A stretch of DNA of 64,000 nucleotides from Tachypleus tridentatus. Taxonomy: Eukaryota; Arthropoda; Merostomata; Xiphosura; Limulidae. The notes under the pieces were generated by a model. The model saw only the letters and a program-made list of their open reading frames with translations, searched no databases and was not told the origin of the DNA. A program made the position numbers and the translations under genes. Of this stretch, positions 1 to 64,000 are shown piece after piece. Numbering within the stretch: position 1 is the stretch's first letter; every line of letters starts with the position of its first letter. The stretch spans positions 10,277,857 to 10,341,856 of the forward strand of contig NC_134834.1 of assembly GCF_004210375.1 (NCBI RefSeq). Reading direction: 5' to 3'.

Positions 1-3000
1 GAATTATAAACTAGAAAAGGGTAAGAAAAAAGAATACAAAATGGAAGGTTGAATTTTAAACCAGGAAAGGGTAAGAAAAAAAAGAATACAAAATGGAAGG
101 TTGAATTATAAACTAGGAAAGGGTTAGAAAAAGAATACAAAATGGTAGGTTGAATTATAAACTAGGAAAGGGTTAGAAAAAAGAATACAAAATGGTAGGT
201 TGAATTATAAACTAGGAAAGGGTTAGAAAAAAGAATACAAAATGGTAGGTTGAATTATAAACTGGGAAAGGGTAAGAAAAAAGAATACAAAATGGTAGGT
301 TGAATTATAAACTAGGAAAGGGTAAGAAAAAAGAATACAAAATGGAAGGTTGAATTATAAACCAGGAAAGGGTTAGAAAAAGAATACAAAATGGTAGGTT
401 GAATTATAAACCAGGAAAGGGTTAGAAAAAAGAATACAAAATGGTAGGTTGAATTATAAACTAGGAAAGGGTTAGAAAAAAGAATACAAAATGGTAGGTT
501 GAATTATAAACTGGGAAAGGGTTAGAAAAAAGAATACAAAATGGTAGGTTGAATTATAAACTGGGAAAGGGTTAGAGAAAAGAATACAAAATGGAAGGTT
601 GAATTATAAACTAGGAAAGGGTTATAAAAAAGAATACAAAATGGTAGGTTGAATTATAAACCAGGAAAGGGTTAGAAAAAAAGAATACAAAATGGTAGGT
701 TGAATTATAAACTAGGAAAGGGTTAGAAAAAGAATACAAAATGGGAGGTTGAATTATAAACCGGGAAAGGGTAAGAAAAAAGAATACAAAATGGAAGGTT
801 GAATTATAAACTGGGAAAGGGTAAGGAAAAAAGAATACAAAATGGAGGTTGAATTATAAACCTAGGAAAGGGTAAGAAAAAAGAATACAAAATGGACGGT
901 TGAATTATAAACTGGGAAAGGGTTAGAAAAAAGAATACAAAATGGAAGGTTGAATTATAAACTAGGAAAGGGTTAGAAAAAAGAATACAAAATGGAAGGT
1001 TGAATTATAAACTGGGAAAGGGTAAGAAAAACAATACAAAATGGTAGGTTGAATTATAAACTGGGAAAGGGTAAGAAAAAAGAATACAAAATGGTAGGTT
1101 TAATTATAAACTAGGAAAGGGTAAGAAAAAAGAATACAAAATGGAAGGTTGAATTATAAACTAGGAAAGGGTAAGAAAAAAGAATACAAAATGGTAGGTT
1201 GAATTATAAACTAGAAAAGGGTAAGAAAAAAGAATACAAAATGGAAGGTTGAATTATAAACTAGAAAAGGGTTAGAAAAAAGAATACAAAATGGAAGGTT
1301 GAATTATAAACTAGAAAAGGGTTAGAAAAAAGAATACAAAATGGTAGGTTGAATTATAAACTGGGAAAGGGTAAGAAAAAAGAATACAAAATGGAAGGTT
1401 GAATTATAAACTAGAAAAGGGTAAGAAAAAAGAATACAAAATGGAAGGTTGAATTATAAACTAGGAAAGGGTTAGAAAAAAGAATACAAAATGGTAGGTT
1501 GAATTATAAACTAGGAAAGGGTTAGAGAAAAAGAATACAAAATGGTAGGTTGAATTATAAACCAGGAAAGGGTTAGAAAAAAAAGAATACAAAATGGTAG
1601 GTTGAATTATAAACCGGGAAAGGGTAAGAAAAAAAGAATACAAAATGGTAGGTTGAATTATAAACCAGGAAAGGGTAAGAAAAAAAGAATACAAAATGGA
1701 AGGTTGAATTATAAACCAGGAAAGGGTTAGAAAAAAAGAATACAAAATGGTAGGTTGAATTATAAACCAGGAAAGGGTTAGAAAAAGAATACAAAATGGA
1801 AGGTTGAATTATAAACTAGGAAAGGGTTAGAAAAAAGAATACAAAATGGTAGGTTGAATTATAAACTGGGAAAGGGTTAGAAAAAAGAATACAAAATGGT
1901 AGGTTGAATTATAAACTAGGAAAGGGTTAGAAAAAAGAATACAAAATGGAAGGTTGAATTATAAACTAGGAAAGGGTTATAAAAAAGAATACAAAATGGT
2001 AGGTTGAATTATAAACTAGGAAAGGGTTAGAAAAAAGAATACAAAATGGTAGGTTGAATTATAAACTAGGAAAGGGTTAGAAAAAAGAATACAAAATGGA
2101 AGGTTGAATTATAAACTGGGAAAGGGTAAGAAAAAAGAATACAAAATGGAAGGTTGAATTATAAACTAGGGAAAGGGTAAGAAAAAAAAAGAATACAAAA
2201 TGGAAGGTTGAATTATAAACCGGGAAAGGGTAAGAAAAAAGAATACAAAATGGAAGGTTGAATTATAAACTAGGAAAGGGTTAGAAAAAAGAATACAAAA
2301 TGGAAGGTTGAATTATAAACTAGGAAAGGGTTAGAAAAAAGAATACAAAATGGAAGGTTGAATTATAAACTGGGAAAGGGTAAGAAAAAAGAATACAAAA
2401 TGGTAGGTTGAATTATAAACTGGGAAAGGGTAAGAAAAAAAAGAATACAAAATGGTAGGTTGAATTATAAACTAGGAAAGGGTAAGAAAAGAATACAAAA
2501 TGGAAGGTTGAATTATAAACTAGGAAAGGGTAAGTAAGAAAAGAATACAAAATGGTAGGTTGAATTATAAACCAGAAAGGGTAAGAAAAAAAGAATACAA
2601 AATGGAAGGTTGAATTATAAACCAGGAAAAGGGTTAGAAAAGAATACAAAATGGAAGGTTGAATTATAAACTAGGAAAGCGTTAGAAAAAAGAATACAAA
2701 ATGGTAGGTTGAATTATAAACTGGGAAAGGGTAAGAAAAAAGAATACAAAATGGTAGGTTGAATTATAAACTAGGAAAGGGTTAGAAAAAGAATACAAAA
2801 TGGTAGGTTGAATTATAAACTAGGGAAAGGGTAAGAAAAAAAAGAATACAAAATGGTAGGTTGAATTATAAACCGGAAAGGGTAAGAAAAAAAGAATACA
2901 AAATGGAAGGTTGAATTATAAACCAGAAAGGGTAAGAAAAAAAGAATACAAAATGGAAGGTTGAATTATAAACCAGGAAAGGGTAAGAAAAAAGAATACA

Positions 3001-6000
3001 AAATGGTAGGTTGAATTATAAACTAGGAAAGGGTTAGAAAAAAGAATACAAAATGGAAGGTTGAATTATAAACTAGAAAAGGGTAAGAAAAAAGAATACA
3101 AAATGGAAGGTTGAATTATAAACTAGGAAAGGGTAAGAAAAAAGAATACAAAATGGTAGGTTGAATTATAAACTGGGAAAGGGTAAGAAAAAAGAATACA
3201 AAATGGAAGGTTGAATTATAAACCAGGAAAGGGTTAGAAAAAAGAATACAAAATGGTAGGTTGAATTATAAACCAGGAAAGGGTTAGAAAAAAAAGAATA
3301 CAAAATGGTAGGTTGAATTATAAACCAGGAAAGGGTTAGAAAAAAAGAATACAAAATGGTAGGTTGAATTATAAACTGGGAAAGGGTAAGAAAAAAGAAT
3401 ACAAAATGGTAGGTTGAATTATAAACTAGGAAAGGGTAAGAAAAAAGAATACAAAATGGAAGGTTGAATTATAAACTAGGAAAGGGTTAGAAAAAAGAAT
3501 ACAAAATGGTAGGTTGAATTATAAACTAGGAAAGGGTTAGAAAAAAGAATACAAAATGGTAGGTTGAATTATAAACTAGGAAAGGGTTAGAAAAAAGAAT
3601 ACAAAATGGTAGGTTGAATTATAAACTAGGAAAGGGTTAGAAAAAAGAATACAAAATGGAAGGTTGAATTATAAACTAGGAAAGGGTTATAAAAAAGAAT
3701 ACAAAATGGTAGGTTGAATTATAAACTAGGAAAGGGTTAAAAAAAGAATACAAAATGGTAGGTTGAATTATAAACTAGGAAAGGGTTAGAAAAAAGAATA
3801 CAAAATGGTAGGTTGAATTATAAACTGGGAAAGGGTAAGAAAAAAGAATACAAAATGGAAGGTTGAATTATAAACTGGGAAAGGGTAAGAAAAAAGAATA
3901 CAAAATGGTAGGTTGAATTATAAACTGGGAAAGGGTAAGAAAAAAGAATACAAAATGGAAGGTTGAATTATAAACTGGGAAAGGGTAAGAAAAAAGAATA
4001 CAAAATGGTAGGTTGAATTATAAACTAGGAAAGGGTTAGAAAAAAGAATACAAAATGGTAGGTTGAATTATAAACTAGAAAAGGGTTAGAAAAAAGAATA
4101 CAAAATGGTAGGTTGAATTATAAACTAGGAAAGGGTTAGAAAAAAAAATACAAAATGGAAGGTTGAATTATAAACTAGAAAAGGGTTAGAAAAAAGAATA
4201 CAAAATGGTAGGTTGAATTATAAACTAGAAAAGTGTAAGAAAAAAGAATACAAAATGGTAGGTTGAATTATAAACTAGAAAAGGGTAAGAAAAAAGAATA
4301 CAAAATGGAAGGTTGAATTATAAACTAGAAAAGGGTTAGAAAAAAGAATACAAAATGGAAGGTTGAATTATAAACTAGAAAAGGGTTAGAAAAAAGAATA
4401 CAAAATGGTAGGTTGAATTATAAACTGGGAAAGGGTAAGAAAAAAGAATACAAAATGGTAGGTAGAATTATAAACTAGGAAAGGGTTAGAAAAAAGAATA
4501 CAAAATGGTAGGTTGAATTATAAACTAGGAAAGGGTTAGAAAAAAGAATACAAAATGGTAGGTTGAATTATAAACTGGTAAAGGGTAAGAAAAAAGAATA
4601 CAAAATGGTAGGTTGAATTATAAACTGGTAAAGGGTAAGAAAAGAGAATACAAAATGGAAGGTTGAATTATAAACCAGGAAAGGGTAAGAAAAAAAAGAA
4701 TACAAAATGGAAGGTTGAATTATAAACTAGGAAAGGGTAAGAAAAAAGAATACAAAATGGTAGGTTGAATTATAAACTAGGAAAGCGTTAGAAAAAAAGA
4801 ATACAAAATGGAAGGTTGAATTATAAACCAGAAAGGGTAAGAAAAAAGAATACAAAATGGAAGGTTGAATTATAAACTAGGAAAGGTAAGAAAAAAAGAA
4901 TACAAAATGGTAGGTTGAATTATAAACCAGGAAAGGGTTAAAAAAAAGAATACAAAATGGTAGGTTGAATTATAAACTAGGAAAGGGTTAGAAAAAAAGA
5001 ATACAAAATGGTAGGTTGAATTATAAACTAGGAAAGGGTTAGAAAAAAAGAATACAAAATGGTAGGTTGAATTATAAACTAGGGAAGGGTAAGAAAAAAA
5101 GAATACAAAATGGTAGGTTGAATTATAAACTAGGAAAGGGTAAGAAAAAAAGAATACAAAATGGAAGGTTGAATTATAAACCAGGAAAGGGTTAGAAAAA
5201 AGAATACAAAATGGTAGGTTGAATTATAAACCAGGAAAGGGTTAGAAAAAAAAGAATACAAAATGGTAGGTTGAATTATAAACTAGGAAAGGGTTAGAAA
5301 AAAAGAATACAAAATGGTAGGTTGAATTATAAACTGGGAAAGGGTTAGAAAAAAGAATACAAAATGGTAGGTTGAATTATAAACCAGGAAAGGGTTAAAA
5401 AAAAAGAATACAAAATGGTAGGTTGAATTATAAACCAGGAAAGGGTTAAAAAAGAATACAAAATGGAAGGTTGAATTATAAACTAGGAAAGGGTTAGAAA
5501 AAAGAATACAAAATGGTAGGTTGAATTATAAACCAGGAAAGGGTTAGAAAAAAAGAATACAAAATGGTAGGTTGAATTATAAACCAGGAAAGGGTTAGAA
5601 AAAAAGAATACAAAATGGTAGGTTGAATTATAAACCGGGAAAGGGTTAGAAAAAGAATACAAAATGGAAGGTTGAATTATAAACCAGGAAAGGGTTAAAA
5701 AAAAGAATACAAAATGGTAGGTTGAATTATAAACCAGGAAAGGGTTAGAAAAAAGAATACAAAATGGTAGGTTGAATTATAAACCAGGAAAGGGTTAGAA
5801 AAAAAGAATACAAAATGGTAGGTTGAATTATAAACCAGGAAAGGGTTAGAAAAAAAGAATACAAAATGGAAGGTTGAATTATAAACCGGGAAAGGGTAAG
5901 AAAAAAAAAGAATACAAAATGGAAGGTTGAATTATAAACTGGGGAAAGGGTAAGAAAAAGAATACAAAATGGAAGGTTGAATTATAAACTGGGAAAGGGT

Positions 6001-9000
6001 AAGAAAAAAGAATACAAAAAGGAGGTTTAATTATAAACCAGGAAAGGGTTAGGAAAAAAGAATACAAAATGGAAGGTTGAATTATAAACTAGGAAAGGGT
6101 TAGAAAAAAGAATACAAAATGGAAGGTTGAATTATAAACTGGGAAAGGGTAAGAAAAAAGAATACAAAATGGTAGGTTGAATTATAAACTAGGAAAGGGT
6201 AAGAAAAAAGAATACAAAATGGAAGGTTGAATTATAAACTGGGAAAGGGTTAGAAAAAATAATACAAAATGGAAGGTTGAATTATAAACTGGGAAAGGGT
6301 TAGAAAAAATAATACAAAATGGAAGGTTGAATTATAAACTGGGAAAGGGTTAGAAAAAAGAATACAAAATGGAAGGTTGAATTATAAACTAGGAAAGGGT
6401 TAGAAAAAAGAATACAAAATGGTAGGTTGAATTATAAACTAGAAAAGGGTAAGAAAAAAGAATACAAAATGGTAGGTTGAATTATAAACTAGAAAAGGGT
6501 TAGAAAAAAGAATACAAAATGGTAGGTTGAATTATAAACTAGGAAAGGGTTAGAAAAAAGAATACAAAATGGAAGGTTGAATTATAAACTAGAAAAGGGT
6601 TAGAAAAAAGAATACAAAATGGTAGGTTGAATTATAAACTAGAAAAGGGTAAGAAAAAAGAATACAAAATGGAAGGTTGAATTATAAACTAGGAAAGGGT
6701 TAGAAAAAAGAATACAAAATGGTAGGTTGAATTATAAACTGGGAAAGGGTAAGAAAAAAGAATACAAAATGGAAGGTTGAATTATAAACTGGGAAAGGGT
6801 AAGAAAAAAGAATACAAAATGGTAGGTTGAATTATAAACTAGAAAAGGGTTAGAAAAAAGAATACAAAATGGAAGGTTGAATTATAAACTAGGAAAGTTT
6901 ACGAAAAAAGAATACAAAATGGAAGGTTGAATTATAAACTGGGAAAGGGTAAGAAAAAAGAATACAAAATGGAAGGTTGAATTATAAACTGGGAAAGGGT
7001 TAGAAAAGAATACAAAATGGTAGGTTGAATTATAAACCAGGAAAGCGTTAGAAAAAAAAAGAATACAAAATGGTAGGTTGAATTATAAACTGGGAAAGGG
7101 TTAGAAAAAAGAATACAAAATGGTAGGTTGAATTATAAACCAGGAAAAGGTTAGAAAAAAAGAATACAAAATGGAAGGTTGAATTATAAACTAGGAAAGG
7201 GTTACAAAAAAGAATACAAAATGGTAGGTTGAATTATAAACTGGGAAAGGGTTAGAAAAAGAATACAAAATGGTAGGTTGAATTATAAACTGGGAAAGGG
7301 TTAGAAAAAAGAATACAAAATGGTAGGTTGAATTATAAACTAGGAAAGGGTTATAAAAAAAAGAATACAAAATGGTAGGTTGAATTATAAACTAGGAAAG
7401 GGTTAGAAAAAGAATACAAAATGGAAGGTTGAATTATAAACTAGGAAAGGGTTAGAAAAAAGAATACAAAATGGTAGGTTGAATTATAAACTAGGAAAGG
7501 GTTATAAAAAAGAATACAAAATGGAAGGTTGAATTATAAACTAGGAAAGGGTTAGAAAAAAGAATACAAAATGGTAGGTTGAATTATAAACTAGGAAAGG
7601 GTTAGAAAAAAGAATACAAAATGGAAGGTTGAATTATAAACTGGGAAAGGGTAAGAAAAAAGAATACAAAATGGAAGGTTGAATTATAAACTAGGAAAGG
7701 GTAAGAAAAAAGAATACAAAATGGAAGGTTGAATTATAAACTAGGAAAGGGTTAGAAAAAAGAAAACAAAATGGAAGGTTGAATTATAAACTGGGAAAGG
7801 GTAAGAAAAAGAAAACAAAATGGAAGGTTGAATTATAAACTGGGAAAGGGTAAGAAAAAAGAATACAAAATGGTAGGTTGAATTATAAACTGGGAAAGGG
7901 TAAGAAAAAAGAATACAAAATGGAGGGTTGAATTATAAACTGGGAAAGGGTAAGAAAAAAGAATACAAAATGGTAGGTTGAATTATAAAGTAGGAAAAGG
8001 GTAGAGAAAAGAATACAAAATGGAAGGTTGAATTATAAACTGGGAAAGGGTTAGAAAGAAGAATACAAAATGGAAGGTTTAATTATAAACTAGGAAAGGG
8101 TTAGAAAAAACAATTCAAAATGGAAGGTTGAATTATAAACTGGGAAAGGGTTAGAAAAAAGAATACAAAATGGTAGGTTGAATTATAAACCGGGAAAGGT
8201 AGGAAAAAAGAATACAAAATGGAAGGTGAATTATAAACCAGGAAAGGGTTAGAAAAAAAGAATACAAAATGGAAGGTTGAATTATAAACTGGGAAAGGGT
8301 AAGAAAAAAAGAATACAAAATGGTAGGTTGAATTATAAACTGGGGAAAGGGTTAGAAAAAAAGAATACAAAATGGAAGGTTGAATTATAAACCAGGAAAA
8401 GTAAGAAAAAAAGAATACAAAATGGAAGGTTGAATTATAAACTAGGAAAGGGTTAGAAAAAAGAATACAAAATGGTAGGTTGAATTATAAACTAGGAAAG
8501 GGTAAGAAAAAAGAATACAAAATGGAAGGTTGAATTATAAACTGGGAAAGGGTAAGAAAAAAGAATACAAAATGGAAGGTTGAATTATAAACTGGGAAAG
8601 GGTTAGAAAAAAGAATACAAAATGGAAGGTTGAATTATAAACTGGGAAAGGGTAAGAAAAAAGAATACAAAATGGTAGGTTGAATTATAAACTGGGAAAG
8701 GGTAGGAAAAAAGAATACAAAATGGAATGTTGAATTATAAACTAGGAAAAAGTAAGAAAAAAGAATACAAAATGGAAGGTTGAATTATAAACTAGGAAAG
8801 GGTTAGAAAAAAGAATACAAAATGGTAGGTTGAATTATAAACTAGGAAAGGGTAAGAAAAAAGAATACAAAATGGAAGGTTGAATTATAAACTGGGAAAG
8901 GGTAAGAAAAAAGAATACAAAATGGAAGGTTGAATTATAAACTGGGAAAGGGTAAGAAAAAAGAATACAAAATGGAAGGTTGAATTATAAACTGGGAAAG

Positions 9001-9838
9001 GGTAAGAAAAAAGAATACAAAATGGTAGGTTGAATTATAAACTGGGAAAGGGTAGGAAAAAAGAATACAAAATGGAATGTTGAATTATAAACCAGGAAAA
9101 AGAAAAAAAGAATACAAAATGGAAGGTTGAATTATAAACTAGGAAAGGGTTAAAAAAAGAATACAAAATGGTAGGTTGAATTATAAACTAGGAAAGGGTA
9201 AGAAAAAAGAATACAAAATGGAAGGTTGAATTATAAACTGGGAAAGGGTAAGAAAAAAGAATACAAAATGGAAGGTTGAATTATAAACTGGGAAAGGGTA
9301 AGAAAAAAGAATACAAAATGGAAGGTTGAATTATAAACTGGGAAAGGGTAAGAAAAAAGAATACAAAATGGTAGGTTGAATTATAAACTGGGAAAGTGTA
9401 AGAAAAAAGAATACAAAATGGTAGGTTGAATTATAAACCGGGAAAGGGTTAGAAAAAACAATACAAAATGGAAGGTTGAATTATAAACTGGGAAAGGGTT
9501 AGAAAAAAGAATACAAAATGGTAGGTAGAATTATAAACTGGGAAAGGGTAAGAAAAAAGAATACAAAATGGTAGGTTGAATTATAAACTAGGAAAGGGTT
9601 AGAAAAAAGAATACAAAATGGTAGGTTGAATTATAAACTGGGAAAGGGTAAGAAAAAAGAATACAAAATGGTAGGTTGAATTATAAACTCGGAAAGGGTT
9701 AGAAAAAAGAATACAAAATGGTAGGTTGAATTATAAACTAGGAAAGGGTTAGAAAAAAGAATACAAAATGGTAGGTTGAATTATAAACTGGGAAAGGGTT
9801 AGAAAAAAGAATACAAAATGGTAGGTTGAATTATAAAC
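1..9838. repeat. 50 bp minisatellite array, about 197 copies
   Basis: A purine-rich plus-strand unit of about 50 bp repeats from the window edge to about 9838, so the true left end is not seen. Each unit holds the blocks GAATTATAAAC, GGAAAGGGT, GAATACAAAATGG and AGGTT. Copies differ at a few fixed sites: CTAGG/CTGGG/CCAGG/CCGGG, GTTAG/GTAAG, TGGTAGG/TGGAAGG, and an A-run of variable length. At 8411-9420 seven-unit blocks of about 350 bp are themselves repeated three times. The minus strand shows short open frames with a periodic Phe/Leu/Ser/Tyr pattern, which are by-products. The first in-window CCNB1IP1 exon follows at 10409 and its RING exons are absent, so the array most likely sits in an intron of that gene. 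Confidence 0.97.
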
Positions 9839-10408
9839 TTTAAGAAAAGAGAAAGAAGGTAAAAAGAAAGATTTCATGATGAACTGGGATATATAAAAAG
9901 AAACAAAAGAAATTCAGAATTTCAAATTAGGAAGTGATTGAGAAGGTTATAAAAATGATTTATTATGAAATGAGTAAATAACAAATATTGTAATATCCAA
10001 ATCTAGTGACATTTTTATTATTAAAGTGTGTTATTTTTACATTTTGTGTTAATAGCAAGGTACTCGGTGCATTCAGGTCACTGTAGATTTTAACATTTTT
10101 GTGTATGTATGTGTGACTATTAATGTATGACCATGTTTACTACAGTGATCTACACAGTTTGTTGTATAGAATTAGCTTTATCTATTTACGGTTGATTTGA
10201 GGAGTTACTGTACCTTTGTTCAGAAGAAACATTTATTTTATTTACATATTCAAGTTTAGGAATCTGAACTCTTGGAAGATACCTTGACAAAAGCTAATAA
10301 ATTGGTTTCTGTTATTTTTGTAGATTGGGTGAGGTTTTAAAGAAGTTTGGTGTTTTTAAGTCACATGAAACGTTTCATTCTGGATTTTTAAAGAAATCTT
10401 TTTCTCAG
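9839..10408 (+). other. Intron sequence upstream of first visible CCNB1IP1 exon
   Basis: AT-rich single-copy sequence between the 50 bp array and the first recognisable exon. An open frame reads into the exon from 10325, but its first 28 residues do not resemble the CCNB1IP1 family, whereas the match starts exactly after TTTCTCAG at 10401-10408. It is therefore read as intron. No other feature is seen. Confidence 0.7.
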
Positions 10409-10523
10409 GTGTATCAAGAAGTCATGTACCAGGAGTACACAGCAAAGAAGAACAAGGACCGTTTGGTTCAATTGGAACAATATTATGAACAGGTTTTAGA
10501 AAAAGCAAAGGCAGAAATAACGT
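10409..10523 (+). CDS. CCNB1IP1: CCNB1IP1-like exon, start of coiled coil
   Basis: The acceptor is TTTCTCAG ending at 10408. The donor is T|GTATCC with GT at 10524-10525. A donor two bases earlier (GT at 10522) would put the next exon out of frame, so the later one is chosen. The exon is 115 nt, starts in phase 0 and ends one base into a codon. It encodes a heptad-rich segment ending KAKAEIT. Confidence 0.88.
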
Positions 10524-13500
10524 GTATCCTTATTCAGTTCCCACAAACCTGTATTTATTACAGATCGAAAGGAATGTTTTGTTATTTCATGATAGGACTC
10601 ACAGTTTTGAAAATCCTTACACTATGTAACAAAATGTTTACTGTTTCTTGTTCCTGGACAGAAAGTGTTATTTCCCAGTTGCTTATGCCTAAAGTAAATG
10701 GAAAAGACCAATTTTTCTCTTCGAACTTTGCTTTTGTGACCTGGGAGTGTATAACAAAAACATGATGGGAAACTATGTTTGGGAGCTGATACGTGAAAGT
10801 GATTTACATTACAGTCGCAAATCTCAAAAAACTACTCACTTCTAAACATGTTTGTGTAACTTTAGTATAAATACATGTAAATCTTGATTCATATGTTGTT
10901 TTATTCAGACCTTATGTAAATGAAATTGTGTAGATTTGCCCATTTTTAAATAGAAAATTTCATTATCCAGGTCACAAAACCAAAGTTTGAAGGGAATAAT
11001 GGCCATTTTCTGTACTTTTACAACATAAGCAGTTAAAAAGTAACACATACCATCCAGGGACTATCTTATGTGTATATTAAAATGTTGAAGTTCTGTAGAG
11101 GGATTAAGTATTATAGACCTGCTTTCATACATTCAGTACTTATAATCTGACAGTTGTTAAATTTAAATCTGTGTTAAGTTCTATCTCCATGTTTCTAGGT
11201 GACTGTAACCGTTTATCACATGTAATCGGTTCTCTCTCGTTGAACTACCATAAATGAAGTAAAATTAAAATGAGTTAATGTGCTGTAAGTGCTTTAATTA
11301 AAGTAACAAAAAAAAACTTAAATAAATTTTTATACTGGTTTGTTTTAGCAGAAACAAATAATTTTCAGAAAATGTTTCAAATACATTTCTTTAATAAGTA
11401 TCCTATTTAGATGCTAAACAACAGATTGAGAGTAAGTATATTATGTGAAACATGGCTGATTTTGAGCTGTTTGAAATTTATTTCGATCATTACACTACGA
11501 TATATGTGGTGCCACATAAAATTATTAGGAAAGTCAATGCAGAAAAAGGTACCACAATTAATATTTTTTCATAAGTACATTTCACAGAGTATTTGGATAA
11601 AACAAATCTGTAAATAATACGTAATTTTTAGAAATAAAATATTTAACGTTTTCTGTTAATTCTGTAGTAAACAAAAGAATCTCATTTAAAAACTAGATTC
11701 TTGTTGTAACAATAGTTTATTATTACTCAGCATAATGTTTGAGTTCATCGTGGTATAGTTTTAACTCTTCATTTAAATTATACGTTTCTCAACGTGAATT
11801 ACTTTAGCAAGAAATCTGTAGAAAAACATTTAATCCAGGCATAGCAAGAAAAAATAGTCAAGATAACCGTGAGTTACCAGTGACTTTTAACAGTTAGCAT
11901 ATGATATAATAAATTCATATTATAGCAAAAAACAAAGAATTAGAAACTGAAAGGCAAAGAATTGCGGAGCTATCGGAAAGGTTGATGGAACAGAGGCGAC
12001 AGTATCAGAAACTACAGTCGATGTACGAAACCATGAGAAGGAAAGCCATATCTCCAGCTATCTATCACAAATGTTCCACTGCACATAAAGGTGATGTTTC
12101 GTTTGGAATGTGTACTGCAAATGGTAAGTGTTAATATATCTGCTAATCAGTTAAAAATAACCACTCTGACATTTTAATGTAATCAAAATTGTATCTGGTT
12201 AAGCATACTCTATGGTTATTTGAATTTTTAAAAATGGTCTTAATCACAAACATTAGAGGGCTAATTTTTAACTATGGATGGTAGAGCAGTCACTAGGCAT
12301 TATGTAATACCTCTCAGAATTGATGCTAAGCTAAGAAAATCAAAATTTTGAGTGACACAATTTTCTTTATATCATGATTCATGGCACAACTTATGTTTCA
12401 CCGTCAAACATGGTCTAACTGTTGGTCTGTAGGTCCATGATTTGAATCCTACTACACAATAATTACACTCTACACTTTGAGATTGTTGGTGGTTTATAAC
12501 TATTCACTGAGACAAGAGTAGCCCAGAAGTTAAACTTACTCTGTGATCATTTGGTTTATAACTATTCACTGAGACAAGAGTAGCCCACAAGTTAAACTTA
12601 CTCTGTGGTCATTTGGATTATAACTATTCACTGAGACAAGAGTAGCCCACAAGTTAAACTTACTCTGTGGTCATTTGGATTATAACTATTCACTGAGACA
12701 AGAGTAGCCCACAAGTTAAACTTACTCTGTGGTCATTTGGATTATAACTATTCACTGAGACAAGAGTAGCCCACAAGTTAAACTTACTCTGTGATCATTT
12801 GGATTATAACTATTCACTGAGACAAGAGTAGCCCACAAGTTAAACTTACTCTGTGGTCATTTGGATTATAACTATTCACTGAGACAAGAGTAGCCCACAA
12901 GTTAAACTTACTCTGTGGTCATTTGGTTTATAACTATTCACTGAGACAAGAGTAACCCACAAGTTAAACTTACTCTGTGATTATTTGGATTATAACTATT
13001 CACTGAGACAAGAGTAGCCCACAAGTTAAACTTACTCTGTGGTCATTTGGATTATAACTATTCACTGAGACAAGAGTAGCCCACAAGTTAAACTTACTCT
13101 GTGGTCATTTGGAGTTTTAAAAAGGATTACCTAGTGGTTTTAACTCTTTATTCCCACTGGTTTATTAGTTATAAGCAGCTGGTACAAGTAGTCATTACGT
13201 AGTTCTGTGTGAATACCTGAAACACAGCTTAGAATCCACATGTTTCAACAGTAGTGAAGGTTTATAAAATTAGAACTGTTATAAGACGATTAGTATCTTA
13301 TTGATTACATTCTAATTTTTATGTTTTTAATGCACAAAACAAAATCGATCATTACACAGTGTTTGCACTGTGCATAATTATCAGAAGAGATAATTATGAA
13401 TAATTGAATGTTTAGAGAGAAGCTATTGAATTACACAGGCTAATATTTTTGTCTCCAATGTAATTGGTTGAATTCATTCTTTAAAAGAACACCTAAAACC

Positions 13501-16500
13501 AATAAGAGTAATACTTGAAAATTTACAGCAGAACTAAAAAGAAAACCTTTTGCTTGACGAATGTTGATGCAGTGTTTTTTATAACTTTTACAGATATCTT
13601 ACGACCACAAGGGAACTGGATGGGTGACTACAACAGAAATAACTGTGTACAGCAGGCAGAAAGTATGTAACTAACAAATTACAGGAACTCACTTTCGTTG
13701 TTATCAACTCATCCTATTTTTCGAAGTCTCAAGTAATCTGAGCTATCAGATAGATATGTAATATTTTATTTTTTGTGCATGCTTACCAATGTTTCAAAGC
13801 AGTTGCAAATTAAAAAGAAATAATGTATCTGACATAAAGAAGACGGGTAATATAAGTGTTGATTCAAAGAACACTTCATTATTCTATAACCCTATCAGTT
13901 TATCCTTTCCCTGTCAGAGACCAGCTGAGAGGAAAGAAAGATCCATCTTTCAGAAGTGCTTTGGTTATATGAGGTTATACCACTGAACACTTGTAATTAG
14001 GGTTGCCACCTGAACAATTTTGTTGATGTTTCATCATTTTTGTCAGAATCTGTGAAACACGTGATAAAAATAAGAAACATGTCACACTCGTTATAACAGG
14101 TGGTAACGGCACACTCGTTATATTACTACTGAATAAAGAAACATTCTGTAATATATGTACACATAACAGGTGGTAACGGCACACTCGTTATATTACCACT
14201 GAATACAGAAACATTCTGTAATATATGTACACATAACAGGTGATAACGGCACACTCGTTATATTACTACTGAATAAAGAAACATTCTGTAATATATGTAC
14301 ACATAACAGGTGATAACGGCACACTCGTTATATTACTACTGAATACAGAAACATTCTGTAATATATGTACACATAACAGGTGATAACGGCACACTCGTTA
14401 TATTACTACTGAATACAGAAACATTCTGTAATATATGTACACATAACAGGTGGTAACGGTACACTCGTTATATTACTACTGAATAAAGAAACATTCTGTA
14501 ATATATGTACACATAACAGGTGGTAACGGTACACTCGTTATATTACTACTGAATAAAGAAACATTCTGTAATATATGTACACATAACAGGTGGTAACGGT
14601 ACACTCGTTATATTACTACTGAATAAAGAAACATTCTGTAATATATGTACACATAACAGGTGGTAACGGTATTGAAGAGTGGGAAGTTTAGATAATTAGT
14701 TTATGTACCCTGGACAGTAAATAGTTATTACTTCATTGTGTACCCTGGACAGTAAATAGTTATTACTTCATTGTGTACCCTGGACAGTAAATAGTTATTA
14801 CTTCATTGTGTACCCAATACAGTAAATAGTTATTACTTCATTGTGTACCCTGGACAGTAAGTAGTTATTACTTCATTGTGTACCCTGGACAGTAAATAGT
14901 TATTACTTCATTGTGTACCATGGACAGTAAATAGTTATTACTTCATTGTGTACCCAATACAGTAAATAGTTATTACTTCATTGTGTACCCTGGACAGTAA
15001 GTAGTTATTACTTCATTGTGTACCCTGGACAGTAAATAGTTATTACTTCATTGTGTACCCTGGACAGTAAATAGTTATTACTTCATTGTGTACCCTGGAC
15101 AGTAAATAGTTATTACTTCATTGTGTGCCCTGGACAGTAAATAGTTATTACTTCATTGTGTGCCCTGGACAGTAAATAGTTATTACTTCATTGTGTGCCC
15201 TGGACAGTAAATAGTTATTACTTCATTGTGTGCCCTGGACAGTAAATAGTTATTACTTCATTGTGTGCCCTGGACAGTAAATAGTTATTACTTCATTGTG
15301 TGCCCTGGACAGTAAATAGTTATTACTTCATTGTGTGCCCTGGACAGTAAATAGTTATTACTTCATTGTGTGCCCTGGACAGTAAATAGTTATTCCTTCA
15401 TTAAGTGTCCTGGTCAATGAGTGGTTATTTCTTCATTAAGTGTCCTGGCCAATGAGTGTTTATTCCTTCATTAAGTGTCCTGGCCAATGAGTGTTTATTC
15501 CTTCATTAAGTGTCCTGGCCAATGAGTGTTTATTCCTTCATTAAGTGTCCTGGCCAATGAGTGTTTATTCCTTCATTAAGTGTCCTGGCCAATGAGTGTT
15601 TATTCCTTCATTAAGTGTCCTGGCCAATGAGTGTTTATTCCTTCATTAAGTGTCCTGGCCAATGAGTGTTTATTCCTTCATTAAGTGTCCTGGCCAATGA
15701 GTGGTTATTCCTTCATTAAGTGTCCTGGTCAATGAGTGGTTATTCCTTCATTAAGTGTCCTGGTCAATGAGTGGTTATTACTTTATTATGTGTTCTGGTC
15801 AGTAAGTAGTTATTACTTTGTTACATGTCCTGGGCAATAGTAGTTCTGGTCAGTAAGTAGTTATTACTTTGTTACATGTCCTGGGCAATAGTAGTTCTGG
15901 TCAGTAAGTAGTTATTACTTTGTTACATGTCCTGGGCAATAGTAGTTCTGGTCAGTAAGTGGTTATTCCTTCATTAAGTGTCCTGGTCAATGAGTGGTTA
16001 TTCCTTCATTAAGTGTCCTGGTCAATGAGTGGTTATTCCTTCATTAAGTGTCCTGGTCAATGAGTGGTTATTCCTTCATTAAGTGTCCTGGTCAATGAGT
16101 GGTTATTCCTTCATTAAGTGTCCTGGTCCATGTGTGTTTATTACTTTATTATGTGTCCTGGTCAATAAGTAGTTATTACTTTATTACGTGTCCTGGGCAA
16201 TAGTAGTTCTGGTCAGTAAGTAGTTATTACTTTATTGTGTCCTGGTCAATAAGTAGTTATTACTTTATTACGTGTCCTGGGCAATAGTAGTTCTGGTCAG
16301 TAAGTAGTTATTACTTTATTACGTGTCCTGGGCAATAGTAGTTCTGGTCAGTAAGTAGTTATTACTTTATTACGTGTCCTGAGCAATAGTAGTTCTGGTC
16401 ATTAAGTATTTATTCTTTTATTACGTGTCCTGGGCAATAGTAGTTCTGGTCATTAAGTATTTATTCTTTTATTATGTGTCCTGGTCATTAAGTATTTATT

Positions 16501-17719
16501 CTTTTATTATGTGTCCTGGTCAGTAAGTAGTTATTACTTCATTGTGTACCCTGGACAGTAAGTAGTTATTACTTCATTGTGTACCCTGGACAGTAAGTAG
16601 TTATTACTTCATTGTGTACCCTGGACAGTAAGTAGTTATTACTTCATTGTGTACCCTGGACAGTAAGTAGTTATTACTTTATTACGTGTTCTGGGCAATA
16701 GTAGTTCTGGTCAGTAAGTATTTATTCCTTTATTACGTGTCCTGGTCAATGAGTGGTTATTCCTTTATTATGTGTCCTGGTCAATAAGTAGTTATTCCTT
16801 TATTATGTGTCCTGGTCAATAAGTAGTTATTACTTCATTTTGTATCCTGGTCAGTAAGTAGTTATTCCTTTATTATGTATCCTGGTCAGTAAGTAGTTAT
16901 TCCTTTATTATGTATCCTGGTCAGTAAGTAGTTATTCCTTCATTATGTGTTCTGGTCAATGAGTGTTTATTACTTTATTATGTATCCTGGTCAATGAGTG
17001 TTTATTACTTTATTATGTGGCCTGGGCAATAGTAGTTCTGGTCAGTAAGTATTTATTCCTTTATTATGTATTCTGTTCAATGAGTGGTTATTAGTTTATT
17101 ATGTATTCTGGTCAATGAGTGGTTATTACTTTATTATGTATCTTGGTCAATGAGTGGTTATTACTTTATTATGTGTTCTGGTCAATGAGTGGTTATTACT
17201 TTATTACGTATCTTGGTCAATGAGTGGTTATTACTTTATTATGTGTTCTGGTCAATGAGTGGTTATTACTTTATTACGTGTCCTGGGTAATAGTAGTTCT
17301 GGTCAGTAAGTAGTTATTACTTTATTACGTGTCCTGGGTAATAGTAGTTCTGGTCAGTAAGTAGTTATTACTTCATTATGTATCCTGGTTAATAAGTGGT
17401 TATCACTTCATGTACGTACCCTGGTTAGTAAGTAGTTATCACCTAGAGTTAGTTCGGATACTATACCATCTAGCCAGGAATCAAGGGTGATCAAAACATA
17501 TTAGTTCTGTTTCTGCACAGTTTGTCACGTATTGGTCATATCTAATAAAAAGTACCTTTCATTGTAGGAGAATTTGTTCTGAGACCTGTTCACACACCTC
17601 ACAACAACAGTAGAATTGATGGCTTACAATTGTCTTCACTTGGAAACCGTCTTGTGGAACTAGAAAACCAGCAGCAATTCATGTGTATGAAACAACAGGG
17701 ACATAAAATCAAACAGTAA
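10409..17719 (+). CDS. CCNB1IP1: CCNB1IP1/HEI10-like E3 ligase, C-terminal four exons (5' part outside window)
   Basis: Four exons (10409-10523, 11926-12123, 13594-13662, 17568-17719) join in phase to 177 codons plus TAA. The first exon carries YQEVMYQEYTAKKNKDRL and the second SERLMEQRRQYQKLQSMY. From memory these align with the vertebrate CCNB1IP1 coiled coil (HQERLYQEYNFSKAEG; SEKLMERNRQYQKLQGLY). The tail (EFVLRPV, then LENQQQF) matches the family's FQFRPF and LEQQQ positions. In the family, a RING E3 ubiquitin/SUMO ligase marks meiotic recombination sites and promotes crossovers, and it also binds cyclin B. The human protein is about 277 residues, with about 99 before the point where this exon starts, so only the RING part is missing and should lie left of the 50 bp array. 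Introns here hold the 62, 70 and 35 bp arrays. No broken codon was found. Confidence 0.9.
10524..11925 (+). other. Intron of CCNB1IP1-like gene, no further feature seen
   Basis: AT-rich single-copy sequence. Open frames here, including the 68-codon one at 11411-11617, show no recognisable protein and no coding bias. No repeat family copy was recognised. Confidence 0.7.
11926..12123 (+). CDS. CCNB1IP1: CCNB1IP1-like exon, conserved coiled coil core
   Basis: The acceptor TATAG ends at 11925 and the donor is G|GTAAGT with GT at 12124-12125. The exon is 198 nt with two bases completing the previous codon and one left over. It contains the most conserved motif of the family, RQYQKLQSMYETMRRK, here followed by a less conserved stretch ending MCTAN. 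Confidence 0.93.
12420..12495 (+). repeat. Degenerate tRNA-like SINE fragment
   Basis: Resembles the SINE-B/C group in plus orientation: a region like the B box (GATTTGAATCCTACTACAC) is followed by the usual tail-type sequence. Weak and short. It abuts the 62 bp array. Confidence 0.35.
12492..13113. repeat. 62 bp minisatellite, about 10 copies
   Basis: Units 62 bp apart (for example at 12558, 12620 and 12682) with the key blocks ACTATTCACTGAGACAAGAG, TAGCCCACAAGTTAAAC and TCTGTGGTCATTTGG. Copies are almost identical. Part of the unit resembles the body of SINE-A (CTATTCGTTGGTAAAAGAG then TAGCCCAAGAGTT), suggesting the array grew from a SINE fragment. It lies in the CCNB1IP1-like intron between exons at 12123 and 13594. 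Confidence 0.95.
13594..13662 (+). CDS. CCNB1IP1: CCNB1IP1-like short exon
   Basis: The acceptor TTTTACAG ends at 13593 and the donor is A|GTATGT with GT at 13663. The exon is 69 nt and encodes ILRPQGNWMGDYNRNNCVQQ and a few more residues. Both junctions keep phase 1. This part of the family is poorly conserved, so support is the splice sites and phase. Confidence 0.8.
14093..14670. repeat. 70 bp minisatellite, about 8 copies
   Basis: Unit of 70 bp (starts at 14093, 14163, 14233 and so on) with the blocks ATAACAGGTGGTAACGG, CACTCGTTATATTACTACTG and AAACATTCTGTAATATATG. Copies differ at GGTGG/GGTGA, GGCAC/GGTAC and AATAAAG/AATACAG. It lies in the last CCNB1IP1-like intron. Confidence 0.95.
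14699..17445. repeat. 35 bp minisatellite with diverged and compound zones
   Basis: At 14699-15390 near-identical 35 bp units (CCTGGACAGTAAATAGTTAT, TACTTCATTGTGTA). From about 15400 the unit changes to TGTCCTGGTCAATGAGTGG and TTATTCCTTCATTAAG, also 35 bp. Further right, blocks with GGGCAATAGTAGTTCTGGTC make compound units. All versions share CCTGG, AGTTATTACTT and the same spacing, so this is one array with local homogenisation. It lies in the last CCNB1IP1-like intron. Confidence 0.93.
17568..17719 (+). CDS. CCNB1IP1: CCNB1IP1-like terminal coding exon
   Basis: The acceptor CATTGTAG ends at 17567 and the TAA stop is at 17717-17719. The exon encodes EFVLRPVHTPHNNSRIDG, then LSSLGNRLVELENQQQF, ending HKIKQ. 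The FxxRP and LExQQ positions match the C-terminus of the vertebrate protein. Confidence 0.9.
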
Positions 17720-20186
17720 TGTTTAATTATTGTAGATCATTCTAACTTCTTTATTTGTGCACTTAAGTAGTTCAGTTTATTCAATGTCATATATATATAG
17801 ATGGTTTATAAAACCCATGTTGTTTACACAGAAATACATGTTAGAATTTGTAAAGTTATTGATTTATATCAATTTTATTTTAAATGTAAAAGTCTCAGAT
17901 GAAATAATTAATGAACCATTCTGTTTATGAATATTGAGGTGTTTTATTCACATATAATAATTTATCGTTCTTTTTTGACCCTCAAGTGTTAGTGTAAATT
18001 CTCTTTTCTTTAAAGTATGTAGTATTGAATGGAATATTTTATAAGTTACTACAGTTAGATTCAAGGTTGGTCTGACATGCAAAAGATCTGAAGCCATAAT
18101 TATGAAACATTGGTGTGGTTAAGTACATGCAGTACTGTGATTGCTTCAGTATATACAATGTAGTTATAACAAATGCTCAAGTTCATTTGTAGCAATGTTT
18201 CCTCTATTAAGAAAGGACGAATATGTTCTTTATATTATGAAAAATGTGTTTATTCTTATTAACAGAACTTGTACCTTAACTACCCGAAAATATTGGAAGT
18301 GCTTGTGTTGTCAGAGCTAAAACCAAGTGAAAACGTGACATCAAATTTGTTTGGTTGTGTTCTCACCATGAGATTGAGAGTACAGATGTTATCCCACCTA
18401 AACCCATTTAACAATGCTCATGTGATTGTCTACTAACCCTTATTAACAAAAATTAGCCATTTACAAATATTTATTATAATGTTTAACACATCGTTCGTGT
18501 ACTACGGATTACTAGTCACTTGTGTATTGGTTGTGATTTAACGTCAATGGGGCAAATAGCCTTAATGGTACAAGATTTACACATTGGCTATAAAGCAACA
18601 TACGTTGTTTAGTTGAAAAAAAAATTATTTATTGGGAATACCAAGCTAAGATACATCACAGTTCTATGATGTTGGTTACATTACATCACATCATGCTATA
18701 TTCACTAGCAGTACAGTACACCAACATCTTGTAAAGCTACAGTATAAAATTGAGCACCTATAAGAAAAGGGAGATGTTACAGTGGAAATGGAGCTACTGT
18801 TGAGCTTTCACAGACTTGTTATTTTCACTTTTCAAGAAATAAGCACAGAAAAGGATAAAATACGACATTAGAATATAACACATTGTGTAGAATTACGGTG
18901 TTAATATGCTGTGATAAGTGTTTAGAATCACACAGATTCCTCCTCTGAATTATTCAATCTGCGTGTCTTCTAACTACCATAAGAGATTACTTTTGAACGT
19001 AGCTTCAATATACCACAGCATGTTTACATCTTACAGAAAGGATATGTTAGAATTAAAGTGTTGCTCACAATAAATAATTACTGACAGTGTAATTTTCCTC
19101 TTGCATATTATTAATCTAGGTTACCTGACCTCTTGTTCATTAATAATAGAAGTAACTCTTATCTAATAGTCACCTAGGTAACATGACTGTTTGTCGCTTG
19201 GGTCAGTGGTTCGTACCCTTTCCCAACTGAGCAGCAGCCAATTCTTATACAGTCGTTTCACTGACAGCTTCTTACAATGTTGAATTTTTAAAATACTTTT
19301 AATTTACAATATAAAACAACATAGGTAAGTATATCTGTAAACACAAACTTTGTTTTCCAATTATTTTGTGAAATATCTCCTTGTAGGTCTGTGATGAGGA
19401 ATCAGTGATGTAGATTTTGATACAGTAGCTCTATATCCAATTCTTATTTAAAAAAAACAACTGCTTGTAGAATAAATATTTAATACATTAAGTCAGATAA
19501 TAGTGAAAAATAATATCTAGTGTTATTGTAGAGACCTGCTTCTCACTGAAAACCTGAATAATTTATCTTGAATTTTCTCTTACCTTGATTAATATTAAAC
19601 ACATCTATGATTAGGTTCTTATCTTTTTCTTTTTTTTACCAAAAATCTCACGAAAAATTTTCAAACACATACTTTTACACCATTGTTGATTTTGTATTAA
19701 GAAACAGCTTCCTAGTTCAGTAAGATAGATCAATCGCTTTATAAAAAGGTACGTCTAATTTCCTTATGAAAACCCACAAACGGTTAATAACACTGTAGGC
19801 ATCTCTACATTTAATGGGTTGTATTCTAAGATAAATATACAAACTCAGGCACAACTTTGATATATATGTCCAGGGTTCGAGTGCTGTTACTTCTTTTATT
19901 CACAATTTAATATTAGTATCTCATCCTAAGATTTGGTTATTGGAAGCAAAACTGTACACTGGAATTATACCTACTGTCTTATGATGCTACATTGCACAAT
20001 GAACATTAAATCTGACAGTACTTGAAATTGAAACCATACACTAGTGTCAGTGTGTCCCCTAAGAAGTTCTCTGTTCCTACAATATGACAGACTACTTTTG
20101 TTCGACAGCTGTGAGTGAAAATTATTGAGTATTGGCAGATATTTTGGTTGGTGCACGTGACATGATGATATTCAATAATGTGAAAA
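17720..20186. other. Intergenic / 3' UTR of CCNB1IP1-like gene
   Basis: AT-rich single-copy DNA after the stop. Part must be 3' UTR. An AATAAA at 19069-19074 is one possible polyadenylation signal but nothing singles it out. No further exon, RNA gene or clear element was seen. Confidence 0.5.
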
Positions 20187-20827
20187 TTTAAACCATACAA
20201 ACTTATAAGAACAGTTGGATAGTGTGTGAAAACAACATCAGATAACCGTAATTACAGAGATTTAAACCATACAAACTTATAAGAACAGTTGGATAGTGTG
20301 TGAAAACAACAGCACATAACAGTAATTACAGAGATTTAAATCATACAAACTTATAAGAACAGTTGGATAGTGTGTGAAAACAACAGCACATAACAGTAAT
20401 TACAGAGATTTAAATCATACAAACTTATAAGAACAGTTGGATAGTGTGTGAAAACAACATCAGATAACCGTAATTACAGAGATTTAAACCATACAAACTT
20501 ATAAGAACAGTTGGATAGTGTGTGAAAACAACAGCACATAACAGTAATTACAGAGATTTAAATCATACAAACTTATAAGAACAGTTGGATAGTGTGTGAA
20601 AACAACAGCACATAACAGTAATTACAGAGATTTAAATCATACAAACTTATAAGAACAGTTGGATAGTGTGTGAAAACAACATCAGATAACCGTAATTACA
20701 GAGATTTAAACCATACAAACTTATAAGAACAGTTGGATAGTGTGTGAAAACAACATCAGATAACCGTAATTACAGAGATTTAAACCATACAAACTTATAA
20801 GAACAGTTGGATAGTGTGTGAAAACAG
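20187..20827. repeat. 74 bp minisatellite, about 8.6 copies
   Basis: Unit of 74 bp with the blocks CATACAAACTTATAAGAAC, AGTTGGATAGTGTGTGAAAA and TAATTACAGAGATTTAAA. Two unit types alternate: ACATCAGATAACCG and ACAGCACATAACAG. The order is a, b, b, a, b, b, a, a, which suggests a three-unit (222 bp) higher-order duplication. It lies between the two convergent genes. Confidence 0.95.
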
Positions 20828-22135
20828 AAAGCTCGATTCTGGACAACACATTGAGTACAGATATATTACAAGATAATAATACGATTGTTGAGTTTGTAAC
20901 CAAAATATTTGATATCATACTCAAAATAACATGATAATTACATATGAGGAAAAGTCAATCGGGAATATTGACATATCTTGTAGGATCCATCAGAGACAAT
21001 GTCAAGATATTGTGACACATGTCAAAACAATTGTTTGGCAGTTTCAGTTAAATACCGATTAACATGTTTGTTTTTCACAGTTGGAAGTGTTCAGATGAAG
21101 GAATATATTTACCTTCACTTTTGACAAACCTTTTATTTGGGTTCCTCTGCCACTTATTTTCCTCAATTCTGACAACACAATGTTTGTCTCCAACCCCTAA
21201 TGTGAAATGCCTCTTCTTTTTTTTTTTTTAACTCTAGGTCTTTGGATGGTCAGTTAATATCCAGGGTTTGAATCCCCACACAGAAAAAGTGCAAACAGCC
21301 CATTGCACTAAAAAACATAGCACTAATATTTCTACTTAAATGGATACAATTACAAAAAACAGTTGTGCACTTCCATACATTTTACCATCTAGAGTATAAA
21401 AGTAAGAAACAAAACTTACACTTAAAGCCACAGGTGTCAGCCTACAGAATTAGACAACTTAAGACTCCTTATGAATGACTTTACCATTTTCTGTTAACTG
21501 TTTTTGTAATGGTCATCAACCCAGAAAGAAGTCACAAACCTACAAGACACTTGCTCTAAGTAGGATATTTACCTACAATTTCTTGCATTCACTATTTTGA
21601 AGAATAACCTTGGGTCGTGTTATTCCTTCTATAATTATACAAAACTGTTAAAGAATCTTAAACAATAATTTTATTTTTCAAACTAGACTACAAGCAATCT
21701 GTCACTAAAGGATTTAATAAACTCACATGCATCCCATCACTTCTGAAGTATTTGATATTTTGTCTAGTCTTACTGTAATCGTAGCATGATGATTGATTTT
21801 AGGGGTAATTTATTCAGTGACAAAATATAGACATGTGTAAATTGTAAAAATAATCCCACAAAAGAGAAAGAGAAACACGTTTGATGAAGGGATGTGACAA
21901 AAATAAAAACGTTTATAGAGAATAACTGTGTAAACACATAATCTAAAACTGATTTTGTTGTTAAATTTTCACAGTTAAGTCATGTTAAGAGGTGAGATTA
22001 TGCAGAGATATATTGGTAGAATATATCACAATGGTCACAACTTTTTAAAAAAAAAGTTACTTGTTTGACTTGTATATTGAATAAAACAATATTTAAGCTA
22101 AGCCATAAACACGTGAAAATGTAAAACCCATTGGT
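20828..22135. other. Intergenic region and 3' UTR of minus-strand membrane protein gene
   Basis: AT-rich. A weak SINE-B/C fragment in plus orientation is visible at about 21228-21300 (B-box-like GGGTTTGAATCCCC). The minus-strand 3' UTR must begin at 22135 and run left. No coding sequence was recognised. Confidence 0.5.
21809..21814 (-). terminator. Candidate polyadenylation signal of membrane protein gene
   Basis: The plus-strand TTTATT reads AATAAA on the minus strand, about 320 nt beyond the stop at 22136-22138. Chosen as the first good match at a plausible distance. A second lies near 21671. No cleavage site can be proven from sequence alone. Confidence 0.3.
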
Positions 22136-22306
22136 TTAAAGTGCAGTTCTTTCATCATAAACAACAATTGCCTCATTATCCACCAGCGAGTCGGTGTCTT
22201 TGTGAATGAAAGGTAAGATGAGAAAGGAGTTCTGACTCTTGGTCACTGCTATGGCTGCTGCACTGTCGTTTCTCATGCGGTTTTTCCTTTTCTTGCTGAA
22301 ATTTAC
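22136..22306 (-). CDS. Membrane protein gene, exon 8 (C-terminal tail, PDZ-type motif)
   Basis: The acceptor TTTCAG is followed by GTAAATTTC. The stop TAA is at 22138-22136. Encodes VNFSKKRKNRMRNDSAAAIA and onward to VVYDERTAL. The last four residues, RTAL, fit the class I PDZ ligand pattern (S/T-x-hydrophobic). Confidence 0.85.
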   Translation of the reverse strand, partial: VNFSKKRKNRMRNDSAAAIAVTKSQNSFLILPFIHKDTDSLVDNEAIVVYDERTAL

Positions 22307-25300
22307 CTGAAACCAAAGAATTATTTGTTTTGTTTTCCTCGCAGAAAATTTCAGAGAATTTGACACGTGTATAAGAATTAGATATAAAAAGATCGGTAAA
22401 CATTCCAAACAAGTTGTCTGTATCAAACAAAAAAATACTGTCAAGAAATTTGTCTCTTTAAATACGTTTCATCTGTTACTATCTATAAATTTTTTCCATC
22501 TAAAACATCGGTCGTTGGCTCTAGAAATTCACCAACACATATTTTTACAAATGTTGATTTATGACATACATAACGTGCTGGATAGTGGAGTCGAAGTCTG
22601 TTTGTTTTTTGGCTATCTGTACTCGGTCCACCACTGGGGAATCAAACCTTGGATTTTAGAACTGTGAATCCCGTAACTTAGTGTTGACCTGGAGTTAAAA
22701 CAGCTCATTCAATAAGCTGACCTAGTTACTTCTGTCCTTTGTTGTTGGTATACTTTATGAAGTAACATCAGTGTGTGTGTGCATGTAATGTTTAAATTGT
22801 ATCGTTGAAACATACTTTACAATAATCTACTGTTTTGGGTTTCAGGCCTGTCAGTAAATAAAATATGCTGTCCCTGTAAAATGGTCTATTCTGAAATTAT
22901 TCTAGTTAAGAATCATCTTTTGTAAATAAACATTTACTATAGTAAAGTGGTAACTTACTTTGGCATACAACTCATTAAGGTCATCTTCAGTTGAAAGTGG
23001 CCGAAGACGAGAATGTCCCCATGCTGGAAGGCTTCTAGTTTTCATTATAGTGTCAGGGGTCATTATGAACTGGTGAGTTAATCCATTTAGTTCATCTAAT
23101 CCTGTAAAAGTTCATTGCAAAACTTTTTCTGTACATGGTATATTTAGTTTTTGTTTTACGTAAACAAACTGATAAGTTAATGGAAATTATATTCTGCCTT
23201 ATTCTCTAAGGAGATTAAGTTTTATTGAGAATTTATTTCTGAACCAAAAACTCAGGACAGTTGCAAAGACTCCACTGGAGGTTTTAAAGTTAGGTAGCAC
23301 CGCTTAAAGAAATGTAGCTATGTATGTAAAAACAGTGAATACATTTATGAAATACATGTTATATTTTTCCTCTTGGAATGGATGGTTTACATTTAAATAT
23401 GGTAGGAGTTTGCTTGTTTCTAAGGGTTATTAACTCAGCTGTATAGGAAGTTTTAAACTAGGACTAGACAGTGGGGAGGACCAAGAAAACTAAATGTAAA
23501 AAGGATGCAGAGAAAAGTCTAACATAAGAAATAAGTAAAGTAGTAGTTACAAGGACAAGACTAGTTGTTACCGTTGTGAAGTAGCAGTTACAAGGACAGG
23601 ACTAGTTGTTACCGTTGTGAAGTAGCAGTTACAAGGACAGGACTAGTTGTTACCGTTGTGAAGTAGCAGTTACAAGGACAGGACTAGTTGTTACCGTTGT
23701 GAAGTAGCAGTTACAAGGACAGGACTAGTTGTTACCGTTGTGAAGTAGCAGTTACAAGGACAGGACTAGTTGTTACCATTGTGAAGTAGCAGTTACAAGG
23801 ACAGGACTAGTTGTTACCGTTGTGAAGTAGCAGTTACAAGGACAGGACTAGTTGTTACCGTTGTGAAGTAGCAGTTACAAGGACAGGACTAGTTGTTACC
23901 ATTGTGAAGTAGCAGTTACAAGGACAGGACTAGTTGTTACCGTTGTGAAGTAGCAGTTACAAGGACAGGACTAGTTGTTACCGTTGTAAAGTAGCAGTTA
24001 CAAGGACAGGACTAGTTGTTACCGTTGTAAAGTAGCAGTTACAAGGACAGGACTAGTTGTTACCGTTGTAAAGTAGCAGTTACAAGGACAGGACTAGTTG
24101 TTACCGTTGTAATGTCAGAAATATAAGAAATGAAACAGATGACTTTTAAACACTGGTATGAATGAAAGATTCTGATGTAACAGGAATAACTGAAATATAG
24201 TCAAATATAGATGATTTTAATGACAAAGTACAGGGTTACAGGTTATTTAATAAGGACAAAGTATGATGGTTTAGGTTTCTATTAGTGGATATAAAGTACA
24301 GGGTTACAGGTTATTTAATAAGGACAAAGTATGATGGTTTATGTTTAGGTTTCTATTAGTGGATATAAAGGCTTTTAGTGGTAATTTGTTTCAGATCACC
24401 AAATGATATTGATGGAATTCGTGGGAAACTTTACAATAACATTAAGATTTCAACTGTTAATGAAGTCATAATTATGGGTGATTTTAATTCTGGACACATT
24501 TGTTGGGAAATGTTAAAGACAAATCATGAATGAGAAAGGTTTTTGGAAACTGTTCAAGATGGGTTTCTTCATGAATCAGTCAAGGAACCTACTGGAAATA
24601 ATGTTTTAGATTTATTGTTCATTTTAAATATAAGAATGATCGAAAAGGGTAGAAGTGAAAAACATCTGGATGCAAGTGATTATTGTTGTAGTAGGTTCAT
24701 TGTTTTGCTACATATGGAGATAAGGAATAATATTTTGTTTACAAGTTTAAACAAAAACACATTTTGAAGAGATCCAACAAGAATTATATATTGTGAATTG
24801 GGCAGCTGAGTTATTTTGAGACACTAATCAGATTATTATGAATTTTTCTGAGTACATTAAGAGTAAACAAATCATTATAATTGGAGTAGGACTTTTGAGG
24901 AATGGTAAAGGATGGCTAGTATCTGATGGTAAGGATGACTAGTATCTGACGGTTGTAAGATTATTGGGTTGTTCAATTTTCCTTTTTCTTCAGTGTTTAC
25001 TAACAAAGATTTAAGCAATATTCCATATCTTGAACAGTTTATAAATGGAAACAAGATCAAACAAAATGACTGTATTAATTCTAAGCTGGTTAATAATAAA
25101 AACAATAAGGATCTTCAGCCAGATGACATTTTCCCAAAGGTTTGGAAGGAGGTTAAGGATTGGATATGTGAGTCACTTGCTAATACTTGTTTGGTCAGTC
25201 CTTGTATAGTGGTCAGGTATCAGAGGACTGGAAGTTAGCTTATGTCACTCCTGTTTTCGAGGGAAGTGATAAAAATTGTCCCAATAATTATAGACCCCTT

Positions 25301-28300
25301 CAACTTACATAGTTGTGGGAAAAGTTTTGGAAAGTTAGTTAACAAAGTTTAGAATGTTATTTGTTCACTGAGGGAAACTCTTGCCTTACAAATCTTTTGA
25401 TGTTCTTTAAAAAGGTTACTGTTTAAGTAGATGAGAACAAGGATGTAGATTTGTTGTATTTAGATTTTCAGAAAGCATTTGAAAAGGTTCCACATAAAAA
25501 GCTTGTAAAATAATTATCTCTATTGGTATGCACGATAAGTTAGCAATAGAAGAGTGGCTGGATGGAAGACAGCAGAGGGTTGTTACAAATAGAGTTCAGT
25601 CAAACTGGATTCATGTCATCAGTGGGATACCTCACAGTTCAGTCTTAGAACTTTTGGTCATTTTTATTGACATCAATGACACAGATGAAGAAATTGTCAA
25701 TAAGCTACTTAAATATTCTGATGACATTAAGATCTTGGTTGTTGTTGGCTGAGACAATTTCATTTTCTAACAGGGTGGTTGGCTTTAGAATGGGTTGCTT
25801 TAAGATGTTGTAGAAGCAGTAAATTTAATAAAAAGCTTGATGTGGATGATAAGGGCTGGCTTTAAGAATTTTTTAAACTCAGTTTATAGGATGAAACAGC
25901 CAAGGTGAACCAATAGATCCCATTATGTTGATTACCTATAAACGTGGCACTGACATAGTTAATATCTTTAGTGAAAGTACTATATTTTCACAAATTACAT
26001 TACCTTCATCTAGCAGTAAACAATATATTGTTAAACATTTATCAACCTTTAAGGAAACATAAACATATAAACAAATAAAAAGGTGCATGTTTACATCCCA
26101 ACCAGGAGTTTTAATTTTACTTACCATCGTAAGATGAGCATTCACTTAGTGGAGGCATGTCAACCAGGAGTTGTAATGTTACTTACCATCGTAAGATGAG
26201 CATTCACTTAGTGGAGGCATGTCAACCAGGAGTTGTAATGTTACTTACCATCGTAAGATGAGCATTCACTTAGTGGAGGCATGTCAACCAGGAGTTGTAA
26301 TGTTACTTACCATCGTAAGATGAGCATTCACTTAGTGGAGGCATGTCAACCAGGAGTTTTAATGTTACTTACCATCGTAAGATGAGCATTCACTTAGTGG
26401 AGGCATGTCAACCAGGAGTTTTAATGTTACTTACCATCGTAAGATGAGCATTCACTTAGTGGAGGCATGTCAACCAGGAGTTGTAATGTTACTTACCATC
26501 GTAAGATGAGCATTCACTTAGTGGAGGCATGTCAACCAGCAGTTTTAATGTTACTTACCATCGTAAGATGAGCATTCACTTAGTGGAGGCATGTCAACCA
26601 GGAGTTGTAATGTTACTTACCATCGTAAGATGAGCATTCACTTAGTGGAGGCATGTCAACCAGGAGTTGTAATGTTACTTACCATCGTAAGATGAGCATT
26701 CACTTAGTGGAGGCATGTCAACCAGGAGTTTTAATGTTACTTACCATCGTAAGATGAGCATTCACTTAGTGGAGGCATGTCAACCAGGAGTTTTAATGTT
26801 ACTTACCATCGTAAGATGAGCATTCACTTAGTGGAGGCATGTCAACCAGGAGTTGTAATGTTACTTACCATCGTAAGATGAGCATTCACTTAGTGGAGGC
26901 ATGTCAACCAGGAGTTGTAATGTTACTTACCATCGTAAGATGAGCATTCACTTAGTGGAGGCATGTCAACCAGGAGTTGTAATGTTACTTACCATCGTAA
27001 GATGAGCATTCACTTAGTGGAGGCATGTCTTTTAGGCAGTAATAATTTCGAACAGTATTCTCGGGAATACTGGACAGGATCACCTGACTAATATCAACAC
27101 CCACATCTGGAAGAGCTGATTCTGAGGGATCACAGCCTCTGACTTGAGAGTCTAGTAAAGCATCGTGAGAAAGACGGACTGGTTGACTCAACGGTCTGGG
27201 TTTCATACTAGCATTATTGTGTGTTTGTTTAACCTGAAAATTCCAAAGTGTGTTACTGTAGACTTTAACATTCTTTCATTACCACATAAATTTGTGATAC
27301 ATGATGGAGCCCTTCAAAAATTTGGCTTTCTTTTAATAACTGCAAAACGTATTACATCCTGAAAGTATTAATTTAAATTTTATTCTTAGTTTAAAGCATG
27401 ACTTTATATAAATTCTCAACACTTAGTGGGCAGTTTACGTTCTGTACCAACACCTAAGTTAACAAAACCTCATGTCAAAGTTGGGTGAGACTATTTCACA
27501 GCTGTTTTGGAGTTTGCAAGAAAGTAAAAACAAAACAAAAGTGGTACAACTCACCCTCTTATCATCTTCAACAGACACCAGTTGAGAATGTGGAAGAGGC
27601 CTGTTGTTATTATCAACTTCTTTCTTTACTCCGACAAACACCATGGACTCACTAAATCAGAAAATAATGAAACTTAACCTCCCTTCATCTGGTTATTTTT
27701 ACATATCTTGCTTGCAGTGCAAATATAATTCAGTTTTAAGGTTTTTAACGATAGAAAAGCTACAAACGATGGTCTCAAACATTTAATTTCTTTCATAATA
27801 CTCCAATGTCATTTGCTTGTTTGTTTTTGAATTTCGCACAAAGCTACTCCAGGGCTACATGTGTTAGCCGTCCCTAATTTAGTAATGTAAGACTAGAGAG
27901 AAGGCAGCTAGTCATCACCACCCACTGCCAACTCTTGGGCTACTCTTTTTACCAACGAATAGTGAGATTGACCGTCACATTATAACGCCCCCACGGCTGA
28001 AAGGACGGGCATACGAACCCGCGACCCTCAGATTACGAGTCGCACGCTTAGCCAGGCCGGGCCTGAATGCCATCTTTTCCCATATCAAATCTTATCATTT
28101 ACCATATGATATTTAAATAGACAGTGGATTCTTTAACAATGATATTTAAATAGACAGTGGATTCTTTAACAATGATATTTGAAATAGACAGTGGATTCTT
28201 TAACAATGATATTTGAATAGACAGTGGATTCTTTAACAATGATATTTGAAATAATGACACGTGATACAATTGTACTTACTAAGCTGGAGATCTTCTAATG

Positions 28301-31300
28301 CTGCGAAGTTTAATAATAGCACATACATAGATATATATATATATATACTACAAAGAAACTGATTTATATCAACTTTCAACCAATGACTGCACTGACTTTA
28401 TTTATTGTAACTGCCAGGTAGCTATTACAATGAATGTGTAACCAAAAACAATTAATTTTCATGCAATGAGTTTAAATCTGTGAGAAAAATACAATTTACA
28501 ACTTGCCTCTGAATAATTCCAGATCCCGTTTGTTTAACAATTTTGCCATCTTCCAATTGGTCTTTGCAACCTAAAATTAGAAACGAGCAGTAAAGTTACC
28601 CCGTAAAGAGTTGTACATGTTAAAGTTTATAAGCAAAATTCTTGCTTTTGTCTTCCTCGTTATAACAGTCACTTTTTAACAAAACAAGATATATTACTAA
28701 TATATTTTGTCCATTTATACAAAATATTACTAAGAGATGGCACCACTGACAAAATTTATATACGTGTTTAACGTCTTGTAACTTTCATTTAAAGAATTAT
28801 TTTATCTTTTCTTTTTTTCTTTTGTCACAGTTTATTCTGATACAAGATCACAGACTTATTATTATCCAAGGCAGTTAGATACTATAGTAGATGTATTACT
28901 GTATTCCTTCTCGTCCACTGTCTTTTGACAACAGCAATGCCAGGCAAGTACGGCAACTGCCAATATGAGCATTAATCCCAAGGCACCTGAAAATACAGAA
29001 GAGAAATAACACTGTATTACTACAAACAGCAACAACGAGTCAAAACTAAGTTGACTTACTTTAAACACCACTATTATGTCGACGTTCTCTGATCATCTGT
29101 TACTTTAGCTGATTAAACTGTGATGAGTCGTACATAAAGATCAAAATTGAATTATAAATGTGCCAAGAAAAAACAGTTCATAAACCTTTTTTTTTCTATC
29201 GTACAAGGTTTTTTATTTATGCAGCTATGCCTTTTAATTCTACCACGAGATGTCGCTGCTTTACAATTCTTTCTCTTTTTTTTTTTTTTTTCTTATTGCG
29301 GTTAATGACGCTAAAAAATGGACATTATCTGTGGCCTACACGTCGAAGGTATCAAAACTCGATTTTCAGCTTAAAAAACTCGTTTAGACTCCCAAACCAC
29401 CCAGTTACATCAACTTGACAGTTGAAATGTTACAATGGCGGGCTAATAATTAAGGACTATTTTAACCATCCATACTACCCAGTTACGTAAACCTAAAAGT
29501 TGCAATGTTATAATGACGGGCTAATAATTAAGGACTATCTTAACCTTCCATACTACCCAGTTACGTGATCCTAACAGTTGCAATGTTATAATGACGGGCT
29601 AATAATTAAGGACTATCTTAACCTTCCATACTACCCAGTTACGTGATCCTAACAGTTGTAATGTTATAATGACGGGCTAATAATTAAGGACTATCTTAAC
29701 CTTCCATACTACCCAGTTACGTGATCCTAACAGTTGCAATGTTATAATGACGGGCTAATAATTAAGGACTATCTTAACCTTCCATACTACCCAGTTACGT
29801 GATCCTAACAGTTGTAATGTTATAATGACGGGCTAATAATTAAGGACTATCTTAACCTTCCATACTACCCAGTTACGTGAACCTAACAGTTGTAATGTTA
29901 CATTGACGGGCTAATAATTAAGGACTATCTTAACCTTCCATACTACCCAGTTACGTGAACCTAACAGTTGTAATGTTACATTGACGGGCTAATAATTAAG
30001 GACTATCTTAACCTTCCATACTACCCAGTTACATCAACCTGACAGTTGTGATGATATAATGACGGGCTAATAATTAAGGACTATCTTAACCTTCCACACC
30101 ACCCAGTTACATAAACCTAACAGTTGTAATGTTACAATGACGGGCTAGTAATTAAGGACTATCTTAACCTTCCACACCACCCAGTTACGTGATCTTAACA
30201 ATTGTAATGTTACATTGACGGGCTAATAATTAAGGACTATCTTAACCTTCCATACTACCCAGTTACGTGAACCTAACAGTTGTAATGTTACATGACGGGC
30301 TAATAATTAAGGACTATCTTAACCTTCCATACTACCCAGTTACGTGATCTTAACAATTGTAATGTTACATTGACGGGCTAATAATTAAGGACTATCTTAA
30401 CCTTCCATACTACCCAGTTACGTGAACCTAACAGTTGTAATGTTACATGACGGGCTAATAATTAAGGACTATCTTAACCTTCCATACTACCCAGTTACAT
30501 CAACCTGACGGTTGTAATGTTACAATGACGGGCAAATAATTAAGGACTATTTTAACCTTCCATACTACCCAGTTACGTGATCCTAACAGTTGCAATGTTA
30601 TAATGACGGGCTAATAATTAAGGACTATCTTAACCTTCCATACTACCCAGTTACGTGATCCTAACAGTTGTAATGTTATAATGACGGGCTAATAATTAAG
30701 GACTATCTTAACCTTCCCACACCACCCAGTTACGTAAACCTAACAGTTGTAATGTTACAATGACGGGGTAATAATTAAGGACTATCTTAACCTTCCACAC
30801 CACCCTGTTATGTGAACCTGACAGTTGTAATGTTATAAGGACGGGCTAATAATTAAGGACTATCTTAACCTTCCATACTACCCAGTTACATCAACCTGAC
30901 AGTTGTATTGTTATATGACGGGCTAATAATTAAGGACTATCTTAGCCTTCCACACCACCCAGTTACGTGAACCTGACAGTTGTAATGTTACAATGACGGG
31001 CTAATAATTAAGGACTATCTTAGCCTTCCACACCACCCAGTTACGTGAACCTGACAGTTGTAATGTTACAATGACGGGCTAATAATTAAGGACTATCTTA
31101 ACCTTCCACACCACCCTGTTACGTGAACCTGACAGTTGTAATGTTACAATGACGGGCTAATAATTAAGGACTATCTTAACCTTCCATACTACCCAGTTAC
31201 ATCAACCTGACGGTTGTAATGTTACAATGACGGGCAAATAATTAAGGACTATCTTAACCTTCCATACTACCCAGTTACATCAACCTGACTGTTGTAATGT

Positions 31301-34300
31301 TACAATGACGGGCTAATAATTAAGGACTATCTTAACCTTCCACACCACCCAGTTACGTGAACCTGACAGTTGTAATGTTACAAGGACGGGCTAATAATTA
31401 AGGACTATCTTAACCTTTCACACCACCCTGTTAAGTGAACCTGACAGTTGTAATGTTATAAGGACGGGCTAATAATTAAGGACTATCTTAACCTTCCATA
31501 CTACCCAGTTACATCAACCTGACAGTTGTAATGTTACAATGACGGGCAAATAATTAAGGACTATCTTAACCTTCCATACTACCCAGTTACATCAACCTGA
31601 CTGTTGTAATGTTACAATGACGAGCTAATAATTAAGGACTATCTTAACCTTCCACACCACCCAGTTACGTGAACCTGACAGTTGTAATGTTACAAGGACG
31701 GGCTAATAATTAAGGACTATCTTAACCTTTCACACCACCCTGTTAAGTGAACCTGACAGTTGTAATGTTATAAGGACGGGCTAATAATTAAGGACTATCT
31801 TAACCTTCCATACTACCCAGTTACATCAACCTGACAGTTGTAATGTTATATGACGGGCTAATAATTAAGGACTATCTTAGCCTTCCACACCACCCTGTTA
31901 TGTGAACCTGACTGTTGTAATGTTACAATGACGGGCTAATAATTAAGGACTATCTTAACCTTCCACACCACCCAGTTACGTGAACCTGACAGTTGTAATG
32001 TTACAATGACGGGCTAATAATTAAGGACTAATTTAACATTTCACACTATCCAGATACATCACTATGACAGTTGTAATGTTACAATGACGGGCTAATAATT
32101 AAGGACTAATTTAACATTTCACACTATCCAGATACATCACTATGACAGTTGTAATGTTACAATGACGGGCTAATAATTAAGGACTAATTTAACATTTCAC
32201 ACTATCCAGATACATCACTCTGACAGTTGTAATGTTACAGTAAAATGTTTTGATACATAAAAAGTAACTCGGTACAATATTAATGCTGTAATCTACAGGA
32301 TGACCCGTAAGTCCCTACCCATCCATATGTTATTATGTTATATTCAATTACGCATGTGTTATAAACTTGTTTTTCTTCTCAGAGAAATATGGCCGATGTA
32401 AGCCCATTTACACTTGAAGAACATGGCGTCGCATAATATTATGCAGCGAGAATGAGTGACAGCACACAGATACACTGGATACATAAGATATGTGGATGGG
32501 TAGGGACTTACGGGCCACCCTGTATGTTAAAACCTTTCGACGATATGGGCTGATGTTATTCAATGTTTTATCCTTACCTATGGCTGCACCAACAAGAATG
32601 GTCAAATCTCTATCCAGATTCCATTTGGTCAGGAAGCCCCGGGGTGTGCCGGTTACGTTCTCCGCAGTATGGTCCATGTAAGCCAACATGGTTACGCTTT
32701 GTTGTAGCACCACGTGGCGGTAACCACTATGATTCAAGGTGTCGTTATCTGTTAAAATAGGTGTAAAAAAAAAACACTATCAAATACTGTGTGTTTCCTT
32801 ATAACAAAGCCACATCAGGCTATCTGCTGAGCCCACTGAGGGGAATCGAACCCCTGATTTTAGCGTTGTAAATGCGTAGACATACCGCTGTACTAGCGGG
32901 GGGCCCATCAAATAGTAAATGTTAAGTTACAAGACTAAAGTACCATTACTGTTTGAAGAATACAAGGGGGCGTTATAATGTTCTAATCTATTAAAATAAT
33001 AGCCAAAGAGTTGGCGGAGGGTGCCTTCCCTCTAGTCTGTCAATGCTAAATTAAAGGCGGCTAACGCAGACAGATTTCATAACAGACCTATCGAAATGTA
33101 TAGGGCTCGGCATGACCAGGTGATTTAGGCACTCGACTCGTAAACCGTAGATCGTGGGTTCGAATCCCCGTCACGCCAAACATGCTCGCCCTTTCAGCCG
33201 TGGGGGCGTTATTATGTGACGGTCAATCTCACTATTCGTTGGTAAAAGAGTAGCCCAAAAGTTGACGGTGGGTGATGATGACTAGCTGCTTTCCCTCTAG
33301 TCTTACACAACTAAATTAGGGACGGCTAGCGCAGATAGCCCTCGTGTAGATTTGCGCGAAATTCAAAAAAGCTAAACCAAATGTATAGTGTGACTTTTGC
33401 TCCCGTTATTTTGTTTTTCTTACAGTTATCATAAATTGGAAGGTATCATACGGAGTGTGACTGTCCTTTATGTACCATGAAAGTAGACTCCCAAGCATGG
33501 TTTTGTGAACGTTTTATTCTATACCTAAACCAAGAAGAACATTTTCGTTAGTACACGTTTCGGGCAATGAGCTTCCTGTCAACAAATGGGCAAACAACGA
33601 TTTACGATTACATTTTAGGGTGAACACACTGTGTCTTTCGACAGAATATTAGTCTGAACAACTTTGTCAGTTTATTACAATACCTAGTATAACGTGTTTA
33701 ACACTCTCATGAACCAGTTTGCTAACACAGCAGTGAGAACATGCCGTTCCTAGTTTTAAACTGATGAACTAGAGTGAAGGCAGATAGCCAAGAGCACCCA
33801 CCGCCAACTATCGAAGATCTCTTGACTGATACGACAACAAATAAACAAAAATAGCACATAGAATAAAAAATGACGATTCCAAACAGCTCACTAGACAATC
33901 ATATTGCATACACACACTGATCCAAAGAACTGGATTGACTGATCATATTGCATACACACACTGATCCAAAGAACTGGATTGACTGAACATTTGTATAATT
34001 ATTTCTAGCTATTTTTAGAACACTCGTTATTGAATTATTTCAACAACCATCTACTAGTCCTAATATAACTTTTAATATACGACGTTTAAAATATTGATTA
34101 CTACGTGTACAGGAACAAAGTTCTGATAGAATCCGTTTCCCAGTAATTCACATAACACACGAACGTAGTAAGACGCGACTTCACATAACTGACAACGACT
34201 GTGTACTTGGTGTACTTCCGCAGAGTCCCCGAAATGGTTCTCCTTCAAGAGTAAAGTGAACCAAAATTAAGAGTAACAAATGTTCTGGTCTTACAGGTCA

Positions 34301-37300
34301 CATGTCATGCCGTGTTATAGCCTATAGTGTGCATAATGTTTCTCGTGATTCATGGCATGCTCACATTTCATTGAAATCACGACACTACAAATTGCAACGT
34401 TACGCGTCCCTTATATGACGTCATTTCAGAGTCAACATTTTAGTGGTGAAAGTGGCTAATAATTCCGCTAGACGGTCTTAGGCCCTCTTTCTAGGAACTA
34501 TAGAAATATTATTACGATTCAGAAAGCGTAAACAAACATTTATTTAAACCACACAGTTTCTCTTGTCGTATGATGCAGTGATGTAAGTATGCCCCCCCCC
34601 GTGGTTGCTGGAGGTGAAGGAACGACCTCAGAGGGTCTGACAGTAGGAGCTGTCGACAAGGGGTTATATATATAGTTTAATTTGTTTTAACATAAGGGTA
34701 GTTGCATTATTTTGCTAGCAACATTAGTCAGCTACAATTGTAACCACAACTGCAGGGGGAGCCCCTTTTTATGTAGGAACGAGCATCTTTTGTAATTATG
34801 TCACTGGTAGGATTCCAGCCCCTATAAAACGTTTCATTTTGAAACCGTACATCAGATTTTCGTGTAAACTCAGAAGTGACTATACAAAAGACCTGGTTGG
34901 CATTGAAACTGTTGTTAACTAGCAGGACGACTACCATAGGCCAAGAGGTTAGTTTGTTTTTGAATTTCGCGCAAAGTTACACGAGGGCTATCTGCGCTAG
35001 CTGTCCCTAATTTAGTTGTGTAAGACTAGAGGGAAAGCAGCTAGTCATCACCACCCACCGCCAACTCTTGGGTTGGGCTACTCTTTTACCAACGAATAAT
35101 GGGACTGACCGTCACATTATAACGCTCCCAAGTCTGAAAGGGCGAGCATGTTTGGTGAGACGGAGATTCGAACCCGCGACCTTTAGATTACGAGTCGAAC
35201 ACCTTAACCCATCGGGCCAGGAGGTATACATTTCAGACAAACGATACACTATTTAATGTTCGTAGCGACTATTTAATGTTTGTAGCGTTGTGCGAATGTG
35301 GTATCTATGATGGTGACTTGCGTGTTGACCTGATAAAACAGTGACCCCATGACTGCTTCATCAGACAGTGACCCCATGTAACACCTGAATAATAAATAAT
35401 GGTACATTTCCACACAAACACTTATTCAAACTATGAAACGTCACAGAACTCTTTATAAAACGTGTGTAAGTTTCACTTATTTCGTAAAACATTTCACGAA
35501 GAACGGTGACAGAAATAGGATCTGTTGAAACGTGAAGTCCTTTGTAACGTCACTCGGATTACACGAAAAGAACTATAGTAACACAGGACACATATAGTTT
35601 GTTTCAAATACTAAATTCATTTTAAACCTTCTACAAAAACCGCTGAAAGAACTGGTAGTGTAATGATATTATATATTTTTCCTGTTTCATATTATACACA
35701 ATAACTTGAAATTCGTACTGATAGCAAAGTAATTTTTTCTGCTTATTACCTCGTCCAGGTGTCGCTTTAACACCTGGCATATGCTTTCTTTTATATGTTA
35801 AAATATCCAAAACATTCTGTCACTCACAGAAATCATGCATTTTACACATTTTATCATCTCCAGCCACATACAAAACTATAACATTATCACCACACTACAA
35901 GTACACAGAACGTTATCACCGCACTACAAGTACACAGGACATTATCACCACACTAGAAGTACACAGAACATTATCACCACCACACTACAAGTACACAGGA
36001 CATTATCACCACACTACAAGTACACAGAACGTTACCACCACACTACAAGTACACAGAACATTATCACAACACTACAGGTGCACAGAACATTATCACAACA
36101 CTACAAGTACACAGAACATTATCACAACACTACAGGTGCACAGGAACATTATCACCACCACACTACAAGGTACACAGAACATTATCCACAACACCACAAG
36201 TACACGGAACATTATCACCACCACACTACAAGGTGCACAGGAACGTTATCACCACACTACAAGTACACAGAACGTTATCACCACACTACAAGTGTTATCA
36301 CCCACACACAGAACGTTATCACCACACTACAAGTACACAGAACATTATCACCACACTACAAGGTACACAGAACATTATCACAACACTACAAGTACACAGG
36401 AACATTATCACCACCACACTACAGGTGCACAGGAACATTATCACCACCACACTACAGGTACACAGAACATTATCACCACACTACAAGTACACGGAACATT
36501 ATCACCACACTACAAGTGCACAGAACGTTATCACCGCACTACAGGTGCAGGAACATTATCACCACACTACTGGGGTGCACAGGACATTATCACCACCACA
36601 CTACAAGTACACAGGAACGTTATCACCGCACTACAAGTGCACAGGACATTACCACCACACTACAGGTGCACAGGAACGTTATCCACCACACTACAGGGTG
36701 CACGGAACATTATCACAACACTACAGGTACACAGAACGTTATCACAACACTACAAGGTGCACAGGAACATTATCACCGCACTACAAGGTGCACAGAACAT
36801 TATCACCACACTACAGGTGCACAGAACGTTATCACCACCACACTACAAGGTGCACAGAACGTTATCACCACCACACTACAAGTACACAGAACCTTATCAC
36901 CGCCACACTACAAGGTACACAGGAACGTTATCACCACCACACTACAGGTGCACAGAACATTATCACCACACTACAAGTGCACAGAACATTATCACCACCA
37001 CACTACAAGGCACACAGAACGTTATCACCACACTACAAGCACACGGGACGTTATCACCACCACACTACAGGTGCTACAGGAACGTTATCACCACCACACT
37101 ACAAGTACACAGAACATTATCACCACCACACTACAGGCACACAGGACATTATCACCACCACACTACAAGGTGCACAGGAACATTATCACCGCACACTACA
37201 AGTACACAGAACATTATCACCACCACACTACAAGTATACAGAACATTATCACCACCACACTACAAGTATACAGAACATTATCACCGAACGTTATCGCCAC

Positions 37301-40300
37301 CAGACTACAGGTACACAGAACATTATCACCACATTACAAGTGCACAGAACATTATCACCACCACACTACAGGTGCACAGAACATCATCACCACACTACAA
37401 GGTACACAGAACGTTATCACCACCCACACTGCAAGGCACACAGGAACGTTATCGCCACCACACTACAAGTACACAGGAACATTATCACCACACTACAAGT
37501 ACACAGGAACATTATCACCACCACACTACAAGCGCACAGAACATTATCACCACACTACAAGGCACACAGGAACATTATCACCACACTACAAGGGTGCACA
37601 GGAACGTTATCACCACCACACTTCACAAGTACACAGAACATTATCACCGCACTACAAGGCGCAGGGACGTTATCACCACACTACAAGGTACACAGAACAT
37701 TATCACCACCACACTACAGGTGCACACAGAACATTATCACCACACTACAAGCGCACAGGAACGTTATCACCACCACACTACAAGTACACAGAACATTATC
37801 ACCACCACACTGCAAGGTACACAGAACGTTATCACCACACTACTGGGTACACAGAACGTTATCGCCACACTACAAGCACACAGGAACGTTATCACCCACA
37901 CTACAAGCACACAGGACATTATCACCACACTACAAGGTGGACGGAACATTATCACCACACTACAAGTACACAGAACATTATTACCACACTACAAGGCGCA
38001 CGGAACGTTATCCACAACACTACAGGCACACGGGACGTTATACAAGTACACAGAACGTTATCACCACAACACTAAAAGCGCACAGGACATTATCACCACC
38101 ACACTAAAGCACACAGAACATTATCACCACCACACTACAAGCACACGGAACATTATCACCACACTACAAGTAGACAGAACATTATCGCCACACTGCAGGT
38201 AGACGGAACATTATCACCACACTACAAGCACACAGAACATTATCACAACACTACAAGCACACAGGACATTATCACAACACTAAAAGCACACAGAACATTA
38301 TCACCACCACACTAAAAGCACACAGAACATTATCACCACCACACTACAAGCACACAGAACATTATCACCACACTACAAGTAGACAGAACATTATCACCAC
38401 ACTACAAGTAGACAGAACATTATCACCACACTACAAGTACACAGAACATTATTACCACACTACAAGCACACAGAACATTATCACAACACTAAAAGCACAC
38501 AGAACATTATCACCACCACACTAAAAGCACACAGAACATTATCACCACCACACTACAAGTACACAGAACGTTATCACCGCACTACAAGTACACAGAACAT
38601 TATCACAACACTACAAGTACACAGAACATTATCACAACACTACAAGTACACAGAACATTATCACCACACTACAAGCACACAGAACGTTATCACCACACTA
38701 CAAGTACACAGAACGTTATCACCACACTACAAGTACACAGAACATTATCACCACACTACAAGTACACAGAACGTTATCACCACACTACAAGCACACAGAA
38801 CATTATCACCACACTACAAGCACACAGAACATTATCACCACACTACAAGCACACAGGACATGATTACCACACTACAAGTACACAGGACATTATTACCACA
38901 CTACAAGTACACAGGACATTATCACCACACTACAAGTACACACTAAACTATAAAGATACTCGCTATATTACAGGAGTAATATGGTATATTTAAATTTGCT
39001 TCTGCTAAAACAGCGGTAAGTCTATGACTTAACAACGTTAAAATCAGGAGTTCGAATCCCCCAGTAGGCTCAGCAGATGTGGCTTTGCTATAAAAAAACA
39101 CATATTGTTACCTCCAAGCACTACCGTACATGTAATGTTCAGTTTACGACTTACGTCAGTATAGGTTTACATCATTTTTCCTAACAACGTCTTGTGACCA
39201 ATGAAAATCCATTAATTAAACGGCTGCGACAGTGGAACTTTCTAGGAGATTGTTTTATAAGATAAATGATTACGAAACATGTTGCTGTCTAAACGTGGAG
39301 TCGGTACAGCTTACCAAACTGCTGAAAAAAAAAACTGTTTATAAAGATTGTTATCGAGTTATGTTTTGTGTCCACCAAGAGGAATCGAACCCCTTATTTT
39401 AGCGTTGTAAATCCGAAGACTTACCGCTGAGAGACTATAAAGATAAAACAAAAAATCACTGGCTCGTGATCAGCTTTTCCAAGTTTTTATTTTTGCCTCA
39501 TAGCAGGTCGACCACTTCCTATAAATTCTTAAAAGACTTAGGATTTCCCACACTTTTCCTATAATCAGGTATAATTATTTGTTTTCCTATTTCTTAAAAA
39601 AACGAGTTCGTTATTCCATAGTGACCTGTGCAGGCCCATTTAAACTGAGTACGTTTTTGACATCAACGAACAACATAATACACAAAAACTAGAAATTATG
39701 ACCAAATAAAAATTTTGGGCAGTTCGCAACCCTATAGCACTACTGCGGTACGTCTACGCTAGAAACCGATTTTCGACACCCGTGGTGGGCAGAGCACACA
39801 CAACCCAGAGTGTAGGTTCGTGCTTAACTTGAAACAAATACACAAATCACTGATGTATAAAAACCTATTAAGGTCACTTTAAATTGAGGCCCCTTTCTGA
39901 TGTCTAATGACTTGAAATTACACAACACAATAAGTTGTGTTGCAGTTTCACAACCGAAAAGGTTTTTTTCTTCTGTTTTTGAATTTCGCACAAAGCTACT
40001 CGAGGGCTATCTGCGCTAGCCGTCCCTAATTTAGCAGTGTAAGACTAGAGGGAAAGCAGCTAGTCATCACCACCCACCGCCAACTCTTGGGCTCCTCTTT
40101 TACCACGGAATAGTGGAATTGACTGTAACATTATAACGCCCCCACGGCTGAAAGGGCGAGCATGTTTGGTGAGACGGGGATTCGAACCCGCGACCTTGAA
40201 AACATATTTTACAACCTCTGTTGGAAAGGAACCTGTAACGATTTTTTAACTTTAATATTCAGAAACTATTTAATAAAGATACTCCCGTTATCCAACTTCC

Positions 40301-43300
40301 CTGTAATAATCCAAAACAACTGAAACATATCCACGGTACAGATCATTTCACCAGTCCTAGCATAATACTAAAATATATCAACTTCGTTGTATTGTATATC
40401 CAAAGAAAAACACCAATATAAGCCTCCCAGTGGCTCTACAACAATACTTATAATGCTAAAAACCTAGTTTCGATACCTGTGGTTGGCACAGCACGGACAG
40501 CCTATTGGGTAGCTATGCGTTTAACAACGGTCGTAAACAAACACATTAATAAAACTATCAGTGTTCAAAATCAGATCACATTCACAGAACAAGAATAGGA
40601 TACCGAGTACAACGATTCTTTAGTCATTCCAAAACTGTTTTTATTCGTATACATGTGGACCCACATGGCTCGAATTAACTATCTTAGGTTGGGAGTCGAA
40701 ATTTAATATATTTTGTTTCCAGGTCTATTCTCAGAAGATCTGTGATAAAAATCGACCTTTCCCCAAACTTTCAAAAACAGTGCAACAGCTGGGGGGACTA
40801 AGCAGGGTTCGACATAACTACATCCCCCCCCCGTCTACCTCGGTAATTTCAACTCAGTAAGTTTACGTTAAATGCTTGTGTATTAAATGCTCTTTTTAAA
40901 TTCCATAACAATGAAATAGACGAAATTCCTTTATGTTGTTGATTATTACCACTAATAGCAATCATATTGCTGAAACTGACGACACGTGCAAAGGTGTGGT
41001 ACCGAAACTGAAACCTACACGTGGGAAATAACGTAACCACTCGGAACAGAAATTAATGTTTTTTAATAACATATTAAAAAGACTAAAAGTGACTGCTTAC
41101 TTCTTTTATCCAATATTTTATAAGTTTATCCGCAACTTATAGTTTTAAATGGTGAACAATTATAAACCAATGTTAAGTTTAAACTGAAGCTGTGTCAATG
41201 TACATCAGAACAGAAATGGCGTATTTAATAAAACAATTTGTTTACAGCCCTTTCTAAAGCTGTGTAATTCATACGATTCGCCTCACTCAGAGTTAGAAAT
41301 TAGAAACTAAATTAAATCAACATATTTTGTGAAAAGATCACTGACATCTTAAGCCTTTTTTTTAAATATGTGCTTTTTTGTCTGTTAAAATTCATCGTTT
41401 TTTTTATGTATGTGACACTTGATAATCTAAACAGTTTACATCTGTAATATTAGGATAATCTTTCATTTTTCAATCAGAGCACTTGAGATATTTTATGTGA
41501 AGTTGTTGCACGTAGCAAAAGACGTGTAATTTAAAGTGCTACTAATACGTAGTAATTCAGTTATGTAGTTTGATTTGTTTTTAATTTCGCGCAAAGCTAC
41601 ACGTGAGCTATCTGCGCTAGCCGACCATAATTTAGCAGTGTAAGACTAGAGGGAAGGCAGCTAGTCATCACCACCCACCGCCAACTCTTGGGCTTCTCTT
41701 TTTACCACCGAATAGCGAAATTGACCGTCACATTATAACACCCCCACGGCTGGGATGGCGAGCACATTTGGTGCACCGGGGATTCGAACCCGCGAACTTC
41801 AGATAATGAGTCAAGCGCCTTAACCCACCTGGCCATGCTGGGCCTAAGACTATAGGGAAGGCAGCTAGTCAACACCATCCTCTGTTAGCTGTTGGGCTAT
41901 TCTTTCTCCAACAAATAGTGGGATTGACAGTAGCGCTTTTACGTCCCCAGGGCTAAATCAAAAACAGAAAAGTAATATGCTCCGAGTGTTAAACACTTTT
42001 CATGACGAACTCACCATTGCTAACGAACAATGTTAATAACAGAAATTACTATTTGGAGTTATCAGGAATTACGTTTCATGTAATAAGAAAAGCCCACAGT
42101 GATAGTATTTCATTACCTGTAATGTCTGAAGTACAGCACAATAACAGGAAGTATTTGTAATTTCCTTCAGAACGTACAGAGTTAAAATGTTAATTTTTTG
42201 GATGGTCCCCTGTGTAATATTTCACTGTTTGTGTACCATGTGCATAGACACACGACCTTCGTTTGACTTTGTGTAGATATTATGGAACTGAATAAAATAA
42301 TTTCTTGGAATCAGACACACAGACTAATAAGCAGCTATAATGTACTTGCAGTGAAATTAGAAAACAACTCGTCTTATTCGACGTTAATTAGGCACTCAAA
42401 CCGCACACATTAGGAAGTTCCTTATTCTCACTTACCTCTATGATTAGTAGTTTTACAGTGGTTAACTATACCCTACATTGGATATATCTGGCTTTATTTA
42501 TCACAAGAAGATATATATTTAGAAATATCAACACTACCCCCTTGGGAGATAACCAACACAGATACTAGCCAGTTCTCCTGCGCTGGACCCCTGCTGAGGA
42601 TCAAGCTAACCCCTTTCTCAGGGTCTGTTCAGCGCAGATCCTACAACAACAAATACAAAACCTCACTGTAGTCTCGGTAGGAAAGAGTCTATGTTGAATT
42701 AATTCATAATGAAGATGGACTGATTTTCGTTCATCCATGAGATAACTCTACCTTATGTGCGTTCAGAAGTCCATATTTCACAGTTTAAATTAGTCGTGTC
42801 CCACTGGACAGAAGTTAAGGATTCATTGCAAACACGTTTATCTCCATCACTTTAGTTCTCACTTCACGCGAGCGGAAAGTTTCGTCGTATTTCCCTTTCA
42901 CGTGGTCCGACAACAGATATTTTTTGTGTGTGAAATTCTAAATGGTTGTGTGGTATATTTATGAGAATAACGGAATGTTAAAAGGAGCAGTCAAAACGTT
43001 CTCACATGATTGTTTCTTTGTTTGTAATTAAATATAAAGCTGTACAATGGGCCATCTATGCTCTGCCCATCACGAGTATCGAAGCCTGGTTTCTGCTGTA
43101 GTACGTCCGCAAACATACCGCTGTGCCACTTAAGGGGGGGGGGGGCAAAGTGCGATTGACCGTCACAATAAAAATGGGCCTACGGCTGAAAGGGCAAACA
43201 TTTTCGGTGACGAGATTCGAGCCCGTGATTGGAAGGTTCAGAGTCGAACGCCAGAGCCATCTAGCCGTGAAAATAGTTATGATACACAACCTCTATCAAC

Positions 43301-46300
43301 ACTGATATATTCAGACACGAAGAGATTGTAATCATAAACCTTTTGTTTAATTTTATGTTTTACCGATCAGGAAAACACAACGTTTCATTATGAGAATTTT
43401 ATTACTTTGATAATATACAAAACCTAATGTAACCGAATGTGGATTATTCCAACAACAACAAAAAACCTACTATAACCGAACGTGGATTGTTCCAGGAAAA
43501 ATAAAACCTGATGTAACCGAATGTGGATTATTCCAACAACAACAAAAAACCTACTATAACCGAACGTGGATTGTTCCAGGAAAAATAAAACCTGATGTAA
43601 CCGAATGTGGATTGAACCAATAAAAAAACAAAACCTAAAGATCAATGACTATGGTTGCAGTGGCTAACTGGACCTCACGTGGCCGTGGATCAAAATTACA
43701 AGGGATCCCTTAACCACTATTGTGGACGCCTCCACAATAGTGGTTAAAGGAGACAGAAACCCTTGAAATTCCCCGATCCATCGAATGGCAGTCAGAATAT
43801 ATTTTGTACTATAGCTTCAACGAGTTGTTGCATCACTTTCGTGTGTGATTCGCGCCGTTTTCAAATAATTTAAAGCAAGCGATGAGGAAGTAGTTTCGCC
43901 GAAAGGGGGAAAAGGTCACAGAGGACTTGACCCTCCAGGGTATGAACTTTTCTTACCCAAACACCGACAGACATTCGCCGAAATATCTGTGAATAGAAAA
44001 GTGTACACATCTATTTTATCTGTGATAAAAGCCATGACTGGTGGTACCAACTTTCGGTGTTTATGGACACCAAGTCCTCACGACAATTTTGGGTGGGAAA
44101 AAAGATAACTGATGAAAAAGGAAAATGTGGTAATCAAATATAAGTATATTAATGGTAGTCTTATTTCAGTTTCCATAGTTATTCCACAACCAGCAAACTG
44201 GTCGTGATGTTATGTTTGTGATAAATCTTAGCATAGAACTGATTTTGATTTGTAGTCTATATAACGTTCAGATGTGTTCCAATTGTTGCAAACCTGCTTA
44301 TTACCAGACATTAATGAGATAATGTGCACTATACTTTAAAGGGCTGCATTTAGGGATACATGAACTGTATTTTATGATACCGTGTTTAGGTATACATGAA
44401 CTGTATTTTATGATACCGTGTTTAGGTACACATGAACTGTATTTTATGATACCGTGTTTAGGTACACATGAACTGTATTTTATGATACCGTGTTTAGGTA
44501 CACATGAACTGTATTTTATGATACCGTGTTTAGGTACACATGAACTGCATATTATGATACCGTGTTTAGGTACACATGAACTGCATATTATGATACCGTG
44601 TTTAGGTATACATGAACTGCATATTATGATACCGTGTTTAGGTATACATGAACTGTATTTTATGATACCGTGTTTAGGTATACATGAACTGTATTTTATG
44701 ATACCGTGTTTAGGAAAACATGAACTGTATTTTATGATACCGTGTTTAGGGAAACATGAACTGTATTTTATGATACCGTGTTTAGGTATACATGAACTGT
44801 ATTTTATGATACCGTGTTTAGGTATACATGAACTGTATTTTATGATACCGTGTTTAGGTATACATGAACTGTATTTTATGATACCGTGTTTAGGTATACA
44901 TGAACTGTATTTTATGATACCGTGTTTAGGTATACATGAACTGCATATTATGATACCGTGTTTAGGTATACATGAACTGTATTTTATGATACTGTGTTAG
45001 GTATACATGAACTGCATATTATGATACCGTGTTTAGGTATACATGAACTGTATTTTATGATACTGTGTTAGGTATACATGAACTGCATATTATGATACCG
45101 TGTTTAGGTATACATGAACTATATTTTAAAGGACTGTGTGTGTAAAATGAATGTTATTAATTTTGTACCAGTGTGTAAATAATCCATGTTTATGGTAATT
45201 ATAAAATTCACCGTCCCATGTTGTTGTCTTCTTTCTTCCGACATATTAACAAGACAGAATGGATATTTTAATTAGTTTCGGTTTCATGAGCAAGATTTAA
45301 ATGTATGTAAACACTATAATATAAAGATAATCCATAACCAACGAAAAGAAATTATTCTCTAGTTCTCCATAACATGAGAACATACGTCCAGAAACGGTTG
45401 CAGGCTTCTGATAGCAATATATTCCTCAATCAGTGGTAATATAGTCTAATAAACGTTAGATAAAATGATTATAACAACACGTGCCCAGGTAGCATAGACG
45501 CCAGACTGAAGATAAATATTTGAAAACGTAGTAGTGGTTTTAACATCAAACAATTACAGGTTATGTCTGCTTTCATTGTTGAAAAATGTGTCTTATATCT
45601 TCAAGTATATGTCTTACAAAGATCGACTTGGACATGTTCTTTTGTCTCGGAAGCATATTAAAGGTTGTGTGCAAGATCTATTTGATCAAACGCACCCATT
45701 ACAGCTGGAATTCAATGAAGGTTTTAGGTCCCTGGAGTCTCGTGGGTTCTGGATTAAGTTGTATCCATTCTTCTGTTAGGAATGTCCCTAATTATGATCC
45801 ACTTTTATTGGAATAGACTATAAAGGCGCCGCTCCCCCTGCTTCCTGTATGCGACTGACAATAGCCCTGATTCACCTTGGTGTACTCACGTGCGTTACAT
45901 TCTCTCTGTAAACTGTAACCATAATAGGACAGACTTGGACATATGTAACAGACATATCTTTACTCAAGTGAAAAGTGAAGTAGAATACACCCACAGCTGA
46001 ATGTGCACAGCACTGTTCAGCTCGAACTTTGAACTTTACAATACAGAGTGTGTATTAAGTCTTGCCTCATCCTGTCTTACTGCAAAGTTCAGTTAATATA
46101 ACACACTTTTTAAAAAAAAATTGAGTAACATTGAAAATACGAGTTGTTTTCCTTTTGTCTTATCATCTTTCCTAGTGGTAAATTAATGTAACTAGAATAT
46201 CCTCACCCAAGAATCAGATCACCGCAAAAGCCCGAACGAGCAAAATTCTTGCAGGGCTATCTCTAACAGGACCGCGTTTTAATTTCCCTCTATTAAAATC

Positions 46301-48527
46301 ATACAAATTATCTTTGTCTTTTAAACATTTTTTGTAAATACGTAAGTAACACTAGATCATGTGAATGTTAAACTTTATATAGTGGCATAAAAACTGATAA
46401 CGTTAACATTACAGACTAGTTTGTTTTTTTAAGTATCAGAAATAACATTCATTAGAGAATAAAATATATACACCAAAAGGTTTTCTGCTTCTTTTGTAAA
46501 TTAAAAATACTTTTATTCGAGGCTGTCATAACACGGCCCTATTAGAGATAGTCGTACGATCAGCAACACCACTAGTTACGAGAATATTTTAATAAAAAAC
46601 ATTGGACTACGCGTTGTTCGAACCTCTTTGCTTCCAGTCCAAGCAAATTAACAATAAATATAAATATAGAAAAGAAATTCCACTACTTTTTCAATGGAGC
46701 TACGTTTATGGTTTGTCAATAAACACGCAAACAACGTATAGCACTTCGATGTATGGAGAGAAACTCTGATTTGTGTTTCCTGGAGCAACTGGCATAGTAT
46801 AACCTTCCTAACCTAGTGGAATATATAGCAGACACTCACAGTCTTAACCAGTTATGTATAATTAAAAACTGAGTTATCTTAACATCCGTTGATTATACAT
46901 GTACTGACTAGAAGCAGTCACAGTTCATATACCCTTGCACGCGCTGGAAGACTGAAAAATCGATACAAAAAAAAAAAAAAATCAAACTGGCGTGCACGTG
47001 ATATGTGGTAGGTTTCTCCTCCCATCTTTCTGCGAGTTTAACGTCCGGTGTCTACTACGTCCAATGCAAATCTGAATGCAGCGACGACTAGTGTAAACTT
47101 TGCACCAGATGAACGTGAATAGATTTCTTAGTTCAATTTTTTTTTTTTATGTAGCAGTACACAGACAACTGGAACGGCGTGCGATGTGGAAGCGTAAGTA
47201 ATATAAAACCACGAGGTCTGCATATGCCCAATGCTTCTTTCACAAACCAATACATGATTTATAAATCATACCAGGCGTGGGGAAACTCCAGCTAGAAATC
47301 GTAAGATACAATTAATTGAAAAACGTTAATCATATAAGTTAATTCTGTATGCTTTATGCGTAATTAATATAATTAATAATACGGTGTTCAATGACATCGG
47401 TACTTCATACGCCACTTGAGCTAGACGACTAGGTCAGAGACCTCTAAGTTTTCATCCTTATACATGTTGACCAGAGACGGAGGAACTCACGGCTTCTAAT
47501 TAATTAAACAATGGATATTAGCACCCCGTAGCTGCTGAAATACAAAACGTATTTAACAGCAATTCGCCACGCAACCTTGGAATACACACTAAGCCTCGTC
47601 TTGAACAACGTGACACTTGTATGAACTTGTTTTGTCATAACACTACACAAACTCAGACAAACCTACTGTCCAGAACGACAAAAAATGTAAAATCTGAAGA
47701 AACAGAGACTTAAACAACATAGATGTAATAAACTATTACACAAATATCAACCGGAAAAAACAATAAAAAATGACCGTGTACTAACGAATAATGGTGTGAT
47801 CACCGTTTTACAACTTTTAGCACTCAAAACCGAAATAATACAACAATAAAATCCGGGGTTCGATTTCCCAAAGTGGACATAGCACATAACCCAATGAGGG
47901 TTTACTTTAAAAAGAACAGACAAACTAATCAGTGATCAGGTCGAAACGTTGTTCTCTCCTCTGCATAAAAAAAATTCTCAACCCAAACCAGCCGTTTTTT
48001 ACATATATAGAACAATCTAATTTGTAGTCCCTAAGCTATCCTACTGAGTGAAACTTTAAATCAGATATGTGATAAAATTCTAAACTGATATGAATGTGAT
48101 AACAAAAGCTATAACGAAACGTGCTATGGTTATTTTAGACACTTCTACTGGCACCTATACAGAATGCGAGACGAAACTCCGCAGTCATGTAGTAATAACA
48201 TGAAGGCCAACCGAAGTCAAATATTTACTAAAGAAAACAATTATGAAACCTTTTTATTTCTAATCTCGAAAGTAACATGCTCACGAATTTTAATTTGACC
48301 GCTACTAAAGAGAAAGGTGATAAACATATACATCACGTGCATAGAAATGGCCCTGTTCTTAAACAGCAAAAATCGTGTAAAGTCGTTGACTACACTACAG
48401 AGTAGACAATAATTTTTAAATATAGTTTTATCGTTTTTAGCGTGTGAACTACAGTATAACCTATACACAGCAGAAATTAAAGGTGTTCTCTACCTGAAAA
48501 AGTTGGTGTTTGTGTGATGGTTATCAT
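22136..48527 (-). CDS. Single-pass membrane protein with PDZ-type C-terminus, eight-exon model
   Basis: Exons in order of translation: 48527-48494, 32748-32578, 28986-28900, 28570-28507, 27651-27555, 27233-26993, 23101-22959, 22306-22136. They total 1008 nt, exactly 336 codons, and every junction is in phase. The 335-residue model has a short N-terminus with sequons NDT (13), NHS (17) and NVT (42), a membrane span at about 60-84 (LTILVGAAIGALGLMLILAV), CCC at 86-88 (palmitoylation candidate), and a polar tail with a basic patch (KKRKNRMR) ending DERTAL, a class I PDZ-ligand form. There is no signal peptide, so an N-out reverse-anchor topology would be needed, or exon 1 is wrong and a longer ectodomain exists. 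The family was not recognised. Introns contain the 62, 33, 78, 29 and 36 bp arrays, a LINE and SINEs. Confidence 0.75.
22597..22700 (-). repeat. SINE-B/C copy, degenerate
   Basis: Carries GGCTATCTGT, TCCACCACTGGGGAATCAAA and a GGATTTTAGAACTGTGAATC block comparable to the better copies at 32789 and 56051. Minus orientation, intronic. Confidence 0.55.
22959..23101 (-). CDS. Membrane protein gene, exon 7
   Basis: The acceptor is CTTTTACAG|GATTAG and the donor AAA|GTAAGT. The exon is 143 nt and encodes LDELNGLTHQFIMTPDTIMK, then SLPAWGHSRLRPLSTEDD, ending NELYAK. A clean phase join to both neighbours supports it. Confidence 0.85.
23537..24112. repeat. 41 bp minisatellite, about 14 copies
   Basis: Near-identical 41 bp units with the blocks GTGAAGTAGCAGTTACAAGG and ACAGGACTAGTTGTTACCGT. 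It lies in the intron between exons 7 and 6 of the membrane protein gene. Confidence 0.96.
24221..24370. repeat. Direct duplication of about 70 bp
   Basis: Two copies of a segment containing AAAGTACAGGGTTACAGG and GGTTTCTATTAGTGGATAT. The second copy has a small insertion (TGTT). The duplication lies just 5' of the LINE remnant. Confidence 0.85.
24385..25760 (+). mobile_element. Decayed non-LTR retrotransposon (LINE, CR1/jockey-like) fragment
   Basis: Endonuclease-type motifs are visible near 24390-24600 (YRSPN, then IIMGDFNSG, then FLETVQDGFLHESVKEPTG) and reverse-transcriptase motifs at 25220-25740 (DWKLAYVTPVF, NNYRPLQL, FQKAFEKVPHK, WLDGRQQRVVTNRVQSNWIH, SGIPHSSVLE, YSDDIKIL). The catalytic YADD-type box reads YSDDIK. 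The order endonuclease then RT is typical of apurinic-endonuclease LINEs. Many stops and frame changes interrupt the frames and both ends are missing, so it is dead. It is antisense inside the membrane protein gene. Assignment to CR1 rather than a related clade is uncertain. Confidence 0.85.
26097..27029 (-). repeat. 62 bp array, about 15 copies, each with an exon end and 5' splice donor
   Basis: Period of exactly 62 bp (for example at 26161, 26223 and 26285). On the minus strand each unit contains GACATGCCTCCACTAAGTG, AATGCTCATCTTACGATG, then the donor GTAAGT, then about 19 intron-type bases. The rightmost unit is the real 3' end and donor of exon 6; the other 14 lie in the following intron. 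Copies differ at one or two sites (TTGTAATGTT/TTTTAATGTT). No acceptor-like tract occurs within a unit, so the extra copies cannot act as cassette exons by themselves. Confidence 0.96.
26993..27233 (-). CDS. Membrane protein gene, exon 6
   Basis: The acceptor is TTTTCAG|GTTAAA and the donor GATG|GTAAGT. The exon is 241 nt and encodes VKQTHNNASMKPRPLSQPVR, then DSQVRGCDPSESALPDVG, ending CLKDMPPLSECSSYDG. Its last 37 coding bases and the donor are the template of the 62 bp array. Using the upstream-most donor gives the in-phase join to exon 7; reading on gives GGT AAG TAA, a stop. Confidence 0.88.
27555..27651 (-). CDS. Membrane protein gene, exon 5
   Basis: The acceptor is GATTTAG|TGAGTCC and the donor AGG|GTGAGT. 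The exon is 97 nt and encodes ESMVFVGVKKEVDNNNRPLP, then HSQLVSVEDDKR. The first base completes a serine codon from exon 4, which fixes the unusual donor of that exon. Confidence 0.85.
27813..28063 (-). mobile_element. SINE-A copy, near full length
   Basis: tRNA-derived SINE of about 250 bp in minus orientation. The right end is the tRNA-like head with a B-box-like GGGTTCGTATGCC. The middle has GTGACGGTCAATCTCACTAT and GATGACTAGCTGCC. The left end is the tail (TTTGTTTTTGAATTTCGC on plus). Intronic, between exons 5 and 4. Confidence 0.92.
28105..28252. repeat. 33 bp tandem repeat, about 4.5 copies
   Basis: Units with AATAGACAGTGGATTCTTTA and ACAATGATATTT, in the intron between exons 5 and 4. 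Confidence 0.9.
28507..28570 (-). CDS. Membrane protein gene, exon 4, with GC donor
   Basis: The acceptor is TTTTAG|GTTGC. The 3' junction is AG|GCAAGT, a GC-AG intron. The exon is 64 nt and encodes CKDQLEDGKIVKQTGSGIIQ. The GC donor is preferred because it is the standard GC-AG consensus and the only choice seen that leaves two bases to pair with the single base opening exon 5. Confidence 0.8.
28900..28986 (-). CDS. Membrane protein gene, exon 3 (membrane span)
   Basis: The acceptor is TTTTCAG|GTGCC and the donor TACA|GTAATA. The exon is 87 nt and encodes ALGLMLILAVAVLAWHCCCQ, then KTVDEKEY. The hydrophobic run continues from the end of exon 2 and is followed by three cysteines and lysine, as expected for a cytoplasmic membrane edge. 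The donor is weak; without it the frame runs on about 16 codons to a stop. Confidence 0.8.
29383..32239. repeat. 78 bp minisatellite, about 36 copies
   Basis: Units of about 78 bp with TTAACCTTCCATACTACCCA, GTTACGTGA, ACAGTTGTAATGTTA and ATGACGGGCTAATAATTAAG. Variants (ACGTGATCC, ACATCAACC, CACACCACC) form blocks. The last three units (from about 32020) share TTTAACATTTCACACTATCC and form their own subtype. It fills most of the intron between exons 3 and 2. Confidence 0.95.
32296..32522. mobile_element. MITE of Tc1/mariner type with TA target duplication
   Basis: Terminal inverted repeats of about 29 bp: the left starts CAGGATGACCCGTAAGTCCC and the right, reversed, CAGGGTGGCCCGTAAGTCCC, both going on to TACCCATCCA. 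TA flanks both sides (32294-32295, 32523-32524). The 227 bp body keeps a short stretch that could come from a transposase N-terminus (GCCGATGTAAGCCCATTTAC) but no usable frame. It lies 55 bp beyond the donor of exon 2. Confidence 0.88.
32578..32748 (-). CDS. Membrane protein gene, exon 2 (ectodomain)
   Basis: The acceptor is TTTTAACAG|ATAACG and the donor CATAG|GTAAGG. The exon is 171 nt and encodes NDTLNHSGYRHVVLQQSVTM, then ENVTGTPRGFLTKWNLDRDL, running into the start of the membrane span. Three N-glycosylation sequons are visible. Confidence 0.85.
32789..32904 (-). mobile_element. SINE-B copy
   Basis: tRNA-like SINE of about 115 bp. On the minus strand it reads CTAGTACAGCGGTATGTCTA (A-box like), then AAAATCAGGGGTTCGATTCC (B box), then TGGCTTTGTTATAAGG. 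It sits about 40 bp upstream of exon 2. Confidence 0.85.
32966..33074 (+). mobile_element. SINE-A fragment, head missing
   Basis: Matches the SINE-A body with internal gaps: GGGGGCGTTATAATG, AGAGTTGGCGGAGGGTGCC, TTCCCTCTAGTCTGTCA, GCGGCTAACGCAGACAG. It is an older copy next to a younger one. Confidence 0.8.
33103..33378 (+). mobile_element. SINE-A copy, full length
   Basis: The head GGCTCGGCATGACCAGGTG contains an A-box-like element, and GTGGGTTCGAATCCCCGTCA is the B box. The body runs from CCTTTCAGCCGTGGGGGCGT to the 3' end TTGCGCGAAATTC with a short A-rich tail. Intron 1 of the membrane protein gene. Confidence 0.93.
33379..34950. other. Intron sequence with small repeats
   Basis: Mostly single copy. 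It contains a short SINE-A fragment at about 33768-33815 (GTGAAGGCAGATAGCC, CACCCACCGCCAACT), a two-copy 44 bp direct repeat at 33899-33987 (CATATTGCATACACACACTG), and a run of nine C at about 34590. No exon was recognised. Confidence 0.6.
34951..35220 (-). mobile_element. SINE-A copy, full length
   Basis: The tail on the left (AGTTTGTTTTTGAATTTCGC) and the head on the right (GGTTCGAATCTCCGTCTC on minus; TTAACCCATCGGGCC on plus). GAGGT at 34945-34949 and again at 35221-35225 could be the target duplication. Confidence 0.93.
35870..38943. repeat. 29 bp minisatellite, about 105 copies
   Basis: Basic unit CATTATCACCACACTACAAG plus TACACAGAA, with frequent +1 (GG) and +3 (ACC) variants. No version of the unit has a stop in any of the three plus-strand frames, so three overlapping frames of more than 600 codons stay open (from 35835, 36136 and 36233). 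They encode periodic His/Thr/Tyr-rich peptides and are not believed to be genes. The left half has more +1/+3 variants than the right half (from about 38210), which is regular. Intron 1 of the membrane protein gene. Confidence 0.96.
38944..39967. other. Intron sequence holding three tRNA-like SINE pieces
   Basis: SINE-B copies lie at 39000-39103 (plus; CAGCGGTAAGTCTATG, GAGTTCGAATCCCC, TGTGGCTTTGCTATAA) and 39370-39437 (minus; GAGGAATCGAACCCC, AGCGTTGTAAATCCG). A SINE-C-type copy lies at about 39720-39843 (plus; ACTGCGGTACGTCTACG, TTTTCGACACCCGTGGTGG). The rest is AT-rich with no gene. Confidence 0.75.
39968..40197 (-). mobile_element. SINE-A copy, head truncated
   Basis: The tail and body match the family closely and it ends just after the B box (GATTCGAACCCGCGACC on plus). 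The outer tRNA-like part is missing. Confidence 0.92.
40198..41570. other. Intron sequence with one SINE-C copy
   Basis: A tRNA-like SINE-C copy lies at about 40428-40546 in plus orientation (CCCAGTGGCTCTACAAC, TAGTTTCGATACCTGTGGTT). A run of eight C is at about 40823. A 63-codon minus frame at 40849-41040 has no recognisable product. Otherwise AT-rich single-copy DNA. Confidence 0.6.
41571..41844 (-). mobile_element. SINE-A copy, full length
   Basis: Complete from the tail (TTTAATTTCGCGCAAAGC) through the body to the head (CACCTGGCCATGCTGGGCC). A B-box GGGTTCGAATCCCC on minus is intact. Confidence 0.94.
41845..41959 (-). mobile_element. Second, older SINE-A fragment fused to the previous copy
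   Basis: Starts abruptly at TAAGACTATAGGGAAGGCAG, the middle of the family, and decays by CCCCAGGGCTAAATC. The two copies abut without a gap, so the full-length copy probably inserted into this older one. Confidence 0.8.
41960..43037. other. Intron sequence, no feature recognised
   Basis: AT-rich single-copy DNA. No exon of the membrane protein gene, RNA gene or repeat family was recognised. Confidence 0.55.
43038..43269 (-). mobile_element. SINE-C copy joined to SINE-A fragment at a G12 run
   Basis: At 43038-43132 a SINE-C copy (ATGGGCCATCTATGCTCTGC, CGAGTATCGAAGCC, GTCCGCAAACATACCGCTG). A run of about 12 G follows, then at 43146-43269 a SINE-A fragment (GATTGACCGTCACAAT, GGCTGAAAGGGC, GAGATTCGAGCCCG). 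Both are in minus orientation. Confidence 0.75.
43416..43635. repeat. Tandem repeat of about 42 bp in two alternating types
   Basis: About five units with AACCGAATGTGGATT or AACCGAACGTGGATTGTTCC. Types alternate, giving a higher-order period of about 83 bp (AACAACAACAAAAAACC in one type, CAGGAAAAATAAAACC in the other). Confidence 0.9.
43710..43747. repeat. Perfect 17 bp inverted repeat with 4-base loop
   Basis: TTAACCACTATTGTGGA, then CGCC, then TCCACAATAGTGGTTAA. The arms match at all 17 positions. The transcript on either strand could form a stable hairpin. No known element or RNA was recognised. Confidence 0.95.
44346..45130. repeat. 36 bp minisatellite, about 22 copies
   Basis: Units with TATACATGAACTGTATTTTA and TGATACCGTGTTTAGG. 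Because 36 is a multiple of three, a plus-strand frame (44374-45000) stays open for 208 codons as repeats of MIPCLGIHELYF; 35 bp units near the right end close it. Considered a by-product. Intron 1 of the membrane protein gene. Confidence 0.95.
45131..48493. other. Intron 1 / single-copy sequence
   Basis: AT-rich. It contains a SINE-C-like piece at about 47820-47925 (plus; GGGGTTCGATTTCCC), an A run at about 46966-46980, and an imperfect inverted repeat of about 21 bp at 46254-46275 and 46532-46555. Two overlapping plus frames at 45534-45816 encode nothing recognisable. No exon was recognised. Confidence 0.55.
48494..48527 (-). CDS. Membrane protein gene, candidate exon 1 (start)
   Basis: ATG at 48527-48525 with A at -3, then MITITQTPTFS and one base before the donor CAG|GTAGAG. 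That base plus the first two of exon 2 makes GAT, so the phase fits. An in-frame TAA lies about 60 nt upstream with no ATG between, so this would be the true start. The exon is tiny and 15.7 kb from exon 2, so chance remains a real possibility. Confidence 0.45.
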
Positions 48528-49050
48528 CGTTGTCGTTTCTCTAACACAGGATGAAAACCCGGTTACAAAACCCTGTCTGCTTTACTAATTTCAAGGTTGC
48601 TCAGAATTTATCTGAAACAGTTTCCAGCGACAGGCTGTGGAACCAGTTTCGTTTAGACGTTTGTGCAGTCAATTAACTCCCAGACGTAAAACGTTTCTAG
48701 TATTGCTACTACTAGGCCTAGTTTCTCTCTCTACTGTCGCGCCAAGCCAGTGGTCTTGAAGGAGAAGTTTACGTGATGGATGAATCGATCGATATCACAA
48801 CCTTTCACACACAAAATCTAGCCCTTTAACAAATACCTATTGGGATTTTAGAGGTTTCAGTCACTCTATTGGCACAAGTTCACAGAAGTAACTTAAGTAA
48901 GACATAAGACACGAATTTCAGTACATTTCTCCAGTCGTCGTAACATCTTTGTCAAATACGTCTGACTCTACTCTCTACTACATGCCGGCTGCTGTCGCTT
49001 AACGTTATCATGCCAACTGAATGACGTCATACACTGACGTAATATAGAAA
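48528..49050 (-). promoter_or_regulatory. Candidate promoter / 5' UTR of membrane protein gene
   Basis: Single-copy sequence upstream of the candidate start, with more CpG than its surroundings (CTGTCGCGCC, ATCGATCGATA, CCAGTCGTCGTAAC). There is no clear TATA box. Placement depends wholly on exon 1. Confidence 0.3.
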
Positions 49051-49561
49051 TACTTTGATTGGCCAGGCTGACTCGAGTGAAGCAGTCCAGGGATTTGTGT
49101 CCACTTCCTACCCTGTCCGTCAAAAATTCAAAGTTTGTGTACGGATGAGCAAGAGTAAAAATAAAAAAAGACTAATGTACAACTTTTCAGTCTTTATATT
49201 CAGAAAGAAACGTTTCGTAAGAAGCAGAAGAGAATATAAGCCTTCACAAATCGTTTCTATATTTAATTTCGTGTTACAATTAAAGCCTACTAAAAACGTT
49301 CCGTTTTTTTTCAGTTAGTGACATCACAAGAGAATGTAACCTCGACAAAGTTCATACATATACTTAGTTCTGATACACATCTGTTCTTCACTGCTGAGCT
49401 AAAGTTTCTATTTCTGCCAGCATAATTGTTTACATTCTCAGAAGTTAAGAAAAACGACCTTTACTTTCCACATAAATATAAGATAATATATTTTTTATTT
49501 AAACCAATATTTCGACTTTGTGGATTTTTCAAGTTCGATACGCATTCTCAGAAAAAGTTTT

Positions 49562-49814
49562 TTTGTTTTTTTTTTAAATTTCGCACAAAGCTACACGAGA
49601 GCTATCTGCGCTGGCCGTCCCTAATTTAGCAGTGTAAGACTAGAGGGAAGGCAGCTAGTCATCACCACCCACCGCCAACTCTTTTGCCAACGAATAGTGG
49701 GATTGACCGTCACATTATAACGCCCCTACGGCTGAAAGGGCGAGCATGTTTGGCGCGACGGGGATGCGAACCCGCGACCCTCAAGCGCCTCAACACGCTT
49801 AGCCATGCCGGGCC
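49562..49814 (-). mobile_element. SINE-A copy, small internal deletions
   Basis: The tail lies on the left after a T run and the head (TTAGCCATGCCGGGCCC) on the right. About 12 bp are missing after GCCAACTCTT, and part of the head stem after GCGACCCTCA is short. Confidence 0.92.
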
Positions 49815-50622
49815 CTCAGAAAAAGATCTCAAGGGGAAAGCACATACAAGAAAAAAACAAACATAACCAAAACATACTGCTATTAATGTGCAACACAAGG
49901 ACGATGGGAAGTATTGAACTTAGCTTTAGTTTTAGGGTGAGTTTTTCTCACAAGGATGCGCATCATTCTTTATGATGTATATATATATATATATATAAAA
50001 TAAATCTCTGTAAAAATATTATTCAGGAAACCTTAGAGTTTTGCGATGATGTTTCATCCGAATTCGATTACTTCTTCGGTAAGGATAATAAATACTGTTT
50101 TTGTTTGTTTGTTTGTTTTGGGGAGTTGTATACTGAAAAAGCCTTATGGTTTATTTTGCCGGATGCACAGACAAGTTTTACTTGTTTTAGCCACTATTTA
50201 AGTTTCGCATAAACGCATGGTTTCTCCCCCCACGAAATTTCAATAGCAGTAGTGGGTAATTCCCAACAACATAATTTTACAATAGCAAGTACTTTCCCTC
50301 CCAGTTATCGTATTGCTTAACTCATAAGGCCAAAGATAAAAATGTGTCATACCTCTGACATGGCTTGTCTTAATTAAACCTTATCCAATGAAACAGGAGC
50401 CTCACAAATAAAGATCGCATTGTGACATTTCATCAATAGTATTGAAACATCGTTATACGCTGAGCACCTTATGAGGACACCTCTTCCAGGTGCTAAAGAA
50501 CCTTACAGTTGCCGTCACAAACAAATTACAAAAACACGTGTATAACAGCCAAACAAAGACAATACAAAAACCACTGATGCACTTGGAACGTTACAATTAC
50601 TGCTTTTAGTCAGTTGATGTTC
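49815..50622. other. Single-copy sequence with microsatellites
   Basis: Contains a TA microsatellite at about 49976-49997 and a TTTG repeat at about 50098-50120. No gene was recognised. Confidence 0.6.
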
Positions 50623-50878
50623 GGCTCGGCATGGCCAGGTGGTTAAGGCACTCGACTCATAATATGAGGGTTCGAATCCCCGTCACACCAAACATGTTCG
50701 CCCTTTCAGCCGTGTGGGCGTTATAATGTTACGATCAATCCCATTATTCGTTGGTAACAGAATTGGTGGTGGGTGGTAATGACTAGCTGCCTCCCCTCTA
50801 GTATTACACTGCTAAATTATGGTTGGCTAGCGCAGATAGCCCTCGGGTAGCTTTGCGCGAAATTCCAAACAAACAAAA
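50623..50878 (+). mobile_element. SINE-A copy, full length
   Basis: The head GGCTCGGCATGGCCAGGTGG contains an A-box-like TGGTTAAGGCA; the B box is GGGTTCGAATCCCC. The body lacks a few bases near GTAACAGAATTGG. The 3' end is GCGCGAAATTCC and an AAC-rich tail. Confidence 0.93.
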
Positions 50879-51348
50879 TTATGAATTTATTTAACTTCTG
50901 TCCAGGATAAGAGTACTCCAACTGGTATGTGTGTGTGTGTGATAACTTACGAACTTATTAAGCACACATAAGGTAATGAAAAATTCCCTTTAATATTTTA
51001 AAACACTAGAAAACTACGAATATGCAGTATAGTACAAACTTGTTTGTTTAAATATGTGTAGGCGGCGTTGCTGCGAAGTATAATTTCTCAATAGTTCTTT
51101 CTTAGTTAAGAAACCGGCTTATCTGGCAAATCATCACATGCGACGACTGATGGGATTGTTAAAACTGGAGCTGAGACACCGTTGTTTTCCTACGTTAGAT
51201 GGTTTACAATGTATCAGGTCATCTCATAAGTACAGTAATGGCCGCAATTTTAATACAAAAAGTGCGTCATCATTTCTGTCTTGTAGAAGGCTTTAATGAC
51301 TAAAATATGTAGTAGGACTTTTTCCGATCATTAATCAAATAAACCCTC

Positions 51349-51441
51349 ATGAAGATGGATGTGCCTGAGGAACACATTAAGCATATAATGTTTTACGAGT
51401 TTAAAAAAGACAACAGTGCAACAGAAACTACACGAAACATT
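51349..51441 (+). pseudogene. Mariner transposase, N-terminal piece
   Basis: ATG at 51349, 30 codons (MKMDVPEEHIKHIMFYEFKK, then DNSATETTRNI), then TAA. In intact relatives this is the start of the first helix-turn-helix. The hAT-like insertion begins 13 bases later. Confidence 0.85.
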
Positions 51442-51453
51442 TAAGGTGTTTAT

Positions 51454-53471
51454 TAGGGTGCGTCAAAAAACAAAACGTTGTGACACTCAGTCGCTCGCTT
51501 ATAATTTAATTCCATTCAATGAAAAAAATATGCTAGCGTAAAAATCAATCCAATACATTAATATTTAGGGGTTGCGCAATGCGCACAAAATAACAACGTG
51601 CTTCCGGAAACAAACGAAAAATTGGCATTAGTGAAAGGCTAGCTTCGGCTTTAGACAGAACCCAGATCAGTGACCGAAAAGCCGCGCAAATTTTGCTTCC
51701 TTTTGCAGCTCATATTGGACATAATATCGAGGATCTTGCCATTAGCCCCAGTTCCATAAGGAGGAAACGAATTACTAACCGTACTCTTCTAGCAGCTGAA
51801 TTGAAGGAAAGTTTTTCTCCGAACGTTCCTTTGACATTACATTGGGATGGTAAGCTGATGCCTGACTTGGTTGGCAGAGAGAAGATCGAACGTTTGGCAA
51901 TTTTAGTTTCGGGTGAAGGTGTAGAGAAGATTCTTTCAGTGCCCAAGATTGATAGTGGGGATGCAAATTCAGTAGCTTCTGAGATCGGATCAGTTTTAGT
52001 AGAATGGAATGTAAAAGACAGAATTAAATCGCTTTGCTTTGACACCACGGCGACCAATACAGGATCCAAATCTGGCGTCTGTCTGAGGATTGAAATGTTA
52101 CTTGAACGTGAGCTCTTGCACCTTGTCTGCAGACATCACATTTTGGAGATTCTTCTGAGCGCTGTATTCTCTACTCTCGTGGTAGAGACATCAAAAGTCC
52201 AGATATTACTTTGTTTTTAAACTTTAGAGATTGTTGGCCTGAAATTAATAAAACTAAGTACATAACAGCAGTAGAAGCAATGCCACCCGAATACAGCCTT
52301 GGAAGGATGATATTATTCAATTTTGTCAGAATCTCCTTCAATCTCATCAACCACGGGACGATTATAAAGAGCTCTTGGAATTAGCTGTCATTTTTCTTGG
52401 ATCTCTTCCACACGGACGTTCTTCAGTTTCTTTCCGTACTTCTGGTGCTGTACATCGTGCACGATGGATGGCTCGAGCAACATATTCTCTAAAAATTTGG
52501 ATGTTCCAAGAGGAGTTTGGTAGACTGCAACCACGGCCTGCTTCATCTCGTGTTTCATTTGACGCACATTTCTGCAGCAAACTTGGCGATTTGTGTGTCT
52601 TTATAACTAAACATTACTTGCTCTCATGGTTTACAGCTAAGGATGCTTCCGTGGCAGCTCGAAGGGACCTTACACTACTCAAGAAACTTGCATTGCATGA
52701 AAATCATATGATTAAGGAAGTTGGTACAAAGGCAATGAATCGGCATTTATCTGAGGTTGCAGTTGGGCTTGCGCTCTTTGATGACGGTGTAACGAATAGC
52801 GACAAATTTAAGATGGTCTCAAATATGAATACCGTGAAAGGATCTCCTGGGCCAACTCCACGTTTAACAGTTGATGCTGCAAGCAATGCTGTTTCCAGAA
52901 AGCTTCCAGATTTTTTTACCTCGGCAACGAAGAAAATTTTCTACCATCTAGATATTAGTAGCGCATTTTTATCATTACCACCGAAAGAGTGGAGCGCCTC
53001 CGAAGAGTACAAACAAAGAAAGGACAGAGTAAAGAAACTTTTTGTGACAAATGACGCAGCTGAAAGAGAAGTAGCCTTAATTCAACAGTTTACATCAAAG
53101 GGCCGCACCAAGAACAAAGATCAATTTCAGTATTTGATTCAGGTGGCAAAAGAACATCGGCGAACATAATGCGAAGGGGGCAGGCAAGATAAAACTTCAA
53201 TGAAATAAATTTTTCTTTCAAGTTTTTATATTTTTGCTAATTGTATAATCAATAAATATTAAATAATTTCTTTAAATAATTTAATTACCATTAACAATGT
53301 AATGTAGGGTAAATTTAAGGAAAATAGTGAACTTTGCGAGGGATGCACGACCCCTAAATACTTCGCGATTGAAATGAAACTTTGTCTATGTTCTTTTCTC
53401 ATGCAGTGGCACAACTGAGCAAAAAAATTGGAACATTTTAATTTTTATCCTTTATCCGCTGACGCACCCTA
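51454..53471 (+). mobile_element. hAT-like DNA transposon nested in the mariner
   Basis: Perfect 12 bp terminal inverted repeats (TAGGGTGCGTCA at 51454, TGACGCACCCTA ending 53471). Target duplication of 8 bp with one mismatch: GTGTTTAT at 51446-51453 and GTGTTCAT at 53472-53479. The right copy continues the mariner frame, so it is the original target. An 8 bp duplication fits the hAT superfamily. The coding region occupies 51591-53169. The element is 2018 bp. Confidence 0.85.
51591..53169 (+). pseudogene. hAT-like transposase, frameshifted
   Basis: The first frame, about 51591-52220, includes SERLASALDRTQISDRKAAQ, LTLHWDGKLMPDLVGREKIE, LCFDTTATNTGSKSGVC and HLVCRHHILEILL. The last two resemble the acidic core motif and the C-x-x-H motif of hAT transposases. 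The second frame, about 52290-53169, includes GRSSVSFRTSGAVHRARWMA and the C-terminus ending KEHRRT then TAA. Between them is an intermediate frame (KSPDITLFLNFRDCWPEINK), so at least two frame shifts separate the parts. Similar proteins, as I recall, occur as uncharacterised repeats in many invertebrates. No BED finger is seen. The exact family is uncertain. Confidence 0.75.
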
Positions 53472-53479
53472 GTGTTCAT

Positions 53480-54360
53480 GGTTCGGAGTCTCTCAATGAA
53501 AGAAAATGTCGAAGGTGGTTTCAGAAGTTCAGATCAGGTGACTACAGTTTAAGTGATGAACCACGTTCAGGTTGTCCTGTTAAGTTTAATGATGGCTTGC
53601 TGTTTGCTACACTTGATGAAGATTGTGTTGTAACAGTTGAAGAACTAGTACAGAAGTTTAATTCAACCCATTCACCAGTTCACTGTCATCTGCAACAGCT
53701 TAGTAAGGCGTCAAAACTTGGAAAATGGGTCCCCCGTGATTTGACAGAAGCCAACCTCAGAGCAAGAGTGGACATTTATACTTCTCTGCATTCTCGTGAA
53801 CTTCACTCACCCGTTTTGGACAGGTTAGTAACTGGAGATGAAAAATGAATATATTATCAAAATGTTAAGAGCTGCAGACAATGGTTCAGTGCAGGTAAAC
53901 TGGCTAAAGCACAGTCCGAAATGGACCTCCACCCTAGGAAATTCTTGTTAAGCGTTCGGTATGATCCACTTTGAGTTGCTGCCACTCAATATAACAATTA
54001 CAGACCTCCATTGTCAACAGTTACAGCGCTTGAATGTTGCACTGAAAGAAAAGAGGCCTGCTTTGATCAATCGTAAAGGTGTTGTGTTACACCAGGATGA
54101 TGCACGGTCCCATACAGCAAGAACCACATCTGTAAAGACTGAAGATCTAGACTGGGAAAAACTTCCACATCTTCATTATTCTGCAGACCTTGTCCCATCT
54201 GATTATCATCTATTCTGAAGTTTACAGAACTATCTTGATGGTAAACAGCTTGGAACACATGAAGATGTCAAAACTACCATCTCTACAGTTTTTTCCTCCA
54301 AACCACAAGAATGTCCCATAAGTGACAGTCAGAAGTTTGTGAACCGCTGACAGGAAGTAA
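53480..54360 (+). pseudogene. Mariner transposase, main piece
   Basis: Frame fragments cover the rest of the DNA-binding region and the catalytic domain. The first catalytic aspartate is in VTGDEK (stop TGA directly after, where the family has W), the second in HQDDARSH, and the last lies near SADLVPSDYHLF (stop after F). At least two frame shifts occur between 53850 and 54350. Confidence 0.9.
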
Positions 54361-54463
54361 TTAATAATAATATAACATTATTGATTAAATAACATTAAAA
54401 GTGTTTGAAATCATTTCTCTTTTTCTGAACCTAAAATCGGACATTACTTAAGGGATGACCTGA

Positions 54464-56050
54464 TACTTTTGACGTCTAAAGTCGAAGCCCATTACAATGG
54501 AAACTTCACCAGTTTTATTTTGAAGACCCTCGAACATCATACAGAACATGATCGGAAATAACAAGCCCCTAAAATCGATTTAGCACAATATATTAATTTT
54601 TCTTGCTCTTCTGTGCATTTTGTATTCATTACTGTTTTATAAAATAACTTTAGTGATTTACCACATTGTGTAAAACTGTTTATGCAAAAGTTCACTTATA
54701 AATTTTAGTTCTTATGCATGCACACAAGTAAAATTCATTATTTCTTTGAAGTTATCACAAAGATACACAATAGGCTATTTGTGTTCTACTCACCAAGGGT
54801 ATCGAAAATCCGGCTTCTAGCGTTGCAAGTCCGCAGACATACTGATGAGCCACTATGAGGCGACAAATTCACTGTAATCTCTCATTGTAAAACTTGATCG
54901 AGGACATCCGTACGCTGACGCATGAAGCATTCTACCATATTTATCACATCTCTCTTACTATTAGTGAAAGTATATTCGTTGTGAACGTTTTACCTTATTT
55001 TAAAGGTCTCATTCTGAATTGTAACTCCATTTATGATGAACTTCTCTGAACTGTAGGATTATTATACTTGTCATAATACATCAATATTAGGCTTATTATT
55101 ATTCAACAGTATATTCATTATTCATTTCCTAAGGAATTTTCAAGGAAAGCGTATAATGTATATCAATCACATTGTGCCCCCGTATGTTTTACTGATGACG
55201 CGTTTCACTACGTACAGAGCTAGTCGGGCCAGCTAGTAACATTTGACTTAAGCCTAATTTAACAATAGATTAACAAAAAGAGCATTAATGAAAAATCTGT
55301 TACAGAATCTTTCAATAAATGGTTTGGTGATAATACTTTCATAACACCAAACTGAAAAACAACTGAAACTTAGGCTCAGGGATTTTTTTTGGGAAAAAAA
55401 AATCTTTATTAAGAAACTTCAGACACAGAGTGAATAAAACCAAAACTTTTATTCCAGAGAGGGCTCTACAAGAATAATACCACCATATTGTTTGTTATGG
55501 TCAGCAATTTCTGTCTTGAGCTGTCCGTTTTCATAATTTAAGTGTTGTATTTAATTGGCTTATTATATAAATTTAAAATTAATTTTAAAACATTCTCCAA
55601 TTAAAGGTAGAAAATATTCGAAATATGAATATAACACCTAAACAGGTATGCTTCTACACATTTTACTTCGGATAAGAATTACGAAATTTTAAGAAAGGTA
55701 TATTTTCCGGTTGAGATTACAAGTGTCCTAACAATATCGAAAACTACTGCTTAGTAAAAACAAAACTTGACTAAAACTATCGTATAAATCTATATTCAAG
55801 TTATATTTCCAGCAAACTTCAAAATATGTGATAAACTAAATCTAATTTTGTTCGAGTTCTCCACTACAACATCCGAGTAAAATTCCCGAGAAGTGACATA
55901 CACAACTTTCAACACAGTTGTGGTATTATTAGTGTATTTAACGTATACTGTACTCATAATTTTATAAATCGAACGTTTTCCTTTTGATGCTTAAGAATTT
56001 ATCAATATAACCGTAAATAAATATTTTGAAGCTTTATTTAATAGTGAAAA
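54464..56050. other. Intergenic sequence with one SINE-C copy
   Basis: A SINE-C copy in minus orientation at about 54751-54867 (AATAGGCTATTTGTG, GGGTATCGAAAATCC, GTCCGCAGACATACTG). The rest is AT-rich single copy. The left limit of the CIP4-like 3' UTR could lie here, but no signal is decisive. Confidence 0.6.
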
Positions 56051-56174
56051 GGTGTGTGTGTGTGTTTTCTTATAGCAAAACCACATCGGGCTATCTGCTG
56101 AGTCCACCGAGGGGAATAGAACCACTGATTTTAGCGTTGTAAATCCGTAGACTTACCGCTGTAACTGCGGGGGG
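56051..56174 (-). mobile_element. SINE-B copy
   Basis: Well preserved: a GT-rich tail on the left, CATCGGGCTATCTGCTGAGT, GGGGAATAGAACCACTG, TAGCGTTGTAAATCCG, ending at a G run. Confidence 0.9.
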
Positions 56175-57318
56175 ACAGCGAAAATATAAATTGCAAAACA
56201 TCTAATAATAAAACCTTGTACCTAAGTAGAAATTCAGTTACTAGAAGAAAAAAAAAATTCCTTACAAACTTTAGATCATTTCTAACGATTGTTTAATTAA
56301 AATTAAAAGCAATTTCAAAAGCAAAGATATGTAAAGCCAAATAATGACTTAATATCATTAAAGGCCTGCAGTTTTTCTTTTCAAGCAAAAAGCTACAAAA
56401 TAGGCCATTCTGCATCTCTCATAAATATCCAAACATGGTTTTTAGTATTGTACAGTTTCGGACTTACCTCTGGGGAGCAGGCCTACAGAAAGGGAGGTAA
56501 GAAGTTTGACTACATCTGCCTTACCTGTTCAGTACAAATCCAAAAACCAAAGACAGACTTCCTACAGAACTAACAAACTAAAATCATTCTGAAAAGGTCT
56601 ATTTTTTTCATATAAAATCTAAGCTTAAAAGCAAAGTTAAAATTAATTATGAAAATTCATTACCATAATTCTATCAGTATCGTTAATCTGAATACCAGTG
56701 TCAAGCTAAAATAAAACAAAAGACTTAGGTTTTTAATAGTCAAAATTAATAAAGAATTTTTTTTTACTGTGTTTGTAATATTTAATTTCAAACAAATATA
56801 AGATAAAACAATGTTTGAGATGTGATAAAAGACCAAATGTTAGTGTAGTTGTGCTACATAATACTTAAACTAAAAAAAACTGATAAAAAACAGACCTGAA
56901 ATATACTTCCTGTTGAGTGAGAAAAAAATTCTCATTATTTAAAGATTTCTGTGTAGGTTATCTAATCAGAGTTTACAATGACAAAACCAACTAGAAGTAA
57001 AACAAGTTTCTCAGTTAAACAAAACCCACCATAATCATAACACAAACACAAGAGTAAAATATGTCCTGCAAATCAGATACAAATGTCCATCATGATGTTG
57101 AAATACAGTTGGTAATGTAGTTGAAAGAGAAAAAAAAAACTGCCTCTTACCATCCTACACAATAAAATATCTACCATATTCCCTACAGCTTACAACAACA
57201 GTAAATGTCCACTAATCACAGTTTACAGCAATGGCCAGTGTTTATTGTATCACCTACAGTTTACAGTGAATTATCTCTTATCCACTGTGGTTTAAAGTAA
57301 AAATACACGAGTGGTTGA
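56175..57318. other. AT-rich sequence with a weak SINE-C piece
   Basis: A degenerate tRNA-like piece at about 56381-56475 (minus; AAATAGGCCATTCTGC). Nothing else is recognised. Confidence 0.5.
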
Positions 57319-57433
57319 ATGTGTTTTCTTGTAGTAAAGCCCCATCGGGCTATCTGCTGAGTCTAACGAGAGAAATCAAACCCCTGACTTAAGTGTTGTA
57401 AATCTGCAGACTCACTGCTGTATCAGCAGGGGA
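57319..57433 (-). mobile_element. SINE-B copy
   Basis: CATCGGGCTATCTGCTGAGT, AAATCAAACCCCTGAC, AGTGTTGTAAATCTGCAGAC, TGCTGTATCAGCAGGGG. Moderately diverged. Confidence 0.88.
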
Positions 57434-59565
57434 CAACTGGTTAAAATAACATTCAAAATACTGAGTTAACTGAACCTCAGTCTTATGGAAATTAAAGCAC
57501 CCTAAATCTTTCACAGTTAAGCAGTTAATTAACATTTTAGCTAAATAAGGATGATAGTTGGACGTTACTAGCAACTAGAAAACAAGGAAATGCAAAATCA
57601 GTACTTAATATTTTGTCTTGTTCATTTTGAAATAAAACTAACTTAAACTGAGACAAAATGATAGTTTTCATAGTTTCTCTATTTTAGCAGTACAGTAAAT
57701 AATACTGTTATCCCAAGGTCTAACAATCCGAGTTTTATTTAATTTTTGGTACAGTGTTAAAAGTCCATCCCAATGTGTTAAAATATTGTATAATTATAAT
57801 ATGTTTACTTCAAAATACTGTCATCATTTTGAAATCTGTAATCTTGATGAAAATGTAAAAACTTCTGAAGCAAGTTAACAACAAACTTCTCTACAATGAA
57901 CAGATATGTATGAATTTCATAAAAAAACATGTAAAGACGCAGATATCCCCCTAGTAGCTTTGCGCAAAATTAATAAACAAAACAGAGGGGAAAATTTAAA
58001 ACAAGTGACATATTTTGTTAAATAAATCAAAAGGAGGCATCAAAGCCTATAAACAATTACATTCAGGTAAATAAAATCCAAGACATTTTGTTATATAAAA
58101 GTATGATCCAATATAAAGATCGATAAAAAAATTGTAAAATAGGTGCTAATAGCTTCTTTTAAATAAACCTACACAAACTATGTGGTTTAATATTAGCTTT
58201 AATTACACTGGCACCTCAGTATAAAGATTAACATGTTTTATAAGCAGAACATATTGCATCTAAAAATAGAGATTAAAAATTATATGTACTGACAAGAAAA
58301 TTACCAAGTTGTGAGACAACCACTTCCACTCTTTACCCTACAAGCAAATCTAGTTTCATACATTGCCTTGTGGGATCCAAGTATTGAGCAATTTTGAAAA
58401 ATATTTACCAATTTATAAGATTATAATTGTTTTCTGATTCTACTGTCATGAATTTAAAAACAAGTAACCTCCACATGCATGCATTACATTATTTGATCCT
58501 TAAAGATGCGATGTTTACGTAGTCTGAAACAACATAACAAGTCTAGGTAGTTGTTTGATTCTAACAGTTTTATATTTTTAAGCAAACAAAGGATTTATTA
58601 TAAAACATTATACAAAAATATCTTGTGTATAAAAAGATTCAGAAAAACTTGTTTGTAAAACTGTAGCATCACAACAAGCCACAAGAAAAATAAAACATTC
58701 TGGAATTGTTTATAGAAATTTTGTAGTCTTTTAAGAATACTTATACTGGCTAAAACAATGATCACTTTAAAAACAGCAGTAAATACAGCACTTCCGGTAA
58801 AATATAAATGTCACCTATCTTATGTTCATTAACAGATCACACAGCATTTGAAATGTATTAAAAACACTGCATATAAACATGCAGAAATATTCCTAAAATG
58901 TAAATATACTCACAAGAAGAGCATTTACAATGGCACCTTTTCACCAATATCATACTAACTGTATCAACATTTACATGAAAATTTGATATGCTAAGCTAAA
59001 ATCACAAAAGACATAATTAAAACGTATAGAACATGAGTCATCAACTTTTTCTGTTATTCACTTTCATATAATAAAAACATACTTTTACACAAAATTACTA
59101 CAGCTGTCACAAAATTAGGCTTAGAAACTTAATGATTTTGAAACAAATCAGATTTACAGTATTTATTATCACAATTCTTTTCAGTCTGATGATTCTTACA
59201 AGCACTGAACGCCGTGTTAAAATAACGTGTCGGTGAGCACACTATCTCCAGATCATGCTCTTCAATAGAAACATCTACTTAATCTCTCACACATAAAACC
59301 ACAACGAAGGTCCTTCCTTCAGTAGTGCATCACAGTTATAGCTTATGAATGGCCTATTAATTCTCAGAGATTCTATCTTGTCAAGATTTCTGTAACTAAT
59401 ACTGCACTTCAAGACGCATGCCTTCAAATAGCAGCAGAACAAGAACAGCTGTAGTGTTAAAATATAACTAAAGGAGATAGATCTTCAACAAGTTTGAACA
59501 GCTTTAACAAACCCAGAGCTATCCCACAATACACCACAGCTACTATTTTACAAAAGGAGCAGTTT
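57434..59565. other. AT-rich sequence, possible 3' UTR of CIP4-like gene
   Basis: Only a 45 bp SINE-A tail (plus, about 57937-57983, TAGCTTTGCGCAAAATTAAT) is recognised. No coding sequence. Confidence 0.5.
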
Positions 59566-60175
59566 AAGAAATATCTCATTGAACCTCGAAGTCTCACTAA
59601 GATAATATCGTAACACTAGTCCTCTCACATTGAACCTCGAAGTCTCACTAAGATAATATCGTAACACTAGTCCTCTCACATTGAACCTCGAAGTCTCACT
59701 AAGATAATATTGTAACACAAGTCCTCTCACATTGAACCTCAAAGTCTCACTAAGATAATATCGTAACACAAGTCTCTCACATTGAACCTCTCACATTGAA
59801 CCTCAAAGTCTCACTAACACAAGTCCTCTCACATTGAACCTATCTCACTAAGATAATATCGTAACACAAGTCTCTCTCACTAAGATAATATGTAACACAA
59901 GTCCTCTCAAGTCTCACTAAGATAATATCGTAACACAAGTCCTCTCACATTGAACCTCAAGTCTCACACTAAGTCCTCTCACATTGAACCTCAAAGTCTC
60001 ACTAAGATAATATCATAAACAAGTCCTCTCAATTGTCCAAGTCTCACTAAGATAATTGTAACACAACCTCACATTGAACCTCGAAGTCTCACTAAGATAA
60101 TATCGTAACACAAGTCCTCTCACATTGAACCTCGAAGTCTCACTAAGATAATATCGTAACACAAGTTCTCTCACA
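59566..60175. repeat. About 51 bp minisatellite, irregular, about 12 copies
   Basis: Units with CATTGAACCTCGAAGTCTCA, CTAAGATAATATCGTAACAC and AAGTCCTCT. The outer copies are regular; the central part (about 59780-60070) is broken by many small deletions of variable length. Confidence 0.92.
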
Positions 60176-62060
60176 TAAGGTTTTTAAACAAATTATTCTT
60201 TAGCTTTTCCCCTTTGTGAACACAAGACATGAATACAAAGCATCTCGTGCATATCTCTTGTTCAATCAAAATTCAATTATATAATTTTCTATGTTTCTCT
60301 CACAACCAGTTAACATTAGGTATATATAATCAGTATCAATGAGCTACTTCTTACACCACATATTTCTAAACCAGTTCCACCTTGTTATGACTGAAAATAA
60401 CCATCAAAGATTCAGGGTTAAGAATTGTTGGAGACATACAAACTGTCTTGTATAACTCTACCAATTAACCATTTTAATCAACTGAGATAATATACTGTAC
60501 AAAAATATTCCTAAATCATTTGCTGCAACTTCAAATATTTCTTTTAGCCAAACAAACTAGTGTATTACTGTATCCAATAAGTTTAAAGAAAATACAGTTT
60601 CATAATAGAATTTCTGTACTACTAAAACACATCTGTAAATGATGGCCTACAACAATAAGTTAACATTAATAGCACACTTACTGATTACTGCTCTATTACA
60701 AGCTACAGCTTGTAACTAAAAACAACAATAAGTTGATGATTCTAGCCAAACTTCACAGTTCAGCTCATCTTTGATACCCCAGGAAAGTATGGCCTAAAAT
60801 ATAAAACTTATAATTATCTCTGTTTACAATCTTTCAGCAGTTTTCTTCAAAATGGAAAAGAATTATGTTAATTTTTCTTTCTATTTCTATAATAGACTGC
60901 GATGAGTAACCTCCAACATTTGTTCATATCCTAAGTGTTCCTTTTGTACACTGCTGTTTTGACAAAGACCCCCCCCCAATAAAAGATTCGTTGGTTTTAA
61001 GTATTTGATCAACACAATATTATAAACCATTCCAAACAATCTTCTTATTACTAATCAGTATGAGATTATATAACATTTGAAAATAGTGGAAACATACATT
61101 TTCCAGAGTTTGTATACAATCATCTCACCTTTAACTAAGCAGCATAAATAAAATCATGGTGTGAAGAATTGGATTAGAATTTTCACAAATTACTTACCGT
61201 AGTATGCATTCAATTTTCTCGTGTCGATAAATTATAATAAAGAATACATTGACATGAAATTTGTTTTCCTAGTTTATGTGACATTTCAAACAATAAAAGC
61301 GTGTTACAATGGAATTAGGCTCAGAAAGATTGTCTGCTCAAAATGTCGCACAAACTGAACAACCAGGTGCTAATTTAGATATGCAAGTTTATTCTTTATT
61401 ATCTTTTATCAAGCTATCTCCTCACGTTTATTCTGTAATCAGCTGCGTAACATGAGTCTCTTTTGATCGCTGTCTATAAAAACAAGTTGACAAAAAACAG
61501 TTCACGTTAGCAACATCTTCACTTTCAACAGTAAGCTGAATACACATTACTTCTCTATGGAAACACTGGACCACTTGTGGTTTGGTTGATAAAATCACAC
61601 ACAGATTCACTTTGGGAGCAGATTAATTGGTTAGAAGCTCCTAAGTTAGCAGCAAAGAAACTTCCAGGTCTGGAGATAAGTTCATCAACTTTGTGCTGAG
61701 TAATAGACTGTCAGTTTGGTTGCAAAATAAAACTCACAAAGAACCTGGATTTAAAAATATAACAAAAAGTAATAAACACAACCAATATTTTAATATTTTG
61801 TTTTTAAAGCCAAGATACTAAAATGTTCTGCATCACAAAAATTTGAAATTAAAAAGCTTTATAAACATTTCCAAAAACAAAACCTTAAAAATTTATACAA
61901 TTTAAAATGAACTCTAATTTGTTTTAAAGACCTTTGACCACTGAGAATACTTTTTTAAACTTTCAATGCATAAAAACACAAATACATGCAATTATTCAAA
62001 GTAAATGTCTACCTGTATACTGTAGTCCTCACATTACTGTATATTAAACAAATCTGGTGG
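60176..62060 (-). other. Probable 3' UTR and downstream of CIP4-like gene
   Basis: AT-rich, directly 3' of the minus-strand stop at 62063-62061. A run of eight C lies at about 60970. Minus-strand AATAAA words are frequent, so no polyadenylation site can be picked. Confidence 0.45.
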
Positions 62061-62218
62061 TTAACAGGTGTTATAGAGAAAAGACTGAATATAGGATGTT
62101 GGCACGAAGCCTTCTTCAATGTCTCCTCGGCGAACCCTGGTCCAGCCATCTCCTTGGTCCAATTCTAGGACTTCAAGTTCTTCCCCTTCTACCATAGGGA
62201 TGGACCCCTCACTTTGAG
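62061..62218 (-). CDS. CIP4-like terminal exon (most of SH3)
   Basis: The acceptor is ATGTACAG|CTCAAAG and the TAA is at 62063-62061. The exon is 158 nt with two bases completing the alanine codon from the previous exon. The protein ends [11 protein letters not shown]. Confidence 0.9.
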
Positions 62219-63412
62219 CTGTACATGACATTCATATGAAATATTGGACTTTTAGAATAATTATTCCAATTAGTTCATTTCAGTTTAATCTCTTTTGTAC
62301 AAACCTACCCAAGAGATGTCTGTCTATGTGAACCTACCCAAGAGATGTCTGTCTATGTGAACTAACAAACCACAAGAAAGGTAATTAGTAAATAATGCCC
62401 AATGCCAATTCTTGGGTTACTTTTGTTTGATCAAACACTGGGATCTGACTATTACTCCTATAATACAGTCATGTCCGAAACATGTTTCTGTAGCAAGAGG
62501 ATGGAAGCCACAAGTCTTAACATCCAGTCTAGACACACATCAGCCACTAGGACACACCCAGTTCTTCATGCAAGTAAAAACAATGATTTGAGGTTAATTT
62601 TACCATTGAAACTATAAAATATTCTATTGGATCAACTACACAGTTTGTACAACTAAAAAGAAAATAAAATCAGTCACTGTTGTTTTGTAAATAACAGTTT
62701 TTTAACTAAAAGTTAACAGATGTTTTATGAATGATATTGGTATTAAGAGATGAAAGAATCTAAAGTGACAAGACATTCTTATAGTGATCTGACTTTATAG
62801 AAATCTCTCATATGTTATATACACCTCAACAGCTAAATTAATTATAGGTTTATGTTTTTGACAGAAAATATCTGGTGTCAAATTTATTCTATATTTACTG
62901 CATTTAACAGTGGGTTGTACTTTACCTTTAGCATGTTAACTACATGATTGGACAAAACAGTACTGAGAAGGTAACTTAGCAATCCCATTCCCACCAGTTA
63001 CAGTAAGGCTTTAGTTTGGAATGAAAAAAAATATTTATAGTTTCCATAATTCATTCGACACTTCTCATTTTAATAACCTTAAGTAGACGTTTTCTCTACT
63101 TAAGAACCAATTTTCCATATGGAAATTATTTTTAACAACATGTACTGCCTATTGCAGCTGTAATACTAAATGTTTGAGTAACTTTATAACAGTATCTATA
63201 CATGACACTATCAAACATTACTTCAGTCTAAGCATTCTACTGAACTATACTTAAGATAAAAAAACTCAAACTTACCATCAAAAGCATAGAGGGCTCTTGC
63301 TGTACCCAGAACAGGTAGAGGGTCCAAATCAATATCTATGTTCACTTCTTCTTGTGTATCAGTGAACACTTCAACTTGAGGACCACTGATGTGGAACGGA
63401 CCAATCTCCGGA
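62061..63412 (-). CDS. CIP4/FNBP1/TOCA-like F-BAR protein, C-terminal SH3 exons (rest outside window)
   Basis: Two exons join in phase: 63412-63276 (or from 63385) and 62218-62061. Together they give [60 protein letters not shown] and [14 protein letters not shown]. This is a complete SH3 domain with ALYAF, the acidic RT loop, the GDGWTR tryptophan and the VPTSY end, closest in my memory to CIP4, FBP17 and TOCA-1 (AIYPFDGHNEGTL, EEDKGDGWTR, EEGYVPTSYI). These proteins bend membranes with an N-terminal F-BAR, bind Cdc42 through an HR1 region, and recruit WASP and dynamin through the SH3 during endocytosis. The F-BAR and HR1 exons should lie right of the window. Confidence 0.88.
62303..62361. 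repeat. 29 bp direct repeat, two copies
   Basis: ACCTACCCAAGAGATGTCTG with TCTATGTGA, twice in tandem, in the intron between the SH3 exons. Confidence 0.9.
62389..62475 (-). mobile_element. SINE-A fragment, strongly diverged
   Basis: GCCAATTCTTGGGTTACTTT, then CACTGGGATCTGACTATTAC, corresponds to the middle of SINE-A (GCCAACTCTTGGGCTACTC; GTGGGATTGACCGTCAC). Weak match. Confidence 0.5.
63276..63412 (-). CDS. CIP4-like penultimate exon (linker and start of SH3)
   Basis: The donor is GATG|GTAAGT. Two acceptors fit the same phase: TCCTATAG ending at 63413, or CACATCAG giving 63385 as the first base. The acidic linker [14 protein letters not shown] precedes ALYAFD. Confidence 0.8.
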
Positions 63413-64000
63413 CTATAGGAAGATCCAGTTATGTAAAGTTTCATTTTACACAAACTACCCAAAGCACTTTGCGTAAACTACGACTTGAATGTTGTATAAA
63501 TTTCCACTTCAAGCCCTCTAGAATATTTCCTTTAAAATGTTCAACTTGCAACATTGACTAAACTTTCATGTTGTGGTATTTCACACACTAGCAGCTATTG
63601 TCACATTCAGTACAATAATGGTTACTACACCATGATTTTTCTCTGTGCATGAACTTAATGTGAAAAATCAGTTACAAGTCTCAGTCTATGATGAAATTTG
63701 TGTTGCTATGTCATAATATTTCATTAAAAGAATGTGAGAAACACAACACGTTCATAAGCCAATCAGAACTGGGACAACAAATGCGTTAAGCGTGAGACTA
63801 CATTATAACGATAATCTGTAACAAGCAATATACCTTTATGCACAAGTGTCCTTTAGCATGTCATTCCTGACATTACAAAATCTGGCATGACATACATACA
63901 ATAATAAATTCCATGCTGGTGGATCGGTCAGTTGGATGAAAACAAGTAGTAACAGCTTCTAATAGTTTTCTTTATGTATGTTGCCCAACAAAATACTGAT
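63413..64000 (-). other. Intron of CIP4-like gene, no further exon seen
   Basis: AT-rich single-copy sequence to the window edge. No F-BAR or HR1 sequence was recognised in it. Confidence 0.5.

Follow-up and report, generated by a model that had tools for sequence, protein, structure and literature searches.

A 62-bp minisatellite with fifteen predicted 5' splice sites at a coding exon end of Tachypleus tridentatus

The minisatellite of human IFI6 (6-16/G1P3) is said to provide multiple splice donor sites, as Turri, Cuin and Porter reportedly described in 1995 (NAR 23:1854). Its repeat unit has a length of about 12 bp and is in frame. According to a citing paper, two downstream repeat units of IFI6 serve as donors and lead to three mRNA species (PMC4526556). 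A 38-bp intronic VNTR of TERT, VNTR6-1, is described as a splicing switch (PMC11830802), and for intron 4 of DOK7 the downstream one of two competing donors is stated to be a possible main site (PMC5585400).

Here, a stretch of 64,000 nucleotides of the horseshoe crab T. tridentatus (the window) was analysed, in which a tandem array covers the end of a coding exon together with its 5' splice site. In this genome, the Pfam family Coagulin (PF02035), the clotting protein of horseshoe crabs, had 19 matches, each above the family cut-off, compared to none in 14 control genomes. In the open-licence literature, none of the matches listed described this locus or a horseshoe crab minisatellite that had captured a donor.

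The array and the exon end within it

TRF placed a tandem array of 62-bp units at 26099–27029 of the window with 15.0 copies and 98% matches. An earlier note on this DNA had drawn the array from 26097 to 27029; the end was correct, while TRF gives a start 2 bp later. Fifteen near-identical units of 62 bp are far beyond chance. On the minus strand, each unit starts with the final 37 nt of exon 6 (GACATGCCTCCACTAAGTGAATGCTCATCTTACGATG), after which come GTAAGT and 19 bases of the intron; this agrees with the composition proposed before. In transcription order, unit 1 is the end of exon 6 itself, the remaining 14 units are intronic and the last one continues into unique intron sequence. The motif GTAAGT is undamaged in all 15 units, as expected from the approximately 15 identical donors of the earlier note, and every unit bears a near-consensus donor (8 of 9 consensus bases). 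Predicted U1 pairing was equal for all of them with −10.7 kcal/mol compared to −14.4 kcal/mol for the full consensus, but the measure is crude, as five GT sites in a neighbouring 78-bp array also scored −10.7 kcal/mol.

The gene on the minus strand encodes a putative single-pass membrane protein with a transmembrane segment and a piece of the ectodomain (Table 1). Its C terminus RTAL resembles a class I PDZ ligand. The protein tail had no match in Pfam or PDB sequences, the ectodomain piece had none in Pfam, and a scan for a few cadherin-like motifs found nothing; a protocadherin had been suspected, but this identity is not claimed. The intron between exons 6 and 7 has a length of 3.9 kb. Besides the 62-bp array, it contains reverse-transcriptase-like fragments with breaks on the plus strand (24400–25750, by eye).

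Table 1. Features of the gene and the array. Coordinates are those of the window unless a scaffold is named; a slash marks an exon–intron boundary.
Feature	Position	Strand	Details
Open frame with putative ectodomain exon	32411..32776	minus	conserved in C2 paralog (RHVVLQQSVTMLAY...)
Stretch starting with putative transmembrane exon	28865..28986	minus	GALGLMLILAVAVLAWHCCC after TATTTTCAG, exon start at 28986, exon 3' end not fixed within the stretch; C2 paralog GFLGLMFILAFSVLAWRCCC
Upstream exon, 64 nt	28507..28570	minus	end TTCAGAG/GCAAGT, apparent GC-AG intron; boundaries by eye
Upstream exon, 97 nt	27555..27651	minus	TTTAG/TGAGTCC...GATAAGAGG/GTGAGT; boundaries by eye
Exon 6, coding, 241 nt	26993..27233	minus	repeat unit 1 starts with its last 37 nt; length and end conserved in C2 paralog
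In-frame stop TAA	26985..26987	minus	exon positions 247–249, met if donor 1 is skipped
62-bp x 15 tandem array	26099..27029	minus	TRF and unit-by-unit reading
15 possible exon ends	26993 down to 26125	minus	62-nt steps
14 downstream donor copies	26125..26931	minus	
Downstream last exonic bases	26931, 26869, 26807, 26745, 26683, 26621, 26559	minus	
Downstream last exonic bases, continued	26497, 26435, 26373, 26311, 26249, 26187, 26125	minus	
Exon 7, 143 nt	22959..23101	minus	acceptor TTTTACAG/GATTAGATG
Exon 8, 171 nt including stop	22136..22306	minus	C terminus ...VVYDERTAL
Tail-peptide matches	C10:10.15 Mb; C2:147.82 Mb and C2:122.00 Mb		second copy (C10); paralog (C2)
Weaker tail-peptide matches	C1:141.33 Mb, C2:143.51 Mb		

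A search of the genome with the tail peptide gave 15 matches, namely the window exons, a second copy of the locus, a paralog on scaffold C2 and weaker tails. Exons 6, 7 and 8 of the C2 paralog have identical lengths to those of the window gene (241, 143 and 171 nt). Over 184 codons, dN was 0.18 and pS 0.74 with saturated synonymous sites, and the protein can therefore be considered as conserved. In the paralog, exon 6 ends with TCTTACGATG/GTGAGA, of which TCTTACGATG is identical in the window. Both genes also agree in the phase of the intron at this junction (GAT G/GA, continued by TTA in exon 7, in the window and GAT G/AA in the paralog). Judged by this conservation, the exon 6 end at 26993 is genuine. 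The acceptor named in the earlier note at 23101 likewise fits, with exon 7 starting there after TTTTACAG.

The paralog has no such array. Its exon-end motif occurs once in each of two assembled copies, and TRF found no array of this kind in 3.2 kb of each copy, including 1,505 intron bases past the donor. The idea of the earlier note that the first donor alone is needed holds; donor 1 closes the 241-nt exon in the window. At the window donor, CUUAC of the exon and GUAAG can form a 5-bp hairpin with a GAUG loop (26986–27000, −4.0 kcal/mol), and the paralog donor has a 6-bp version of it (−6.3 kcal/mol). The hairpin was not pressed as a signal because its z values against dinucleotide shuffles were only −1.35 and −1.61, which is not significant.

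Tandemly duplicated exons would have an acceptor, an exon and a donor in each unit. Here, every unit contains two AGs, for which the 20 preceding bases include 11 and 12 pyrimidines, respectively (pyrimidine count alone). A strong donor in each unit and the AG behind 12 of 20 pyrimidines (CCTCCACTAAG) could point to recursive splicing, in which the units would be spliced stepwise or as small exons. This is hardly credible, as the unit reads TTACGATG/GTAAGT without the YAG of a ratchet site directly ahead of the junction and only 42 nt lie between a donor and the next such AG. This would be very short for an animal intron.

A second assembled copy with twelve units

A second copy of the locus lies 149 kb away on the same scaffold (C10). 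It has 12 units with 12 donors, all with an undamaged GTAAGT, and its exons 6–8 are one synonymous base apart from those of the window. Mean unit divergence was 1.3% and 1.8% within the two copies and 1.6% between them. A rare unit with CTGCTGG and a last unit with private bases are common to both, and the array is therefore older than the separation of the two copies. Thus, the recent expansion proposed in the earlier note is in agreement with the paralog that has no array, but not with an array that predates the split of the C10 copies. Being arranged head-to-tail in units within the range of 10–100 bp, with high identity and unequal copy number, the array has the properties of a VNTR minisatellite. 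The fact that 27 of 27 donors are intact would fit selection on the donors; still, it is uninformative in this respect because the units of the two copies differ from one another at just 5 of 62 positions, and selection was dropped as an argument that is weak either way.

The contig structure suggests that the second copy is the other haplotype. Its homology to the window stops exactly at a 500-N gap (10176658), and the next contig, when reversed, starts matching within 1 base of its own gap. From 10326681 up to the limit of the region compared, six pieces of the reversed contig are colinear with the window contig. Single-copy divergence between the copies was 0.81% (113 of 13,866 aligned bases), taking the best alignment piece for each of 11 chosen blocks with 17,123 bases in total and leaving unaligned parts uncounted. 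This is at the level of the heterozygosity given for a related species, the mangrove horseshoe crab (0.8%, PMC7210998). Furthermore, the assembly analysed is larger with 2.167 Gb than the 1.72 and 1.94 Gb stated for other T. tridentatus assemblies (PMC7815833).

These points speak against a true segmental duplicate, i.e. a paralog, which would leave a length polymorphism of the array unshown. A duplicate would fit the presence of both copies on one scaffold, the partial inversion of the second copy, the approximately 2.7 kb of the window contig without a match between the two matching contigs and the lower similarity of the longer aligned pieces including arrays (only 93.4–97.0% alike). Nevertheless, with homology ending at one gap and resuming inverted at another, we regard a duplicate as unlikely. 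On the haplotype reading, the 15 and 12 units are probably VNTR alleles.

Gaps of 500 N were found at C10:10176658, 10239183 and 10270830. Two of the contigs between them look like the second haplotype of the window region, with one placed in inverted orientation, and the assembly seems to retain haplotypes. The C2 paralog was also assembled twice, with 25.8 Mb between its copies on one scaffold. Three pairs of 3.2-kb C2 loci were 98.3–99.8% alike, and the two paralog copies are perhaps haplotypes again.

Neighbouring arrays and the frequency of donor motifs

The share of sequence masked by TRF was 46% in contig piece X, 25% in Y, 50% in Z and 41% in W, the piece that holds the window. Arrays were paired by unit between the two C10 copies if at least one copy had at least 3 TRF copies. 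Eight out of nine paired arrays were unequal in length, including the 62-bp donor array. The paired units had 62 (12.5 kb), 74, 41, 68, 62 (donor array), 78, 29, 36 and 51 bp, and only the 36-bp array had an equal copy number. The pairing left out arrays with fewer than 3 copies in both C10 copies (e.g. 67, 44, 20 and 84 bp, which agree), a 70-bp array at 14.1 kb for which no partner row was seen, a compound 35-bp array at 14.7–17.4 kb, a 50-bp array bordering the contig end as well as arrays outside the window. The 50-bp array comprises approx. 16 kb from window positions 1–9839 on to C10:10271330 and touches the end of the contig.

As a rough estimate from 16 arrays and an assumed number of 14 exon boundaries, 0.19 arrays per window would have their founding unit over an exon boundary. 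A single array of this kind is therefore not very surprising in the window and, by extrapolation, many exon-boundary arrays would be expected genome-wide.

Enrichment of donors in tandem arrays was assessed near the locus and in the whole genome. Among 49 array rows near the locus (period of at least 25, at least 3 copies and at least 85% matches; both locus copies included), two carried a donor with at least 8 of 9 consensus bases, and both were copies of the 62-bp array. When the units were base-shuffled, a mean of 1.62 rows carried a donor and 47.5% of 200 shuffles reached two. Genome-wide, the pattern of three GGTAAGT with 40–70 nt between them gave 22,592 matches, which are matches and not arrays and are dominated by big arrays. 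This was 2.6 times the number for its own reversal TGAATGG (8,842), and an enrichment was first suggested by this control. However, further 7-mers of the same composition gave 19,947 (GTAGATG), 35,974 (AGTGGTA) and 15,678 triples (reversal of AGTGGTA), and the reading was dropped because the four 7-mers span a wider range. Triples of the 9-base consensus donor exceeded those of the reversal by 1.8 times (3,160 vs 1,771), an excess without clear meaning as the single motifs differ, too (309,781 GGTAAGT vs 254,123 reversed). Counted by eye in the matches listed for scaffold C1, the first 6.61 Mb had 15 distinct arrays with the donor motif and four with its reversal, and the first 6.64 Mb had 13 with AGTGGTA. 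GTAGATG was left out of this count, its listed matches all lying before 0.7 Mb.

The triple counts also bear on the suggestion that the array acts as a U1 sponge, i.e. that its 15 strong U1 sites within 930 nt recruit U1 and keep the 3.9-kb intron from being cleaved and polyadenylated too early. The equal predicted pairing of all 15 sites (−10.7 kcal/mol) would be suitable for such a function. Nothing tested points to it specifically, though; the paralog does without an array and the donor-motif triples stay within the range of the four same-composition 7-mers. A sponge thus appears very improbable.

Other repeats with splice-site motifs were observed apart from the locus. A 57-bp array on the minus strand at C10:10364615–10364894 (86759–87038 in extended window coordinates), in the region of a neighbouring gene's FCH and SH3 domain exons, starts inside the 5' splice site of the exon end AAAAAGG/GTAAGTTTAAC. 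Its later units shown read AATAAGTTTAAC without GT; it is donor-anchored, but the donor was not copied. At C1:1762331, C1:1081101 and C1:2893768, tandem units look like a chain of complete, very short introns, for example CTCTCTTTCAG/G/GTAAGT (65 bp) and TTCTTGACAG/GTAAGT (48 bp). In the window, Pfam further matched the HTH domain of a Mos1-type transposase (HTH_48) to an open frame at 53378–53848.

Splicing of the exon and comparison with known systems

We consider it probable that the array is a near-neutral VNTR minisatellite that captured a donor and that the spliceosome mainly acts on the first donor. It would have started as a tandem duplication of a 62-bp segment that spans the exon 6 end together with its 5' splice site; minisatellite arrays are very abundant in this genome. 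Exon definition and transcription order would favour donor 1 and lead to the 241-nt exon, while the 14 spare donors would be removed with the intron up to the acceptor. After gain or loss of whole units, the exon body would still be followed by an intact exon end with its donor. Array length could thus change without a change of the protein, and this would account for an array that is tolerated close to neutrality, perhaps at a low cost of mis-splicing. Given the fact that the downstream of two donors can be the main site, as in DOK7, some leakage to later donors is possible.

Translation beyond donor 1 reads ...SECSSYDGK and stops. The earlier note had expected Lys and a stop past any donor, which is correct for reading through donor 1 but not for the later units, as these are in other frames because 62 is not a multiple of 3 and translation ends before them. 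Any later donor would therefore result in the identical Lys-stop, a reading frame that no longer includes exons 7 and 8 and the same truncated protein, whichever donor is chosen. An exon with donors 2–15 would measure 303–1109 nt by calculation. Nonsense-mediated decay (NMD) generally applies to a stop more than 50–55 nt before a junction, and the computed distance is 54 nt for donor 2 and up to 860 nt for donor 15. With two or more extra units (donors 3 and up), the mis-spliced mRNA would probably be degraded by NMD.

This common stop could also make the array a splicing decoy or poison extension, with a share of later donors that rises with the number of units, so that the VNTR would tune the output of full-length protein. 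The predicted U1 pairing of the 15 donors by the same crude measure, −10.7 vs −8.1 kcal/mol for the paralog donor, would be in favour of it, as would the downstream units that act as donors in human IFI6 (PMC4526556) and the shift of TERT splicing ascribed to an intronic VNTR (PMC11830802). Since the paralog keeps a conserved protein without an array and the length varies as in neighbouring arrays, a decoy seems rather unlikely. A length-dependent rheostat, in which identical donors compete and allele length sets the proportion of full-length vs tail-less or NMD-targeted product, is doubtful.

Of the three options left by the earlier note, i.e. a decoy, a U1 sponge and a neutral minisatellite, the last one is favoured because the array varies in length as its neighbours do (8 of 9 paired arrays), its motif triples are within the range of other 7-mers and the paralog has no array.

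With 15 regularly spaced natural copies of one donor before one acceptor, and 12 copies on what is probably a second allele, the locus is a natural test of the choice between identical splice sites. RNA data would directly reveal which of these the spliceosome prefers and whether the preference follows distance or order. The locus also illustrates how a coding exon end can join a repeat that turns over. Through unequal exchange or conversion, mutations of non-coding copies could thus enter the coding sequence; the AAT variant that unit 9 has in the copy with 12 units, for instance, would lead to an Asp-to-Asn exchange if moved into the exon.

Compared with the ordinary minisatellite VNTRs of the same window, the array has a similar unit size and a similar difference in length between the two assembled copies, but among the 49 array rows it is, in its two copies, the only one with a donor of at least 8 of 9 consensus bases. 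In DOK7 intron 4, neighbouring donors compete for U1 as they might do here; however, as far as described there, these are two unequal and regulated sites only 11 nt apart, conserved in mammals and without a repeat array (PMC5585400). TERT VNTR6-1 is likewise an intronic VNTR, with consequences for alternative splicing and NMD, but its description refers to G-quadruplexes approx. 3.5 kb from the exon and not to a duplicated donor (PMC11830802). The closest likeness is to IFI6, as minisatellite units supply extra 5' splice sites in both. The horseshoe crab unit differs from it with its 62 bp, of which 37 nt are coding, by being out of frame and bringing a stop, and its extra donors are candidate splice sites. 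By analogy, the horseshoe crab array can be considered to share the architecture of IFI6, which is its published precedent.
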